This document shows positions 1-64,000 of a stretch of 64,000 nucleotides of DNA, piece after piece. Source of the stretch: Arenibacter antarcticus. Its GTDB lineage: Bacteria > Bacteroidota > Bacteroidia > Flavobacteriales > Flavobacteriaceae. Numbering within the stretch: position 1 is the first letter of the stretch; each line of letters starts with the position of its first letter. A model generated the notes under the pieces. The model had not been told where the DNA came from. It saw nothing but the letters and a program-made list of their open reading frames with translations, and did no database searches. A program made the translations under genes and the position numbers. The DNA lies in assembly GCF_041320605.1 (NCBI RefSeq), contig NZ_CP166679.1, positions 3,954,001 through 4,018,000 on the forward strand. Direction: 5' to 3'.

Positions 1-1
1 A

Positions 2-781
2 ATACCTGAAAAGCCTGCCCTAGAAAAACGACCAAAAGCGGCCATTTTAAGGGAAAAGGGTAGTAATTCTGAACGAGAAATGGCAAACGCCATGTTTTTA
101 GCCGGATTTGATGTTAAGGACGTCCACATGACGGACCTAATATCAGGAAGGGAAACCTTGGAGGATATTCAGTTTATAGGTGCTGTAGGCGGATTCTCTA
201 ATTCGGATGTACTAGGAAGCGCTAAAGGTTGGGCAGGAGCATTTAAGTATAATGAAAAGGCCAATAAGGCCCTGAAAAATTTCTTTGATAGACCCGATAC
301 GCTTTCCGTGGGAATTTGTAATGGTTGCCAATTGTTTATGGAGTTAGAGCTAATTAACCCTGAACACTCGGAACATGGAAAACTCACCTATAACAATTCC
401 AAAAAGCACGAAAGCGGATTTACCTCAGTGAAGATCCAGAAAAACAATTCGGTGATGCTTTCCTCCTTGGAAGGTGCAAATCTTGGGGTTTGGATTTCCC
501 ACGGAGAAGGTAAATTTAGATTACCACTATCTCAGGAAAATTATCAAATCGTAGCTAATTACGGTTATGAAGGATACCCAGCAAACCCCAATGGAAGTAA
601 TTACAATACTGCCATGATGTGTGATAAAACAGGGCGACATTTAGTAACTATGCCCCATATAGAACGTTCTATATTCCAATGGAACTGGCCACATTACCCT
701 AAGGATAGAAAAGATGAAGTTTCTCCTTGGTTAGAAGCATTCGTCAACGCTAGAAAATGGATCGAAAATAACGGGAAGTAA
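2..781 (+). CDS. purL: Phosphoribosylformylglycinamidine synthase, C-terminal part (partial)
   Basis: C-terminal glutaminase domain of long-form PurL, which makes FGAM from FGAR, glutamine and ATP in purine synthesis. The reading frame is open from base 2, so the gene starts outside the window. Visible: the class I amidotransferase nucleophile motif GICNGCQ (Cys codon at 317-319) and the late His-Glu pair in MPHIERSIFQWNWP near the end. The frame begins with the typical KAAILREKGSN strand that opens the amidotransferase domain. The C terminus looks complete, and a hairpin terminator follows. Confidence 0.95.
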   Translation: MPEKPALEKRPKAAILREKGSNSEREMANAMFLAGFDVKDVHMTDLISGRETLEDIQFIGAVGGFSNSDVLGSAKGWAGAFKYNEKANKALKNFFDRPDTLSVGICNGCQLFMELELINPEHSEHGKLTYNNSKKHESGFTSVKIQKNNSVMLSSLEGANLGVWISHGEGKFRLPLSQENYQIVANYGYEGYPANPNGSNYNTAMMCDKTGRHLVTMPHIERSIFQWNWPHYPKDRKDEVSPWLEAFVNARKWIENNGK

Positions 782-812
782 AATTTCTAATTTAGTGATT
801 TAATTTAAATTA

Positions 813-841
813 CCCCGTTGGTACATACCTTCGGGGTTTTT
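813..841. terminator. Rho-independent terminator after purL
   Basis: CCCCG stem, 14-nt loop, CGGGG, then five T, 31 bp after the purL stop. It lies between convergent genes, but the T run favours the plus strand. Confidence 0.7.
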
Positions 842-854
842 GGAAAGCACCTTA

Positions 855-1964
855 TTATTTTTTAGAATAATCTGCATAAATAGCTTTTTTAAATGCTACC
901 CAATGTTCCGGTTTCATTCGCTCTGGAGTAAACAGGCAAATTCCGGAAGCACCGTTTTCCATAGAACCTCTTATGGCTGTTTCTATCTCCGAAGGCAATA
1001 AACCGTGATTTTCAGGGTCGTTTTCCGCTGTTTTATTCTCTGGATTGGGACAGATAAACAATCCGCTATAAATAGGCTTTTGATTGTTTACGGCTGCCAC
1101 CTCTTCCTTAGTTATCTCCCCTACCCATTCTGGCCCTTTTAGGTAAAAGTCATTGTAATTCATGGGGTATACAGCATCTAAATCCCATTTATCCCATTCT
1201 TGTCTAACCAATTTTTTGGAAATACTGGGTCCTGGGAAAACGGCTGCATTTAGTTTTTTTCCTTTTTCGTGCACTACTTTTGCGATACCGTTTACGACAT
1301 CCGTAATTAAATTGTATCTAAACTGTTTCCATTCTTCTACCTGCGATGGGTCTTCCACTTCCCTAATGTCAATTCCCGACTTTTCCTTGAAACCAGCAAC
1401 ACAGTCGTCACAATAACAATAATCAGCCTCCGGGTATTCCTCATCCATTACTAAACCGTATTTATCCCAAAGTCCCTCTGCTAAAATAACATCGGGAAAC
1501 CGGATATAGTCCAAATGGATACCGTCTACTTCATCTACCGAGGCAATATTTCCATATAATTCGGCCAAAAATTGATGGGTCCCCTCTTTATTAGGACATA
1601 GGAATTTATAATAAGGAACATAGGTAGGTTTGTCAAATGCAGACTCCCCATTCCTATTAATTGCGTAAAGTTCTGGCGACAACTTAGGATTTTCCCCTTG
1701 TACCATTGTCGGTACCCAGGTGTGGAATTCTAGTCCAGCTTCCTTGACCAATTTCCCTACCCTTTTATAAGTTTTGGGGTCCTGCCCCCCGTTGTACATT
1801 AATCCGTCTATACCTTTTTCCTTATAATCCTTAAAGGTATCCAATAATTCCCGATCGGTAGCTTCACCAGGCCCTCCAGTCCATGCATAGACAGGGATCT
1901 TTGATTTTTCCGCACAAGAATACAGGTTAAAAATAATGATAAGGGCAACAACTAACTTTTTCAT
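855..1964 (-). CDS. Glycoside-hydrolase-like (GHL10-type) lipoprotein
   Basis: 369-aa protein with a lipoprotein signal peptide (basic MKK, hydrophobic core, cysteine in LYSCAEK), so probably exported and lipid-anchored. The body resembles TIM-barrel families annotated as family 10 glycosylhydrolase or GHL10: YAWTGGP at the start of the barrel, DGIHLDYIRFPD in the middle (acidic residues where such enzymes carry catalytic ones) and DAVYPMNYNDF later. A CYCDDC cluster near residue 185 could bind metal. Substrate cannot be told from sequence. Convergent with purL; a long AT-rich gap lies upstream. Confidence 0.75.
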   Translation of the reverse strand: MKKLVVALIIIFNLYSCAEKSKIPVYAWTGGPGEATDRELLDTFKDYKEKGIDGLMYNGGQDPKTYKRVGKLVKEAGLEFHTWVPTMVQGENPKLSPELYAINRNGESAFDKPTYVPYYKFLCPNKEGTHQFLAELYGNIASVDEVDGIHLDYIRFPDVILAEGLWDKYGLVMDEEYPEADYCYCDDCVAGFKEKSGIDIREVEDPSQVEEWKQFRYNLITDVVNGIAKVVHEKGKKLNAAVFPGPSISKKLVRQEWDKWDLDAVYPMNYNDFYLKGPEWVGEITKEEVAAVNNQKPIYSGLFICPNPENKTAENDPENHGLLPSEIETAIRGSMENGASGICLFTPERMKPEHWVAFKKAIYADYSKK

Positions 1965-2480
1965 TCGTTTGATTTAAAAGATTTATTAATGGCTTGTTCT
2001 TTTGCGCCTAAAATTAAAACAAAACACTAGTATCCAATGGATATCTTTCGATTTTTATACGCCCTAAGATTCCTTTTCGGAAATTAACTTAATAGATCAT
2101 ATCCTAGTATGATAACCATTCCGAGAACATGAACAAAATAAATTTATTTTTTAAGATTTGATTTTAATTATCAATTATTTTAGTACTATTGGCTTGTGAA
2201 TATGTGCATCTTTATTCCCTTATCAACCTTGTCCCTATTTCCTATGACTGAATAAATTCATTAAAAATAAATCCTAAAAATAAAATAGCCACTAATAATA
2301 CATTAAAAATAACCAATAGACGTGAATACAGTATCTTACCCAAAAGGATACAATATCTAATTTTTGAAAATTCGACAATAAAAATGTAAATTCATCAATT
2401 AAATAAATTCAATTATACGAATGTCATTTTATTATACCGTTACGTTTTCTTAATTTGCCGTTACCAATATCGAATAAAAT
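1965..2480. other. AT-rich intergenic region between divergent genes
   Basis: 516 bp without a convincing ORF, separating the lipoprotein gene (minus) from the acyl-CoA ligase (plus). It should hold both promoters. No clear TAnnTTTG box was found; TTAATTTG near 2449-2456 is one base off the -7 consensus and suitably placed for the ligase. No repeat or structured RNA recognised. Confidence 0.5.
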
Positions 2481-4253
2481 ATGCAAGACATTACCCGCCT
2501 TTTTGATTTTCCTTACTATCAATTGGAAAAATTCAACTTAAAAAAATCATTGGTAACCAAGTATAATGGAGAGTGGGTTGCCACCTCTTCTCAGGAATAT
2601 GTGGACAAAGCAAATCAAACTAGTCGCGCATTACTGCGATTAGGGGTTAAACCAAATGATAAGATTGCTGTGATATCCATGACCAATAGAACGGAGTGGA
2701 ACATTATGGACATTGGGATACTTCAATTAGGGGCCCAAAATGTCCCTATATATCCTACCATTTCCGAGTGTGATTATGAATATGTCCTCAATCATTCAGA
2801 GGCTATTTATTGTTTTGTCTCTTGCCAGGAGGTTTACAATAAGGTAGAGGCAGTACGAAAAAATACACCCCATTTAAAGGAAGTGTTTTCTTTTGATCAA
2901 TTGGACAATTGTAAAAATTGGAACGAAATTTTGTCCATGGGCGAAGACACCTCCAATCAAGAAGAGGTAGAAGCACATAAAAAAGCGGTAAAGGCCCACG
3001 ATCTAGCTACTTTGATTTATACTTCTGGAACCACTGGAAAACCAAAAGGTGTTATGTTGTCACATGATAATGTGGTGAGCAATGCGTTGGAAAGTTCAAA
3101 AAGGTTTCCTATTGTGGATGGAGATACGAATGGATTGAGTTTCTTGCCGGTATGCCATATATATGAACGCATGATCATCTATCTCTACCAGTATAGAGGA
3201 GTCTCCATTCACTATGCAGAATCTATGGATAAGATCAGCGATAATATAAAGGAGGTTGCCCCCCATGTTATGACGGCAGTTCCAAGAGTATTAGAAAAAG
3301 TATACGACTCTATTATTGCAAAAGGAGCAGCCCTGACCGGAATAAAAAAAATGTTGTTCTTCTGGGCGGTGGATATTGGCTTGAAATATGAGCCGTATGG
3401 AGAAAATGGATGGTGGTACGAATGGCAATTGGGAGTGGCTCGTAAACTTATTTTTAGTAAATGGAAGGCGGGATTGGGTGGTAATATAAGTCTTATAGCC
3501 TCCGGTAGTGCCGCATTACAACCTAGACTGGCAAGAGTATTTAATGCAGCGGAGATGGGTCTTATGGAGGGTTACGGACTTACTGAAACCTCGCCAGTAG
3601 TTTCTGTGAACGATTTTCGTGACGGCGGATTTAGAATTGGTACAGTAGGCAAGTTGCTAGACCGTACTGAAGTGAAAATAGCCGAAGATGGAGAAATCTG
3701 TGTTAAGGGACCCCAAGTTATGATGGGATATTTTAAGGATGAAGAAAAAACGGCCGAGGTTTTAGTGGACGGGTATTTTCAAACTGGAGATATAGGCGAA
3801 ATAGATTCGGACGGATTCCTGAAGATTACGGATAGAAAGAAGGAGATGTTTAAAACCTCCGGCGGTAAATATGTGGCCCCTCAATTACTGGAAAACCGAT
3901 TTAAACAATCCAGATTTATAGAACAAATAATGGTTGTTGGGGAAGGTGAAAAAATGCCTGCTGCCCTAATTCAACCCGATTTCAACTTTTTACGTGATTG
4001 GGCGAAAATACACAATATTGAAGTGGGCGACGATAAGGATATTGTCACCAATGAAAAAGTGTTGGCACGGTACCAAGAGGAGGTTGATATTGCCAATGAG
4101 AATTTCGCAAAATGGGAAAAAGTAAAGCAATTTAGATTAACTCCAGATGCTTGGAGTATAGAGGAAGGGCATTTAACCCCAACCCTAAAACTGAAAAGAA
4201 AAATTATTAAAGAGAAGTACAAAATTCTTTACAATGATATATACGGGCATTAA
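2481..4253 (+). CDS. fadD: Long-chain fatty-acid-CoA ligase (AMP-binding)
   Basis: 590-aa ATP-dependent acyl-CoA synthetase of the long-chain (FadD15/ACSL) type, which activates fatty acids for beta-oxidation or lipid synthesis. Visible: P-loop YTSGTTGKPKG near residue 180, EGYGLTETSP near 365, the TGDIGEID adenylate motif near 430 and DRKKEMFKTSGGKYVAP with the hinge and C-terminal catalytic lysine region. Length fits the family. ATG at 2481 is the first in-frame start. It has its own terminator but sits directly before the MarR/beta-oxidation cluster, so a shared role in fatty-acid use is likely. Confidence 0.9.
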   Translation: MQDITRLFDFPYYQLEKFNLKKSLVTKYNGEWVATSSQEYVDKANQTSRALLRLGVKPNDKIAVISMTNRTEWNIMDIGILQLGAQNVPIYPTISECDYEYVLNHSEAIYCFVSCQEVYNKVEAVRKNTPHLKEVFSFDQLDNCKNWNEILSMGEDTSNQEEVEAHKKAVKAHDLATLIYTSGTTGKPKGVMLSHDNVVSNALESSKRFPIVDGDTNGLSFLPVCHIYERMIIYLYQYRGVSIHYAESMDKISDNIKEVAPHVMTAVPRVLEKVYDSIIAKGAALTGIKKMLFFWAVDIGLKYEPYGENGWWYEWQLGVARKLIFSKWKAGLGGNISLIASGSAALQPRLARVFNAAEMGLMEGYGLTETSPVVSVNDFRDGGFRIGTVGKLLDRTEVKIAEDGEICVKGPQVMMGYFKDEEKTAEVLVDGYFQTGDIGEIDSDGFLKITDRKKEMFKTSGGKYVAPQLLENRFKQSRFIEQIMVVGEGEKMPAALIQPDFNFLRDWAKIHNIEVGDDKDIVTNEKVLARYQEEVDIANENFAKWEKVKQFRLTPDAWSIEEGHLTPTLKLKRKIIKEKYKILYNDIYGH

Positions 4254-4279
4254 AAACAGCCCGCTACCTAATAACAATC

Positions 4280-4309
4280 AGCTCCTTATAAAAATAAGGG
4301 GCTTTTTTT
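4280..4309 (+). terminator. Terminator after the acyl-CoA ligase gene
   Basis: Imperfect stem (AGCTCCTTAT with ATAAGGGGCT, A-rich loop) followed by seven T. It separates the ligase transcript from the marR-led operon. Confidence 0.75.
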
Positions 4310-4327
4310 ATCCCTAATATTTTTTAC

Positions 4328-4357
4328 AAAATTTATTATGCATGCATAATAAATTTT
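4328..4357. promoter_or_regulatory. 30-bp perfect palindrome, probable MarR operator
   Basis: The half-site AAAATTTATTATGCA is followed directly by its exact reverse complement, centred between 4342 and 4343. It ends 3 bp before a perfect TAnnTTTG -7 box and covers the -33 position, 30 bp before the marR start codon. MarR proteins are dimers that bind palindromes and usually repress their own operon, so this is the likely autoregulatory operator. Confidence 0.8.
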
Positions 4358-4359
4358 CC

Positions 4360-4367
4360 TATCTTTG
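4360..4367 (+). promoter_or_regulatory. Bacteroidetes -7 box of the marR/fad operon
   Basis: TATCTTTG matches the Bacteroidetes primary-sigma -7 consensus TAnnTTTG exactly. Transcription would start near 4374, giving a leader of about 13 nt before the ATG at 4387. The usual -33 element would fall inside the palindrome. Confidence 0.65.
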
Positions 4368-4386
4368 GAATTCTGGTTCCAAATAA

Positions 4387-4839
4387 ATGAAAGATATAAC
4401 AATAGATTATGCGTTACGTGCCACTTGGCAAGCAGTAACAAAAATGTATAACGAAGAGGCTAAAAAGTTTGAAAGCACCATGGCCGTCGGATTTACATTG
4501 CTGAGCATAGACCCCAAGACGGGAACCCCTTCCACTGCTTTAGGGCCTAAAATGGGAATGGAGGCCACCAGTTTGTCCAGAATTTTAAAAAGCATGGAAC
4601 AAAAAGGGTTAATAGTACGCAAACCTAATCCTAATGATGGTAGGGGCGTATTGATACATTTGACCGCTTTTGGACTTGAAAAAAGAGACGACTCCAAAGC
4701 GGTAGTGCTTCGCTTTAACGAAACAGTAAGGTCACATGTTTCCGAAGAGCAATTAAATTCCTTTTTTGAGGTTGCTGAGCTGATTAACCACTTGGTTACC
4801 GAAAAGAAAATTTACAATAAAAAGACCATAACTAATTAA
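4387..4839 (+). CDS. MarR-family transcriptional regulator
   Basis: 150-aa winged-helix DNA-binding protein. Recognition-helix region LGPKMGMEATSLSRILKSME (about residues 57-76) and wing with NPNDGRG (80-86) are typical of MarR. Dimerisation helices occupy both ends. First gene of an apparent operon with beta-oxidation enzymes (12 bp to the next start), so it probably represses them until an acyl-CoA or related ligand binds; the ligand is inferred from context only. The operator palindrome lies immediately upstream. Confidence 0.9.
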   Translation: MKDITIDYALRATWQAVTKMYNEEAKKFESTMAVGFTLLSIDPKTGTPSTALGPKMGMEATSLSRILKSMEQKGLIVRKPNPNDGRGVLIHLTAFGLEKRDDSKAVVLRFNETVRSHVSEEQLNSFFEVAELINHLVTEKKIYNKKTITN

Positions 4840-4851
4840 TATTTATTATTG

Positions 4852-7257
4852 ATGAACAAACATATTAAAAAGGTAGCGGTAATTGGCTCCGGCATCATGG
4901 GAAGCGGTATAGCATGCCACTTTGCCAATATTGGCGTAGAAGTATTATTGTTGGATATTGTACCAAGGGAACTTACTGAAAAAGAGAAAGCCAGTGGACT
5001 AACCTTAAAGGATAAGGTAGTGCGCAATAGATTGGTGAACGACTCCCTTATGGCGGCTCTTAAATCCAAGCCCTCCCCTATTTATCATCAAAAGTTTGCC
5101 CAGCGTATTAGCACCGGGAATCTTGAGGATGACATTGCAAAAGTTAGTGAGGTAGACTGGATCATTGAGGTGGTCGTAGAGCGCTTGGATGTAAAGAAAA
5201 TGGTGTTCGATAATTTGGAGAAATACAGAAAACCAGGGACTTTAATCACCTCTAATACTTCCGGTATTCCGATAAAATTTATGAGTGAAGGAAGAAGTGA
5301 GGATTTCCAGAAACATTTCTGTGGGACCCACTTTTTTAATCCTGCTAGATACTTAAAATTATTTGAAATTATCCCTGGACCAAAGACATCTCCGGAAGTC
5401 TTGGAATTCCTAAATGGATATGGTGAACAGTTTTTGGGTAAAACCTCGGTGGTAGCCAAGGATACCCCCGCTTTTATAGGAAACCGTGTGGGTATATTTG
5501 GGATACAAAGCCTATTCCATATGGTTAAGGAGATGGGACTTACCGTTGAAGAAGTTGATAAACTAACGGGACCAGTGATTGGAAGGCCAAAATCTGCCAC
5601 TTTCCGAACTGTGGATGTTGTGGGGCTAGATACCTTGGTGCATGTTGCCAATGGTATTAATGAGAACTGCCCAAGTGATGAACGACATGAGGTATTCCAA
5701 CTACCGAACTTCATCAATACCATGATGGAAAACAAGTGGTTGGGAAGTAAAACAGGACAAGGGTTTTACAAAAAGATAAAAAATGCAGATGGCTCCAGTG
5801 AGATAATGACCTTGGATCTAAATACTCTGGAGTATAGGGCCAATAAAAGAGCAAGTTTTGCCACTTTAGAGCTTACAAAAACTATAGATAAGGTAATGGA
5901 CCGATATAAGGTTCTGGTTGGAGGAAAAGATAAGGCCGGGGAATTTTACAGAAAAAGCTTCGCTGCCCTTTTTGCCTATGTATCCAACCGTATCCCAGAG
6001 ATATCCGACGATCTCTATAAAATTGATGATGCCATGAAGGCTGGTTTTGGATGGGAACACGGACCTTTTCAGATTTGGGATGCCATTGGGGTCCAAGCAG
6101 GAATGGAATTGATAGAGAAAGAAGGTTTGAAAGCTGCCCCATGGGTTTCGGAAATGTTTGCAACAGAAAATAAATCGTTTTACAGCGTTAAGGATGGAGC
6201 TACTTATTTTTACAACATCCCGACTAAAAAAATAGAGAAAATTCCAGGACAGGATGCCTTTATAATCTTGGATAACATTCGTAAGACCAAAGAGGTATTT
6301 AAAAACAGCGGTGTTGTTGTCGAGGATTTAGGAGATGGAATTTTAAATGTGGAATTCCAATCCAAGATGAATACCATTGGTGGCGATGTGCTGGCTGGGC
6401 TGAACAAGGCAATTGATTTGGCCGAAAAAGATTTTCAAGGTTTGGTCGTAGGTAACCAAGCTCCTAATTTCTCGGTTGGAGCCAATATTGGCATGATCTT
6501 TATGATGGCCGTAGAACAGGAATACGATGAGCTAAACATGGCCATTAAAATGTTCCAGGACACTATGATGCGTATGCGCTATTCTGCAATTCCAACTGTT
6601 TCGGCACCTCATGGGATGACTTTGGGTGGAGGATGCGAGCTTTCACTGCATGCAGACATGGTAGTTGCTGCGGCAGAAACCTATATTGGGCTTGTGGAAT
6701 TTGGTGTAGGTGTTATTCCAGGTGGTGGCGGCTCTAAAGAATTTGCCTTACGTGCCCAGGATACCTTTAAGAAAAATGATGTAGAGCTCAATGTTCTCCA
6801 AGAATATTTCCTCACTATAGGAATGGCTAAGGTTTCTACTTCTGCCTATGAAGCCTATGACTTGGGAATTTTACAACACGGTAAGGATATTGTTGTGGTC
6901 AATAAAGACCGACAAATAGCTACTGCCAAAGCGCATGCCAAGTTAATGGCCGAAGCCGGATATACCCAACCCATAAGGCGACAAGATATAAAAGTACTTG
7001 GAAAACAGGCACTTGGAATGTTCTTAGTAGGGACCGATGCCATGGAAGACAGTAATTACATAAGTGAACACGATAAAAAAATCGCCAATAAACTGGCCTA
7101 TGTTATGGCAGGGGGAGATTTATCTGAACCTACCCTGGTAACTGAACAGTATTTATTGGATTTGGAAAGGGAAGCCTTCCTGTCGCTTTGTACGGAAAGA
7201 AAAACCTTGGAAAGGATTCAGCATATGCTGAAGACTGGGAAGCCGTTGAGAAACTAA
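4852..7257 (+). CDS. 3-hydroxyacyl-CoA dehydrogenase/enoyl-CoA hydratase fusion
   Basis: 801-aa bifunctional beta-oxidation enzyme. The N-terminal dehydrogenase half begins with the NAD-binding GSGIMGSGIA (residues 12-21) and has GTHFFNPARYLKLFEI and the C-terminal dehydrogenase domain. The C-terminal hydratase/isomerase half has GMTLGGGCELSLHAD and GVGVIPGGGGSKEF, the oxyanion-hole and catalytic region. Domain order is the reverse of E. coli FadB. ATG at 4852 is preferred over TTG at 4849, which would add one residue. It follows marR by 12 bp; the thiolase is next but separated by an inserted small element. Confidence 0.92.
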   Translation: MNKHIKKVAVIGSGIMGSGIACHFANIGVEVLLLDIVPRELTEKEKASGLTLKDKVVRNRLVNDSLMAALKSKPSPIYHQKFAQRISTGNLEDDIAKVSEVDWIIEVVVERLDVKKMVFDNLEKYRKPGTLITSNTSGIPIKFMSEGRSEDFQKHFCGTHFFNPARYLKLFEIIPGPKTSPEVLEFLNGYGEQFLGKTSVVAKDTPAFIGNRVGIFGIQSLFHMVKEMGLTVEEVDKLTGPVIGRPKSATFRTVDVVGLDTLVHVANGINENCPSDERHEVFQLPNFINTMMENKWLGSKTGQGFYKKIKNADGSSEIMTLDLNTLEYRANKRASFATLELTKTIDKVMDRYKVLVGGKDKAGEFYRKSFAALFAYVSNRIPEISDDLYKIDDAMKAGFGWEHGPFQIWDAIGVQAGMELIEKEGLKAAPWVSEMFATENKSFYSVKDGATYFYNIPTKKIEKIPGQDAFIILDNIRKTKEVFKNSGVVVEDLGDGILNVEFQSKMNTIGGDVLAGLNKAIDLAEKDFQGLVVGNQAPNFSVGANIGMIFMMAVEQEYDELNMAIKMFQDTMMRMRYSAIPTVSAPHGMTLGGGCELSLHADMVVAAAETYIGLVEFGVGVIPGGGGSKEFALRAQDTFKKNDVELNVLQEYFLTIGMAKVSTSAYEAYDLGILQHGKDIVVVNKDRQIATAKAHAKLMAEAGYTQPIRRQDIKVLGKQALGMFLVGTDAMEDSNYISEHDKKIANKLAYVMAGGDLSEPTLVTEQYLLDLEREAFLSLCTERKTLERIQHMLKTGKPLRN

Positions 7258-7261
7258 TTAT

Positions 7262-7296
7262 AGTACAAAGTATTAAGTACCAAGTATTAAGTAAAT
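7262..7296 (+). repeat. Left heptamer array of the four-helix-bundle element
   Basis: Five tandem 7-bp units of consensus AGTAYNA (the last degenerate), starting 5 bp after the upstream stop codon. The same unit occurs in inverted orientation at the other end of the element. Confidence 0.75.
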
Positions 7297-7320
7297 GGTA
7301 AAGAGATATAATAAGATTGT

Positions 7321-7677
7321 ATGCATCGATTTGAAGAATTAATAATTTGGCAAAAAGCGATGAATATAACTGAAGAGGTATATCTCTTATCCGCGGAATT
7401 TCCAAAAGAAGAGAAATTTGGATTAAAGAGCCAAATTAGAAGAAGTGCAGTTTCAATTGCATCAAATATTGCTGAGGGTGCCGGAAGGAATACAAATGGT
7501 GAATTTAGAAATTTTCTAAGTATGGCAAGTGGGTCTTCCGATGAATTGTATACTCAATTATTACTGGCTTATCGATTAAAATTGGTTCAACAGGAACGCG
7601 TGAAAAATATACTAACCAATGTTAAGGAAGTACAAAAAATGAATTATGCATTGATAAAATCACTCAAACAACAATAA
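7321..7677 (+). CDS. Four-helix-bundle (S23/23S rRNA IVS-type) protein
   Basis: 118-aa helical protein of the family annotated as four helix bundle protein or 23S rRNA intervening-sequence protein. Typical features: an opening LIIWQKAMNI helix, the signature RRSAVSIASNIAEGAGR (residues 40-56) and helical hairpins after it. The family is related to accessory proteins of diversity-generating retroelements and is basic, suggesting nucleic-acid contact; its function is not known. It interrupts the beta-oxidation operon and is bracketed by inverted heptamer arrays. ATG at 7321 fits the family start. Confidence 0.85.
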   Translation: MHRFEELIIWQKAMNITEEVYLLSAEFPKEEKFGLKSQIRRSAVSIASNIAEGAGRNTNGEFRNFLSMASGSSDELYTQLLLAYRLKLVQQERVKNILTNVKEVQKMNYALIKSLKQQ

Positions 7678-7696
7678 CTAACAATCAATAATAACC

Positions 7697-7728
7697 TACT
7701 TGGTACTTTGTACTAGGTACTTAATACT
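7697..7728 (-). repeat. Right heptamer array (inverted)
   Basis: Four full 7-bp units plus part of a fifth of AGTAYNA type on the minus strand (TNRTACT on plus), ending 7 bp before the thiolase ATG. Inverted counterpart of the array at 7262-7296. Confidence 0.75.
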
Positions 7729-7735
7729 CACATTC

Positions 7736-8926
7736 ATGAAAACAGCATATATAGTAAAAGCATATAGAACGGCAGTAGGTAAAGCACCAAAAGGGGTTTT
7801 CCGTTTTAAACGTACAGATGAATTGGCAGCGGAAACCATAGCATATATGATGAAGGAGTTGCCTCAATTGGATAAAAAACGAATAGATGATGTTATCGTT
7901 GGAAACGCAATGCCGGAAGGTTCACAGGGGCTAAATATGGCGCGATTGATCTCCTTGATGGGATTGGATATCGTGGACGTTCCAGGAGTAACCGTTAACA
8001 GATTCTGCGCCTCTGGAATAGAAACCATAGGGGTGGCTACCGCAAAGATCCAAGCTGGCATGGCCGACTGTATCATTGCAGGAGGTGCGGAAAGTATGAG
8101 TGCCGTACCCATGACCGGGTATAAAACCGAGCTCAATTACGATTTGGCGAAATCGGGTCACGAAGATTACTACTGGGGTATGGGAAATACTGCAGAAGCG
8201 GTTGCCAAGCAATTTAAGGTATCTAGGGAAGATCAGGACGAATTTGCCTACCATTCTCATATGAAAGCCCTAAAGGCACAGGCAGAAGACCGTTTTCAAA
8301 GTCAGATCGTACCTATAGCTATTGAGCAGATATATGTGGATGAAAATGGAAAAAAAGCCACCAAAAATTATACCGTTACCAAAGATGAAGGTCCACGTAA
8401 GGGTACTAGTTTGGAAGCCTTGGCCAAACTACGTCCGGTGTTTGCTGCTGGAGGTAGCGTTACTGCAGGGAATTCTTCACAAATGAGCGATGGCGCAGCC
8501 TTTGTTATGGTGATGAGCGAAGAAATGGTTAAGGAATTAAACCTAGAGCCCATTGCCAGACTAGTAAATTACGCTGCAGCTGGGGTAGAACCACGGATTA
8601 TGGGAATTGGACCTGTAAAGGCCATTCCAAAAGCCCTTAAGCAAGCTGGATTGAAGCAAGAGGATGTAGAACTAATAGAGCTTAATGAAGCTTTTGCCTC
8701 GCAATCCATCGCAGTGATCAGAGAACTGAACCTTAATCCCGATATAGTAAATGTCAACGGAGGTGCAATAGCCTTAGGGCATCCATTAGGATGTACAGGC
8801 GCCAAGCTTTCCGTTCAATTATTCGACGAAATGCGAAAACGCAATATGAAGGGCAAGTATGGTATGGTCACCATGTGCGTTGGAACAGGTCAGGGAGCAG
8901 CAGGTATTTATGAGTTCCTGAACTAA
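7736..8926 (+). CDS. Acetyl-CoA acyltransferase (thiolase)
   Basis: 396-aa thiolase that cleaves 3-ketoacyl-CoA in the last step of beta-oxidation. Nucleophilic Cys91 lies in [10 protein letters not shown], the histidine in [16 protein letters not shown] and the second cysteine in [14 protein letters not shown] at 7736 is chosen because upstream in-frame codons from TTG 7700 lie inside the heptamer array and do not resemble thiolase; [16 protein letters not shown] is the normal N terminus. Acts with the upstream dehydrogenase/hydratase and the downstream acyl-CoA dehydrogenase. Confidence 0.93.
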
Positions 8927-9031
8927 TAAGCTCATTTAAGCTATTATAGATCAACAGTATTATAATAAAAACGTTAAACTAAAAAATCCCCAATATACTT
9001 GCCTTTTAAGGAGCAGGATGGGAAAAGGCCT

Positions 9032-10837
9032 ATGGAAACAATAGATAAAGAATTATTACGGGGAGGTCAGTTCCTTGTTAAAGAAACCAAATGTGAGGAT
9101 GTATTTACGCTCGAGGATTTATCCGAAGAGCAAAAAATGATGCGCGAGAGTACCAAAGAATTTGTGGATAGGGAACTTTGGGCTCATTGGGAACGATTTG
9201 AAAAGAAAGATTATGCCTATACCGAGGAAACCATGCGAAAAGCTGGGGAACTGGGATTATTAAGCGTGGCCGTACCAGAATCTTACGGAGGAATGGGAAT
9301 GGGATTTGTATCCACCATGTTGGTATGTGATTATATTTCTGGGGCTACGGGTTCTTTTAGCACCGCTTTTGGCGCCCATACAGGTATAGGCACTATGCCT
9401 ATTACCCTTTATGGTAGCGAGGAACAAAAACAAAAATACGTACCCAAATTGGCTTCTGGCGAATGGTTTGGTGCGTATTGCTTAACTGAACCAGGTGCTG
9501 GCTCCGATGCAAACTCAGGAAAAACAAAAGCGGTTCTTTCCGAAGATGGGAAGTACTACAGCATTACGGGACAGAAAATGTGGATATCCAATGCTGGTTT
9601 CTGTAGTTTGTTTATTGTATTTGCAAGGATTGGGGACGATAAGAATATTACCGGTTTTATTGTAGAGAATGATGCCAGTAACGGTATCAGTATGGGCGAG
9701 GAAGAAAAGAAATTAGGGATCCACGCCTCCTCTACTCGCCAGGTGTTTTTTAACGACACCAAGGTACCGGTAGAAAATATGTTATCGGAACGGGGCAACG
9801 GCTTTAAGATTGCTATGAATGCCTTAAACATTGGTCGGATAAAGTTGGCTGCTGCCTGTTTGGAAGCGCAAAGACGTGTAATTGGAGAGGCTACCAAATA
9901 TGCCAACGAAAGAATACAGTTTAAAACGCCTATCATCAATTTTGGCGCTATAAAAGCAAAGATTGCAAATATGGCAACCAATTGCTATGCAGATGAATCT
10001 GCAAGTTATAGGGCTGCTAAAAATATTGAGGACAGGATTGCCATGCGTCAAGCAGCCGGTAACACACATCAAGAAGCAGAATTAAAAGGTGTTGAAGAAT
10101 ATGCTATAGAATGTTCCATCTTAAAAGTAGCTGCATCGGAAGACGTACAGAATACTACCGACGAAGGAATCCAAATTTTTGGGGGAATGGGCTTCTCTGC
10201 AGATACCCCAATGGAATCTGCTTGGAGAGATGCCCGTATCGCTAGAATATACGAGGGAACCAACGAAATAAATAGAATGTTGGCCGTAGGTATGTTGGTC
10301 AAAAAAGCCATGAAGGGTCATGTAGATCTTTTAGGACCAGCAACTAAGGTAGGTGAGGAATTAATGGGAATACCATCCTTTGATGTCCCCGATTTCTCGG
10401 AATTATTTGCCGAAGAAAAAGACTTGTTAGCTCGACTAAAGAAGGTGTTTTTAATGGTTGCAGGTAGTGCCGTACAAAAATATGGCCCCGAATTGGAGAA
10501 CCACCAGCAGCTTATGTTGTCTGCCGCAGATATTCTGATAGAAATTTATATGGCAGAATCTACCTTGCTTAGAACGGAAAAGAATGCCAAGCGTTTTGGG
10601 GAAGAAGCCCAGGACACTCAAATTGCCATGTCCAGATTGTATTTGTACACTGCAGTGGACATCATCATTCAAAAAGGTAAGGAAGCAATTGTTTCTTTTG
10701 CCGAAGGTGATGAGCAACGAATGATGCTTATGGGACTTAAACGTTTCACGAAATATACAAATCATCCTAACGTAGTAGCGCTACGCACTCAAATTGCTGA
10801 TAGAGTAGCTGCGGATAATGGATATACCTTTGACTAA
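9032..10837 (+). CDS. Acyl-CoA dehydrogenase
   Basis: 601-aa FAD enzyme catalysing the first oxidation of beta-oxidation. Visible: [19 protein letters not shown] at the N-terminal helical domain, [16 protein letters not shown] and [11 protein letters not shown] in the flavin-binding sheet, [19 protein letters not shown], and [11 protein letters not shown], where the Glu of YEGT is the usual catalytic base. A ~170-residue helical C-terminal extension makes it like very-long-chain enzymes. ATG at 9032 is chosen over TTG 8999 because [19 protein letters not shown] matches the family start as I know it. Last gene of the fad cluster. Confidence 0.92.
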
Positions 10838-10870
10838 TTCAAATAGGAGCTTTGTAATGAAGCAGAAGCG

Positions 10871-10900
10871 AAAAGCCGTTCCTTTTGGGAACGGCTTTTT
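10871..10900. terminator. Bidirectional terminator between fad cluster and M49 gene
   Basis: Perfect 12-bp stem AAAAGCCGTTCC / GGGAACGGCTTTT with a TTTT loop and A/T runs on both sides, so it can serve the plus-strand fad genes and the minus-strand peptidase gene. Confidence 0.8.
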
Positions 10901-10952
10901 AATTTTAAATAAAATGTATTCCACTTATTTATAGCAATATATAACACATCAT

Positions 10953-12998
10953 TTAATGTGCTACTTTCATTAAGTTAGAAGTCAAGAAGCTATGAGTTTT
11001 GGCATATTCTAACATCTGGGACACAAAGTTTTCAGGCTGGGTCACTTTAACATCCGATACTTCTCCGGACGCATCTATTTCTACAACCAACACTGGATTT
11101 ACAAATCCGCTATAAGGAGCAGATTTAAACTGGGAGTTTCTTTCCAGTACCTCTGCGTGAATCGCTTGATCCACTTTTACTCCGTATCCCTCTACTAGGT
11201 CCTGGGCAGCTTTAAAATCGCCTTCAGATTTCATCCGCTGCGTTTCCTGTAACAATTGACCAAAGAGTTCCCGCAATTTGGAATAGTCATTAATATTGTA
11301 ATAGGTCTTATCGTCTCTAGTAATTTTTTCGATTACATTATCCGCCTTCCCTTTTTCATAAGCCCAGGCAGAAACCCATTGCCTGTTTACCATATGGTCT
11401 TCTTCTATATCATCACCTAGGTTGATTCGGACCAATTGGGTCATCAGGCCATTTCTGATATAGCCATCATAGGCGGCCTTGCCAACTTTCTCCCAATCGT
11501 CTACCAAACCAAGTTCCTGCAACTTAGGATCCATCAAATAGTAAAGCCCTATTAAATCCGCTCTTCCTTCTTCTATGGTGGAGGCGTAGTTTTTAAGGGT
11601 TTCTTTAGGTTGACCAATTCCTTGGTTGATCTGTCCCGAAGCATGACCTATTACTTCGTGCAGCGCCGTATGCAGCTTATCCCCTATTTCCCCATATTTT
11701 TCCTCCAATTCTATTTCCTCGGCATCGTTGGCAAATTCCTTTAACCTATCCGTACCACCAAAATGATTGTAGGCATCTATAATATTCCCCAAGGAAACCG
11801 ATTTGCTTCCGTGTTGTTGTCTGATCCAGTTGTTATTGGGAAGATTCACCCCTATAGGAGTACTTGGAGATGCATCTCCGGATTCCCCGACCACATTAAC
11901 GGTTTTATAGGAAACTCCCACAACTTTTTCCTTTTTGTGCTCTTTAAGCAAGGGTGCATTATCTTCGAACCATTGTGCGTTTTCAGTTAGTACCGACATT
12001 TTTCTCGACATTTCAAAATCTTTGATCTGTACGATTGATTCATAGGAACCCCTATATCCCTTTGGATCGTTGTAAACTTCAATAAAGCCGTTGATCCAAT
12101 CTATATTTCCTGAAGTAGATGTGGCCCATGCAATGCAGTATTTGTCCCAAGTGTCCAGACTTCCAGTTTTGTAGTACTCCATTAAAAGTCCCAAAGCATT
12201 GGCCTGTTTTTCATTTTCAGCAACTCCTTGTGCTCTTTCCAGCCATTTGATAATTTCATCGATAGCACTTCCATAGAGTCCGCCCGATTTCCAGATCTTT
12301 TCTACCAATTTACCGTTTTCCTTTACCAATTTGGAGTTTAAACCAGCCTCTATAGGAGTGTTTTTGGGTCCTTTATAAGCTGTTTTATAGAATGCTTCCA
12401 CTTCTGCATCGGTAACCGAAGGGTCATAAAAATTCACTGCTGAGGAAGCTACTATGTCCACCCCTTTTTTCTTGTTCACTTTTTTGTTGTCCTTGTCGTT
12501 AAAAATAACCTCAAAAGCCTCACCTTTTAATTCCGTACCAGTTTCTGTCAAGAGAAGGTTTAAGTAGTCTGCAGAAAATTCGGGAATTATCTTGTCGTTG
12601 GAATAGTGGTGGTGGATCCCGTTGGAAAACCATACTCGCTTAAGGTAAACCTCAAAGGCGTTCCAATCGTCCGTGTTTTTATCACCTTTATAATGGGTGT
12701 AAATATGCTCTAAAGCTTCCCTTATACCCAGATTATGTCGATAGTTTTGGTCCCAAATGATATCTCTACCTGCCAATCCGGCTTGGGTAAGGAAGTAAAC
12801 CAATTTTTTCTCCTTTAGGGTCAATTCTTCAAATCCAGGGATTTGATACCTTAAAATTTTGATGTCGGCAAATTGATCTACCGAATAATCAAAGCCCTGT
12901 TCCGTCTCCAATACAGGTTTTTCGGCAACTTTCTTTTTATTACAGGATATCAGCCCCACTATCAAAAGTAAAGCACCTGCCATTAATTTTACGTTCAT
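10953..12998 (-). CDS. M49-family (dipeptidyl-peptidase III-like) lipoprotein
   Basis: 681-aa zinc peptidase-like protein with a lipoprotein signal (hydrophobic stretch ending GLISCNKKK). The zinc motif HEVIGH lies near residues 446-451 and the second ligand motif EEGRAD near 474; together (HExxGH plus EExRAD) they define family M49. Such Bacteroidetes genes are often labelled dihydrofolate reductase by transferred error; nothing here supports that. Probably periplasmic or surface-bound, removing dipeptides from peptide N termini. Single gene, convergent with the fad cluster. Confidence 0.85.
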   Translation of the reverse strand: MNVKLMAGALLLIVGLISCNKKKVAEKPVLETEQGFDYSVDQFADIKILRYQIPGFEELTLKEKKLVYFLTQAGLAGRDIIWDQNYRHNLGIREALEHIYTHYKGDKNTDDWNAFEVYLKRVWFSNGIHHHYSNDKIIPEFSADYLNLLLTETGTELKGEAFEVIFNDKDNKKVNKKKGVDIVASSAVNFYDPSVTDAEVEAFYKTAYKGPKNTPIEAGLNSKLVKENGKLVEKIWKSGGLYGSAIDEIIKWLERAQGVAENEKQANALGLLMEYYKTGSLDTWDKYCIAWATSTSGNIDWINGFIEVYNDPKGYRGSYESIVQIKDFEMSRKMSVLTENAQWFEDNAPLLKEHKKEKVVGVSYKTVNVVGESGDASPSTPIGVNLPNNNWIRQQHGSKSVSLGNIIDAYNHFGGTDRLKEFANDAEEIELEEKYGEIGDKLHTALHEVIGHASGQINQGIGQPKETLKNYASTIEEGRADLIGLYYLMDPKLQELGLVDDWEKVGKAAYDGYIRNGLMTQLVRINLGDDIEEDHMVNRQWVSAWAYEKGKADNVIEKITRDDKTYYNINDYSKLRELFGQLLQETQRMKSEGDFKAAQDLVEGYGVKVDQAIHAEVLERNSQFKSAPYSGFVNPVLVVEIDASGEVSDVKVTQPENFVSQMLEYAKTHSFLTSNLMKVAH

Positions 12999-13236
12999 TT
13001 CGCTTGTTTATTTTACATTATTTAACCCCAAAATTAACAATTCACCGATAAAATGTTAGGATATTTTGCTTTATTATTCATTTTAGGCCACAATGAGGTG
13101 GTTCTAATTTTAAGTTACCCCTTGTTGATCATAATCTAAGTTGGTAGGGTTAAAAAGCAGCATACAGAAGGCTTATAATCCCAAGGGGATTAAGGGAAGG
13201 AAGATGCGAACTGATAGATTGATGGATCAATAATTA

Positions 13237-15051
13237 CTACTCCTTATTTTCCAAAGATTCGATAATACCCATTTCACTATGCTTCTTAGAAAAGTTCATA
13301 GCACATTCAATTAATGCCAAATGAGAATAGGCCTGTGGAAAATTACCAAGCAACCTTTTAGTCTTAAAATCAATATCTTCACTAAATAGACCTAAATGAT
13401 TACTATAACTCAATAGTTGCTCAAAATGTGCTATAGCTTTTTCTTCCTCTCCTATCTTGAACAGGCTATTGATAAACCAGAAGGTACAAATGGTAAAGGA
13501 GGAAGAGGGCAACCCAAAATCGTCCTCATTTTTGTAACGGTATAGAAGTCCCTCATGACAAAGTTCTTTTTCAACGGCATTTACGGTACGCACAAATTTT
13601 GGATCCATGGCATCTATAAACCCGTAAGATTCCATTAAAAGCACGGAAGCATCCATATGCGAAGATCCATAGGATTGTGTAAAGGCTTGTTTCTCCTCGT
13701 TCCAGGCATTTTTATGAATATCCTCTCTTATTTGCCTTTCCAAAGTACGCCATTTTTTCAATTTGCGTTTTTTTCCAAAAATCTCAGCAACCTTTATCGC
13801 TCTATCGATGGCTGTCCAGCATAGCACCTTTGAAAAGGTAAAATGCCTATTTTCGGTCCTAAATTCCCAAATACCCTTGTCCGGTTCCTGCCAATGATTC
13901 CCTACGATCCATACAATACCTTTGGTAATGTTCCATAGTTCCTCCCCGTTTTCAATATCTGTAGTGAATTTTTCCAGTTGGGTGTAGATAACATCCATTA
14001 AAATACCGTAAATATCGTGCTGACGTTGCTCGTAGGCTGCGTTACCAATCCTTACTGGCTTAGACCCCATATAGCCGCTCAAATGATCCAAGGTGTGCTC
14101 TGTCAGCTTCTTTTCCTTGTTGATGCCGTACATAATCTGTAATTTTTCATCCTTGTCCGGGATAAGGTCTATTATAAATTGTAGGTATCGCTTGGCAATA
14201 TTTTTATGGCCTAGATCGGAAACTACCTTAATGACCATGGAGGCGTCCCTAATCCAACAGAATCGGTAATCCCAATTCCTTACCTCCCCTATAGTTTCGG
14301 GCAAGGAAGTGGTAGCTGCTGCCAACACTGCGCCAGACTTATCATAACTGAGCATTTTAAGGGTAAGGGCACTGCGTTTTATTTGTGTATTGTACTTGTG
14401 GTAGGTAGGCGTTTTATTGGACCAATTTAACCAATAAACCTTGGTGCGCTCCATTTCAAGATACACTTTTTCTAAACTAGGATTTAGAATTTTCTCGTTA
14501 TACCCCAATAGGAAGTAACCGTCCTGTTCCAAGGTTATTTCCTCCCCGTTTAACACTTTCTGATTGCTAAAAGAGGTATATAGGAAAACGGTATCAAATT
14601 TTATTTCATGAGTGAGGCTAACGATGAAATCCTCTTTTATATAAGTGTTTGTTGAGCCTTGGGCATATTCCAACTTCGGGTTGTACAACACTCTAAAGAC
14701 CGGGCTTCCATATACATACCTTATAAATCTCACGATTTCCGGGGGAGCATTGTACCCTTCTTTCTCTTTGTGGTAGCGGGGCATAAAATCGTGGACTTCA
14801 AAAATGTTCCTTCCGTCAGAGAAACGGGTAACCAAAATGGCGGTATTAGGAATATATTCCTGATTAATGGAATAATTATCATCGACCAATATCTCAAAAC
14901 TACCTCCTTTTTTCTCGTCCAATAGTTTTGCAAAGATGGATGCTGAATCAAATTCAGGTAAACAACACCAATCCAAAGACCCGAATTTTGAGACCAAAGC
15001 GGCGCTTCTACAATTTCCTATTATACCATAATCTAAATTATCCATATCCAT
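13237..15051 (-). CDS. Glycoside hydrolase family 15 protein
   Basis: 604-aa GH15 enzyme (glucoamylase/trehalase type, alpha/alpha toroid). Characteristic: N-terminal YGIIGNCRSAALVSKFGSLD, then NWDYRFCWIRDAS near residues 265-278 with acidic and aromatic subsite residues, and the C-terminal LFSEDIDFKTKRLLGNFPQA. No signal peptide, so cytoplasmic. It is divergent, 97 bp apart, from a trehalose-6-phosphate synthase/phosphatase gene, so trehalase or a trehalose-related glucosidase is a reasonable guess, though GH15 enzymes also act on malto-oligosaccharides. Confidence 0.85.
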   Translation of the reverse strand: MDMDNLDYGIIGNCRSAALVSKFGSLDWCCLPEFDSASIFAKLLDEKKGGSFEILVDDNYSINQEYIPNTAILVTRFSDGRNIFEVHDFMPRYHKEKEGYNAPPEIVRFIRYVYGSPVFRVLYNPKLEYAQGSTNTYIKEDFIVSLTHEIKFDTVFLYTSFSNQKVLNGEEITLEQDGYFLLGYNEKILNPSLEKVYLEMERTKVYWLNWSNKTPTYHKYNTQIKRSALTLKMLSYDKSGAVLAAATTSLPETIGEVRNWDYRFCWIRDASMVIKVVSDLGHKNIAKRYLQFIIDLIPDKDEKLQIMYGINKEKKLTEHTLDHLSGYMGSKPVRIGNAAYEQRQHDIYGILMDVIYTQLEKFTTDIENGEELWNITKGIVWIVGNHWQEPDKGIWEFRTENRHFTFSKVLCWTAIDRAIKVAEIFGKKRKLKKWRTLERQIREDIHKNAWNEEKQAFTQSYGSSHMDASVLLMESYGFIDAMDPKFVRTVNAVEKELCHEGLLYRYKNEDDFGLPSSSFTICTFWFINSLFKIGEEEKAIAHFEQLLSYSNHLGLFSEDIDFKTKRLLGNFPQAYSHLALIECAMNFSKKHSEMGIIESLENKE

Positions 15052-15148
15052 AAAATTGTAATTGTAAGGATTTAAAAATAGGATTTACCCTTGATTTTGT
15101 CGAAATTTAGGAAAATATAATACCAAAAACATCTGAAAACCTCATTTT

Positions 15149-17362
15149 ATGTCCAAAACTATCATAATCTCAAATAGGTTGCCAGTACAATTACAAATTG
15201 ATAATGGCAAAATTACGGCGACCCCCAGTGTTGGTGGATTGGCTACTGGAATGAAATCTGTACATTCTGGAGGCGATAGTCTTTGGATAGGATGGAGTGG
15301 ATTAACGGACGACGAAATTCCTCCGGGATTGGCTCCTGAAATAGACAAAGCATTGGCGAAACACGGGTCCTCTAAAGTTAATTTAACTTCAGAAGAAGTA
15401 GATGGCTTTTACTACGGTTTTAGCAATCGTACTATTTGGCCGCTTTTTCATTATTTCTTGGAGTATTCTGAATTTGAACTGGAAAGTTGGGAGATTTACA
15501 AGTCTGTTAACCAAAAGTTTGCAGATGCCATTTTGGAAAAAGCAGATGATGACGATATTATTTGGGTACACGATTACCAATTGATGCTGGTGCCCCAAAT
15601 GGTTAGGGAGCAACGCCCCAACGTATCTATAGGTTTCTTTCTGCACATACCTTTTCCCTCCTATGAAATATTTAGGACGCTCCCCTGGCGTAAAGAGGTA
15701 CTACAAGGGTTGTTGGGATCGGATCTGATCGGTTTCCACACCTATGATTACGAACGACACTTTCTGAGTTCCGTAAGGCGACTTCTAAGTCTGGAGGTTA
15801 GTTTTAATGACATTTATATGGATGACAGGGTCATTAAGGTTGATTCTTTTCCAATGGGGATCGATTATAAGAAATTTAGAGATGCCGCTAAAAAACACGA
15901 TGAAAATAAGGCGGAAGAACGTTCGGAATTACAAAAAAGATTGGATATGCACAAAGCAAACCAACCCGAGGCCAAGTTTTTACTGTCCATTGACCGGTTG
16001 GATTATTCCAAGGGGATTGCCAAACGGCTTAATGCATTCGAATATTTTCTAAACAAGCATCCAGAATATAAGGAGAAGGTAAGGCTTATTATTTTAGCGG
16101 TGCCTTCCCGTTCCAATGTTCCCCAATATCAATTATTAAAAAAGGAAATAGATGAATTAGTGGGGAGGATCAACGGAGAGTTTTCAACGGTAAGCTGGAC
16201 TCCTATCTGGTATTTTTACCGATCCATGCCATTTGAAAATCTTATAGATCTCTATACTTCCTGCGATATTGCCTGGTTGACCCCTATAAGGGATGGGATG
16301 AATTTGGTGGCAAAGGAATATATTGCTACTAGGACAGATAAGACCGGGGTTTTAATCTTGAGTGAAATGGCCGGATCTGCCAACGAAATGAATGAATCGC
16401 TTCTTATAAACCCCAATAACTTTGAGGAGATTTCAGAAGCATTGTTCCAAGCGATAAATATGCCTAAAGAGGAACAACAGGCTAGAAACGCCATATTGCA
16501 AAAAAGATTGGAAAGGTATAATGTAGAAAAATGGGCGAACGACTTTATGACTTCCCTTCTCAACCAAAAACAAAACGAAACCCAACATAAGTCGCGCAAA
16601 CTTACCCCTACACGTGCTAAGGATGTGGGCAAGAAATTTAGATCTGCCAAAAGAAAGTTATTGTTTCTGGATTATGACGGCACTCTGGTCGGCTTTCACA
16701 ATGATCCCCAAAAAGCAAGTCCGGATAAAGAATTGTATGCCCTCTTGGATAAGCTTGCGGCACAGGAAAATACTGACCTTTATTTAATAAGTGGTAGGGA
16801 TAAGGAAACCTTTACCAAATGGTTTTTGCCCAAGAAATACAATATGATCGTAGAGCACGGGGTATGGATCTCGCAAAACGGGGAAGAATTTAGAATGTTG
16901 GAAAACGTTAAAAAGGACTGGATGGAGAAGATTCAACCAGTGCTGGAATCTTTTGTAGACCGCACCCCCGGCAGTTTTATTGAGGAGAAAAACTATTCTT
17001 TGGCATGGCATTACCGAAATACGGATCCAGATTTTGGTATAAAACGGGCCACGGAACTCAATACCGTACTCACCAGCCTGATTGCCAATGATGACCTAAG
17101 TGTTCTGAACGGTAATAAGGTGATGGAGATTAAGAGTAGTAATGTAAACAAAGGACGTGCGGCCATGCGCGTATACTCCGAAGAGGAATATGATTTTGTA
17201 TTTGCCATTGGGGATGACTGGACGGACGAGTTTATGTTCCAGGAACTACCTGAGTCCGCAATTACAGTAAAGGTTGGTCGCCATAAGACCCAAGCCAAGT
17301 ATTATGTGGAAAGTAATGGAAATGTAAGAGATTTGCTCAATAAATTTATCGATGTAGATTGA
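15149..17362 (+). CDS. otsAB: Bifunctional trehalose-6-phosphate synthase/phosphatase
   Basis: 737-aa fusion. The N-terminal GT20 synthase (about residues 1-480) has SNRLPVQL, WVHDYQLMLVPQMVR, GFFLHIPFP and DRLDYSKGI, and joins UDP-glucose to glucose-6-phosphate. The C-terminal HAD phosphatase (from about 505) starts with LFLDYDGTLVGF, continues with SGRDKETF and NKGRAA and ends with GDDWTDEFMF, releasing trehalose. Both halves carry their motifs, so both activities are expected. The product is an osmoprotectant, fitting a marine organism. Divergent GH15 gene upstream. Confidence 0.95.
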   Translation: MSKTIIISNRLPVQLQIDNGKITATPSVGGLATGMKSVHSGGDSLWIGWSGLTDDEIPPGLAPEIDKALAKHGSSKVNLTSEEVDGFYYGFSNRTIWPLFHYFLEYSEFELESWEIYKSVNQKFADAILEKADDDDIIWVHDYQLMLVPQMVREQRPNVSIGFFLHIPFPSYEIFRTLPWRKEVLQGLLGSDLIGFHTYDYERHFLSSVRRLLSLEVSFNDIYMDDRVIKVDSFPMGIDYKKFRDAAKKHDENKAEERSELQKRLDMHKANQPEAKFLLSIDRLDYSKGIAKRLNAFEYFLNKHPEYKEKVRLIILAVPSRSNVPQYQLLKKEIDELVGRINGEFSTVSWTPIWYFYRSMPFENLIDLYTSCDIAWLTPIRDGMNLVAKEYIATRTDKTGVLILSEMAGSANEMNESLLINPNNFEEISEALFQAINMPKEEQQARNAILQKRLERYNVEKWANDFMTSLLNQKQNETQHKSRKLTPTRAKDVGKKFRSAKRKLLFLDYDGTLVGFHNDPQKASPDKELYALLDKLAAQENTDLYLISGRDKETFTKWFLPKKYNMIVEHGVWISQNGEEFRMLENVKKDWMEKIQPVLESFVDRTPGSFIEEKNYSLAWHYRNTDPDFGIKRATELNTVLTSLIANDDLSVLNGNKVMEIKSSNVNKGRAAMRVYSEEEYDFVFAIGDDWTDEFMFQELPESAITVKVGRHKTQAKYYVESNGNVRDLLNKFIDVD

Positions 17363-17481
17363 TTATGGAACAGGGGGGAATTCTGTGGGGAATCCAGAAA
17401 TGATTTACTTTTTAATTGATCCCTTAAGTTATGATCATTTTCTGTGTTTTATAAAACTCAATTTTAACCAAATTTCACTAA

Positions 17482-17640
17482 GAAATGCGCATGACCGAAA
17501 ACTGGTCGCAAATACGAATGAAAATAAGCGAATCAGACTGCAGCCAGACAGGTTTATCTACCGCAAGGTAAGTGTAGCCGAAGGACCCCGTACTAAGCGC
17601 AGTCGAAGTAGTACCGTTATAAAACAATAAATAGCTACCT
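17482..17640 (+). repeat. Leader repeat, copy 1, ending at an ATG
   Basis: About 159 bp that match, in inverted orientation, 61822-61954. Both copies start GAAATGNGCATGACCGAAAA, share a CAGACTGC block and GCGCAGTCGAAG, and end ATAAATANCTACCT directly before an ATG. This copy has about 25 extra bases in its middle. It fills the space between otsAB and the M28 peptidase gene. A short ORF at 17385-17630 overlaps it and is not considered real. Confidence 0.75.
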
Positions 17641-18972
17641 ATGAGAATACTCCTTACGTCATTGGTGTTTTTGCTGGTCTATTGTGCCGAAGCCCAGACC
17701 GATCAGCGTATTTACAATATAATTGAAGAGGTCTCAGCAGATCGGATAGAAATAGATATAACAACTCTTGCCAATTTTGGCACAAGGCATACTTTAAGTG
17801 ATACCCTCTCAAGTACCCGTGGTATTGGCGCCGCAAGAAGATGGATAAAGAAGGGATTTGAGGAAATCTCCAAAAACTGCAATAATTGTCTTGAAGTGTC
17901 CTTTCAAACAGACTTGGTTAAAAAAGGTGAAAATCAGCGTATTGGAAACGATGTTTTGGTGGTAAATGTGGTGGCCGTCCAAAGAGGTTCCAAATATCCT
18001 AATCGTTATATTATTATGAGTGGGGATATAGATTCCCGCGTTAGCGACCCCAACGATTTTACCTCGGATTCTCCCGGTGCAAATGATAATGCAAGTGGTA
18101 TGGCGGGTGCTTTGGAGGCCGCAAGGGTGCTGTCTAAATACCAATTTGAAAGTAGCATCGTTTACCTAGGGCTATCGGGTGAGGAACAGGGTCTATTTGG
18201 AGGGCAGGGATTTGCAAAATATGCCAAGGAAATGGGATGGGATATCATTGGTGTATTTAACAATGATATGATTGGAAATATAAGTGGCGTAGATGGAATC
18301 ATCAGTAATACCGATTTTAGGATATTTTCCGAACCCGTGCCCCCTACAGAAACTGAAAAAGAGCGGAATAGTCGTAGGTTTTACGGAGGAGAGGTAGACG
18401 GAATATCTAGGCAATTGGCACGCTACGTACACAGAAATGTGGAAACCTATATGCCGGAAATGAACCCGATAATGATCTATAGGTTAGACCGCTTTGGAAG
18501 AGGCGGACATCATAGGCCCTTTAACGATGCTGGTTATGCTGGGATACGGATTATGGAAGCACATGAGAATTACACCCAACAACATCAGGATATTCGAGTT
18601 GAAGGAGGAATTGCCTATGGCGATGTACTAGAACATGTGAATTTTGGATACGCCAAGAAACTAACTGCGGTAAATGCCATAAATATGGCCTCACTGGCAT
18701 GGGCCCCTCCTGCCCCAAAAGAGGTGGGTATTGGGGGTGTAGTAGCCCCTTCAGTCAGGCTCCAATGGAGTCCCGTAGAAGGTGCAATAGGCTATAAGAT
18801 CTATTGGCGGGATACCACCTCCCCTACCTGGGACCACAGTAGGTATGTTGGCGATGTTACCAAATTTACTTTGGAGGGAATTGTAATCGATAATTTTTTC
18901 TTTGGGGTATCTGCTGTTGGGGAGAATAACTTTGAAAGTGTAGTTGTTTTTCCAAACAAAATTATGAGATAA
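17641..18972 (+). CDS. Secreted M28-family metallopeptidase
   Basis: 443-aa exported zinc peptidase. A signal peptide spans about residues 1-18 (ends YCAEAQ). M28 ligands are visible: SGDIDSR near 125, SPGANDNASG near 144-153, GLSGEEQGLFGG near 178 and a late HEN motif. The last ~90 residues look like a fibronectin-type III domain (VRLQWSPVEGAIGYKIYWRD). Probably an aminopeptidase acting outside the cytoplasm. Its start codon abuts the end of a dispersed leader repeat, so its promoter and ribosome-binding region lie within repeat sequence. Confidence 0.88.
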   Translation: MRILLTSLVFLLVYCAEAQTDQRIYNIIEEVSADRIEIDITTLANFGTRHTLSDTLSSTRGIGAARRWIKKGFEEISKNCNNCLEVSFQTDLVKKGENQRIGNDVLVVNVVAVQRGSKYPNRYIIMSGDIDSRVSDPNDFTSDSPGANDNASGMAGALEAARVLSKYQFESSIVYLGLSGEEQGLFGGQGFAKYAKEMGWDIIGVFNNDMIGNISGVDGIISNTDFRIFSEPVPPTETEKERNSRRFYGGEVDGISRQLARYVHRNVETYMPEMNPIMIYRLDRFGRGGHHRPFNDAGYAGIRIMEAHENYTQQHQDIRVEGGIAYGDVLEHVNFGYAKKLTAVNAINMASLAWAPPAPKEVGIGGVVAPSVRLQWSPVEGAIGYKIYWRDTTSPTWDHSRYVGDVTKFTLEGIVIDNFFFGVSAVGENNFESVVVFPNKIMR

Positions 18973-18999
18973 TAAATTTACATGGGACATCATAATTAG

Positions 19000-19170
19000 T
19001 TTTAGTTCAGCATCGAAGGTTGGGCTAAAGCCCATTAATGTTGCAGATCATGAAACCACGGTCTAAAGACCGTGGCAATACATTTTTTGGGTTCGGCTTT
19101 CACTTGCCACGGCTTTTAAGCCGTGGTAAAGCTATCTCGCAAAAACGGGCTTTAGCCTAAACTGAAGTGC
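19000..19170. repeat. REP/BIME-like palindromic cluster
   Basis: Four palindromes in about 140 bp: TGGGCTAAAGCCCA (19021-19034), an 8-bp-arm hairpin CCACGGTC/GACCGTGG (19056-19075), a 9-bp-arm hairpin CCACGGCTT/AAGCCGTGG (19107-19126) and GGGCTTTAGCC (19147-19157). The outer pair are inverted versions of one another, giving overall symmetry as in mosaic REP elements. No REP-associated transposase is in this window. Confidence 0.7.
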
Positions 19171-19266
19171 CCTGATTGTTTAGGTACCAAAATAAAATAA
19201 TAAATTTGCCGCAATGGGCGGTTGTATATCACAATACATAACCATTAAACGGCATCAACACATATA

Positions 19267-20907
19267 ATGATCAATTTTAGAATGAACAAGCTATTCTCTA
19301 TTATACTTATCAGTATTATTTTTAACGCCTTCGGACAGCATCAGGATTTTACGGAACAAGATACGCTCCGAGGTAGTATAACCCCACAACGCGCTTGGTG
19401 GGACGTAGATTTTTATCACCTTAAAATAGAGGTTAAGCCAGATAAAAAATATATTTCGGGAAGTAATATCATTCGGTATACTGTTCTAAACGAATCCCAA
19501 GAGCTTCAAATAGACTTACAAGCCCCCTTAGTTATAGAAAAAGTGTTGCAGGAAGGCAAACGTTTAAAAGTTAGGACCAATGGTAGCGCCCATTTTATCA
19601 AGCTAAAAAAAAAACAACGCAAAGGGGATACCAATGAGCTTGTTGTTCATTATTCAGGGCATCCAAAAGAGGCTATCAATGCACCATGGGATGGTGGATT
19701 CTCTTGGAAAAAGGATGCTAACGGTAAGCCATTTGTTGCGACATCCTGTCAAGGTATAGGCGCCAGTGTATGGTGGCCCAATAAGGATCATATGTACGAT
19801 GAAGTAGATAGTATGGCTATTAGCGTAACCGTACCCAAGGGTCTTATGGATATTTCTAATGGGAGGTTGAAGAAGGTAGAAAATCACACTGAGACAACCA
19901 CCTATCATTGGGTTGTGGAGAATCCCATAAACAATTATGGGGTAAATGCAAACATTGGCGACTATGTGCACTTTGGGGAAACTTACAATGGGGAGAAGGG
20001 TGAATTGAGCATGGATTATTATGTACTTGAAGGGAATTTAGAAAAAGCAAAAAAACAGTTCCAACAAGCCCCAATGATGATGGAGGCCTTTGAATATTGG
20101 TTTGGCCCCTACCCTTTTTACAAGGATGGCTATAAGTTGGTTGAAGTCCCGTATTTGGGGATGGAACACCAAAGCTCGGTAACCTATGGAAACGGATTTG
20201 AAAACGGATACTTGGGAAGGGACCTTTCTGGTACAGGTTGGGGTTTAAAATTCGATTTTATCCTTGTACATGAATCTGGACACGAATGGTTTGCCAATAA
20301 CATTACTTACAAGGATGTAGCTGATATGTGGATCCATGAGAGTTTTACGGGATATTCAGAAAGTTTGTATTTGGACTATCATTTTGGAAAAAAGGCAGCC
20401 GCGGAATATGTAATCGGGACTAGGGCAAATATTAAAAACGACATACCCATTATCGGTACTTATAATGTAAACAAGGAAGGTTCTGGAGACATGTATTACA
20501 AAGGTGCCAATATGGTGCATACCTTACGACAGCTTTTGGAGGATGATGAGAAATGGCGGTCTATTTTAAGGGGATTAAATACAGAGTTTTACCATCAAAC
20601 AGTAACCACAGCTCAAATTGAGAATTATATTAGCGAGCATTCGGGTATTGATCTTACCGCATTCTTTGATCAATATCTCCGCACTACACAAATACCGATG
20701 TTACAGTATGATGTGGATAACAATAAAATCAGATTCAGATATACTGATATAGTCGATGGATTTGATATGCCATTGAAAATTGTTATGGATACTATGGAAG
20801 AATGGATATTTCCCACGAGAGAATGGAAAACTAAATCTTTTAACACAACGATAAAAACTATAGAGGTTGATGAAAATTTCTTCGTAAAATCGACAAAAAT
20901 AGAATAA
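19267..20907 (+). CDS. M1-family aminopeptidase, exported
   Basis: 546-aa gluzincin metallopeptidase. Signal peptide (MNKLFSIILISIIFNAFGQ; the start may be the second ATG at 19282). Substrate-recognition motif LGMEHQS (the family's usual GxMEN is GMEH here), zinc motif HESGHEW (His336 onward) and a downstream glutamate in MWIHESFTGYSE. It lacks the long C-terminal helical domain of full-size PepN, as is common for this Bacteroidetes subgroup. A run of ten A at 19605-19614 lies inside the gene. Likely releases N-terminal amino acids in the periplasm. Confidence 0.88.
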   Translation: MINFRMNKLFSIILISIIFNAFGQHQDFTEQDTLRGSITPQRAWWDVDFYHLKIEVKPDKKYISGSNIIRYTVLNESQELQIDLQAPLVIEKVLQEGKRLKVRTNGSAHFIKLKKKQRKGDTNELVVHYSGHPKEAINAPWDGGFSWKKDANGKPFVATSCQGIGASVWWPNKDHMYDEVDSMAISVTVPKGLMDISNGRLKKVENHTETTTYHWVVENPINNYGVNANIGDYVHFGETYNGEKGELSMDYYVLEGNLEKAKKQFQQAPMMMEAFEYWFGPYPFYKDGYKLVEVPYLGMEHQSSVTYGNGFENGYLGRDLSGTGWGLKFDFILVHESGHEWFANNITYKDVADMWIHESFTGYSESLYLDYHFGKKAAAEYVIGTRANIKNDIPIIGTYNVNKEGSGDMYYKGANMVHTLRQLLEDDEKWRSILRGLNTEFYHQTVTTAQIENYISEHSGIDLTAFFDQYLRTTQIPMLQYDVDNNKIRFRYTDIVDGFDMPLKIVMDTMEEWIFPTREWKTKSFNTTIKTIEVDENFFVKSTKIE

Positions 20908-20993
20908 AATATATTTTTTCATTTTAATATAGTGCACCCTTCTGAAATTAGGTGTCTGTATAGCCTGATGGGCTAAAAATCTTCTAGTAAAGC

Positions 20994-21023
20994 TTGGAGG
21001 CACATTATCATTTATTAACTTTA
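20994..21023 (+). promoter_or_regulatory. Possible promoter of the NYN-domain gene
   Basis: TTG at 20994-20996 and TAACTTTA at 21016-21023 (last base differs from TAnnTTTG), separated by 19 bp as in Bacteroidetes promoters. The predicted start lies about 20 bp before the ATG at 21051. Confidence 0.4.
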
Positions 21024-21050
21024 TCGAGAAACTTAAAAATCATTTAAATT

Positions 21051-21785
21051 ATGGAAATTAACCTTGCAGTATTAATCGATGGCGACAATATTCCATCTGC
21101 TTATGTAAAGGAAATGATGGAGGAAATTGCAAAATACGGCAACCCTACAATAAAACGGATCTATGGGGATTGGACCAATCCTAAATTAGCAAAATGGAAA
21201 AACCTATTACTGGAGAACGCCATTACACCCATTCAGCAATACGCTTATACCACGGGGAAGAACGCAACAGATTCAGCTATGATTATAGATGCAATGGATA
21301 TACTTTACTCCAACAAGGTAGGCGGCTTCTGCATTGTGTCCAGTGATAGCGATTTTACACGATTAGCGACCCGTCTGAGGGAAGCGGGCATGAATGTGAT
21401 AGGAATTGGGGAGAAAAAGACACCCAACCCTTTTATAGTTGCCTGTGACAAGTTTATTTATATAGAAATTCTTAAGAATCAGAACGAAGAAAGTAATTCC
21501 GGAAGTACAGATCGCAAAAAAGATAAAAAATCTGATGTGGACAAGATTACCCAGAAGGAAATAAAACTGATCTCTTCTACTATATCCGATTTGGCAGATG
21601 AAGAGGGCTGGGCATTTTTAGGGGATGTGGGTAGTCTTTTACAAAAGAAACAACCCAACTTTGATTCTAGGAATTACGGATTTCAAAAACTAACTCCTTT
21701 AATTAAATCTATCAAAAATTTTGAGATAGATCAAAGGGAAAATGTCAAGGGGCGTTTTAAACTTATCTATGTAAGAAATAGATAA
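21051..21785 (+). CDS. NYN-domain (PIN-like) protein with LOTUS/OST-HTH domain
   Basis: 244-aa cytoplasmic protein. The N-terminal NYN/LabA-type PIN-like nuclease domain (1-150) has LIDGDNIP, ATDSAMIIDAMDI and SSDSDFTRLATRLRE, carrying the conserved aspartates of the metal site. After a charged linker (150-165) comes a LOTUS/OST-HTH winged helix (about 165-242, FLGDVGSLLQKKQPNFDSRN), which in characterised cases binds RNA. Suggests an RNA-directed nuclease or RNA-binding regulator; its target is unknown. Followed 19 bp later by a DUF2490 gene on the same strand. Confidence 0.85.
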   Translation: MEINLAVLIDGDNIPSAYVKEMMEEIAKYGNPTIKRIYGDWTNPKLAKWKNLLLENAITPIQQYAYTTGKNATDSAMIIDAMDILYSNKVGGFCIVSSDSDFTRLATRLREAGMNVIGIGEKKTPNPFIVACDKFIYIEILKNQNEESNSGSTDRKKDKKSDVDKITQKEIKLISSTISDLADEEGWAFLGDVGSLLQKKQPNFDSRNYGFQKLTPLIKSIKNFEIDQRENVKGRFKLIYVRNR

Positions 21786-21804
21786 TCAAAAAATCAAATA
21801 AAGT

Positions 21805-22488
21805 ATGAGGAGAATTTTAGGGTTGTGCCTGTTTTTTTACGTTTTTAATCTAAGTGCACAAGAAACCGGAGATCATAAATTAGGTTCTTGGCATAATTAT
21901 ATTGGCAATACTATAATCTCTGAAAAAATAAGCCTGTTAACGGAGGTTCAGCTTCGCTTTTACGATCAGGCAGAAAATTTCAATGAGATGGTCCTACGCA
22001 CCGGAGTGAATTACCACTTTGTTGAAAACGCCCACTTTACTGTAGGATATGCTTACCTCAGGACCGATGAAACTTTTGACGAATTCCCTGGTGAAATCAA
22101 GGTAAATGAGCATCGTGTTTTTGAACAATTTACCCTTAAGAACCGAATTTGGGAAATAGATATGGAACATAGATATGGTCTGGAACAGCGATTTTTAGAT
22201 TTTGGGAATCGTACCGACGTTCAACATCGGGGAAGATATCGCTTACAGGTGACTTTCCCCCTGACCGATATTTTCTTTATCAACCTCTCCGAAGAAGTAC
22301 TGCTAAACCTACAGGATGATATTTTTGATCAAAACCGACTTTATGCAGGACTTGGTGTCAATGTCACCCATAATTTGAGCGTGGAGGCCGGATTTTTAAA
22401 AACCCACTTTTCCCAAATCAATTATGAACGGCTGGTGATAGGTGTCAACTATAATCCCGACTTAAGGGGTATCTTTAAAAAAAAGTAA
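21805..22488 (+). CDS. DUF2490 family outer-membrane-like protein
   Basis: 227-aa protein with a signal peptide (ends NLSAQE) and alternating polar/hydrophobic strands (LSLLTEVQLRFYDQ, NYHFVENAHFTVGYAYLR, HNLSVEAGFLKTHF) that suggest a small beta barrel, as in DUF2490 proteins. Biochemical function is unknown. Tightly followed (4 bp) by the hydrolase-OsmC gene, so probably co-transcribed. Confidence 0.75.
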   Translation: MRRILGLCLFFYVFNLSAQETGDHKLGSWHNYIGNTIISEKISLLTEVQLRFYDQAENFNEMVLRTGVNYHFVENAHFTVGYAYLRTDETFDEFPGEIKVNEHRVFEQFTLKNRIWEIDMEHRYGLEQRFLDFGNRTDVQHRGRYRLQVTFPLTDIFFINLSEEVLLNLQDDIFDQNRLYAGLGVNVTHNLSVEAGFLKTHFSQINYERLVIGVNYNPDLRGIFKKK

Positions 22489-22492
22489 ACCA

Positions 22493-23704
22493 ATGAACCT
22501 TCAAAAAATTACGTTTTCCAATGCAAAGGGAGATACTTTGGTAGGGCGACTAGCATTGCCTGCCAACCGACATCCCCACAATTTTGTATTATTCGCCCAT
22601 TGTTTCACTTGTAATAAAAACTTTTCCGCCGTCCGAAATATTAGTAGGGCTTTAACCTCAAACGGTTTTGGGGTGTTGCGGTTCAATTTTAGTGGCTTAG
22701 GGGAAAGTGAAGGGGAATTTGCAGATTCCAACTTCTCAGGTAATGTAGAAGACCTCGTGGAAGCCGCCAAATATCTTAAGGATAATTACGCTGCCCCCTC
22801 CTTAATCATAGGACATTCACTAGGTGGAGCGGCTGCGATCCTGGCATCCAAAGAAATAGATTCCGTTAAGGCTATTGCAACCATTGGCGCGCCATCAGAC
22901 CCTAAACATGTAACACATATTTTTAAAAATAAACTGGAAGCCATTAAGGAAGATGGTCTTGCAGAAGTAAATATTGGCGGGCGAAGTTTTACCATTAAAA
23001 ATCAATTTTTACTCGATTTACAATCGAAATCCCTAAAGGAAACTCTTAAAAACAATAGAAAAGCGTTGTTGATACTTCATTCTCCCCAAGATGGAGTTGT
23101 TGGGGTTAACAATGCAGAGGAAATCTACCTTGAGGCCCATCACCCAAAAAGCTTTGTCACTTTAGATGGGGCAGACCATTTACTAAGCAGATCTGAAGAT
23201 GGAATCTATGCTGGAAATCTTATTGCATCATGGGTAAAACGGTATTTGGATATCTCCAAAATTGAAACATTGGACACCAAACATCAGGTAGTGGCCAGCT
23301 TAGATAAGGACGATGGATTTACTACCGAAATGAAAATGGGCAACCATTATATTACCGCAGACGAACCCGTTTCCTTTGGGGGGAACGACTTTGGGCCTTC
23401 TCCCTACGAATTTGTTTCAGCGGGACTATCGGCATGTACCGCGATGACCATACAGATGTACGCAAAAAGAAAAAAATGGCCCTTGGAAAACGTGGAAGTG
23501 CACATTACGTATCAAAAAGTTCACGCTAGTGACTGTGAAAATTGCGAATCACCCCAATCCAAGATAGATACTTTTGAAAGGGAAATAAAGCTTACAGGAA
23601 ACTTGGATGAAGAGCAGATTTCAAAAATATTGGAAATTGCTGATAAATGCCCTGTTCACCGCACCTTGCACAATAAAATCATAATTAACACCAAAATTGT
23701 TTAA
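22493..23704 (+). CDS. Alpha/beta-hydrolase-OsmC fusion protein
   Basis: 403-aa two-domain protein. Residues 1-255: alpha/beta hydrolase with nucleophile elbow GHSLGGAAA near 106, acid near LHSPQDGVVG and histidine in DGADHLLS. Residues 265-400: OsmC/Ohr-like domain with the two redox cysteines in LSACTAMT and DKCPVHRTL. OsmC proteins reduce organic hydroperoxides through that cysteine pair; the partner hydrolase may act on lipid esters. The Cu/Zn superoxide dismutase gene follows, which fits oxidative-stress defence. This fusion is an established family. Confidence 0.9.
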   Translation: MNLQKITFSNAKGDTLVGRLALPANRHPHNFVLFAHCFTCNKNFSAVRNISRALTSNGFGVLRFNFSGLGESEGEFADSNFSGNVEDLVEAAKYLKDNYAAPSLIIGHSLGGAAAILASKEIDSVKAIATIGAPSDPKHVTHIFKNKLEAIKEDGLAEVNIGGRSFTIKNQFLLDLQSKSLKETLKNNRKALLILHSPQDGVVGVNNAEEIYLEAHHPKSFVTLDGADHLLSRSEDGIYAGNLIASWVKRYLDISKIETLDTKHQVVASLDKDDGFTTEMKMGNHYITADEPVSFGGNDFGPSPYEFVSAGLSACTAMTIQMYAKRKKWPLENVEVHITYQKVHASDCENCESPQSKIDTFEREIKLTGNLDEEQISKILEIADKCPVHRTLHNKIIINTKIV

Positions 23705-23814
23705 AAATATGAGGCTTTAATGGATTGTGTTAAAATCAATTTGATTTATGGTTGATACCCCTTAAAAATATCCTTAACTTTAATCCTTCAAAACAAATTT
23801 TAAAATTAGGACAC

Positions 23815-24402
23815 ATGAAAAAAATACAATTATTATCCTTGAGCCTTCTATTTATTGCAACTTACGGTTGTAAGGAAGTGAAAAAGGAAAGCAAGGAAGC
23901 AATGGATGAAATTGAGGCTACTGCCAAAGAAATGACAGAAAATAAAGAGGTGAAGACCCTTAAATTCTCATTGGAACCTAAAAGTGACAGTAATGTGAAG
24001 GGAGATGTGAGTTTTACCGAAGAAAACGGAACTGTAAGCATGACAGCTACTCTTACGGGATTAACACCAGGTGAGCACGCCATTCATATACATGAAAAGG
24101 CAGATTGTTCCTCTGCAGATGGTAAATCTACTGGCGGACATTGGAACCCTACATTTGCACAACACGGTAAATGGGGTGCTGAAGAAGGTTATCACCGTGG
24201 CGATATCGGTAACTTCACAGCCGATGCCGACGGTAATGCTACTGTAGAGTTTTCTACTGACGAATGGTGTTTAGGCTGCGATGACGAAACCAAAAATCTT
24301 TTGGGCAAAGCGGTGATCGTTCACCAAGGAGTAGATGATTTTGTTACACAACCTACTGGAGATGCAGGTGGAAGAGTAAGTTGTGCTGGAATTATAGAAT
24401 AA
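23815..24402 (+). CDS. sodC: Cu/Zn superoxide dismutase-like lipoprotein
   Basis: 195-aa lipoprotein (signal ends ATYGCKEV, then a lysine/glutamate-rich linker). Copper and zinc ligands are present in HAIHIHEKADCSSADG, GGHWNP, EEGYHRGDIGN and VIVHQGVDDF, and the conserved disulphide cysteines in HEKADC and GGRVSCAGII. Converts superoxide to peroxide in the periplasm. ATG at 23815 gives a proper signal peptide; the upstream in-frame start at 23752 would add 21 residues of unlikely sequence. A strong terminator follows. Confidence 0.9.
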   Translation: MKKIQLLSLSLLFIATYGCKEVKKESKEAMDEIEATAKEMTENKEVKTLKFSLEPKSDSNVKGDVSFTEENGTVSMTATLTGLTPGEHAIHIHEKADCSSADGKSTGGHWNPTFAQHGKWGAEEGYHRGDIGNFTADADGNATVEFSTDEWCLGCDDETKNLLGKAVIVHQGVDDFVTQPTGDAGGRVSCAGIIE

Positions 24403-24423
24403 CTCATATTCCAAATAATCATT

Positions 24424-24452
24424 AAAAAGCTGCTATTTAGCAGCTTTTTTTA
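24424..24452 (+). terminator. Terminator after sodC
   Basis: AAAAGCTGC / GCAGCTTTT stem with a TATTTA loop and T run, about 22 bp after the sodC stop. Confidence 0.8.
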
Positions 24453-24707
24453 TACCCGTAAAATACACTTTAATGGGATAACCAAATATAGTTTTACAAA
24501 GAATAAGCTAAGAACCTATATAGGTACTTGACCGATTTCTATAGCACACCTTTAATGATTCCGAGTTAAGAATAAATTTTATTTCCCTAAATATATCGCT
24601 AACGACAACACTCTTACTCTCAAGGAGTTCCAAACAGGGTTTAACATTTTAACTCAAAATTGATTTATTGGATTTCTTGTTGTAATTTATACACACAAAT
24701 TTGGACT

Positions 24708-25796
24708 ATGAAAAATAAAAGACGCATTTTTATCCAAAACACGGGAATAATCGCTGCCACTGCGGCGTTTTCCCCAAATGTATTGTTATCTGCAACCAGA
24801 GCATCAAAAGAGAAGCTTGGTATTGCCTTGGTAGGGTTAGGATATTATAGTACCGACCTCCTTGCCCCTGCCCTTAAATTGACGTCGAATTGTGAATTAA
24901 GAGGGATAGTTACGGGAAGTCCTGAAAAAATTCCCGCATGGAAGACCAAATATGGGATAAAGGACAAGAATATTTATGATTACAAGAATTTTGATAGTAT
25001 AGCTAATAACCCGGATATTGATGTAGTTTATGTAGTGCTACCTCCTTCCATGCATGCAGAATATACCATCAGGGCAGCCAAAGCGGGAAAACACGTATGG
25101 TGTGAAAAACCTATGGCCCCATCAGTAGCTGATTGTGAGGCCATGATTAAGGCTTGTAAGGATAATATGGTGAAATTGGCCATTGGTTACCGTTGTCAGC
25201 ACGATCCCAATATACAAGCCTATATGAAGGTAGGCAAAGAGCGACCATTTGGGAAGGCTAAAATGATAAGCTCGGCTGCGGGATATTTTGATGGGCGCTC
25301 GGATCATTGGAAACAAAGCAAAAAATTGGGCGGGGGTGCAATGGGCGATATGGGCGTCTATGCCCTGCAAGGTGCCCGTTTAGCTACTAGAGAGGAACCA
25401 ATTTCCGTATTGGCACAAGCTTCTACTACCCGACCCAAAATATATCACGAAGTAGAGGAGACCATGATGTTTCAACTGGAATTTCCCAGTGGTGCCTTAG
25501 CGGCATGTCATACCAGTTTCGGCATCAATATGAACCATTTACATATCACTTACGAAAAAGGATGGCTAAAAATGGAACCTCATTCCAGTTATAACGGCAA
25601 CAAGGGAAGTATGTCTGATGGAACGTTAATAAATTTCTCAATCCAAAACCAACAGGCCAAGCAGATGGATGAGGATGCCCTGGCAATTTTTAATAAAACG
25701 GATTTGATTGTGCCCGGTGAGGAAGGACTTCGAGATATTACCGTATTGGAGGCTATTTATAAATCAGCGGCACAGAATTGTGCGGTTAAATTATAA
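24708..25796 (+). CDS. Gfo/Idh/MocA oxidoreductase with Tat-type signal
   Basis: 362-aa NAD(P)-dependent oxidoreductase-like protein. The N terminus KNKRRIFIQNTG followed by a hydrophobic stretch looks like a twin-arginine signal, so it is probably exported folded with its cofactor. Rossmann start GIALVGLGYY, the EKP motif in HVWCEKPMAP, and a C-terminal sheet domain. Often acts on sugars or cyclitols; substrate unknown. ATG 24708 is chosen because it opens the Tat signal; the in-frame codons back to 24660 add nothing recognisable. Its last 6 bases overlap a convergent gene. Confidence 0.85.
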   Translation: MKNKRRIFIQNTGIIAATAAFSPNVLLSATRASKEKLGIALVGLGYYSTDLLAPALKLTSNCELRGIVTGSPEKIPAWKTKYGIKDKNIYDYKNFDSIANNPDIDVVYVVLPPSMHAEYTIRAAKAGKHVWCEKPMAPSVADCEAMIKACKDNMVKLAIGYRCQHDPNIQAYMKVGKERPFGKAKMISSAAGYFDGRSDHWKQSKKLGGGAMGDMGVYALQGARLATREEPISVLAQASTTRPKIYHEVEETMMFQLEFPSGALAACHTSFGINMNHLHITYEKGWLKMEPHSSYNGNKGSMSDGTLINFSIQNQQAKQMDEDALAIFNKTDLIVPGEEGLRDITVLEAIYKSAAQNCAVKL

Positions 25797-26723
25797 TTGC
25801 TGGGAAAACTTGTTGATGACCATTTCTTTAAGTGGGTAACTCTGTATTGCCCAAATATGTAAATTCCCTTCTTCATCTACTTGTAAACCGGTTGCAGTAC
25901 CAAAATCGACCTTCTTTTTACCATTAAAAGACTTGGTAAGCATCTTATCCATAATAGGAAAAAAGGATTCCGTCTCACTTACCAGAATTAAATCGGCATA
26001 ACCCACATTATCATCACCGTTGTAGAACCCTATAGCGTAAATGGCCTCTTCATCCCGAATTAGATTAATAGATTGATAGGATGCCCAGTTTAAAAGAGCT
26101 GAAAAGCTTCCAAGCTTTTTTTGCACCTTATTTTTGGGATCAATATGGTAAAAGTCCCAATTACGGGAATCCCAATTAGCAACTACCATCAGATACTGAT
26201 TATCCAGTGCCAGTAACCCAACAGCTCCAGCAGTTTGCTGTTCGGGCTTGCCATGCCTATCAACAGTAATTGTTGGCTGAGTATTATACAGATTATTATT
26301 GCTGAAATTATATAAGCAAACCTTTGACGAGGTTTTGATGAAATTATCTTCAATTCCAACAGCTAAATAGCCATTACTGACTTGGAATCCACCAGCATGT
26401 CTATACGGAGTTTTCATTAATGGAATAAGCGTATCTGTCTCCATTGTGGTCAGGTCTATTTGTAAAATATAGGCTTGCGAAAATGAGCTTCCAGATACAA
26501 GAAGCTTTTCAGTTCCATTATGCTGAATAACCTGCGCTCCTTGAAAATGACCTCTCTTGCTGGGAACGTTTATTTTGTTCCTCACCGAAATAATTTCAGG
26601 ATTGGAACTAAGAGCTTTAAAAGCTTCGGGCACATCTTTTACTTGCTGCCCAAAACTTAAAACTGGAAATAATCCTAGATGGAACATTATACAAAGAGTG
26701 ATTAAAAGTTTTCGTTGACCCAT
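25791..26723 (-). CDS. Exported protein of unknown function, probable beta-propeller
   Basis: 310-aa protein with a signal peptide (MGQRKLLITLC... ending SFGQQ). Not recognised as a named family. Repeated short strands of propeller style (GTEKLLVSGSSF, NGYLAVGIEDN, NQYLMVVANWDSR, EEAIYAIGFYNGDD, EGNLHIWAIQSYP) suggest a beta-propeller. No catalytic motif seen. Convergent and overlapping by 6 bp with the Gfo/Idh gene. Confidence 0.55.
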   Translation of the reverse strand: MGQRKLLITLCIMFHLGLFPVLSFGQQVKDVPEAFKALSSNPEIISVRNKINVPSKRGHFQGAQVIQHNGTEKLLVSGSSFSQAYILQIDLTTMETDTLIPLMKTPYRHAGGFQVSNGYLAVGIEDNFIKTSSKVCLYNFSNNNLYNTQPTITVDRHGKPEQQTAGAVGLLALDNQYLMVVANWDSRNWDFYHIDPKNKVQKKLGSFSALLNWASYQSINLIRDEEAIYAIGFYNGDDNVGYADLILVSETESFFPIMDKMLTKSFNGKKKVDFGTATGLQVDEEGNLHIWAIQSYPLKEMVINKFSQQL

Positions 26724-27058
26724 GGCTTAAGGATAGTGGCTAAAAACAGTATGTGTGGTCTATTAATAGCTGTTATTTTATAGTGTACTCACCCATTTTA
26801 GCCTAGGATAAATTGGGTGAAGATTACTTTAAAGGACTATTGCTGATTACAATGTAAACACAAATTGAAAATTTTCCAAATACAATTAATAACATCAAAT
26901 AAAGAATTGGAGCATTTCAAAGAAGCAATTGGTAGTATCCCATTATCTTAAAAAACACAAAAATTACAATAAATATAAGATTATTACTTTTCATCCGTTA
27001 TTGAAGTAGATTAACCTATATTCACTTAATTTTTTTCTTACTTAACCCCAATATCTAG
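26724..27058. other. Intergenic region, divergent promoters
   Basis: 335 bp between divergent genes. Contains a weak inverted repeat CACCCA...TGGGTG (26790-26819) with an 18-bp imperfect middle. Otherwise AT-rich, nothing recognised. Confidence 0.4.
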
Positions 27059-28363
27059 ATGCAGCGAAATAAAATATTAATAGGAGCCTGCCTTTTATTC
27101 TTTACCCTTCTTGTCTATTCCTTAATTGGTTTTTCAACTGTAACTAATATGGAATCCAATACCTCGGATTTAACTGTTAAAATAGAAAAATCGCTGGTTG
27201 ATCCCTACGAGGCTCAATTATATAAAATGCATCAGCACGATTTAAAGGTTGCCCTAAAGGCTTATTTTGAGGAGGCGATTGCCTCAGGCGATATTGTAGG
27301 TGCAGGGGTAAGTATTGTAAAAGGTGATTCTATTGTAATTTCGGATGGCTTTGGTAAACGGGATATCAACCAAAAAAACAGCGTGGATGGAGAAACGGTA
27401 TTTAGGCTCGGTTCCCTATCCAAAGGATTTGCCGGGGTATTGGCAGCCAATTTAAAAAGTGAAGGTAAATTACATTGGGAGGATAAGGTAAGCGATTTTA
27501 TTCCAGGGTTTCAGTTGGGGGACAAAAGCAATACAGATAATATTACCCTTGCCAATATTCTATCACACACTTCAGGGACTCCCTACCATAGCTATACCAA
27601 TCTTATTGAGGCTGGATTACCGTTAACAACTATTGCAGAACGTTTTAAAAACGTGGTTCCCATTAGTAAGCCCGGAATTATGTATAGCTATCAAAATGCC
27701 ATGTTTGCCCTTTGTGGGGTAATGGTGCAACAAGCTACTGGACAAGATATCAGCACTAGCCTTACCAATAGATTTTTTAAGCCCTTGGGGATGTCGAGCA
27801 CCACCATGGATTATGAAGCTCTGTCACATGAGGATAATGTAGCTATGCCACATTCACAAAGACGAAATGGGTGGAAAACCATACCTCTTAATGACCATTA
27901 TTACAATGCTATTGCAGCCGGAGGTATTAATGCCAGCGCATTGGACATGGGCAAATGGATGCGATTTTTGTTAGGCCATAATCCAGAGTTGATGAACAAA
28001 ACAGCTTTGAAAGAAACTTTTAATCCTTTTGTGGAAATAAAAGGCAGCAGCAAATACTATCAACGTTGGCCAGGACATTTAAAATCCTATTATGCTTTTG
28101 GATGGAGGATCCACACCTTTTTGGAAGACGACAGTGTGGCGGAAAAAACCGTTTGGCATCATGGTGGAAGCGTTAACAGTTATAGAAATGAAATTGCGGT
28201 CTACCCAGAAGCCGATCTAGGAATCTGTGTGCTTTTGAATAGCAATTCCAAAATTGCAAAAACAGTGATTCCCGATTTGCATCAGATCATAAAGGACGTC
28301 TATGCAAAATCTATCCCTAAACTTGCCTTGAACACAGATAAAAATAGAAATCCTCCATTATAA
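27059..28363 (+). CDS. Serine hydrolase, beta-lactamase/DD-peptidase fold
   Basis: 434-aa protein of the class C beta-lactamase-related family. N-terminal membrane anchor or signal (residues 7-27). Catalytic SxxK is SLSK in RLGSLSKGFAG near 119-122, the tyrosine motif YQN is in MYSYQNAMFAL, and the third motif is HHGGSVNS. The family includes D-aminopeptidases, esterases and penicillin-binding proteins; lactamase action on drugs is not implied. Stands alone between long gaps. Confidence 0.85.
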   Translation: MQRNKILIGACLLFFTLLVYSLIGFSTVTNMESNTSDLTVKIEKSLVDPYEAQLYKMHQHDLKVALKAYFEEAIASGDIVGAGVSIVKGDSIVISDGFGKRDINQKNSVDGETVFRLGSLSKGFAGVLAANLKSEGKLHWEDKVSDFIPGFQLGDKSNTDNITLANILSHTSGTPYHSYTNLIEAGLPLTTIAERFKNVVPISKPGIMYSYQNAMFALCGVMVQQATGQDISTSLTNRFFKPLGMSSTTMDYEALSHEDNVAMPHSQRRNGWKTIPLNDHYYNAIAAGGINASALDMGKWMRFLLGHNPELMNKTALKETFNPFVEIKGSSKYYQRWPGHLKSYYAFGWRIHTFLEDDSVAEKTVWHHGGSVNSYRNEIAVYPEADLGICVLLNSNSKIAKTVIPDLHQIIKDVYAKSIPKLALNTDKNRNPPL

Positions 28364-28441
28364 AAAAACTACTGTATTTAGATCTTAAACAATAGAATAA
28401 TTCGCTGTTAACGCTTCTGTCCACTTTACGGGGACCGCAAG

Positions 28442-28457
28442 AAGCACGACCCTCGCA
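28442..28457 (-). repeat. Short dispersed repeat, copy 1
   Basis: On the minus strand this reads CGAGGGTCGTGCTT, 13 of 14 identical to CGAGGGTGGTGCTT at 30767-30780 (plus). A third, weaker copy is at 40777-40797 (minus). The first two bracket the S9 peptidase gene in inverted orientation. Confidence 0.4.
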
Positions 28458-28504
28458 CCACCAAATGGGCAAAATATTCTATTTTTATTAATGACTGAAT
28501 ATTA

Positions 28505-30577
28505 TTATCTCCCTTCTGGAGTTTTTAAACCGTTAAGATTGCCTGAATCGATAATCTGAATACTACTACCTTTAAAATCGTCACCAATTTCCTGATACCT
28601 CCCGCCAATGTGCTGTGCAAGGAATACTTCAGAAACGGCAAAAAATGAAAGATTATTTTCTGGTCTTGCAAAGCCATGACCTTCATCTGGATAGAGCACA
28701 TAGGTTACAGGAATTTGCTTCTCATTCATAGCTTTTACGATCTGATCTGACTCAGCTTGTTTTACTCTAGGATCATTCGCGCCCTGGCCTATCAGCAATG
28801 GTTTCACGATACTATCTACACGGTTCAAAGGAGAGCGTTCTTCCAATAGGGTCGCCCCTTCTTCGGTATCTGGGTTTCCAATATGGTGTACAAAAACATC
28901 CCGGAAAGATTTCCAATATGGAGGAATTGTATTCAGCAATGTGGTTAGATTGGATGGACCTACAATATCGACTCCGCAAGCAAAGACATCAGGAGTATAA
29001 GCAAGGCCCACCAAAGTGGCATAACCTCCATAACTACCTCCCATAATAGCCACCTTCTCCTTATCGGCAATCTTTTCTTCCACCATCCAGTTTACGGCAT
29101 CTATAAGGTCATCATGCATCTTACCTGCCCATTCTTCCGCAGCGATATTTACAAAATGCTTTCCGAAACCTGTAGAGCCCCTGAAATTAGTGCTCAATAC
29201 CACATATCCCCTATTGGCCAGCCATTGGTGAAGGCTATTAAACCCATAATTATCGCGGCCCCATGGTCCACCATGTACGAGCAATACTGTTGGAGCTGGT
29301 TTAGAAGTTCGGCCGTTCACATCTAACTCTCGTGGTATAGTGAGATAAGAGACCAATTTTAATCCGTCCCTGCTCTCAATTTCAACGGGATACATATTTG
29401 CGAGCTCCACATCGTCAAATTCTTGTTTGGCCGAAACCAGAAGTTCCGCTTTTTTTGCATCCCGGTTGTATTTATAATACTTTAAGAATTCCTGTGGTGA
29501 ATCATAGGACAGGATCCAGGTATTATCATCTGTAGAACGGAAATATACACTAAGTTCACCCTCTTTAAAACCTTTAAGATAATCAAGATCTGCTTTCACA
29601 TCATCGGTTAACGGAATCCAGTCTTTGCGTAAATAATCTGTGGCATAGGCCTCTACTTCATAATTGGTTGGGTGTATTAATAGATCAGCTATATCCGATT
29701 TTTCATTTTCTGCTATTATCTTTTTTTCATCAGTGGATAAATTTAAGGCGTATAGGGCCGCCTTGTCCCTGCCCCTACTATCTATCATATAGGCATTCTC
29801 ATTATTCTTGTCGAATCCAAAGAAACCAAAAGAAAGCATATCCTCCTGTGGTACCCTAAAATACTCCTCCCAAGATCCTTTCTTAAATTTATAAATGATC
29901 TGTCCGCCTTCAGGATTAGTACGAGTAGCTAGGCGGATATTGTTATTATTATCTGCAACAATCTGTAGAAAGGCCTCATCTTTTAATACCAATTTCATTT
30001 TATGAGTATTTAAATCTACTTTGTACACATCCATATTGGAAGGGTCCGAATTGTTTATTTGGATTAAGATCTCTTCTGGTTTTTCCCTAGAGACTTGCAT
30101 AATATCGGCCCTTGGACGAACTATCTGTCCTGTATTGCGATCTGTAAGTGGTTTCCCATCTGCTCCTATAATCTCTTCCTGGGGCGTAAGGTCAGTATCT
30201 GTTTTACTTTCCACATCCACTAGGTGAACGTGCCAGTTCTCATCTCCCCCCTTATCCTGTGCATATAGGATACTTCCCGATTTGTAACTCCATTGGTAGC
30301 CTTGAATACCGCGTAACGTATCATGGGTAATTGGCTGGGCACCTTCTGGATTATCTATGGGGGCTACCCAAATGTTCATTACATTGTTAACCGGAGCACG
30401 GTAACTAAAGTATTTACCATCCGGGCTAATCCTCACCTGTATTTTATCGGGGTTTCCAAAAAACAGCTCGCGATCCACGAGGTCAGGGATAGTGACTTCA
30501 GCTATTTTCTTTTCTTTCTCTGCACAACTTAGTACCAAAAAACAAAGGACAACGAATAAAAAACTGGAAGTTTTCAT
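28505..30577 (-). CDS. S9-family prolyl-oligopeptidase-like lipoprotein
   Basis: 690-aa exported peptidase (lipoprotein signal ending VLSCAEKE). The N-terminal two thirds form the beta-propeller gate (ISPDGKYFSYRAP and similar blades); the C-terminal alpha/beta hydrolase domain has nucleophile motif GGSYGGYA near 518, aspartate in GANDPRV near 606 and histidine in DEGHGF near 639. VLLVHGGPWGRD supplies the oxyanion loop. Expected to cleave dipeptides or acyl peptides in the periplasm. No neighbour in the same operon. Confidence 0.9.
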   Translation of the reverse strand: MKTSSFLFVVLCFLVLSCAEKEKKIAEVTIPDLVDRELFFGNPDKIQVRISPDGKYFSYRAPVNNVMNIWVAPIDNPEGAQPITHDTLRGIQGYQWSYKSGSILYAQDKGGDENWHVHLVDVESKTDTDLTPQEEIIGADGKPLTDRNTGQIVRPRADIMQVSREKPEEILIQINNSDPSNMDVYKVDLNTHKMKLVLKDEAFLQIVADNNNNIRLATRTNPEGGQIIYKFKKGSWEEYFRVPQEDMLSFGFFGFDKNNENAYMIDSRGRDKAALYALNLSTDEKKIIAENEKSDIADLLIHPTNYEVEAYATDYLRKDWIPLTDDVKADLDYLKGFKEGELSVYFRSTDDNTWILSYDSPQEFLKYYKYNRDAKKAELLVSAKQEFDDVELANMYPVEIESRDGLKLVSYLTIPRELDVNGRTSKPAPTVLLVHGGPWGRDNYGFNSLHQWLANRGYVVLSTNFRGSTGFGKHFVNIAAEEWAGKMHDDLIDAVNWMVEEKIADKEKVAIMGGSYGGYATLVGLAYTPDVFACGVDIVGPSNLTTLLNTIPPYWKSFRDVFVHHIGNPDTEEGATLLEERSPLNRVDSIVKPLLIGQGANDPRVKQAESDQIVKAMNEKQIPVTYVLYPDEGHGFARPENNLSFFAVSEVFLAQHIGGRYQEIGDDFKGSSIQIIDSGNLNGLKTPEGR

Positions 30578-30763
30578 AGGATAGATTGTATTGATTAAGA
30601 GTAGAAGTTAAGAAATTAGCAGCTGATATACAGCGTTTTAAGGCAATTATATTTTGGTTTGTAGGTATTAAAAATATAATCTATCGGTCAGGGATACTGA
30701 ACTTAGAGGATTGCCCTTAATAAAGTAAGGGGTTTACTATATCGGTTGGCCTTTATGTAAAAA

Positions 30764-30783
30764 CACGAGGGTGGTGCTTGGCT
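30764..30783 (+). repeat. Short dispersed repeat, copy 2
   Basis: CACGAGGGTGGTGCTTGG, inverted relative to the copy at 28442-28457 across the S9 gene. Confidence 0.4.
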
Positions 30784-30821
30784 ACGGACATGTACGGGAT
30801 AGCTGTCTGTGGATGGCCTGA

Positions 30822-31436
30822 CTATTTATTGTAAATCAATTGGTTCTTGCCATATTTTCGGATAAGTTTTTCTGCGCCTTTTAACATTATCATATGGGAA
30901 CTGGGATTTATGGAAGGCAAGTGTTTATTATCTTCTGGAAATACAGATTCCCTATTTTCAATTTTCCCATAAACTTGTGAGGAGGAAATAAGTGTTTTGG
31001 TATTTAAATCATATATGGAGATTGAAACAGATGCCCTATTACTTGAATTCTCATTTTGATCAGAAAATGATAAGGTGCCTAAGCCGTCACTGATCACATT
31101 TCCGCCAATATTGATAATATAATCACAATCCGTATTCCTTTTTAATTCATTTAAATCGGCTTCCGATAATTCGAACTTAATTTTTGGAGCTATCAGGTTC
31201 GTACTTCTTAAATCGTTCATTTCTACCAAGGAGTCCCCCAGAATATTTTTAAAGCCTTTTAAGGAAGTGTCGTAAAGTTCGTTATCGAATATTCTTGAAT
31301 TAGATTTAGTACTGTTCAATATCCATTTTCCATGGCTAAAATCCAATTGCCTTCCTGTATCGAAAAAGTAATTGTATTTGGCACCACCACATGAATAAAG
31401 TGCAGAAACCATAATTATCAAAACTATTCTTTTCAT
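30822..31436 (-). CDS. Lipoprotein of unknown function
   Basis: 204-aa protein with a clear lipoprotein signal (MKRIVLIIMVSALYSCGG). Not recognised as a family. The middle (DCDYIINIGGNVISDG then RASVSISIYDLNTKTLISSSQVYG) resembles small periplasmic lipoproteins that fold like LpoB/TolB N-domain-type sheets, but this is only an impression of the strand pattern. Lone gene flanked by long non-coding gaps. Confidence 0.6.
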   Translation of the reverse strand: MKRIVLIIMVSALYSCGGAKYNYFFDTGRQLDFSHGKWILNSTKSNSRIFDNELYDTSLKGFKNILGDSLVEMNDLRSTNLIAPKIKFELSEADLNELKRNTDCDYIINIGGNVISDGLGTLSFSDQNENSSNRASVSISIYDLNTKTLISSSQVYGKIENRESVFPEDNKHLPSINPSSHMIMLKGAEKLIRKYGKNQLIYNK

Positions 31437-31781
31437 TGGTTTATTGGAGATCTTAAAGGATATGTAAAATTAAACAGGATGAATTTAGTATTATATCATG
31501 GAGCCAAATATAAATCTATTTCAATACTAAAAATAAGCTATTAAAAAAATGTTGGCACAAGCGCGAATCATCTGCTAGCATGGGAATGTGAAGGGAGTGA
31601 AATGTTCTGATCATTAGATAACAACTGCGAAAAACTAATCCCCAAAAAATTCATTTCAAGTAGTTTTTCTATGGAAAACTCCACCATATTTTTTAACTTA
31701 GGACTCCAGCAGTTACGTCCCAGCGAATGTTTTCCGTGAACTAACTAGGCTAAATCGACGTAGGACCTTAAAAAAACCGAA
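31437..31781. other. Non-coding gap
   Basis: 345 bp between a minus-strand lipoprotein gene and a plus-strand SRPBCC gene. No ORF, terminator or recognisable repeat beyond scattered GC-rich words (GCTAGCATGG near 31580). May be decayed sequence. Confidence 0.35.
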
Positions 31782-32204
31782 ATGAGGGCAAACAAACAGA
31801 CGATTACTGTGAATACCACAATTCATAGTACTATTGAAAAGGTATGGGACTTATGGACAAAACCCGAGCATATTACCCATTGGAATTTCGCTTCGGAAGA
31901 TTCGTGCTGTCCCTCTGCTACCAATGACTTACGACCAGGGGGAGCATTTGTTTGGAGAATGGAAGCCAAGGATGGTAGTATGGGATTCGATTTTACGGGA
32001 ACCTATATTGAGATTATGGGAAAAGAGTTGATTTCCTATAATATGACCGATGGCCGCTTTGTGAGTATTACTTTCTTACAGAAGGGAGACAATGTGTTGC
32101 TAACCGAAACCTTTGAAGCAGAAAGAACAAATTCTGAGGAACAGCAAAGAGCTTGTTGGCAAGCTATATTAGAGAATTTCAAGAATTACGTGGAGACCAA
32201 TTGA
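31782..32204 (+). CDS. SRPBCC/AHSA1-domain protein
   Basis: 140-aa START-like fold protein. It begins ITVNTTIHSTIEKVWDLWTKPEHITHWNFAS, the typical first strand and helices of activator-of-Hsp90-type (AHSA1) proteins, and ends with the long C-terminal helix RACWQAILENFKNYVE. Such proteins bind hydrophobic ligands; the ligand is unknown. Frames and start are clear. Confidence 0.85.
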   Translation: MRANKQTITVNTTIHSTIEKVWDLWTKPEHITHWNFASEDSCCPSATNDLRPGGAFVWRMEAKDGSMGFDFTGTYIEIMGKELISYNMTDGRFVSITFLQKGDNVLLTETFEAERTNSEEQQRACWQAILENFKNYVETN

Positions 32205-32314
32205 CAATAGGACCTGATTTTAATGATGACAGGATGGAGGCCTTGTTGTAAATGGATATTTGGATGGAGGTGCCGATTCATCCTTCTTAGATTAGAATAG
32301 TCCTATCTTTACTT

Positions 32315-32414
32315 ACTAAGTGAGATTTGAATACTCCGACACTTGTCTGTCCGTTCCGTTCATGCGGGCGCCCCAATGTTATCGGTGGTTTCCGTCCAAT
32401 GCCACATGGGATTG
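32315..32414 (+). repeat. Direct repeat A, copy 1
   Basis: About 100 bp, roughly 80% identical by eye to 36738-36838 in the same orientation. Shared words: ACTAAGTGAGATTTGAAT, GCGGGCG, TTATCGGT and GTTTCCGTCCAATGCC. Lies between the SRPBCC gene and the helicase gene. Confidence 0.7.
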
Positions 32415-32465
32415 CCCTACGGTACTTGTCTTATTGGACATAAATATGTTAAAACTGCATGCTGA

Positions 32466-34826
32466 ATGAATGGCATTGAAAGACTAAAAGAAAATTTGAA
32501 TCCACAACAGTTGGAGGCTGTAACAGAAACCGAAGGTTATGTTAGAGTGATTGCTGGTGCAGGTTCAGGAAAAACAAAAGCGCTAACTCAAAGATACGCC
32601 TACATTGTTGAAGCATTGGGAATCAACACCTCTAATATACTTTGTGTAACCTTTACCAATAAGGCCGCACAAGAAATGCGAAAACGAGTAAAAAGGTTGG
32701 TTGGCGTGAATTCTGACTTGAGTTATATTACCACTTATCACGGATTTTGTGTTCGTGTTTTAAGAGAAGATATCAATAAAATAGCGTACCCAAAAAACTT
32801 TATCATTATGGATGTTGAAGACCAAAAGACTGTTCTTCGACAAGTTTATATTGAACTAGGTTTAACTTCCAAAATCCTCACTTTTAAACAAGTATTACGT
32901 TATATAAGCAAGCAAAAATCCTCGCAGGAATACTTGCAATATATCCTTGAATCAAAGAAAAAAGAAACCGATAATGAAATTGAAAAAGTATTTATTCGAT
33001 ACTTAGAAAAACAACAACGGAATTTTGCTCTTGACTTTGACGACCTATTAAATTTTGCGCTTTACATATTTTTAAACAACCTGGACGTCCTGGAAAAATG
33101 GCAGAAAAGGCTGCACTATATTCAGGTTGACGAAACTCAGGATAGTTCACAAAAACAATTTATGCTAATTGAGATGCTTTCTCAATACCATAAGAACCTA
33201 TTTGTGGTTGGTGATCCAGACCAAACCATTTATGAATGGCGAGGTGCTAAGCCTGAAATTTTGGTCGATTTTGATACGCAGTTTCCTGATTCGAAGACCA
33301 TTATAATGAATCAAAATTATCGTTCAACGCCCAATATTTTAAGTCTTGGAAACCATATTATAAAAAATAACAAGATCCGCGTAGATAAGGATATGTTTAC
33401 TCAAAACGCGGAAGGAGTGGATGTGGTTCATTTTCATGGTCAGAATGATTATGAAGAAGGATTATGGGTCGCCAATGAAATTAAAAGGCTTGTAGCTGAG
33501 GAAAACGATACGTATTCCGACTTTGCCATTCTATATAGGGCCAATCATGTTTCACGCAGTATCGAGCAATCATTAATACGGGAGAATATTCCTTATTCTG
33601 TTTTTGGTGGGATACGGTTTTTTGAACGTAAAGAAATCAAAGATGTTTTGGCTTATTTACGGTTGATCGAATTTGAAGACGATTTTTCTTTTCTTAGAGT
33701 AGTTAATACCCCAAGCAGAGGTTTGGGTAAAAAATTCATTGAAAATGTGGCCAAAATTGCTGAAAAAGAAGACACTTCGCTTTATACGGCATTAAAGGAT
33801 AACCTATCTCAAAAAGAAATCAATCGTAAAGGGGCTATAGCGTTTGTTGACCTTATAGAAAAATATAAAAAAGCAAAAACAGCTTATATTATATCTGATC
33901 TGGTAAAGGCAATAATGGACGAAAGTGGTCTTACTGCCTATTACAGGAGCGATGGGGATACGGACCGGCTAGACAATATTAAAGAACTTCAGAACTCCAT
34001 TATTTTATTGGAAACTCAGGATGATGAGCCCATAAACCTTATGGAATATCTTCAAGAGATAGCTCTTTATACCGATATGGATATTGATGATGATAGAAAT
34101 GATAGAGTTAAATTAATGACCATCCACACCTCTAAGGGATTGGAGTTTCCTTACGTTTTTCTCTGTGGTTTTACGGAAGGAGTCTTGCCAAGTGCCATGT
34201 CTATTAAAGAAAGGCGGGCAAAGGCAATTGAAGAAGAAAGAAGATTGACGTATGTTGCCATAACAAGAGCTGAAAAGGCATTTTATATGACCGAATCCGA
34301 GGGTTATAATTTTAGTTCTGGAACAAGTAAATATCCATCCCGGTTTCTATTTGAAATAAGCGACAACTATTATGTTAGCAAAGGAGAGTTGAGCCAAGAG
34401 ATCATTAAGGCAGCCAAGGAACAACTAAGACTAGATGCAACTCGACAATTAATTCAGAAGAAATTTGAGGTTGGGGATATTGTCAACCATCAAATTTGGA
34501 ATCAAGGCAAGGTAATAGCGGTAAACGAGGCAAAAGGAGAATACCAAATTGAGTTTCTAGAAACCGGTAAAATTAAACCGATAACTTTTGAATTTAAAGG
34601 ACTGACCAAGATTGAAGATCCATCTGAAGCAACAGGAGAAGAAAGACTTGGACCAGAACCAATCGCAGCATCAGAAATTGAAGAAAAAGATACAGGCAAT
34701 GTAGCAAAGCCCGAGCAGGATACACAGAGTCCACTACCCCATGAAAATAACAAAGGCAGTAGCACTAAACCCAAAGAAAACGATAAAAACAATTTATGGT
34801 CTAGATTAAAAGAACTGTGGTCTTAA
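32466..34826 (+). CDS. UvrD/Rep-family DNA helicase
   Basis: 786-aa superfamily 1A helicase that unwinds DNA 3' to 5'. Motifs in order: Q motif LNPQQLEAV, Walker A IAGAGSGKT (about 31-39), CVTFTNKAAQEMR, Walker B VDETQDSS, VVGDPDQTIYEWRGA, NYRST, TIHTSKGLEFPYVF and RRLTYVAITRAEK. The C-terminal ~100 residues hold a Tudor-like segment (FEVGDIVNHQIWNQGKVIAV) as in PcrA, then a charged tail. Full-length and apparently functional; whether it is the main cellular UvrD or an extra copy cannot be told here. It opens a segment bracketed by direct repeat A. Confidence 0.92.
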   Translation: MNGIERLKENLNPQQLEAVTETEGYVRVIAGAGSGKTKALTQRYAYIVEALGINTSNILCVTFTNKAAQEMRKRVKRLVGVNSDLSYITTYHGFCVRVLREDINKIAYPKNFIIMDVEDQKTVLRQVYIELGLTSKILTFKQVLRYISKQKSSQEYLQYILESKKKETDNEIEKVFIRYLEKQQRNFALDFDDLLNFALYIFLNNLDVLEKWQKRLHYIQVDETQDSSQKQFMLIEMLSQYHKNLFVVGDPDQTIYEWRGAKPEILVDFDTQFPDSKTIIMNQNYRSTPNILSLGNHIIKNNKIRVDKDMFTQNAEGVDVVHFHGQNDYEEGLWVANEIKRLVAEENDTYSDFAILYRANHVSRSIEQSLIRENIPYSVFGGIRFFERKEIKDVLAYLRLIEFEDDFSFLRVVNTPSRGLGKKFIENVAKIAEKEDTSLYTALKDNLSQKEINRKGAIAFVDLIEKYKKAKTAYIISDLVKAIMDESGLTAYYRSDGDTDRLDNIKELQNSIILLETQDDEPINLMEYLQEIALYTDMDIDDDRNDRVKLMTIHTSKGLEFPYVFLCGFTEGVLPSAMSIKERRAKAIEEERRLTYVAITRAEKAFYMTESEGYNFSSGTSKYPSRFLFEISDNYYVSKGELSQEIIKAAKEQLRLDATRQLIQKKFEVGDIVNHQIWNQGKVIAVNEAKGEYQIEFLETGKIKPITFEFKGLTKIEDPSEATGEERLGPEPIAASEIEEKDTGNVAKPEQDTQSPLPHENNKGSSTKPKENDKNNLWSRLKELWS

Positions 34827-34968
34827 TTCTTAATTACCCTAATTAGAAACCAGCAGTATTATTTATTTCGTTATCTTGAAACGTTAAAAGGTTTATGAAA
34901 AATGGACGTGTCACAATACTAATTCATTTGAGCCAATAGCTACCATTTATTAAGAAAAAAAGAGTCAT

Positions 34969-35541
34969 GTGACAGAAAAAGAGAAAATGCTATTTGGAGA
35001 TTATTACGATTCCAGAGATTCGGAATTGTTAAAAATGTACCATAAGGCACGAAAATTATTGAAAGAGTACAATTATCTCGATTCAGAATTAACGCAACAA
35101 AGAGAACAAATTTTAACCGAACTGTTCGAATATAGAGGGTCGGGCGTTTGGATTGAAACGCCATTTTTCTGCGATTATGGAGAGAATATTTCAATTGGAG
35201 AAAACACATTCGTCAATACGAATTGTATGTTTCTGGACAACAATAAAATAACCATTGGAAAAAACGGATTAATTGCTCCTTATGTACAAATATATACTGC
35301 GAACCATCCTTTAAAAGCATCGGAACGAATAATTACAAAAGGGACCGATTCTCGTTATCTGACTTCATCGAAACCTGTATCAATTGGCGACAATGTTTGG
35401 ATTGGTGGTAATTCTGTGATATTCCCTGGTGTAACCATTGGTAATAATGTAACCATTGGTGCCGGAAGTATAGTCACAAAAAGTATTCCTGATAATGTTC
35501 TGGCATTTGGAAATCCTTGCGAAATAAAAAGAGAACTCTGA
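34969..35541 (+). CDS. Sugar O-acetyltransferase (Maa/LacA type)
   Basis: 190-aa left-handed beta-helix acetyltransferase using acetyl-CoA on maltose-, galactoside- or nodulation-sugar-like hydroxyls. GTG at 34969 is taken as start because MTEKEKMLFGDYYDSRDSEL is the family's typical N terminus. Hexapeptide repeats run from ENISIGENTFVNTNCMFLDN to IGNNVTIGAGSIVTKSIPDN, with catalytic His in YTANHPL. Followed by a hairpin with 8-bp arms (35544-35579). Confidence 0.9.
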   Translation: MTEKEKMLFGDYYDSRDSELLKMYHKARKLLKEYNYLDSELTQQREQILTELFEYRGSGVWIETPFFCDYGENISIGENTFVNTNCMFLDNNKITIGKNGLIAPYVQIYTANHPLKASERIITKGTDSRYLTSSKPVSIGDNVWIGGNSVIFPGVTIGNNVTIGAGSIVTKSIPDNVLAFGNPCEIKREL

Positions 35542-35863
35542 GAATAGTATGTGGCTGCTCATGGAGGTAATACTATTTCTTTCCAACAAACCTAGTTCTC
35601 CGAGGGAATATCACCAAAAGTACTTTAGCTGCTACAATATGGCTAACCCTCCCCCCCGCTGATGGATGCATCACGCATACAGGCTGGGTCTAACCCTAGC
35701 CTACTCCAAATAATAATCTAACGATCTTTTTTCTTGATAAGCCCAACGAACATTTATGCTATAGTAGCAGGGCCCTTTGCGAAGTAAAATTATTTATTTT
35801 GATATATTGTTACGTAAACTATGGATATAACAAACACAAGGTTAATTTTGCTAGAACAGATAA
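35542..35863. other. Non-coding gap with hairpin
   Basis: 322 bp. Starts with the inverted repeat AATAGTAT/ATACTATT (35544-35579), a possible terminator for the acetyltransferase gene. A C7 run and several GC-rich words follow (35650-35700). A short frame from ATG 35821 ends at TAA 35872; it could be the displaced N terminus of the next gene if one base of the six-A run 35865-35870 were absent. Confidence 0.4.
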
Positions 35864-35869
35864 CAAAAA

Positions 35870-36742
35870 ATTAAATACATAATCAATTCTACTGAAACAC
35901 ATATTGTTCCCATCCTACCTTCACCAATTCGATTACAGGAATACGGTGTTGGAATTTTCATTGCAGCCTTAACGAAATCGGCACTAAAAAAAGTAATAAA
36001 GAAAAAATTCATTACGGTTAATAATGTTGTTGCTACTACGGCTACATTAATACAGGGCGGTGAGCGAATAAGTTTATCCATTCCTAAGGAGGTGAGTCCG
36101 AATAAAAAACTGGTTTTTCTACTTAACGTGTTATTTGAAGATGAACATTTAGCTGTAATCCATAAACCTGCGGGAATTTTAGTCAGTGGGAATAGTTTTA
36201 AAACTATCGCCAATGCCTTGGGCCAAAACGTTCAACCAAGTAATCTTCCTGATGCTACAAAACCACAGCCAGTTCATCGATTAGATTATGCAACCACAGG
36301 TATTTTATTGATTGGAAAAACGAATAGTAGTATTCGCGCGTTAAATAAAATGTTTGAAGACAAAAAGGTGGAGAAAACCTATTTTGCAGTTACTATTGGT
36401 GAAATGAACGATCATGGGCAAATTACTTCAGAAATTGATGGTAAGAAGTCACAATCGAATTATTCCTTATCCGAATCCGTTACCTCTATACGGTTTGGCA
36501 AACTAAATTTGGTGGCATTGTACCCGCAAACAGGCAGGAGGCATCAATTGCGTAAACATCTATCCAGAATTGATAATCCGATACTTGGAGACACAACATA
36601 TGGAATTGAAAATTTAATTTTAAGGGGCAAGGGTTTGTATTTACATGCCTATTCCTTGAGTTTTATACATCCATTTACAAATAAACAAGTCTATATAAAA
36701 GATGAATTTCCTCAAAGGTTTACGAAAATATTTACACACTAA
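35870..36742 (+). CDS. RluA-family pseudouridine synthase with S4 domain; start codon abnormal
   Basis: Pseudouridine synthase: HRLDYATTGILLIGK holds the catalytic aspartate, with AVIHKPAGILVSGN and LYPQTGRRHQLRKHL around it. The first start-like codon seen by ordinary rules is GTG 36092, but the frame is open upstream to 35864 and encodes an S4 RNA-binding domain (RLQEYGVGIFIAALTKSALKKVIKKKFITVNN), so the real protein is about 287-290 aa. No ATG, GTG or TTG begins that part: candidates are ATT 35870, ATA 35879 or ATC 35882, or a one-base indel in the A-run 35865-35870 would join it to ATG 35821. So either a rare start codon or recent damage. The stop codon lies inside direct repeat A. Confidence 0.75.
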   Translation: MKYIINSTETHIVPILPSPIRLQEYGVGIFIAALTKSALKKVIKKKFITVNNVVATTATLIQGGERISLSIPKEVSPNKKLVFLLNVLFEDEHLAVIHKPAGILVSGNSFKTIANALGQNVQPSNLPDATKPQPVHRLDYATTGILLIGKTNSSIRALNKMFEDKKVEKTYFAVTIGEMNDHGQITSEIDGKKSQSNYSLSESVTSIRFGKLNLVALYPQTGRRHQLRKHLSRIDNPILGDTTYGIENLILRGKGLYLHAYSLSFIHPFTNKQVYIKDEFPQRFTKIFTH

Positions 36743-36838
36743 GTGAGATTTGAATGCTCCGACTCTTGCCTGCCCGTTTAGGCGGGCGTCGAATTTTTAT
36801 CGGTAGTTTCCGTCCAATGCCTCATGGCTTGTCCTGAA
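36738..36838 (+). repeat. Direct repeat A, copy 2
   Basis: Same orientation as 32315-32414. Begins ACTAAGTGAGATTTGAAT, whose TAA is the stop codon of the pseudouridine synthase gene. Contains a hairpin GCCTGCCCG/GGCGGGC and ends near CCAATGCCTCATGG. Confidence 0.7.
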
Positions 36839-36930
36839 GTAAAAGACTTCTATAACGGTTCAAATTTCTGCCCATAGCTAAACCAAGGATATCTCTTAGA
36901 ATAGAACCCTGGGTGACACTATAATGGAGC

Positions 36931-37605
36931 TTATAATTTATAAAGTGTAGTTACTATTACCCCTTTGCCTTCATTTGAAACCACAGAAAACAACTGTTTT
37001 TCCTCTTTTACCGTAAAATTGAAGGGTGGTGCTAATACGTTTATGCCACTTTGCTTTTTTAGTCGAGTTCCTTGTCCCGAAATAATCTCTTTATTGGGGA
37101 CAAAATCGCCAGTAGGTAGATGTTCTGTAAGGATAACATATTTATAGTCCGTTAATTTATCCAGTATACGTTGCACTTCAGCATTGGATACATGTTGGAG
37201 TACTTGCCGTAACAAAGCACAATCGCCAGTAGGCAAATCATCCAATGCGATATCCGAACAAAGGAATTCGAGATTTTCTTCTTGATATCTCTCTTTATTA
37301 TTTGCTATAAGGTCTGTAACAATATCTACAGCGACATATTTCTTAGTATACTTCACCAATTGTTTTCCGATATTAAAATCGCCACACCCTAGATCACAAA
37401 CCACAAGCGGACTTTCAAAAGAAGTTAAAAATGAGGTTAAAGTAGTTATATATGGAGTTACTATTTCAGGATGATGCGATCCCTCACCAGAATAAAAATC
37501 GGTTTTATTATCCCCCCAAAGTTTCCGTTCATACACCTGTTCCATGGCCTCTTTGGTTGGCCATGGTTTCTTTATCCTTTTATCTCCATTTTCCTTCTTC
37601 TCCAT
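36931..37605 (-). CDS. Class I SAM-dependent methyltransferase
   Basis: 224-aa protein. The SAM-binding motif VVCDLGCGDFNIGKQL is visible, followed by KYVAVDIVTDLI, LEFLCSDIALDDLPTGD and the post-motif LLRQVLQHVSN. The N terminus has WPTKEAMEQVYERKLWG, seen in a conserved group of bacterial methyltransferases whose substrate I do not know. ATG 37605 is preferred over 37632, which would add MFLQTNKVF. Monocistronic. Confidence 0.8.
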   Translation of the reverse strand: MEKKENGDKRIKKPWPTKEAMEQVYERKLWGDNKTDFYSGEGSHHPEIVTPYITTLTSFLTSFESPLVVCDLGCGDFNIGKQLVKYTKKYVAVDIVTDLIANNKERYQEENLEFLCSDIALDDLPTGDCALLRQVLQHVSNAEVQRILDKLTDYKYVILTEHLPTGDFVPNKEIISGQGTRLKKQSGINVLAPPFNFTVKEEKQLFSVVSNEGKGVIVTTLYKL

Positions 37606-37851
37606 AAACACCTTATTGGTTTGTAGAAACACTTAAAGCAAATTTATAAGTATTTAGATGTAAAAAAATATTAACCAAACAGATTTTAAGGAATAACAAC
37701 TATTATAAAACTGGCAACCTATAAAAATCACAATGGCTTTACAGTAGGGTTTGTGGTCCATGGAAGCTAAGTAGTAGCATAAATTTTGGTATATTGTAAC
37801 CTTTTGAGGCACCCCCGTTGACTGTAATTAATCGAATTAAAACACAGAAAA

Positions 37852-38100
37852 ATGAAAACAATGACTTGTAAACAACTGGGAGGGGCTTGCGATAAAGAGT
37901 TCCATGCAAATACTTTTGATGAAATTGAAGAAATGAGTAAAAGTCACGGAATGGAAATGTTTCAAAAAAATGACAAAGCACATGTAGAGGCCATGCATAA
38001 AATGCGAGATTTAATGAAAACCTCTGATTCTGATGCCATGAACGAATGGCGGGAAGATAAAAGAAGCGAATTTGAAGCGCTTTCTGAAGTTAGAAATTAG
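37852..38100 (+). CDS. DUF1059-like small protein
   Basis: 82-aa cytoplasmic protein. MKTMTCKQLGGACDKEFHANTFDEI matches the DUF1059 pattern (two conserved cysteines, then an FxAxT/S element), followed by KSHGMEMFQ and a helical tail with repeated histidines and methionines. Function unknown; the cysteines and histidines could bind metal. Confidence 0.75.
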   Translation: MKTMTCKQLGGACDKEFHANTFDEIEEMSKSHGMEMFQKNDKAHVEAMHKMRDLMKTSDSDAMNEWREDKRSEFEALSEVRN

Positions 38101-38183
38101 ATATAAACCAACCATTATAAACACCAGTGAAAGGCGGGTTTATAATTACCATTAGGAAGAAGCTAAAACAATATTTTGACTGA

Positions 38184-38528
38184 ATGAAAAACACAACAAT
38201 CGACATCAACGAATCGACTATAAAAAAGTATATCGAATCCTTACGTCCGGACGACCCAGAAATTCGTGCGCAACTCGATTTTGGGTATTCTTATGACGGA
38301 AAGGTTGTAATACTTTATGAAATTAGACCTGTTTGGAGCAATCCAAAAGAAATACAGCATAATGAATATGCGAAAATTAGATTCTATAAGTTGAGACAAG
38401 AATGGAATTTATATTGGATGCGTGCAAGCGGAAAATGGGTGCTTTACAACCCCTTTCCGAAATCGACACATATAGAAAAAATTATCGAAATCATTAAGGA
38501 GGATACACACGGTTGCTTTTATGGTTAG
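38184..38528 (+). CDS. DUF3024 family protein
   Basis: 114-aa protein with the DUF3024 pattern: DFGYSYDGKVVILYEIRPVWSNP near the middle, then AKIRFYKLRQEWNLYWMRASGKWVLYNP. Function unknown. Small cytoplasmic protein, no operon partner. Confidence 0.75.
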   Translation: MKNTTIDINESTIKKYIESLRPDDPEIRAQLDFGYSYDGKVVILYEIRPVWSNPKEIQHNEYAKIRFYKLRQEWNLYWMRASGKWVLYNPFPKSTHIEKIIEIIKEDTHGCFYG

Positions 38529-38711
38529 TTCAAAAAAACTACTTTCCTATTAAGGATCTCACCCGCTCCTCCACTTACAATTGTTGAAGGATTTTTTGCG
38601 CTATGGAAGGTGGATTATAGTATTTTGTTACTTTGATGGGTTGAATTTTGAGGATTATATGGGTAGCACAGGTGCTAGTTCCTTTTACCCGATTGTTTTC
38701 CAAAAGCCATA

Positions 38712-38745
38712 CACACGTGTTAAATTATTTAATATTACACGTGTG
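38712..38745. promoter_or_regulatory. Inverted repeat upstream of the VapBC-like pair
   Basis: Arms CACACGTGT and ACACGTGTG, 16 bp apart, followed 9 bp later by TATCTTTA (38755-38762), one base off the Bacteroidetes -7 box. Probable operator for autorepression by the antitoxin. Confidence 0.6.
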
Positions 38746-38790
38746 AAAAATAATTATCTTTAATTTCTGTGGAACCCAAGAAGAAATGTT

Positions 38791-39042
38791 ATGAATACTA
38801 AGCTCACCTTAACAATCGAACGAGAAATAATTGAACGTGCGAAAAAATATGCTAAAGAACAAAATCGCAGCTTGACGGATATTATCGAAAACTATTTGAA
38901 AATTATTACCAAAGAAGATCGTGAAGATATCGGGAAACCGCTTAATCCTGTTGTAAAATCATTGAAGGGATCCTTTAAAACAAATAAACAAATGGACTAC
39001 AAGAAAGAGCTTAGAAATCGATTGGATAAAAAATATTTATAA
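38791..39042 (+). CDS. Antitoxin, DUF6364/ribbon-helix-helix type
   Basis: 83-aa protein. NTKLTLTIEREIIERAKKYAKEQNRSLTDIIENYL is a ribbon-helix-helix DNA-binding unit as in DUF6364/VapB-type antitoxins; the C-terminal tail (KSLKGSFKTNKQMDYKKELRNRL) would wrap the toxin. Its stop codon is adjacent to the start of the PIN gene (0 bp), the usual toxin-antitoxin layout. An inverted-repeat operator lies upstream. Confidence 0.85.
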   Translation: MNTKLTLTIEREIIERAKKYAKEQNRSLTDIIENYLKIITKEDREDIGKPLNPVVKSLKGSFKTNKQMDYKKELRNRLDKKYL

Positions 39043-39465
39043 ATGGACAATGTTCTAATCGACACGGATGTACTATTGGACTTCTTTTTTGACCGAGAAC
39101 CCTTCGCTGAATATGCCACTGAAATCCTTAATCTCTGCGAAGAGAAAAAGCTAAACGGATTTATAACCCCTGTAATAATTTCTAACATTTATTATTTGCT
39201 TAATAAAGTAGCCAAGCACGAAGTAATAATTGAAAAAATAAAGCAACTTCTAACAATAATCGATATTGTCAAAATGGATAAGAAGGTTGTCTTAAACTCA
39301 CTTAACTCCGATTTTAAAGATTTTGAGGATGCTTTACAAAATTTTTCGGCCGTGGAGAACGGAAAAATAAAGATTATCCTGACAAGAAACATAAACGATT
39401 TAAAAAAAAGCAAACTAGCCATATTTACACCCGAAACATATTTGAAAGGGAAAGCCAGTGGCTAA
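39043..39465 (+). CDS. PIN-domain toxin, VapC-like
   Basis: 140-aa PIN-fold ribonuclease. The acidic metal-binding residues are visible: VLIDTDVLLDFFFDREPF at the N terminus, a middle glutamate (EILNLCEE) and SDFKDFEDALQNFSA with the later aspartates. Such toxins cut tRNA or rRNA and are held inactive by the antitoxin encoded immediately before. A late TRNINDLKKSKLAIFTPETYL segment matches the usual C terminus. Appears intact. Confidence 0.85.
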   Translation: MDNVLIDTDVLLDFFFDREPFAEYATEILNLCEEKKLNGFITPVIISNIYYLLNKVAKHEVIIEKIKQLLTIIDIVKMDKKVVLNSLNSDFKDFEDALQNFSAVENGKIKIILTRNINDLKKSKLAIFTPETYLKGKASG

Positions 39466-39590
39466 TAACTAAGAAGTAATCCGACCGCTGATAGGCCATG
39501 GATGAATGCCTTTCTCTGTTCGTTTTAGGCAAGAGTCTTACGTCAACAAATAAGGGATCAATGGGAATAGTGAAAACACCATTTGACAAC

Positions 39591-40676
39591 ATGAAATTAT
39601 TTATAGTAATTACTCTTTGTGTTATTGTGCATTCTTGTAAGGAACAAGAGAAAAAGAGTGTTATAAAAAAAGTAATTACAGAAAAGGAAAAAGTATCTCA
39701 TGATTCAAATTTGGAAGACAAACAATCTAATAATCAAAGTACTCAAACTTCCTTTCAGTCTCCATTTGTTAACAATCAAATAAGTCAAGTTGTCCGAACA
39801 ATATTTCAAGACAGTAGAGGAGATATTTGGTTTGGAAGTCAAAACGGAGCGTTTAGACTTAACGGGAAGTCATTAATTCACATTGATAGGATTAAAAATG
39901 AATCAGGCAAAGGGGTTACAATAAAAGACATTACGGAAGACAAAGATGGCAGAATATGGCTTGGACATACAGGCGGCATAAGTAGCATTGATGGAGAGTT
40001 AGTTACCAATTATTATGAATCTGATGGTTTAATAAACAATGATGTTTGGTGTATTACTGCAGACACTAATGGAAATATTTGGATTGGAACAATAGCAGGT
40101 GTTTGTGTATATAATGGGCATGAGTTTATAAATTTCAAATTACCTAAAGGAAAAATTGATGCAACTCTCGGGGTATCTAGCTCCAAAATGGTTCATAGTA
40201 TCGTGGAAGATAGTAAGGGTACATTATGGCTTAGCTCCAATGCCGGGTTGTTATCATACTCTAATAATAAACTAATTGACGTCTCTGACAAAGTTGACAT
40301 TCAAACCAATTTTGTAAATGAAGTATTTGAAGATAAAAAAGGTGTATTATGGATTTCAACAAAAAAGGATTTATTCCGTCTCAGAGGAAAGGAACTAACC
40401 AATATTACAAAAGATAACATTGAAGTTGGTAAAGGGATAGGCAGTATTGCTGAGGATAAAAAGGGAAATATTTGGTTTACTTCTAATCAGCATAATTTAT
40501 ATGTTTATGATGGAAAAAAAATTATTGAATACCAAAAATCAGAAGACAATAAAGGACCAGTAATTTTTAAAATTTATAGCGATCAGGAAGACAGGCTATG
40601 GTTCGTTGGTTATGGTGGTGCATATCGATTAGAAAACGGAAAATTTCTCAATATTACACGGAGTGGTCCGTGGTAA
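39591..40676 (+). CDS. Lipoprotein with two-component-regulator propeller repeats
   Basis: 361-aa exported protein. Starting at ATG 39591 gives a lipoprotein signal (MKLFIVITLCVIVHSCKE); the upstream in-frame ATG 39498 adds 31 residues without signal character. Then at least six Reg_prop blades, for example IFQDSRGDIWFGSQNG, ITEDKDGRIWLGHTGG, ITADTNGNIWIGTIAG, IVEDSKGTLWLSSNAG and VFEDKKGVLWISTKK. These resemble the sensor half of hybrid two-component systems, but there is no histidine kinase or transmembrane segment, so it may only bind a ligand (often a glycan). Confidence 0.8.
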   Translation: MKLFIVITLCVIVHSCKEQEKKSVIKKVITEKEKVSHDSNLEDKQSNNQSTQTSFQSPFVNNQISQVVRTIFQDSRGDIWFGSQNGAFRLNGKSLIHIDRIKNESGKGVTIKDITEDKDGRIWLGHTGGISSIDGELVTNYYESDGLINNDVWCITADTNGNIWIGTIAGVCVYNGHEFINFKLPKGKIDATLGVSSSKMVHSIVEDSKGTLWLSSNAGLLSYSNNKLIDVSDKVDIQTNFVNEVFEDKKGVLWISTKKDLFRLRGKELTNITKDNIEVGKGIGSIAEDKKGNIWFTSNQHNLYVYDGKKIIEYQKSEDNKGPVIFKIYSDQEDRLWFVGYGGAYRLENGKFLNITRSGPW

Positions 40677-40776
40677 AAATAATACGAACGCAGTATCGAG
40701 TGGATGACTCCGCTATCAATTGATGAAGTGAACTTCCCCGGGCTAACGCTAATCTGCCTTTCTCGGTAAATCGAGC

Positions 40777-40797
40777 ATCACCCTCGTACTTTAAGCC
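40777..40797 (-). repeat. Short dispersed repeat, copy 3 (weak)
   Basis: On the minus strand GTACGAGGGTGATGCTCG, about 14 of 18 positions like CACGAGGGTGGTGCTTGG at 30764. Confidence 0.3.
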
Positions 40798-40803
40798 CTA
40801 CAA

Positions 40804-40855
40804 CTAATCCTAAACAGCCCTCTTTATCCAAATAACCATAATGAAGGCCTCTTTC
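40804..40855 (-). pseudogene. Diverged copy of the comM 3' end (copy 1)
   Basis: CAGCCCTCTTTATCCAAA differs at one base from the sequence at the real comM 3' end, and the surrounding bases also align (GGCCTCT further on). Translated on the minus strand it gives YLDKEGCLG against SLDREGWLG of ComM. No connected comM coding sequence. Lies between the propeller gene and sbcD. Confidence 0.45.
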
Positions 40856-41239
40856 TCTAGTGCGAGCTGGCCTGTATCTGCACACAAGAGTGACTTTCGC
40901 ACTAAAAAAAGATCCACGGCACGACCGTGACGCTCACGCCAGCGAATGAGTTCTATTGTATCACGGCGTGAGCCCCCGCTAGTGCAAGCCTGCCTATATC
41001 GGCAGGCAGGCCATGTCAACAGACAGGCGTCTCTCTAGTACAGCCTGTTGCAACCAATCTTAAAAATATGGTTCCCCAATTAAAATATCTACTAATGCAT
41101 TTAAAATAGGATTTAAGGAATTAGTTGATTTAATTACATCCGAATTGAATAAAAGAAAATAACTACTTACAATACCATACATGGTATTCGGCTTTGGACT
41201 ATTTTCTTGTAATTTTACTATCTTAAATAAACCAATTGC

Positions 41240-42442
41240 ATGAAAATCCTTCATACGTCCGACTGGCATATCGGGAAACAACTTCATAAATACGATCTTT
41301 CTGAGGATCTTGAGTTGTTTTTTACATGGCTAATAACCTATATCAAAACCGAAAACATTGATGTCCTTATGGTGTCAGGGGATATTTTTGATCAGGCAAA
41401 TCCTTCCCAATCAGCCTATAAACAGTATTATGATTTATTGAAAAATCTTATAACCCTGGATTGTAAAATTATACTTACCGGTGGGAACCACGATTCCGCA
41501 ACGGTATTAAATGCACCTGCCGAACTGCTAAAAGCCTTTGATATCAGCGTAATTGGTGGTGCCACAGAAGCGTTGAGCGATATGTTTGTAAGCGTAGAAA
41601 AAGCCAATGAAAAATTAGTGGTGGCTGCCATTCCCTTCCTCAAGGATCGCGATATCCGCAAGTCCGCCGCAGGGGAAAGCTATGCCACTAAAATTGAACA
41701 GATTAAATCGGGATTACGAACTTATTTTTCAAATGTAACTACCTACTACAGTCAGCACCATGCCGATCAGGTGTTTATCTTGATGGGCCATTTATATGTG
41801 CAGGGCAGCGAACTTTCAGAAAGTGAGCGCGATATACAGATTGGGAATCAAGCTGGAGTGGAGGCCAATATGTTTGGGGAAATCCCACATTATGTGGCCC
41901 TCGGTCATATTCACAAACCTCAGGTTATTTCGGAAGCACTAAATATCCATTATTGTGGATCTCCAATTCCATTGAGCTTTTCCGAAAAAGAAGATCACAA
42001 GCAAATTAATGTGATTACGGTAGAAGATAATAAAATTGTCAATGTAGACATCGTTCCCCTTCCCAAGCACAGAAACCTAGTCACTTTTGAGGGTTGTTTA
42101 CAAGAAGTAGAAGACAAATTAAATGCTTATTTAGAAGTAACCACTTTGACATCCCTAGCCGAGATAATCGTAAATGAGGAGCACGAAAGTTTGGAGAAGC
42201 GTCAAGCTTTTGACGAGCTTACCAATTCACAACCCAATGCGAATATCGAAATTGTTAAATCGAGACTCAATTTTAAGAGCAAGATTCGTGGTGCCAGTGA
42301 TGCCTTTGCTGTGGGTACCGATGTAGCAGATGTTACCCCCATGCAGATGTTCGAAAAAAAATTGGAGCTACAGAGCGACTTGGAAAACACAGAAGAATTA
42401 AAGAACGCTTTTCGTGAAATTTTGGAAGAATTGAAATTATAG
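41240..42442 (+). CDS. sbcD: Exonuclease SbcCD subunit D (Mre11-like)
   Basis: 400-aa nuclease subunit. Phosphoesterase motifs in order: LHTSDWHIGK, VSGDIFDQANPS, LTGGNHDSA, MGHLYVQG and ALGHIHKPQ. With SbcC it removes hairpins and protein-blocked DNA ends. Typical length for the family. The sbcC start codon is 3 bp after its stop, so the two are co-translated. Confidence 0.95.
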   Translation: MKILHTSDWHIGKQLHKYDLSEDLELFFTWLITYIKTENIDVLMVSGDIFDQANPSQSAYKQYYDLLKNLITLDCKIILTGGNHDSATVLNAPAELLKAFDISVIGGATEALSDMFVSVEKANEKLVVAAIPFLKDRDIRKSAAGESYATKIEQIKSGLRTYFSNVTTYYSQHHADQVFILMGHLYVQGSELSESERDIQIGNQAGVEANMFGEIPHYVALGHIHKPQVISEALNIHYCGSPIPLSFSEKEDHKQINVITVEDNKIVNVDIVPLPKHRNLVTFEGCLQEVEDKLNAYLEVTTLTSLAEIIVNEEHESLEKRQAFDELTNSQPNANIEIVKSRLNFKSKIRGASDAFAVGTDVADVTPMQMFEKKLELQSDLENTEELKNAFREILEELKL

Positions 42443-42445
42443 TCC

Positions 42446-45400
42446 ATGAAAATTCTAAAAATTAGATTTGAAAACATTCACTCCTTAAAAGGGGAGCACC
42501 AGGTAGATTTTGGCGATGGTATCCTAGACGAAGCAGGACTTTTCGCCATTACCGGGCCAACCGGAGCTGGTAAGTCCACCTTACTGGATGTAATTACTCT
42601 TGCGCTTTACAATCGGATTGCCAGAGTGGACAAGGCGGTAAGCAATTCTATTTTGGAGGACGATGGCGGCATAATGACCCGCAATATGAGGCATTGCTAT
42701 GCCGAGGTAGAATATCGTGTTAATGGCAAGGATTATCGCAGCTACTGGTCCATAGAACGCAACAGGAACAACAATTTAAACGCTCGTAAACAGGAATTGG
42801 TGGAAGTCGCTACCAATCAAATTCTCGAAGCTGGCACCAAGACTCCCGATAAAAACCAGGAGATCATTGGCCTTAGCTATGAGCAGTTTGTAAAAGCCAT
42901 GGTGCTGTCGCAGGGAGAATTCAGTAAGTTACTGCAGGCCCCGAGAAACGAACGCAATAAGCTATTGGAAGACATTACTGGGGCTCGCTCCTATCGCGAA
43001 ATAGGTAGGACAGTCTATTTCCGTTATAAACAGGTGGAAAAGAATATAGCACTTAAAGAAGCAGGACTGGAAACCATTGAGTTGCTAACCGCTGAGCAGA
43101 TTGCAGAAAAGAAAACCGAACTAAAATTATTAACAGATTCAAAGCCCAAAACAGAAAAGGCCTATCAAACTGCCTCAGAAAAAATAACCAACAGAAAAGA
43201 GCTTCAGAAAAAACTAGGTGAACAAAAAGAACTGCAGACACAACAGCTTCAATTAAAAAAGGACTGGGCTGTTTTCAACCCTTTTAAAGGCCAGTTGGAG
43301 CTGCATGATAAACTGGCAAAATACGGAGTAATCTTAGCAGATTATGATGGGGTAAGCAAGCAAGTGAGTCAACTTAAGGAGGACAACGATCGACTCGGAA
43401 AGTCTAAATCGGAAGCAGAAAACCAACTAAATTCTTATTTAGAAGCAGCCGATAAGCTCCTTAAAGAAAAGGTGGATGTTAAGACAGCCAACGAAAAACT
43501 GGACACTTTCCGAAATAAAATTGTGCAACTTCAAGCGGAGGAGAAAAAGAAGCAAAGTGAGGCCTCTTTATTCTTAAGTCAACTCAATAGCTATGTCAAG
43601 AATATAAATCAGTTGGGGTACCCATTGCCCATGGCTGACCAACCCGAACTGTTTAAACCACAAGTTGAGGCAAACCGCAAAACAGTTCAGGAAACCATAG
43701 AGCATTCTGGTTCAAATTCTCTGGAAAACTTGAATTTGGAATTGGAGAATCACCGTCTTTTAAATGAAAAGGCTGGGGAACTTCTCGCTAGTAAAGAACA
43801 ATTTGAGAAGCTTCAACAAAACCATAAAACTCAGTTAAACAAATTAAAACTGTCTCAAGAACAGCTGGGTAAAGATGCCAATACGATAGCATCTTTAGGA
43901 AAAGAGGTGCTACAAGGAACAAAGGAGGTAGAAAATCTGGAGAAAGCCTTAGCGCAACAACTCAAGCACCAAAGCTTGGAGGAATATCGCGTGCAATTAG
44001 ACCCAGAGCAACCTTGTCCGCTTTGCGGTTCTCTAGTTCATCCCTATGCTACCGAAGTGCCTCATTTTGACACTAAGGAGGAGTTGGTTAAAGAAAAAAA
44101 GAAGTCGCTCCAAACAAAGTCGGATTACCTTATCACTTTAAATGCTAAAAATAAATTCCAGACAAAAGAAATAAACGACATAAACACGGCAATAGCATCC
44201 CTTAAAGAAGAGGAGGCCCAGCAGTTGGAAATACTAACAAAACTTTCCGACCAACTAAAGTGGGATTATAAGGAGGGTTTAGAAACGCTAAAAATCCATC
44301 GACTCAATTTAAACCGCCGTATTCAAAAAATGGAAAAGTCCAAGCAGGCATTTCAAGCAGATTCCATTTTAAAGGATTTGGAAAAAAGTTTAAAACAGTG
44401 GGAGTTGGCGCTAACAACTTATAATAGCGTTAAACGAGAGCGAACAGCCCTTTTTGACGGGCCAGATATTAATGGAAAGGTCAATATTTTATCTTCTTCC
44501 ATTACCCGTTCCGTTACATCTATTTCTTCTATTGATGAGCAGTTAAAAGCAAGTGCAGGAAAACTAAAAGTAAATTCGGAACAAAAAATAATAAAGGAAG
44601 AGGAGCTTCATCGTATTGTTGCAAATGAACACTTAGAAAACATACAAGCCCTGCGGACAGCTATACTACCTGAAGAGCGTGCCAGTAAAATCAGGAAGCG
44701 TGAAAATGAACTCAAGGAACTAAATACAAGAATATCTGAAAAAGAAAACTCCCTGAAAAAAGTCTTAACCGAATTAACGGAGAAGGATGACCCTGCACAT
44801 TCATTTGAAGCATTAACTACGCTTTTCAATGAAGCAAAGTCAGGTTGGGATACACTTTCCGTAACTATTGGTAAAATCACCCAAAGCTTGGAAGATGATG
44901 GAAAAGCTAAGCAACGCCAACAAAAAGTACAGGACGAAATAAACCTCCTAAAGAAAGATTTGTCGCTTTGGAAAACCATGAACGATTTAATAGGGGATGC
45001 CACGGGCAATAAATTCTCGAATTTTGTGCAAGATCTTACTTTGGAGCAACTTATAGGGTATGCCAATAAACGACTTTCAGAATTTAGCGATCGATATCTA
45101 CTAGATATTCCCACGGCAGATGAGGCTGAAAAAAGCGATACCCTAAAGGTGTTTGATAAGTATATGGGAAATGCCCGTCGCTCTGTACGCACCTTATCTG
45201 GTGGTGAGACCTTTTTGGTCAGTTTAGCAATGGCCTTTGCGCTATCGGATATTGCCGCTAGAAATGTAAAGATAGAATCGCTCTTTATCGATGAAGGGTT
45301 TGGAACGTTGGATCCTGAAACCCTGGATCAAGCAATTACGATATTGGAAAAAATGCAAAATGAAGGCGATAAATCGGTTGGAGTAATCTCGCACGTAGGG

Positions 45401-45481
45401 GCTTTAAAAGAGCGTATCACAACACAAATACAGTTAGAAAAAGGAAGTTTAGGGTATTCTACCTTAAAAGTGGTGCAGTGA
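42446..45481 (+). CDS. sbcC: Exonuclease SbcCD subunit C (Rad50-like ATPase)
   Basis: 1011-aa SMC-like ATPase. Walker A GPTGAGKST near residue 37, Q-loop in VLSQGEFSKLLQAPRNER, long coiled coils either side of the zinc hook CPLCGS near 524, ABC signature RTLSGGETFLVSLAMAFALS near 915, Walker B SLFIDEGFGTLD and the H-loop ISHVGALKER. Pairs with SbcD. Intact. Confidence 0.95.
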   Translation: MKILKIRFENIHSLKGEHQVDFGDGILDEAGLFAITGPTGAGKSTLLDVITLALYNRIARVDKAVSNSILEDDGGIMTRNMRHCYAEVEYRVNGKDYRSYWSIERNRNNNLNARKQELVEVATNQILEAGTKTPDKNQEIIGLSYEQFVKAMVLSQGEFSKLLQAPRNERNKLLEDITGARSYREIGRTVYFRYKQVEKNIALKEAGLETIELLTAEQIAEKKTELKLLTDSKPKTEKAYQTASEKITNRKELQKKLGEQKELQTQQLQLKKDWAVFNPFKGQLELHDKLAKYGVILADYDGVSKQVSQLKEDNDRLGKSKSEAENQLNSYLEAADKLLKEKVDVKTANEKLDTFRNKIVQLQAEEKKKQSEASLFLSQLNSYVKNINQLGYPLPMADQPELFKPQVEANRKTVQETIEHSGSNSLENLNLELENHRLLNEKAGELLASKEQFEKLQQNHKTQLNKLKLSQEQLGKDANTIASLGKEVLQGTKEVENLEKALAQQLKHQSLEEYRVQLDPEQPCPLCGSLVHPYATEVPHFDTKEELVKEKKKSLQTKSDYLITLNAKNKFQTKEINDINTAIASLKEEEAQQLEILTKLSDQLKWDYKEGLETLKIHRLNLNRRIQKMEKSKQAFQADSILKDLEKSLKQWELALTTYNSVKRERTALFDGPDINGKVNILSSSITRSVTSISSIDEQLKASAGKLKVNSEQKIIKEEELHRIVANEHLENIQALRTAILPEERASKIRKRENELKELNTRISEKENSLKKVLTELTEKDDPAHSFEALTTLFNEAKSGWDTLSVTIGKITQSLEDDGKAKQRQQKVQDEINLLKKDLSLWKTMNDLIGDATGNKFSNFVQDLTLEQLIGYANKRLSEFSDRYLLDIPTADEAEKSDTLKVFDKYMGNARRSVRTLSGGETFLVSLAMAFALSDIAARNVKIESLFIDEGFGTLDPETLDQAITILEKMQNEGDKSVGVISHVGALKERITTQIQLEKGSLGYSTLKVVQ

Positions 45482-45660
45482 TTTTATGCCAGAGCCTGAT
45501 ATCTGTTCGCCCCAGCTAGCGTGAGTAATGAATCCACGGGACAAGCTTGGACTAAAGACCATGGCTATTCAATTCTTCTATATCAAAACTCCGCTGATTG
45601 GCTTACTAGGTAGTTTCATTGTTAGATATATTATTCATCCGGTTCTGCTATTAGATTAGC
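45482..45660. other. Non-coding sequence after sbcC
   Basis: About 180 bp directly before the octamer array; no ORF or strong terminator hairpin seen. Confidence 0.4.
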
Positions 45661-45748
45661 ATTATCAAATTTCCTCATTTTCAAATTAGCAAATTGTTAC
45701 ATTAATACATTGGAATATTGATACATTAAAAAATTGTTACATTAAATT
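45661..45748 (+). repeat. Octamer quasi-repeat array
   Basis: Eleven consecutive 8-bp units, each beginning with ATT and mostly of form ATTNNNAA or ATTNNNAC, in strict 8-bp register. Ends where the comM-end copy at 45746 begins. Confidence 0.8.
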
Positions 45749-45789
45749 ACTACCCCAACCAGCCTTCCCTATCCAAACTTCTTTATTGG
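45746..45789 (-). pseudogene. Copy of the comM 3' end (copy 2)
   Basis: 46 bases aligned with 46882 onward at about 91% identity; the first 19 are identical. In the comM frame it reads RSLDREGWLG then stop, with an in-frame stop just upstream. It therefore carries the last codons of comM without the gene. The HigBA genes lie between this copy and the real comM. Confidence 0.75.
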
Positions 45790-45866
45790 ATCGCTTCGAC
45801 TACGTACATGAGGCACATTTGGAATTCTTTCTAATGTGTTGGCCAGACGCAAAATAAGAATTATTA

Positions 45867-45893
45867 AAAAAGTTACCATATTGGTAACTTTTT
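45867..45893. promoter_or_regulatory. Operator of the HigBA module
   Basis: Perfect inverted repeat AAAAAGTTACC - ATATT - GGTAACTTTTT, 3 bp upstream of TATCTTTA (45896-45903), a one-base variant of the -7 box. Placement suits repression by HigA. It also shows that translation starts downstream, at TTG 45920, not at the far-upstream ORF start. Confidence 0.75.
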
Positions 45894-45919
45894 CATATCT
45901 TTACCTTAAAGAACATATT

Positions 45920-46213
45920 TTGAGGGTAATTGCAAAACGGACATTGAGGGACTTTTGGACGAAGCACACAGATAGCGAACAGCAATTGACAGCTTGGTAC
46001 AGGGAGACTGAAAAATCGGAATTTAAGAACTTGAACGAATTAAAAAAAAATTATCCGAGCGCCAGCATATTGAACGACAACCGGATTGTTTTTAATATAA
46101 AAGGAAACAAATACCGGCTAATCGTAAAGGTCAATTTCGAGTACCAAATTTGCTGGATTCGCTTTGTCGGAACCCATGCAGAATATGACAAGATAAACGC
46201 AAACGAAATTTAA
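45920..46213 (+). CDS. higB: HigB-family mRNA interferase toxin
   Basis: 97-aa RelE-fold toxin that cleaves ribosome-bound mRNA. Starting at TTG 45920 gives MRVIAKRTLRDFWTKHTDSEQQLTAWYRE, the standard HigB N terminus; an upstream start at 45836 would place codons across the operator. Central NLNELKKNYPSASILNDNRIVFNIKGNKYRLIVKV and C-terminal CWIRFVGTHAEYDKI with the conserved catalytic region. HigA follows after 1 bp, in the reversed (toxin-first) order typical of HigBA. Confidence 0.88.
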   Translation: MRVIAKRTLRDFWTKHTDSEQQLTAWYRETEKSEFKNLNELKKNYPSASILNDNRIVFNIKGNKYRLIVKVNFEYQICWIRFVGTHAEYDKINANEI

Positions 46214-46214
46214 G

Positions 46215-46571
46215 ATGAAAATTACACCTATCAGAAACGAAAAGGATTATCAGAATGCTCTGGAAAGGCTCGAACTAATTTTTGATGCAAAAAAAGATAC
46301 CGAACATGGTGACGAGCTCGAAATCTTATCTATTCTGATCGATCGTTATGAAAACGAGAATTTCCCGATCGGAATGCCGGACCCTATTGAAGCAATTAAA
46401 TTCCGAATGGAGCAGATGGGAATGAAACAAAAAGATTTAGCAGAGGTTGTTGGTTTTAAGAGCAGGGTTAGCGAGATTCTAAACAAAAAACGCAAACTCA
46501 ACTTGGATATGATAAGAAAACTCAACACGATTTTACATATTCCAACCGAGGTACTGGTACAAGACTATTAA
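46215..46571 (+). CDS. higA: HigA-family antitoxin with XRE helix-turn-helix
   Basis: 118-aa antitoxin. C-terminal XRE-type HTH: EQMGMKQKDLAEVVGFKSRVSEILNKKRKLNLDMIRKLNTIL (about residues 70-111) with the recognition helix after VVGFKS. The N-terminal part (ALERLELIFDAKKDTEHGDELEIL) contacts the toxin. Neutralises HigB and represses the module through the inverted repeat upstream. Confidence 0.9.
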   Translation: MKITPIRNEKDYQNALERLELIFDAKKDTEHGDELEILSILIDRYENENFPIGMPDPIEAIKFRMEQMGMKQKDLAEVVGFKSRVSEILNKKRKLNLDMIRKLNTILHIPTEVLVQDY

Positions 46572-46609
46572 CTAATAGTTTTTAGCTTAAGAAAACCCAC
46601 TGATAGTAC

Positions 46610-46660
46610 GAGCCTGCCTGAATGGCGGATAGGCGTGTCACGCTCGCTAGTAAAGGCTTG
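46610..46660. repeat. GC-rich repeat related to 40977-41040
   Basis: Reads GATAGTACGAGCCTGCCTG ... AGGCGTGTCACGCTCGCTAG; resembles GCTAGTGCAAGCCTGCCTA ... CAGGCGTCTCTCTAG at 40977-41040 with gaps. Both lie within a few hundred bp of a comM-end copy. Confidence 0.4.
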
Positions 46661-46721
46661 AATATTCAAATATTAGTAAGGTATATGTTTTATATTAAGT
46701 ACTTATTATAAGGTTTATAAA

Positions 46722-46884
46722 TTATTTAGCCCACGTATCGTCTTTTGGATTTCTTCCTTTTTTGGCTTTTTGGACCATGTTTGTTGATTTATTAGTTTCA
46801 AGTGTAACATCAATATCTTTATAATAAACGACCCATCTTTCATGGTTCGTTCCTTCTAATGTTTCAGGACCAACTTTACTGATT
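46722..46884 (-). pseudogene. Truncated ORF abutting the comM stop codon
   Basis: The minus strand is open from the comM stop to TAA 46722 and encodes about 52 residues with coding character (KVGPETLEGTNHERWVVYYK, later DIDVTLETNK, then NPKDDTWAK), but without a start codon: the frame begins at the comM end. Looks like the C-terminal tail of a gene cut off at that junction. Family not recognised. Confidence 0.45.
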
Positions 46885-46885
46885 A

Positions 46886-48421
46886 CTACCCCAACCAGCC
46901 CTCTCTATCCAAACTCCTATATTGGATGGCCTCTCCAATATGATTTCCGGTCACTTCGGGCACGTTTTCCAGATCGGCAATGGTTCTGGCTACTTTTAGG
47001 ATCCTATCATAGGCACGGGCAGAAAGGTTTAAGCGTTCCATTGCATTTTTTAGTAATTCCTTGGAGGCATCGTCCATTTTACAATGTTTCCTGATCTGTT
47101 TGGTATTCATTTGAGCATTGTAATGTACGGTGTCCGTATCAGCAAAACGCAGGGTCTGTACTTCTCTAGCCGCCGTTACACGCTCTCTGATCGCTACACT
47201 ACCCTCCCCTTTCCGATCCTCGGATAATTTCTCGAAGGGAACAGGTGTTACTTCTATATGGATATCGATTCGGTCTAGCAAAGGCCCAGAAATCTTGCTC
47301 AGATATCGCTGCATTTCTGCAGGGGAAGAAGTGACCGGGGCATCGGGATCGTTGAAATAGCCCCCAGGACTGGGGTTCATACTGGCTACCAACATAAAAC
47401 TACTGGGATAGGTTACCGTAAAACGGGCTCTAGAAATGGTTACTTCCCGATCTTCCAAGGGCTGGCGCATTACTTCTAGCACGCCCCTCTTAAATTCGGG
47501 CAGCTCGTCCAAGAATAATACGCCATTATGGGAGAGGGAAATCTCCCCAGGCTGTGGGTAGGCGCCACCGCCGACCAAGGCAACATCGCTTATAGTATGA
47601 TGAGGGCTCCGGAAAGGTCTTTGGTTCATTAGTCCCATATTCTTGACCTTCCCTACAACACTGTGAATTTTGGTGGTTTCTAAGGCTTCTTGAATGGTCA
47701 TTGGAGGTAAGATAGATGGCAACCGCTTGGCTAGCATAGTCTTTCCGGCCCCAGGGGGACCGATAAGAATAATATTATGACCCCCAGCAGCAGCGATCTC
47801 CATACAACGTTTAATACTTTCTTGCCCTTTCACATCTGAAAAATCGTGCTCCGGGAAATCCAAGGTTTTATAGAATTCGGCCTTGGTATCTATAATGGTT
47901 TGATCTAATGGAGTTCCTTTATCGAAAAAAGAAATTACTTCTATAATATTTTCTATACCATATACCTCCAAGCCTTCTACTATAGCGGCTTCTCTGGCAT
48001 TTTCCTTGGGGAGTATAAACCCTTTAAACCCTTCTTCCTTAGCCTTAATAGCGATGGGCAGTGCCCCTTTTATAGGTTGTAAGCTACCGTCTAAGGAGAG
48101 TTCACCCATGATAATGTAGTTCTCCATAGATTCCGATTTTATCTGCCCAGAGGCGGTTAAAATGCCCAATGCCAGGGTTAAATCATAGGCAGAACCTTCT
48201 TTCCTAAGGTCTGCTGGCGCCATATTGATGGTGATTTTATTTCCAGGTATCCGGTATCCATTGTTTAGTAATGCTGCGGCAATACGGTAGTTACTTTCCT
48301 TTATGGCGTTGTCTGGCAAACCCACCAAATGATATCCTACTCCCTTGGCAATGTTCACCTCTACTATAATTGTTGTAGCCTCCACGCCAAAGACCGCACT
48401 CCCGTAAACCTTTGTAAGCAT
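46886..48421 (-). CDS. comM: YifB/ComM family Mg-chelatase-like AAA ATPase
   Basis: 511-aa hexameric helicase that helps natural transformation by extending branch migration. N-terminal fragment KVYGSAVFGVEATTIIVEVNIAKG (Lon-like fold), Walker A GPPGAGKT at 221-228, Walker B GVLFLDELPEF, then RQPLEDREVTISRA and the C-terminal NLSARAYDRILKVARTIADL. Full length. The last ~45 bp of the gene occur again, diverged, at 45746 and 40804, so the 3' end appears to have served repeatedly as an insertion or duplication boundary. Confidence 0.93.
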   Translation of the reverse strand: MLTKVYGSAVFGVEATTIIVEVNIAKGVGYHLVGLPDNAIKESNYRIAAALLNNGYRIPGNKITINMAPADLRKEGSAYDLTLALGILTASGQIKSESMENYIIMGELSLDGSLQPIKGALPIAIKAKEEGFKGFILPKENAREAAIVEGLEVYGIENIIEVISFFDKGTPLDQTIIDTKAEFYKTLDFPEHDFSDVKGQESIKRCMEIAAAGGHNIILIGPPGAGKTMLAKRLPSILPPMTIQEALETTKIHSVVGKVKNMGLMNQRPFRSPHHTISDVALVGGGAYPQPGEISLSHNGVLFLDELPEFKRGVLEVMRQPLEDREVTISRARFTVTYPSSFMLVASMNPSPGGYFNDPDAPVTSSPAEMQRYLSKISGPLLDRIDIHIEVTPVPFEKLSEDRKGEGSVAIRERVTAAREVQTLRFADTDTVHYNAQMNTKQIRKHCKMDDASKELLKNAMERLNLSARAYDRILKVARTIADLENVPEVTGNHIGEAIQYRSLDREGWLG

Positions 48422-48635
48422 ACCGTTCTATTTTACCTAAATGTAAGTAATTTAAACATTTTAGGTCGAATTAGTCCACCAAAAGTTACGTGAATCACCG
48501 TAATAATTATTTACAATGACCTAGAAATCAGCATTGACAAAAGGATTGCGTAAGGTTTTTGGGTTTCCATAGGATAATACGCTTAGTTTGCTTGTCCCAT
48601 AGAAGCATATACTAAACCATCCTTTTAGTTAAGAA

Positions 48636-51032
48636 TTATTTTTGTGGACTTAAGGTGAGAAGCGATCTTTTAGTACTGATAATTTCTGCCTTATTCATCA
48701 TCATTTTTCTGAACTCACCCCTATTGAACATTTTAGCCTGATCTTCATAATGTTTGCTAAAAGGGTTCCCAGATTGCCCCGTAGGTAGAATACTGGTACT
48801 GTGTTCTATGTCTGAAAAATCGATTACCCGTCTAGTGGAAGGGCCGGATGTTACTGAATACTTTCCAGTTTCATTATACCCAAAGGCCATATTATTAATT
48901 ACTTCCCTAGTTGCTCCTATAGGAAAGGGACCCACATTAAAAAATGATCTTAGCGCTTTAATCTGCCCGATGGGATGTTCATGTTCCAAGGTATGTACCC
49001 TACCCCAGCTCCAATTCATTTTCTTGGTTCCAAAGTCGGATTCCAAGGACATTAATGCAGATTTAAAGGCATGGTTTACTCTGTTGGCCTTGCTTTCTAC
49101 GGTATCAGAAGTGTTAATATCATCCCACCAAATAGAATTTTCTTTTTTGGCCATTGGGGCAATCATTCGCTTATGTAAATGGGTGCTCAGTAATTGTTGG
49201 AACATTTCTGGCCCTAACTCGTCCTCAAAGGTGTTTTTTAGTAGGGCATAGATCCACCTGTGATATATTGTGGGAGCTATACTATCTATTTCGTTCTCGC
49301 CTTTCCAAGAGCTTATTTTGTCCAAGGCCGTTATCTGTGATTTATTCAGTTGGGAAACATCCATCAATTTAGCCAAATCGGTTACTATTTCTGCATTTAT
49401 ATCAGATACACCATCCATTAGCATTTTTTCAACATCTTCACTTGTCCAATCGTCCTTTGGTTCCAAAAGCTTTACAATTCGCTTTGCACGATTTTCCGGT
49501 AGATAGTATCCAGGATACAACATTCCGGCTATAGAATCTGGTTGGTTATTAGCGGAATACACATAATTCCAAGGAGGATTAATGGCCATGGGGTTTTCCG
49601 AAAAATCCAAATAACCAAGTGGCTCATCTTTTCCCGTACTACCATCAAGTATAAATTTGGTGTGGGTACTATCTGGCATTTTATAGAGTTTTGCAGCGGC
49701 AAACCAAGCTATATTACCTACAGCATCTCCATACATTAAATTCAGTCCAGGGGCATGTATCTTGGGAAGTGCCACTTGGAATTCCGATAGATTTTGGGCA
49801 TGTGTAATTTCATAAAGTGCATCCAACACTTTATTCTCCAATTTGGTATAAATCCAAGACATTGCAATGGGCCGATCCCCGCTTACCTCTTCTAAAATTC
49901 CATTTAAAATGGGGCCATGTGCGGTTTTTTTATACGAAAAGGATACGTCTTCGCCATCCTTCACCTTAATGGTTTTGGTAACCACCTCATATTTGGCCCA
50001 TCCAGTGGGGGTCTTATAGCTTGAAGGATCGGAGGGGTTTTCTTCCTCATAATAGAAATCTATATCATCGTTTTCAAACATAGTGATGCCATAGGCCAAT
50101 TTCCTATCGTGTCCCAACAAGGGGAAAGGAACTCCTGCCAAATGATATCCATATTTTTCATAATTAGGGGTGCTCAGATGGGCTTCATACCATACCGCTG
50201 GTTGAGCAAAACCAATATGTGGGTCATTGGCTAAAATAACTTTCCCATTTTTAGTTTTTAATGGGGCAATTACCCAGCTGTTACTCCCTTCAAATTGTGG
50301 TAATGGTAATTTGTTCAGTACATGGTGAACCATTTCTGCCACTTGATTCCTCAACGTATCTCTTAGTGAAGGCTTATTATTTCTTATTCTGGTGGTATTG
50401 GAATCTACATCGATTTGAAGATCATTTAAATACTCCTTTCCAAGCTTGTTCTTAATGTTGGTTAATAAGGGATCCGTTTTATGGGCCATGGCAAAACTAA
50501 ATGCCATATAACCAACTGTATTATAGATATCCTTGGTGGTAAAGTGTCTTTTTTCTATTCCTGTGAGGTAAAACTCTACTGGGGTTGGACCATTATCCAT
50601 AAATTGGTTTATTCCGTCCAAATAGGCTTGGGAGAGTCGCACCATGGGTGCATTAAGATCCAATTGATCCACCGTTTTTTGGGAGGCATCATCAATCCCC
50701 AAGGATAGGAAAAACTTATCCGTATTCACTAAATCTTCTCCGAATACTTGGGAAAGTTTCCCTGCTGCGATCCTTCGCATCAATTCCATTTGCCAAAGTC
50801 GGTCTTGAGCATGTACATACCCTAGACTCCTATAGGCATCCTCTTCCTCTTGGGCATAAATATGTGGAATACCATAATTGTCATAATAGACATCTACTTT
50901 ATTGTTTAATTGAGAAAGTTCCATTTCCCCAGAATAAGTTGGAGAAAGTAAAAATATACCGATGGCAATAATAATTGCCAAAACAAGTAGCAAGCCAACA
51001 ATGCCCCAAATCAGTTTCTTGAATATCCTCAC
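48636..51032 (-). CDS. Penicillin acylase family protein
   Basis: 798-aa Ntn-hydrolase precursor (GTG start). An N-terminal membrane segment (residues 9-31) anchors or exports it. Alpha-subunit region VYYDNYGIPHIYAQEEEDAY and LGYVHAQDRLWQMELMRR; autocleavage site at GSNSWVI near 248, where the serine becomes the new N-terminal nucleophile; then ANDPHIGFAQPAVWYEAHL. Natural roles include cutting acyl-homoserine lactones or other N-acyl compounds; the substrate here is unknown. An S15-like pseudogene lies upstream. Confidence 0.88.
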   Translation of the reverse strand: MRIFKKLIWGIVGLLLVLAIIIAIGIFLLSPTYSGEMELSQLNNKVDVYYDNYGIPHIYAQEEEDAYRSLGYVHAQDRLWQMELMRRIAAGKLSQVFGEDLVNTDKFFLSLGIDDASQKTVDQLDLNAPMVRLSQAYLDGINQFMDNGPTPVEFYLTGIEKRHFTTKDIYNTVGYMAFSFAMAHKTDPLLTNIKNKLGKEYLNDLQIDVDSNTTRIRNNKPSLRDTLRNQVAEMVHHVLNKLPLPQFEGSNSWVIAPLKTKNGKVILANDPHIGFAQPAVWYEAHLSTPNYEKYGYHLAGVPFPLLGHDRKLAYGITMFENDDIDFYYEEENPSDPSSYKTPTGWAKYEVVTKTIKVKDGEDVSFSYKKTAHGPILNGILEEVSGDRPIAMSWIYTKLENKVLDALYEITHAQNLSEFQVALPKIHAPGLNLMYGDAVGNIAWFAAAKLYKMPDSTHTKFILDGSTGKDEPLGYLDFSENPMAINPPWNYVYSANNQPDSIAGMLYPGYYLPENRAKRIVKLLEPKDDWTSEDVEKMLMDGVSDINAEIVTDLAKLMDVSQLNKSQITALDKISSWKGENEIDSIAPTIYHRWIYALLKNTFEDELGPEMFQQLLSTHLHKRMIAPMAKKENSIWWDDINTSDTVESKANRVNHAFKSALMSLESDFGTKKMNWSWGRVHTLEHEHPIGQIKALRSFFNVGPFPIGATREVINNMAFGYNETGKYSVTSGPSTRRVIDFSDIEHSTSILPTGQSGNPFSKHYEDQAKMFNRGEFRKMMMNKAEIISTKRSLLTLSPQK

Positions 51033-51074
51033 CAGCGTAGATTAATAGCTAAAGGTAGATTAAATCTGCTGATA

Positions 51075-51102
51075 AAAAAAGCACTTTTGAAAGTGCTTTT
51101 TT
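51075..51102. terminator. Strong hairpin with A/T tails
   Basis: Perfect 13-bp stem AAAAAAGCACTTT / AAAGTGCTTTTTT with TG loop. Lies 43 bp before the penicillin acylase start (minus strand) and after an S15-like gene relic, so it is probably the old terminator of that lost gene. Confidence 0.7.
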
Positions 51103-51133
51103 GCATCTTAAAATTCAATGATAATAGACCTAA

Positions 51134-51340
51134 ATTATAGTTGTAATCGGTATATTCCACTGTAACATTGTTGTAGACCCTGTGTGTCTGCTTTTTAAAA
51201 TCCGTCTCCTTGGGCTTAAATATATTGTCGACATAAGTTTGCGGATTAAGGTTGATACAGGGAACAAATTGCTGTGTACCTGCACTTGAAGTTTATGTCC
51301 TTTTTTAGGTATGAAACACCTCTCGTAACTAAATATTGAA
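51134..51340 (-). pseudogene. Decayed S15/CocE-NonD-type hydrolase, C-terminal remnant
   Basis: Two frames on the minus strand give GHKLQVQVHSNLFPV (51256-51300) and then, after a frameshift, NPQTYVDNIFKPKETDFKKQ with THRVYNN (51134-51253). These match the C-terminal pattern of CocE/NonD-family X-Pro dipeptidyl-peptidases (GHRIMVQVQSS.FP...NPQ.FV.NIF.A...DF..ATHRVY) as I know it. The upstream QYLVTRGVS piece lies in yet another frame. A broken gene remnant. Confidence 0.6.
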
Positions 51341-51540
51341 CGCTATTTCCGTGTTGGGGACCAATGGTTTATGATTGTAGTAATCATTTCGATAGCGATG
51401 TACAATCACTTAGTTTACAATTACTTGATATCACAAGTATACCATTAACTTTCCTCAAGATTTTCATGATCTGAAGTTCTATATATAAGGATGGGTTATT
51501 TTTAGAAGTATCCGTAGATTTACCACAAAACTCCTTCTGC
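51341..51540. other. Non-coding, probably more of the decayed hydrolase
   Basis: About 200 bp between the recognisable remnant and dsbD on the same strand; no intact frame. May be further eroded parts of the same lost gene. Confidence 0.35.
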
Positions 51541-53523
51541 CTATTTTAAAATGGATAACCTCCTAAAATTGGAAACTCCTGTTTTAAGCCATTCCTTATA
51601 AGTATCTCTATCTGTGTATTGCACTGCTGGATTCAACACCTCTAAATCTGGCGAGAGCAGCACATAGTAAGGTTGTGATGCCGCATTGAAATTTAGGGTT
51701 TGGAAGGTACCCCATTTTTCACCTATGGTAGAAATTTCCTTCACTCTGCCCGACTCATATTTAAAATTAAACTGTTCGTTTTCTGGAAGCTCCTTTCGAT
51801 CATCGATATATAAAGAAATTAAAACATACTCTTCATTTATTATGGGAAATATATCCGGTTCGCTCCATACGTTTTCCTCCATTTTTCGGCAATTGACGCA
51901 GGCCCATCCTGTGAAATCCAATAAAATAGGCTTGTTTACCTTTTTTGCATGGGCCACCCCTTTGTCAAAATCTTTAAAGCAATCAATCCCCAATGGGCAG
52001 TCGCTCTTCTGGGCTACAACACTATAAAAATCTGGTGGTGGAAAACCACTCAATAATTTTAGGTTGGTGATTTTTGCAACTCCTAAAATAAGATATATGG
52101 CGAATGCGGCGGATAAAAAGCCAGTGATTTTTCTCCCTGTGGATAATTTTTGTTTTGGACCATCATGGGGGAATCTTAGAATTCCGAATAGATAAAGGGT
52201 CAGCAATACAAACAATAAGATCCAGACCCCAAGAAATATCTCTCTTTTAAATATCCCCCAGTTACCCACTAGATCGGCGTTGGACAAAAATTTAAATGCG
52301 AGAGCCAGTTCCAAAAAGCCCAAGGTAACTTTTACTGTGGTCATCCATCCCCCAGATTTTGGCAAGGAATTTAACCATGCTGGGAATAAGGCAAACAATC
52401 CAAATGGCAAGGCCAGAGCAACTCCAAAACCTAGCATTCCAATCGTAAGATTGGTAGCCACATCACCGTCAGCCAAGGCCGTACTTCCCAGTAATCCGCC
52501 TAAAATAGGTCCGGTACAAGAGAAGGATACAATCGCCAAGGTTACTGCCATAAAGAATATACCGATCCCCCCGCCTACTTTTGAAGAAGCGGAATCCATT
52601 TTATTGGCCCATGAGCTTGGTAAGGTCAGTTCATAATATCCAAAAAAGGAGAAGGCGAAGAATACAAATATGACAAAGAAGGCAATGTTTAGCCAGATAT
52701 TAGTCGCAATGGTATTTAGAATCTGTGAATCTACCGAATCGAAAAGATGAAAAGGCAGGCTCAATAAAAAGTATATTAAGATAATAAAAAAGCCATACAA
52801 TAACGCGTTGGCAATTCCCTTGGATTTATTGCCAGATTGTTTGGTGAAAAAGGACACGGTAAGCGGAATCATAGGAAATACACATGGAGTCAATAATGCA
52901 ATTAAGCCTCCTAGGAAACCCAATCCGAAAATGACCCACATTCCCGTCTTTTCATCCACATGGTCCCTATCGCCTTCAACCAACAGCTCTTTGTTCTTAA
53001 GATCCACTATAAGCGCAGCACTTAGCTCCTTACTGCGTTCATCTATCTCCTTTTCTACAACCACTACTTCTTCCCCGGTAAGGGAAATATAAAAAACTTC
53101 ATCTTTGGGAATACAGACTTCCTTACAGATTTGATAAAACATCCCTACTTCTACCTGGGTGACCTCTGGATTTAAAATTTTAATTTTTTGGGTAAAGATG
53201 GCTTCATCCTTAAAAAAGGTTTCTTCCACTTCAAAAATATCTGAATATTCTGTTCGGGTTTCACTTTCTGTGGTGGGTCCCACCAATTCATAATCTTCCC
53301 CGACTTTTACAAAGCTAAGTTCACTTGGCAGTGAGCCGTTTTCATCTGTAAACTGTGAATAGATATGCCAACCTTCAAAGATGTCGGCCTTAATGATCAA
53401 ATTGTATTCCGTATCGGTTATTTTTTCCGTCTCATAGGTCCAAACGGTCGGATTATCGTCTGATTGGGCATGGCCCAAAAATATTCCGAATATAAAAATA
53501 AGTACTACCGCTAATTTTCTCAT
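51541..53523 (-). CDS. dsbD: Thiol:disulfide interchange protein DsbD
   Basis: 660-aa membrane protein that carries electrons from cytoplasmic thioredoxin to the periplasm. Signal peptide (ends LGHAQ); N-terminal DsbD-alpha-like domain (about 20-150) with the YQICKEVCIPKDE cysteine pair; about eight transmembrane helices from residue 195, starting GLIALLTPCVFPMIPLTVSFF and with a second cysteine in SFSCTGPILGG; C-terminal thioredoxin-like domain with WACVNCRKMEENVW near 540-553. Complete. Its start overlaps the tilS stop by 1 bp (TAATG), showing translational coupling. Confidence 0.93.
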   Translation of the reverse strand: MRKLAVVLIFIFGIFLGHAQSDDNPTVWTYETEKITDTEYNLIIKADIFEGWHIYSQFTDENGSLPSELSFVKVGEDYELVGPTTESETRTEYSDIFEVEETFFKDEAIFTQKIKILNPEVTQVEVGMFYQICKEVCIPKDEVFYISLTGEEVVVVEKEIDERSKELSAALIVDLKNKELLVEGDRDHVDEKTGMWVIFGLGFLGGLIALLTPCVFPMIPLTVSFFTKQSGNKSKGIANALLYGFFIILIYFLLSLPFHLFDSVDSQILNTIATNIWLNIAFFVIFVFFAFSFFGYYELTLPSSWANKMDSASSKVGGGIGIFFMAVTLAIVSFSCTGPILGGLLGSTALADGDVATNLTIGMLGFGVALALPFGLFALFPAWLNSLPKSGGWMTTVKVTLGFLELALAFKFLSNADLVGNWGIFKREIFLGVWILLFVLLTLYLFGILRFPHDGPKQKLSTGRKITGFLSAAFAIYLILGVAKITNLKLLSGFPPPDFYSVVAQKSDCPLGIDCFKDFDKGVAHAKKVNKPILLDFTGWACVNCRKMEENVWSEPDIFPIINEEYVLISLYIDDRKELPENEQFNFKYESGRVKEISTIGEKWGTFQTLNFNAASQPYYVLLSPDLEVLNPAVQYTDRDTYKEWLKTGVSNFRRLSILK

Positions 53524-54827
53524 TATTCCAGACTAAACTTTACTATTATTTTTGTTGACTGCGTTATTTTAAATCGATCGTCAGCACGTTTCCCTATCAC
53601 CCAAACAATTTGGTTTCCGGAACACAGTAACCACTGATTTTCCTTGGAAAAGGTATCTAATTTCTCGTCCTTAAAATATTTGGACAATTTTTTCTTACCT
53701 ACCATCCCAAGTGGGCAAAAATAGTCCCCTTTTTCTCTTTTCCTGATAGTTAAGGGGTATTTTAACTTTTCTTTGTCTACATACAGAATATTTTGGGAAA
53801 TTTTCCCAATTTCATTCACCTTCGTAATTTTTACGGGTATGGGACTTGTTATTCCGAGCTGATCTTCCGTTATTTCGTAAGTATAATCATCTTCCGAAGT
53901 GTTTTTTTGTAACAACAAAAACTCCCTATCCTTAAGCAGGCGATGTGTTGGAGAATGCACTTCTTTCCCACTATTCGCTGTTAAAAGACCATATATATCA
54001 TCCCATTGTGTAAATCCATAATCTCTAAAAAAATGGAATAGATGGCTTTTGGTGGGCTTTAGGGCCAAAAGTGATGCAGCCTTGACTTTTTCCTGTCCGT
54101 TTTCAAAATGAAAAAGCCTTTTCTTAAGGTCTTTTAAATAGACTTGGGTAATTTCTAAGGTATCTGATAAATGCTGCTGTGTCTTTAAAAAGTTATCCAA
54201 AAAAGTAGGGTGTAATTCTTTCAAATGTGGGACAATAGTATGGCGAATATTATTTCTTAGATATTTCGTATCCTTATTGCTGGCATCTTCCCTCCATAGT
54301 AACCTATGTTCTTTGGCATAAGCCATAATCTCGTCCCGAGAAAAAGTAAGGAGCGGCCTAGAAATAGTCTCTGTCTTAGCTGGAATTCCAATCAACCCTT
54401 CAATTCCAGTTCCTCTGGACAAGTTGATTAGAAATGTCTCCAGATTATCATCTGCATGATGAGCTGTGACCAAGGTTTTTATGTTATGGTCCTTCATCAA
54501 TTCCACAAACCAAGTATAGCGAAGGTCTCTGGCTGCTAATTGAACTGATAATTTATTTTTATCGGCATAATCATTTGTAGCAAAATGAGTTACGTGCAAG
54601 TTTTTCTTCAATTCAGCGGCTAATTCCCTTACGAACACCTCATCCTTATTGCTTTCTTCACCTCGTAGATGAAAATTACAATGCGCCAATACAAAATCCA
54701 TTTTGCAGGAAGCACAAAGTCGTGCTAAAACTACACTGTCTACCCCGCCACTGACGGCCAGAATAAATACCTCTTTCTTAAGATTGGGAAACTTACTTTC
54801 TATATGATTTTTAAAACTGTCTAGCAC
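53523..54827 (-). CDS. tilS: tRNA(Ile)-lysidine synthase
   Basis: 434-aa enzyme that converts C34 of tRNA-Ile2 to lysidine using ATP and lysine, allowing AUA decoding. PP-loop AVSGGVDS at 24-31, then HCNFHLRGEESNKDE and TAHHADDNLETFLINL, and the C-terminal domain with LTIRKREKGDYFCPLGM and KKLSKYFKDEKL. GTG start. Middle gene of a tight minus-strand cluster. Confidence 0.95.
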   Translation of the reverse strand: MLDSFKNHIESKFPNLKKEVFILAVSGGVDSVVLARLCASCKMDFVLAHCNFHLRGEESNKDEVFVRELAAELKKNLHVTHFATNDYADKNKLSVQLAARDLRYTWFVELMKDHNIKTLVTAHHADDNLETFLINLSRGTGIEGLIGIPAKTETISRPLLTFSRDEIMAYAKEHRLLWREDASNKDTKYLRNNIRHTIVPHLKELHPTFLDNFLKTQQHLSDTLEITQVYLKDLKKRLFHFENGQEKVKAASLLALKPTKSHLFHFFRDYGFTQWDDIYGLLTANSGKEVHSPTHRLLKDREFLLLQKNTSEDDYTYEITEDQLGITSPIPVKITKVNEIGKISQNILYVDKEKLKYPLTIRKREKGDYFCPLGMVGKKKLSKYFKDEKLDTFSKENQWLLCSGNQIVWVIGKRADDRFKITQSTKIIVKFSLE

Positions 54828-54903
54828 GGCACTAAAATACGGAAGAAAAATTGATTCGCACTAGTACCCCTACCTTTTCATCTTCACCGTTTAAAGGAGT
54901 GTT

Positions 54904-55731
54904 TTATAAGCGTTTTTTCTTCAACCAAGTGGAAATTATCAGCAGTACCTCCTTACGGCAAAGGTCATTGTGTAATTCGTGATACCCGCCCTCCAGCAAT
55001 TCCAATGTGGTTACGGAAGCCTTATTGTGAAAGCTTTCGGTACCCTTATAATCTATTATTTTATCTCCGGTACCATGTAGCAATAAGGTTTCTGTTTTTA
55101 ATTGAGAAGCATGGTCAATTGCCCACTGTCCAGCATCCATTACTGGGAAGGAATACATTGGACTCACCCTATCGTGCACCAAGGGATCTTGCCTGTAGTG
55201 CTCTACCTCTTCAGGTATCCTGGAAATACCAGTTGGACTTAATCCTGAGGCTAGCGTGATATGTGGAAATAGACCAAGCATTGCCTTTCCTAATACCATT
55301 TTCCATTTTGGAGGTTGGAACGCTAATTTTAGATAGGGACTGGTAGCTATTACTCCCTTAAGATCTACCTTTGATCTTAGAGCATAATTCAGCACAAGAT
55401 TTCCTCCCATACTATGTCCGTAAAGGAATATCGGAGTATTGGGAACAAGTGCTTTTCCCTTTACGACTACTAGGTGCAGCAACTCCAATAACGCCCCATA
55501 ACTTGGACAATCCCCCCTTTTTCCTCCAGAATTGCCATGACCTATATTATCATAACTAATTACTGCCATATTCGCTTTAAGGAAGGTTGGCACTACATTT
55601 GGAAAATAGCGACCAGAATGTTCGCCAAATCCGTGCACCAAAATTACAATACCCTTTATAATAGGTGGTGGTACATACCAGCAGTAAATAGGGGTGTCCT
55701 TATATTTTAATGGAAGAGTTATAGTTTCCAT
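54904..55731 (-). CDS. Alpha/beta hydrolase, monoacylglycerol-lipase-like
   Basis: 275-aa cytoplasmic serine hydrolase. Oxyanion region VLVHGFGEHSGRY, nucleophile motif GHSMGGNLVL near 105, acid in LLLHGTGDKIIDY and histidine in EGGYHELHNDL. This pattern (HGxGEHxxRY) is that of lysophospholipase/monoacylglycerol lipases. Upstream of tilS by 76 bp on the same strand. Confidence 0.88.
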   Translation of the reverse strand: METITLPLKYKDTPIYCWYVPPPIIKGIVILVHGFGEHSGRYFPNVVPTFLKANMAVISYDNIGHGNSGGKRGDCPSYGALLELLHLVVVKGKALVPNTPIFLYGHSMGGNLVLNYALRSKVDLKGVIATSPYLKLAFQPPKWKMVLGKAMLGLFPHITLASGLSPTGISRIPEEVEHYRQDPLVHDRVSPMYSFPVMDAGQWAIDHASQLKTETLLLHGTGDKIIDYKGTESFHNKASVTTLELLEGGYHELHNDLCRKEVLLIISTWLKKKRL

Positions 55732-55798
55732 AAATCAATTTAAATTACGTTTGTTAGAATGGTTATTTACATTACTTCTTGCGAAACTCCAAATTGTA

Positions 55799-57115
55799 TC
55801 AATTCCTAATACCATTCTCATTTTCCAAAACCTGCCGCATGGCCTTCGCCTTTAATAGGCATTCTTCATATTCCTTTTCTGGGGAGGCTTTTGCCGTTAT
55901 AGCGCTTCCCACCGAAAAAGAGGCATAGGCCTTTGTTTTATTGTATAGAATACTCCTAATAACCACGTTAAAATCAAAATCCCCTTTCGGTGTAAAATAA
56001 CCTACAGTTCCTGAGTATAGTCCTCTTTTAGTGGCTTCCAGGGCTTCAATTATTTTCATGGCTGAAACTTTTGGAGCACCGGTCATACTTCCCATGGGAA
56101 AGGTTTCTTTAATAATATCAACGGGATTTGCAGTTTCTGCCACCTCTGCGGTAACGGTAGAGATCATCTGATGCACCTGGTCAAAGGAGTACACTTTACA
56201 AAGCTCCTCTACCCTTACACTGCCCTTTAAGGCGCTTTTGGACAAGTCGTTCCGCACAAGGTCTACAATCATTATGTTCTCTGCACGTTCTTTTGGATCT
56301 CTTGCCAAGGTAGTTGCCAAGACCAAATCCTCTTTCGGGTCCATTGCTCTTTTTGCGGTGCCTTTTATTGGCTGGGATATTATTTTAGTTCCCTCCTTTT
56401 TAAGATAGCGTTCTGGAGAGGCGGACATAAGATAGTTGTCGTTCAATTTTAAGAATGTAGCAAAAGGCGGGCGTGAGATTGCATTTAGTCTTAAATATAT
56501 CGCTAAAGGATCTATTTGGATGTTATCAGCATAAAATTCCTGACAAAAATTGGCCTCATAGATATCCCCTCTATGGATATGTTCCAAGATTTGGGTAACC
56601 CTGGCATAATATTGATCTTTAAAGATCCTAAGTTTTATGTGAACAACCGATTCTTGGGTGTCTTTGTAAGATGCTGTGCATTCCCCTTCGGTAAGTTCTT
56701 TGAAATCAGCTTCAATTTCATCATCCACCATATTCAGATAATGAAAACTGACCGTGTTGCCCTCAATAAAAATGATTTTTTTGGGTTGAAAAAAGAATAG
56801 TTCTGGAAAATCCAATCCGTCATAATTGGAAGAAGTTAGTCGCTCTACTTCATTTTTAAGGTCGTAGGACAAATAGCCAAAAATCCAATCCCCCGAGTTG
56901 GACTGGTAGGTCTTTAAATCTTCAAAGGCGTTCGCGGCATCAGTAACAATGGACGTTAGCGCATCTACAGCCAAGACAGCATCAAAGGAAGTGTATTTTT
57001 CATTGTGTCCATTACTATCTCGCCAAACCACTTCATTAAATTGCTGAGCCCATTGCAGCAAGTAGTTTTTAAATCCTTTAATATCCGCAACCGTAAACGA
57101 TAACTTTTTTCGCAA
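55799..57115 (-). CDS. pabB: Aminodeoxychorismate/anthranilate synthase component I
   Basis: 438-aa chorismate-using enzyme; more likely PabB (folate pathway) than TrpE because it stands apart from trp genes. The chorismate-binding domain shows [42 protein letters not shown] and [11 protein letters not shown]. The start is TTG 57115: [19 protein letters not shown] fits the usual N-terminal length and no suitable ATG is nearby. It begins 6 bp after the stop of the FMN reductase gene. Confidence 0.88.
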
Positions 57116-57121
57116 AAGATT

Positions 57122-57655
57122 CTAAATTTTAGAAAGGAAGCTTTGCAACGCAGTATCATGTACTTCCTTTAGTTCCAAATCCGTGATTCCTTCCATTTCT
57201 GAAAAGGTATGATTAAATGAGGGTAAAGAAAATGTCGCCACTATTTCTCCCCCAAATCTGGATAATAATTTATTAGCTACTTCCTGTGACCCTAAAGCCC
57301 CGCCCCTGCCTCTGGAAGAGGACATCAATAAAATTTTTGTTCCATTTAAGAATTCCTTATCCACCCGTGATAACCAATCGATTAGATTCTTAAAAAAAGC
57401 GGATGGATTTCTGTTGTGTTCGTTAACAGAAATAATAAGCCCATTTGCCTGTTTAATTTTATCCAATAACTCCTTTAAAATAGGTGCATATCCCTCCTCT
57501 CTTTCAAGATCTTCGCTAAAAACGGGTAGTGTTATCTGGGACATATCCAATAAGCGGACTTCATGATCTTTAATACGGGAAGCAGTGTGTTTTACCAATT
57601 TAAAATTGATGGACTGGGTGGAATTACTTCCTGCGAAAGCTACTAAATGCGACAT
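57122..57655 (-). CDS. NAD(P)H-dependent FMN reductase-like flavoprotein
   Basis: 177-aa flavodoxin-fold protein. AFAGSNSTQSINFKLV holds the phosphate-binding loop of FMN; ANGLIISVNEHNRNPSAFFKNLIDW is the next conserved stretch and MSSSRGRGGALGSQEVA the third. Reduces FMN or quinones with NAD(P)H. First gene of the minus-strand cluster running to dsbD. Confidence 0.88.
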   Translation of the reverse strand: MSHLVAFAGSNSTQSINFKLVKHTASRIKDHEVRLLDMSQITLPVFSEDLEREEGYAPILKELLDKIKQANGLIISVNEHNRNPSAFFKNLIDWLSRVDKEFLNGTKILLMSSSRGRGGALGSQEVANKLLSRFGGEIVATFSLPSFNHTFSEMEGITDLELKEVHDTALQSFLSKI

Positions 57656-57792
57656 CTTTTTATCTATAATATATAAAATTGCAACGAAAATACCGTAAAA
57701 TAGATTGAATTGCGAGTTATTTATCTAATTTTGCACGCCCAAACATCCAAAACCACTGTTTTGCAAGTATATAGGGTATATATAAATTATAA

Positions 57793-58992
57793 ATGGGGAA
57801 CGCCAACCTGAGACTTTACTTTATTGACGCTATAAGAGCCTGGGCCATCTTGATGATGCTACAAGGGCATTTTGTAGATGGTTTATTGGACAATGCCTAT
57901 AGGGACAACTCCAATATATATTACTCCATTTGGAAGTACTTTAGAGGGGTCACCGCTCCAGTTTTCTTTACCGTATCCGGGTTTATATTCACTTATCTTC
58001 TCATTAAAGGGGATAAAATTGGATTTAATAACCCTAGGGTAAAAAAGGGCGTTAAAAGGGGACTACAATTGTTGGTCATCGGCTACTTGCTGAGACTTAA
58101 CTTTTTTGGCCTATTGAAAGGACAAATCTACGGCTCTTTTTACTTAGTAGATGTATTACACTGCATAGGGCTATCTATCTTGGGTATCATTGGAATATAT
58201 CTGTTGACAGCCAACAGGAACAAATTTTTGTTTCCCAGCCTCTTGCTAATCATCACCCTTGCCCTATTTGTAATGGAACCTTATTACAAGCAATATGCAC
58301 ATCATTATTTACCTAGTTTATTAGCCAATTACCTTACCAAGGCCAATGGTTCCGTATTTACCATTATCCCATGGTTTGGGTATGCGAGTATAGGGGCATT
58401 TCTATCTGTTTGGTTCAACCGATTTAAAAGTCACGCTTATTTGTATCCAGTAGCTATTTTAAGCTTTACGGCCATAGGGACCTTACTCTTATTTTATTCT
58501 TCAGGATTCTTTTTAAAACTCTCCAACCTAACGGGGATGGCCTTGTTTTCCAAGGTCTATCTAAACAATTACCTGTTCATTAGATTGGGGGATGTATTTC
58601 TAGTATTTGCCGTTTTTATGTTATTCAGAAGATTTTTGATCAACACTACCTTATTAAAAATTGGCCAGAGCACACTATCTATTTATGTATTCCATTATAT
58701 TATCCTTTATGGGAGTTTTACAGGATTAGGAGTATATTACTTTTTAAACCATTCCCTTCCTCCTTATATCGTTGTTCCGGGGGCATTGGCATTTATTATT
58801 GCCACTACCGTGTTGGCCTTAAAATACGAGGCCAATAAGGTGCAGATTAAACTACACTTGGCCACTGGAATTAAAGTCGTGCAGGACAAAGTAGTCTTAT
58901 TGATTGGCGTTGATAATTTGCCCAGTGTTAACTCTATATGGACAAAATCTAAATTGAGCTTACGTCGCTTATTTAGACTGGTAAAGAATTAG
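57793..58992 (+). CDS. HGSNAT-like membrane protein (heparan-alpha-glucosaminide N-acetyltransferase domain)
   Basis: 399-aa integral membrane protein with about ten hydrophobic helices. N terminus RLYFIDAIRAWAILMMLQGHFVDGLL has the conserved Asp-Arg and the His of the HGSNAT/DUF1624 family, which transfers acetyl groups across a membrane. FRGVTAPVFFTVSGFIFTYLL and a late helix STLSIYVFHYIILY follow. Substrate unknown. Divergent from the FMN reductase gene and followed by the CDGSH gene on the same strand. Confidence 0.8.
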   Translation: MGNANLRLYFIDAIRAWAILMMLQGHFVDGLLDNAYRDNSNIYYSIWKYFRGVTAPVFFTVSGFIFTYLLIKGDKIGFNNPRVKKGVKRGLQLLVIGYLLRLNFFGLLKGQIYGSFYLVDVLHCIGLSILGIIGIYLLTANRNKFLFPSLLLIITLALFVMEPYYKQYAHHYLPSLLANYLTKANGSVFTIIPWFGYASIGAFLSVWFNRFKSHAYLYPVAILSFTAIGTLLLFYSSGFFLKLSNLTGMALFSKVYLNNYLFIRLGDVFLVFAVFMLFRRFLINTTLLKIGQSTLSIYVFHYIILYGSFTGLGVYYFLNHSLPPYIVVPGALAFIIATTVLALKYEANKVQIKLHLATGIKVVQDKVVLLIGVDNLPSVNSIWTKSKLSLRRLFRLVKN

Positions 58993-59048
58993 ACTTATTA
59001 TACCGTTTACCATACCGGTTTGGCCTATTTTCGCGCAAAAATATAATC

Positions 59049-59285
59049 ATGAGCGAACCAGTTAAAAAATTCTCCCCCATTGCAATAGCCATGGAGAAAG
59101 ACAAAAGATATTCTTGGTGTACTTGCGGCCATAGTAGCAGCCAACCATTGTGCGACGGATCTCACAGAGCGGAAAAAGCCACTCCTCCCCTAGCATATGT
59201 AGCTACAGAAGAAAAAACTGCCAATTTCTGCACTTGTAAACTTACTAAGAACCCTCCATTTTGTGATGGATCTCATAAAGGATAG
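59049..59285 (+). CDS. CDGSH iron-sulfur protein, two clusters
   Basis: 78-aa protein with two CDGSH units: WCTCGHSSSQPLCDGSH and FCTCKLTKNPPFCDGSHKG. Each CxCx...CDGSH set binds a [2Fe-2S] cluster through three cysteines and one histidine. Double-cluster proteins of this sort are likely electron-transfer or redox-sensing factors. 56 bp after the HGSNAT-like gene. Confidence 0.92.
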   Translation: MSEPVKKFSPIAIAMEKDKRYSWCTCGHSSSQPLCDGSHRAEKATPPLAYVATEEKTANFCTCKLTKNPPFCDGSHKG

Positions 59286-59288
59286 TGT

Positions 59289-59330
59289 TGAGAATTGAGT
59301 ACAAAGTATTGAGTAGTGAATAGTGAGATG
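59289..59330 (+). repeat. Solo heptamer array
   Basis: Six 7-bp units in register, most of form TGARTRN (TGAGTAC, TGAGTAG, TGAATAG and so on), starting 3 bp after the CDGSH stop codon. Similar in period and wording to the arrays flanking the four-helix-bundle gene at 7.3-7.7 kb, but without a gene. Confidence 0.65.
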
Positions 59331-59359
59331 CTTCAATTACATAATACTCTGGACATAAA

Positions 59360-59395
59360 AGAAAGTCCTGTTGGCAGATGTCAACAGGACTTTCT
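59360..59395. terminator. Hairpin after the CDGSH gene
   Basis: Perfect 14-bp arms AGAAAGTCCTGTTG / CAACAGGACTTTCT with an 8-nt loop. Surrounding bases (GGACATAA before, TGATT after) match the second hairpin at 59779. Confidence 0.7.
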
Positions 59396-59458
59396 GATTA
59401 TAGACCTTATTTATCGATATAAAATCGGGTGGCTCTTTTCTTTAAATTATTTGTTGTT

Positions 59459-59604
59459 GGGCGTTCCCCTATCGGGGCGCTCTTTCCGCTATATCTTTTT
59501 TGGCTATCGTCCTAAACCGGTAATTTTGTTTTATTGGGGCATTTTTCAAAATATCCACAAGGTTTACAAAACCCAAAAAAGGATGCCGCTGCAATAGCTA
59601 ACGC
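59459..59604 (+). repeat. Putative structured dispersed repeat
   Basis: Starts GGGCGTTCCCCTATCGGGGC, continues CTTTCCGCTATATC, has TTTTTTGG (59496-59503) able to pair with CCAAAAAA (59573-59580), and ends GGATGCCGCTGCAATAGC. I recall similar beginnings and ends in intergenic repeats of other Bacteroidetes, but cannot verify this. A 93-aa ORF across it (59316-59597) is not considered real. Confidence 0.5.
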
Positions 59605-59778
59605 AATAATCAGTTTGCAGTGATGTACGTCTCTGATAAGGGTTGACCACTACTAAGGAAAAAAATTAAGAGCTCCTCCCTTTATTGAAAGTGCAAACCG
59701 GAGGGATTAAAATAAATACTCGGAAGAATTCAAAAAACGTCTTGTCTCGGACTTTGAACCTAGGTCTTTGGACATAAT

Positions 59779-59811
59779 AAAAGACCTGTTGGATTTCCAA
59801 CAGGTCTTTTT
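59779..59811. terminator. Terminator of lpd, near-copy of the upstream hairpin
   Basis: Perfect 15-bp arms AAAAGACCTGTTGGA / TCCAACAGGTCTTTT, 2-nt loop, flanking A and T runs. About 27 bp past the lpd stop (minus strand). With its flanks it resembles 59351-59400. Confidence 0.8.
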
Positions 59812-59839
59812 GATTCTGGTCAACAATTAAAAACTCTTG

Positions 59840-61246
59840 TTATATATGTAGCGCACGGTCATCGGTTGCTGCTAAAGCCGCTTCCTTCACTGCTTCCGCA
59901 TAGGTTGGATGTGCGTGGCTTATTCTTGAAATATCTTCTGCAGATGCCCTAAATTCCATTGCAATAACGGCCTCGGCAATCAGATCTGCCGCACGGGCAC
60001 CTATCATATGCACGCCCAATACTTCATCGGTCTTTTTATCCGCTAATATCTTTACAAAACCGTCCAGATCCATGCTGGCACGGGAGCGTCCCAACGCTCT
60101 CATCGGAAACTGACCTACTTTATATTCGATTCCAGATTCTTTTAACTGCTCTTCGGTTCTTCCTACTGCAGCTACTTCTGGCCATGTATAAACCACTCCA
60201 GGGATAAGGTTATAGTCGATATGAGGTTTTTGTCCCGCCAAAATCTCAGCCACCATGGCGCCTTCTTCTTCGGCCTTATGAGCTAGCATAGCACCCCTAA
60301 CCACATCGCCTATGGCGTAAATATGGGAAACATTGGTCTGTAAGTGGTCGTTAACCGCAACAGTGCCGTTTTTTTCCATCTTAACCCCAGCAGCTTCTAG
60401 GTTTAAGCCATCGGTAAACGGCCTTCTCCCTACAGCTACCAAACAATAATCTCCTTTTAGCGCTACTTCAGCACCTTTCTTATCATCGGCTTTGACGATT
60501 ACTTCGCTACCTTTAGTCTCAACAGATTTTACTTTATGCGATAGAAGGAACTTTACTTTCTGTTTCTTCATCACTTTAGTCAATTCTTTGGATAATCCAG
60601 CATCCATCCCAGGAATAATACGGTCCATAAACTCTACCACGGTTACCTCTGCACCCAATCGCTTATACACTTGGCCTAATTCCAAACCGATAACACCACC
60701 TCCGATGATTATCATATGTTTGGGGATTTCTTTTAGCTTTAAGGCCTCCGTGGAGGTAATTACCCGCTTCTTATCTAATTTGATAAATGGAAGAGTCGAC
60801 GGTTTAGAACCTGTAGCGATAATTACATTCTTCGCTTCAATGGTTTCTGTTTCTCCGTCGGTTTTGGCAATATTGATATGATTGGCATCCTTAAAGCTCC
60901 CCAACCCTTCATAGACGGTAATCTTATTTTTATCCATCAAGAATTTCACACCAGCACAGGTCTGGTCTACTACAGCTTGTTTACGGGAAATCATTTTTTC
61001 TAGATTCACCTTTATTTCCCCTGGGATTTCAATACCATGCGTTTCAAAATGCTTCACTGCATCTTCATAATGGTGAGAAGAATCCAACAAGGCTTTAGAT
61101 GGTATACACCCTACGTTTAGGCAGGTGCCCCCTAAGGTCGAATACTTTTCTATTATTGCGGTTTTCATTCCTAATTGGGCACATCTAATAGCGGCGACAT
61201 ATCCTCCAGGACCTGAGCCAATTATGGCTACATCGTATTGGGTCAT
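59840..61246 (-). CDS. lpd: Dihydrolipoyl dehydrogenase (E3)
   Basis: 468-aa FAD/NAD disulphide reductase, the E3 of 2-oxoacid dehydrogenase complexes. AIIGSGPGGYVAAIRCAQLG (FAD), redox disulphide GGTCLNVGCIPSK (about 39-51), IIGGGVIGLELGQVYKRLG (NAD), AIGDVVRGAMLAHKAEEEG, and the C-terminal SHAHPTYAEAVKEAALAA with the catalytic His-Glu pair. Complete. Monocistronic here. Confidence 0.95.
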   Translation of the reverse strand: MTQYDVAIIGSGPGGYVAAIRCAQLGMKTAIIEKYSTLGGTCLNVGCIPSKALLDSSHHYEDAVKHFETHGIEIPGEIKVNLEKMISRKQAVVDQTCAGVKFLMDKNKITVYEGLGSFKDANHINIAKTDGETETIEAKNVIIATGSKPSTLPFIKLDKKRVITSTEALKLKEIPKHMIIIGGGVIGLELGQVYKRLGAEVTVVEFMDRIIPGMDAGLSKELTKVMKKQKVKFLLSHKVKSVETKGSEVIVKADDKKGAEVALKGDYCLVAVGRRPFTDGLNLEAAGVKMEKNGTVAVNDHLQTNVSHIYAIGDVVRGAMLAHKAEEEGAMVAEILAGQKPHIDYNLIPGVVYTWPEVAAVGRTEEQLKESGIEYKVGQFPMRALGRSRASMDLDGFVKILADKKTDEVLGVHMIGARAADLIAEAVIAMEFRASAEDISRISHAHPTYAEAVKEAALAATDDRALHI

Positions 61247-61362
61247 ATTATTAATGTATTGAAAAGATTAGTTTTAATATAATTGAAACAAAAATACAAA
61301 TGTTTTATGGTTGGACAACAAAGCAGCTTTGTGAAAATAGCCCCAAAAAACAACAGAGGAAC

Positions 61363-61821
61363 TCAAAGAATTATTTCAGTACTATTTTTAACCTCCTCAA
61401 TCACAAATGCACTTTGAGTGCTACCGATATGGTTAAGTGCTGTGAGCTTAGTAACCATAAAATCGCGATACTCCTCCATATTGCCTACGTAAATTTTTAA
61501 GATGTAATCGTAATCGCCACTTATATGATGGCATTCCGCAACCTCTTTCAATTTTAAGACTTCCTGCTCAAACTTCGCAATAAATTCTTTGGTATGCTGG
61601 GTTAACTTAACATGACAAAGGACTACAAAAGACTTATTTACCTTCTTTTTATCTACCAAAGCGACATATTTGGTAATGACACCCGTTTTTTCCAAGCGCT
61701 TTATCCGTTCATAAACAGCGGTTACCGATAATTTTAATTGCAGGGCGAATTCCTTTGTGGTTCGTTTACTATCTTTTTGCAGCAACCCTAATAATTTTTC
61801 ATCCGTTCCATCTAATTTCAT
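61363..61821 (-). CDS. Lrp/AsnC-family transcriptional regulator
   Basis: 152-aa regulator. N-terminal HTH: DEKLLGLLQKDSKRTTKEFALQLKLSVTAVYERIKRLEKTGVI (residues 5-47); C-terminal RAM ligand-binding domain with HHISGDYDYILKIYVGNMEEYRDFM. Family members sense amino acids. Divergent from a methionine gamma-lyase-like gene, which it may control. Its ATG is preceded directly by copy 2 of the leader repeat. Confidence 0.9.
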   Translation of the reverse strand: MKLDGTDEKLLGLLQKDSKRTTKEFALQLKLSVTAVYERIKRLEKTGVITKYVALVDKKKVNKSFVVLCHVKLTQHTKEFIAKFEQEVLKLKEVAECHHISGDYDYILKIYVGNMEEYRDFMVTKLTALNHIGSTQSAFVIEEVKNSTEIIL

Positions 61822-61954
61822 AGGTAGATATTTATCGTTTTTTAACGGTCATTCTTCGACTGCGCCTGCCTAAGGCAGGTAAACTTGCCTGACGGCAGTC
61901 TGAATCGCAAATCTTCAACCGTATTTGTAACCAGTTTTCGGTCATGCTCATTTC
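61822..61954 (-). repeat. Leader repeat, copy 2, ending at an ATG
   Basis: 133 bp on the minus strand, matching 17482-17640: starts GAAATGAGCATGACCGAAAA, ends ATAAATATCTACCT just before the Lrp start codon. It includes the inverted repeat CCTGCCTTAGGCAGG and GCGCAGTCGAAG. Confidence 0.75.
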
Positions 61955-62113
61955 AAACTGATGTTTTTTCCGTATTCCAAAGCCAACTCTTTATTATACG
62001 GTAATTTAATCTACTATAATTAAAATTAATAGTTTTATATACTAAATATAGAGGTTTATATTGATATTATACCTAATAATCTTTAGTTTCATGAGAAATT
62101 AAACCTAAACATC

Positions 62114-63316
62114 ATGAAATATAAAGGAGCGGATCACCTGCAAGACTTACAATATTTTGGAGAATTTGGAGGGGTTAACCCCTCTATTTCTGATTCTTCT
62201 ACCTATACTTTTTTATCAGCCAAGACCATGTTTGATACTTTTGAAGGGAATACGGAGGGCTGTTATTTGTATAGTAGGCACTCTTCCCCCTCTAATTTAT
62301 ATTTGGGTGAGGCTTTGGCAGCACTTGAAGGTACCGAAACCGCCAATGTCACTGGCAGTGGAATGGGTGCCATTACTTCGGTAATCTTACAATTGTGTAA
62401 TGCCGGCGATCATATTGTTAGCAGTCGGACTATTTATGGCGGCACCTATGCTTTCATGAAGAATTTTCTTAAAAAATTTAATATTCATATTTCTTTTGTG
62501 GATACCACTAATGAAGAGTCGGTTAGCAAAGCCATCACCCCAAAAACAAAAATGATCTATTGCGAGACCGTCAGTAATCCCTTATTAGAGGTGACCGATA
62601 TAGCACAAATGTCTAAAATTGCTAAAAACAATAGTATTCCCTTGGTGGTAGACAATACCTTCTCCCCTTTATCCATTAGTCCCGCAAAATTAGGTGCCGA
62701 TATTGTAATCCATAGTCTTACCAAATTTATCAATGGCACCAGTGATTGCGTAGCGGGTGCCGTCTGTGGTACCAAGGAATTCTGCCTGAGCCTTAAAGAC
62801 GTGAATTCTGGTGCCGGAATGTTGCTGGGAAGTACTTTGGATAGTATGAGGGCCGCATCGATATTGAAAAATATGCGAACACTTCATATTAGAATGAAAA
62901 AGCACAGTGAAAATGCGCTGTTTTTGGCACAGAATTTTGAAAAGGACGGACTAAAAGTGGTTTATCCAGGATTGAGTTCTCACAAAGGCCATTCAGTGAT
63001 GACAAAGCAATACAATTCCGACTATGGTTATGGAGGATTATTGACCATGGATTTAGGGTCGTTGGTAAATGCCAATTCCTTAATGGAACTGATGCAAAAG
63101 AAACATCTAGGCTATTTAGCGGTAAGCCTAGGGTTCTACAAAACACTATTTAGTGCCCCAGGCACTTCCACCTCCTCCGAAATTCCCATGGAAGAACAGT
63201 TGGAAATGGGCCTTTCCAATGGTCTAATCCGATTTTCAATAGGTTTGGACGATAATATAGAGCGGACCTACAACACCATGAAAAGCTGCCTAAAAGAACT
63301 AAACATAAAATCATAA
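62114..63316 (+). CDS. PLP-dependent trans-sulfuration-family enzyme, methionine gamma-lyase-like
   Basis: 400-aa enzyme of the Cys/Met metabolism PLP family. PLP-binding lysine 204 in VIHSLTKFINGTSD; YSRHSSPSNLYLGEALAALEGTE and VVDNTFSPL are typical, as is the late GLSNGLIRFSIGLDD. It may be methionine gamma-lyase, cystathionine lyase or synthase; the gamma-lyase guess rests on the divergent Lrp regulator and the following NhaC-type transporter. A cysteine at the position expected for methionine gamma-lyase could not be judged without alignment. Confidence 0.85.
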   Translation: MKYKGADHLQDLQYFGEFGGVNPSISDSSTYTFLSAKTMFDTFEGNTEGCYLYSRHSSPSNLYLGEALAALEGTETANVTGSGMGAITSVILQLCNAGDHIVSSRTIYGGTYAFMKNFLKKFNIHISFVDTTNEESVSKAITPKTKMIYCETVSNPLLEVTDIAQMSKIAKNNSIPLVVDNTFSPLSISPAKLGADIVIHSLTKFINGTSDCVAGAVCGTKEFCLSLKDVNSGAGMLLGSTLDSMRAASILKNMRTLHIRMKKHSENALFLAQNFEKDGLKVVYPGLSSHKGHSVMTKQYNSDYGYGGLLTMDLGSLVNANSLMELMQKKHLGYLAVSLGFYKTLFSAPGTSTSSEIPMEEQLEMGLSNGLIRFSIGLDDNIERTYNTMKSCLKELNIKS

Positions 63317-63540
63317 AACTTTTATAACCAATATACCCAATAGGTAAAAGCATCCTTTCCGGTTAGATTACCTCTAAAGATTAAGATATAAATTCCAGCA
63401 TTCTTTTTGCAACCCATTGTTATAGAAAGGGGAATAACTTGGCTGCCATAAGGTTTACCTTAAAATTGATGGGGAATAATTTTAGGTTTGCAGAACAGGA
63501 GGCAAAATCGTAATATTACGAGGTAACAAAGAACTTTTAG
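63317..63540. other. Intergenic region before nhaC-like gene
   Basis: 224 bp; no hairpin terminator obvious after the trans-sulfuration gene and no exact -7 box. Promoter of the transporter probably here. Confidence 0.35.
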
Positions 63541-64000
63541 ATGCAAAACCTAAGCACCAACCCCAGTGGGCCTGAAAATGAACACATTGTAGAAAATAAG
63601 GAGTTAAACATTTGGGAGGCGCTAATACCCGTTTTTGCATTAGTAGGGATGTTGGCGTATAATGTTTTTATATATGGGGACGATGCCCTCAGCGGATCCA
63701 ATCAGTTTATTCTTTTAATGGGAGGTGCAGTTGCTGCTGTGGTAGGCGTATTTAATAAGGTCTCCTACGAACAAATGATTTCGGAGGTGGCCGAAAACCT
63801 AAAATCTACCACTGGAGCCTTACTGATTTTACTTATGGTAGGGGCACTATCTGGAACTTGGTTGATCAGTGGAATAATTCCAACAATGATCTATTATGGG
63901 TTACAAGTTTTAAATCCGACGATATTTCTAGCGGCCTGTGTGATTATTTGTGCTGTAATTTCGGTAGCTACAGGGAGTTCGTGGACCACTTCAGCAACGG
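63541..64000 (+). CDS. nhaC: NhaC-family antiporter/transporter, N-terminal part (partial)
   Basis: First 153 codons; the gene runs off the window end. After a polar N terminus (NLSTNPSGPENEHIVENKE) come the membrane segments ALIPVFALVGMLAYNVFIYG, ILLMGGAVAAVVGVFNKVSY, LILLMVGALSGTWLISGIIP and ACVIICAVISVATGSSWTT; the last motif and GTWLISGIIPTMIYYG are NhaC characteristics. The family includes Na+/H+ antiporters and also amino-acid carriers such as the methionine transporter MetT; the neighbouring methionine-lyase-like gene makes the latter possible. Confidence 0.88.
   Translation, partial: MQNLSTNPSGPENEHIVENKELNIWEALIPVFALVGMLAYNVFIYGDDALSGSNQFILLMGGAVAAVVGVFNKVSYEQMISEVAENLKSTTGALLILLMVGALSGTWLISGIIPTMIYYGLQVLNPTIFLAACVIICAVISVATGSSWTTSAT

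Follow-up and report, generated by a model that had tools for sequence, protein, structure and literature searches.

How a small gene framed by two inverted arrays of 7-nt units came to lie between two cistrons of a fad operon, and what these arrays do, are the questions raised by a locus in the 64,000-nucleotide stretch of the Arenibacter antarcticus genome analysed here (“the window”). A sequence-only reading of the window had described five AGTAYNA units beyond the stop codon of the upstream cistron, “four to five” inverted units before the downstream one, and one 118-aa S23/IVS-type gene in between, and this observation is real. The upstream cistron, presumably fadB-like as named in that reading (the start of its reading frame is as mechanically listed), ends 4 nt before the left arm, and the right arm ends 7 nt before the ATG of the thiolase gene (Table 1). 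The left arm does comprise five units (AGTACAA, AGTATTA, AGTACCA, AGTATTA and AGTAAAT), and the right arm, read on the opposite strand, also contains exactly five (AGTATTA, AGTACCT, AGTACAA, AGTACCA and AGTAGGT); the unit word, however, is rather AGTANNN, with seven of the ten units ending in A. The two arms are 84–88% complementary across 25 nt, which results in complementary ends around an ORF, as in the intervening sequences (IVSs) of rRNA genes. Runs of at least five AGNNNNN units are found at three places in the window—the two arms and one solo array, in whose vicinity neither an inverted partner nor an S23 gene was seen—while ten one-strand shuffles of the window yielded one such run in total.

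Table 1. Features of the cassette and its surroundings (window coordinates).
Feature	Position	Strand	Basis
fadB-like multifunctional enzyme gene, upstream host cistron	4849..7257	+	listed ORF, stop TAA 7255-7257
Left arm: five AGTANNN heptamers, AG core on gene strand	7262..7296	+	motif scan
S23/IVP four-helix-bundle gene, 118 aa, PF05635 / TIGR02436	7321..7677	+	ORF, profile matches and PDB relatives
Right arm: five AGTANNN heptamers	7694..7728	-	motif scan
Whole cassette, arm-gene-arm, 467 bp	7262..7728	+	empty junctions in relatives; junction shared with other cassette types
Thiolase (fadA-like) gene, downstream host cistron	7736..8926	+	ORF and comparison with relatives
Solo array of five AG heptamers where a reading frame ends; related dispersed array	59284..59318	+	motif scan

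The family assignment of the encoded protein is borne out by its matches to PF05635 (23S_rRNA_IVP/S23; 131.4 bits, cut-off 33.8) and TIGR02436 (128.3 bits, cut-off 24). Two relatives in the PDB, 2gsc (E 2e-20) and 2rld (E 6e-6), are both structures of five chains, and the title of a 2006 paper by Lin et al. reportedly speaks of five four-helix bundles. No transposase family was found for the protein in Pfam or NCBIfam at E ≤ 1. The models DivGenRetAVD (4.9e-8; 33.2 bits, cut-off 80) and bAvd (2.7e-7; 31.5 bits, cut-off 40) match it below their cut-offs, indicating weak homology to the Avd proteins of diversity-generating retroelements; the likeness of Avd and PF05635 is noted in passages of one source (PMC10053308). 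By eye, the ORFs that adjoin the cassette are fad genes, with no recognisable reverse transcriptase among them.

PF05635, a domain termed functionally uncharacterised in a passage of a recent study (PMC11270868), is matched in 193 of the 247 sampled genomes of the window's phylum, Bacteroidota, in 75 of 80 genomes from the family of a Nodularia genome, and in 44 of 99 from the family of a Pseudoxanthomonas genome. The window's genome itself has five copies, two of which are broken by stops. Judged by eye, short-repeat arrays adjoin all five copies, with units that differ from copy to copy: AGTANNN in the window, AAAGTGA at L003, an AATGTA type at L004, CTTTAAA/AGGTTCA at L005, and an ATTCAA type at L002, whose arrays are of non-AG type within 260 nt and failed the test for AG runs.

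If the cassette is an insertion, relatives should show the junction without it. The fadB–fadA junction was compared in 29 other genera of the family, which were the best-scoring of 149 genomes searched (one, L045, was not measurable). The two genes are 3–7 nt apart in 13 genera and 28–141 nt apart, without a full gene, in 11, and a gene-bearing cassette of 434–532 nt is present in four. Empty sites thus exist, as the sequence-only reading had anticipated, and the gene is not a constant companion of the junction. Taking the cassette out of the window leaves 11 nt between the two cistrons, in agreement with the operon spacing of about 12 bp that had been proposed; compared with the 3–7 nt in relatives, a target duplication is not readable at this site. 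By eye, an S23 gene is seen at the next junction, from fadA to the acyl-CoA dehydrogenase gene, in five of the 29 genera (L042, L048, L049, L056, L057), and in L048, L049, L055 and L058 the other fad junction holds a gene-less array element with the same unit as the gene-bearing cassette of that operon. Other short inverted-repeat intergenic elements, of the CCCCACC...GGGGTTAGGG type, were observed at the same fad junctions of other genera (L044, L057, L063).

Within the genus, an insert is present at fadB–fadA in all 18 genomes, measuring 430–478 nt in 13 of them and 107–291 nt in the other five, which we read as remnants. Three S23 protein types occupy this junction: type A in the window's genome, and types B and C in others. 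Type C is 34–42% identical to the other two, the proteins within type B are 84–97% identical, and A and B share 51–53% identity, so that they are distinct but not unrelated. A clean filled/empty pair of close strains, with the cassette ending exactly at its arms, was not encountered among the genomes compared.

The generality of the array-gene-array layout was assessed in several samples. The first set, from the window's phylum, comprised 104 loci, in most cases the best-scoring one of a genome: five from the window's own genome, 29 further ones from the genus, and 70 from the list for the phylum (30 returned, 40 fetched); eight partial matches were dropped and the 96 near-full-length loci reduced to 48 representatives below 60% identity, one of which was left out of one test for runs of N. 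When each left arm was aligned with the reverse complement of the right arm, the mean score was 28.7 for true and 16.6 for mismatched partners. Pairing reached the 95th percentile of mismatched pairs in 35 of the 48 loci (13 fell below it) and the 99th in 23, and the true partner outscored all 47 others in 26, where about one was expected. At the 99th percentile, none of 56 shifted controls was found, and six of the 48 loci were found in direct instead of inverted orientation. The flanks also match themselves at a lag of 7 nt, with z > 3 in 53 of 96, compared with 35 at lag 14, 10 at lag 8, at most seven at every other lag, and 3 of 76 flanks at lag 7 in the shifted control.

The second set was drawn from 586 confirmed loci in named genomes of many phyla. 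It consisted of the best 80, among them loci from Proteobacteria, Cyanobacteria, Acidobacteria, Chloroflexi, Planctomycetes, Firmicutes and a Methanophagales archaeon bin, and three were dropped for short flanks. Among the 77 usable loci, lag 7 exceeded z = 3 in 119 of 154 flanks, pairing was at or above the 95th percentile in 67, and the true partner surpassed all others in 49. For a third set, 60 paralogues were chosen from 30 genomes of the second set, blind to their flanks; after removal of 10 duplicates and two loci with short flanks, 48 were usable. Lag 7 was found at z > 3 in 70 of their 96 flanks (lag 8 in 20), with pairing at or above the 95th percentile in 42 loci and the true partner ahead of all others in 36. 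In the families of the Nodularia genome (three of 29 loci dropped) and the Pseudoxanthomonas genome, the 7-nt period was present in 43 of 52 and 46 of 58 flanks, respectively, and pairing attained the 95th percentile in 17 of 26 and 16 of 29 loci; many of the 29 Pseudoxanthomonas-family loci have a unit type in common, so that mismatched pairs score higher. The layout thus recurs widely in these samples, each cassette having its own unit, matched between its two arms, in most of the sampled relatives. Since the sampled loci are best-scoring ones, decayed or array-less copies are under-represented. Inverted 7-bp arrays, which the sequence-only reading had proposed to look for at other four-helix-bundle genes, were thus found there (119 of 154 and 70 of 96 flanks at lag 7 versus 3 of 76 controls), and a gene family devoid of such arrays, which would have contradicted it, was not what we found: many members carry them.

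The composition of the units and their number were considered separately. In the first set, the mean proportion of units with an AG core was 0.80 (left) and 0.79 (right), against null values of 0.27 and 0.24, as calculated from the 33 arms on each side that passed the periodicity threshold. As a universal core, AG was weakened by the third set, where it is no longer dominant among arms with runs of at least four units (AG 24, GT 27, GG 24, TT 24). With the arms of 94 distinct sites pooled, AG runs of three, four, five, six and seven units numbered 24, 23, 35, 16 and 6, an excess at five (P 0.009), while the other-strand control gave 16, 5, 7 and 2 for three to six units. Across all 173 loci, related sites included, the excess at five had P 5e-8; in the third set (six runs of four, eight of five, two of six) it was not significant (P 0.13).

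A length measure independent of the core—the longest segment that matches itself at lag 7—peaks at 29–33 nt, which corresponds to five copies of a short core. At a penalty of -1, the third set gave 3, 29, 9 and 7 arms with four, five, six and seven copies (62 of 96 arms passing), the earlier distinct sites 30, 49 and 22 arms with four, five and six copies (146 of 188 passing), and all arms together 25, 79 and 30 (197 of 284 passing, with 87 failing the array test). Five remained the mode at a penalty of -0.7 in the third set (15 arms with five, 7 with six, 10 with seven, 10 with eight copies) and at -2 in the earlier distinct sites (34 with four, 35 with five), the peak being less sharp in both cases. 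Geometric lengths simulated at a penalty of -1 placed at most 24% of arms at five copies and 18–35% at four, to be compared with observed values of 47% and 5% in the third set (a comparison made at one penalty only) and 34% and 21% in the earlier sites. As this measure was devised after the AG-run result and its sharpness is penalty-dependent, it is supportive rather than confirmatory. In these samples, five core copies are the commonest array length, with a peak whose sharpness varies with the settings.

Several observations indicate that arms and gene belong together. At non-homologous sites, the likeness of units rises with the identity of the encoded proteins, from 0.266 (<40% identity) through 0.275 and 0.299 to 0.388 (60–70%, n = 82) and 0.562 (≥70%, n = 5), as evaluated for 119 of 173 loci, the other 54 having no AG unit that could be read. 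For proteins of less than 50% identity at different sites of one genus, unit likeness is 0.243 (n = 135), from which it follows that shared genome composition is not the cause there. Furthermore, among the genus loci fetched, three of seven multi-genome sites hold S23 types with identities down to 21–35% in flanks that are 75–97% identical. At the ffh–folD junction of L033 and L479, the flanks are 91–92% identical beside the junction and 84% farther out, while the S23 proteins share 23% identity and both arms differ too, which shows arms and gene to have been replaced together at this one junction. The left arm of the ffh–folD copy in the window's genome has, by eye, units of both kinds side by side—a single case, which looks like the arrival of one cassette within another's array.

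Both neighbours are at least 100 aa long at 74 of the 94 distinct sites, and these are oriented ++ at 52, -- at 10, +- at 8 and -+ at 4. The cassettes hence lie mostly between co-directional genes and in sense direction (52 of 62 co-directional cases), so that the host operon can transcribe them; of other adjacent ORF pairs in the loci, 39 of 57 are co-directional. This sense-strand bias (52 versus 10) would suit an RNA-level intervening sequence, in which the arms would pair in the transcript, the S23 gene would sit in the loop, and a double-strand RNase such as RNase III would cut the stem; the host would tolerate the insertion since the cistrons end up separated or trimmed. Compatible with this reading are the predicted fold of the window cassette, in which the arms close a long stem (z -3.9), and that of a 188-nt gene-less element (L425:293-481), a single very stable hairpin (z -7.6). 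The closest precedent is the 23S rRNA IVS with an S23p/IVP ORF, as known from Leptospira, Coxiella and others, which shares the protein family and the stem-forming inverted ends. According to passages on the Coxiella IVS, this element is of similar size (428 nt versus 467 bp for the window cassette), has a 28-bp stem, is excised by RNase III, and carries tandem GACAGAT heptamers before its ORF (PMC4990558); in CPR bacteria, S23 genes are described, in part of another report, as scattered over rRNA insertion sites (PMC11270868).

The window cassette differs from rRNA IVSs in residing in a protein-coding operon, between the fadB-like and thiolase genes and outside any rRNA gene, and in carrying at each end an array of five heptamers whose unit is particular to the cassette. 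None of 444 loci (up to 6 kb) complied with a rule of four 23S motifs, and an Rfam search with four loci returned four sub-threshold matches only (best E 0.19). Importantly, mismatches between the arms comprise 150 G-U versus 198 A-C pairs over 182 loci, related sites included, and 30 versus 38 over 35 loci. This lack of a G-U excess over A-C does not support a stem conserved on the coding strand as RNA, and the proposal that the arms fold by pairing in the mRNA is thereby narrowed: the stem can form and is a possible fold, but the mismatch counts speak against it as the conserved property. Moreover, a stem alone explains neither the 7-nt period nor the preferred five copies, and some arrays are solo. 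We therefore consider the RNA-level reading, which is the main rival, rather unlikely.

Arrays are also found apart from S23 genes. In 400 kb of the window's genome (20 stretches, L232–L251, three with S23 copies), 14 AGNNNNN runs of at least five units were detected, as against none in one shuffle; some overlap, leaving about 11 places, none of them at the three S23 copies. Several of the runs touch a gene end, one forms an inverted hairpin in an intergenic stretch, and the run at L246:10609-10781 is a long mixed array that separates two genes. In genome G586, the arms of an S23 cassette have a total of 97 matches elsewhere, of which 13 represent one gene-less element of about 188 bp, bounded by the inverted arrays and 99.5–100% identical between places. 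The surroundings of these places are unrelated, except for two with shared flanks. No target-site duplication was evident by eye around the element, and, in a search for an empty site, the upstream flank of one site was unmatched in four other genomes of the genus. Copies of the element (L425:293-481) that are 72–73% related are present in G586 and G614. Array-bounded derivatives without a gene thus exist, one of them in 13 near-identical copies in one genome. Another small repeat family of G586 (L438–L443), with ends AAGTAGGT..., has one AGGCAGG array inside.

Some multicopy cases proved to be the work of other elements. Genome G551 has seven near-identical copies of an S23 gene with heptamer arrays (L400–L406; six with one score, the seventh close, and L403 interrupted), which might have been taken for recent transposition of the cassette; by eye, however, the identity runs over 1.9 kb into an apparent transposase gene of ISL3-like type, and the copies are passengers. 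Likewise, the 550-bp pair L409 and L410 (2370-2919) of G586, which contains heptamer arrays and an S23 gene, has outer terminal inverted repeats (GGGAGC...) and duplications of 8–9 bp, pointing to another element's hand; L411 and L412 belong to a longer segmental duplication; and a pair in G611, with 840 nt in common and cut by a contig end, may or may not be of this kind.

The duplications in G551 and G586, together with the differing array lengths of the near relatives L029 and L030, would be expected if S23 genes and arrays were passengers of ordinary transposons and the arrays grew by slippage. At the window junction, however, the arms lie 4 and 7 nt from the neighbouring genes, leaving no room for the ends of another transposon, and slippage explains neither the matched inverted units nor the preference for five copies, nor the 188-bp element at 13 places; we regard this explanation as improbable. 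The arrays could also be autoregulatory and useful to the host, with the S23 pentamer binding the left array in the mRNA leader and repressing its own synthesis or regulating the downstream gene. The left array does directly precede the S23 gene, and TAACTGA heptamers near start codons have been proposed as translational sites in a passage on such repeats (PMC4679880). Yet autoregulation needs no inverted, matched right arm, and two of the five cassettes in the window's genome are broken, those in five of 18 genus genomes are shortened (107–291 nt), and some have been replaced by other types, which makes this the least probable of the alternatives.

We consider it somewhat more likely than not that the locus is a small mobile cassette, whose sole gene is of the S23/IVP type and which terminates on either side in an inverted array of about five 7-nt units that the cassette's own pentamer would read. 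The cassette nature is well supported; ring reading and the chemistry of transposition we infer. The first of these parts is in line with the earlier suggestion of a minimal mobile or parasitic unit, for which empty junctions, differing cassettes at the same junction, gene-less derivatives and arrays in many family members now speak. That the S23 protein recognises the 7-nt repeats, as had also been suggested, is plausible judging by comparisons of sequences: the two ends of a cassette carry matching units, more similar proteins go with more similar units, and arrays of five accompany a five-chain family. The match of five-copy arrays with a five-chain protein is also what suggests ring reading, in which the S23 homopentamer would grip an arm in single-stranded nucleic acid, each subunit holding one of the five units, and would so recognise both ends of its own cassette as well as the ends of gene-less relatives. 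A spacing of 7 nt does not fit the turn of a double helix; as to DNA or RNA as the ligand, the comparisons fit either. As S23 is without a known catalytic site, it would be an end-binding or annealing partner rather than a cutter, with host enzymes or a resident transposase possibly making the cuts, and new cassettes may land in arrays that are already present. In the window, the cassette is most readily understood as a parasite that the fad operon tolerates.

The proposed principle resembles that of TRAP, a ring that binds repeated triplets at eleven sites, in that the number of subunits would approximate that of evenly spaced short sites; TRAP is an unrelated protein, though, the sites here number five at 7 nt instead of eleven, and binding by S23 is a prediction. 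In REP/REPIN elements with their RAYT gene, short inverted repeats flank one gene and many gene-less copies exist. The gene of the S23 cassette, in contrast, is no transposase and its ends are tandem arrays, not palindromes. Unlike a classical IS element, the cassette has an ORF that belongs to PF05635 and matches no transposase family; its inverted ends take the form of arrays.

With five tandem, intergenic 7-nt units per arm, the window cassette has the makeup of the heptameric repeats catalogued as SSRs or STRRs. Passages of Rehm 2015 describe such repeats in Xanthomonas (GGGAATC) and Nostoc, many as convergent inverted pairs (70 and 75 cases) and close to the ORF that neighbours them on the 5' side, and treat them as G-quadruplexes; in the text available, “S23” and “helix bundle” do not occur (PMC4692102). 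At the S23 loci of the Pseudoxanthomonas genome's family, we found GGGAnTn-type arrays on both arms in 13 of 29 and on one arm in three more, corresponding to 29 of 58 arms versus 2 of 344 control stretches, which connects the published xanthomonad repeats with the S23 element. MacGregor 2015 reports intergenic TAACTGA arrays, patchy across phyla, from Beggiatoaceae, cyanobacteria and Bacteroidetes; in the portion of that text at hand, “S23” and “four helix bundle” are absent and an inverted cassette is not described (PMC4679880). A search of the open-access literature turned up no paper tying heptamer arrays to S23 genes outside rRNA.

A wider proposal is that S23/IVP cassettes constitute a bacteria-wide mobile class, whose ends would be a counting code of five units at 7-nt spacing, written in a private unit word and read by the encoded pentameric ring, and that they contribute to the excess of heptameric repeats that has been published and are the parent stock of both rRNA IVSs and the Avd of diversity-generating retroelements. 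This we put forward tentatively, considering it possible but doubtful. For annotators, S23 genes inside operons may be insertions rather than functional partners, as might apply to those in cas loci, one of which is placed between cmr3 and cmr2 in a passage on these loci (PMC3936711). Taken together, the findings suggest a widespread, little-described kind of mobile DNA cassette. Its matched five-heptamer address offers a concrete biochemical hypothesis for the PF05635 family, and S23 cassettes offer a source for the published heptameric repeats and would link rRNA IVSs to a much wider element.
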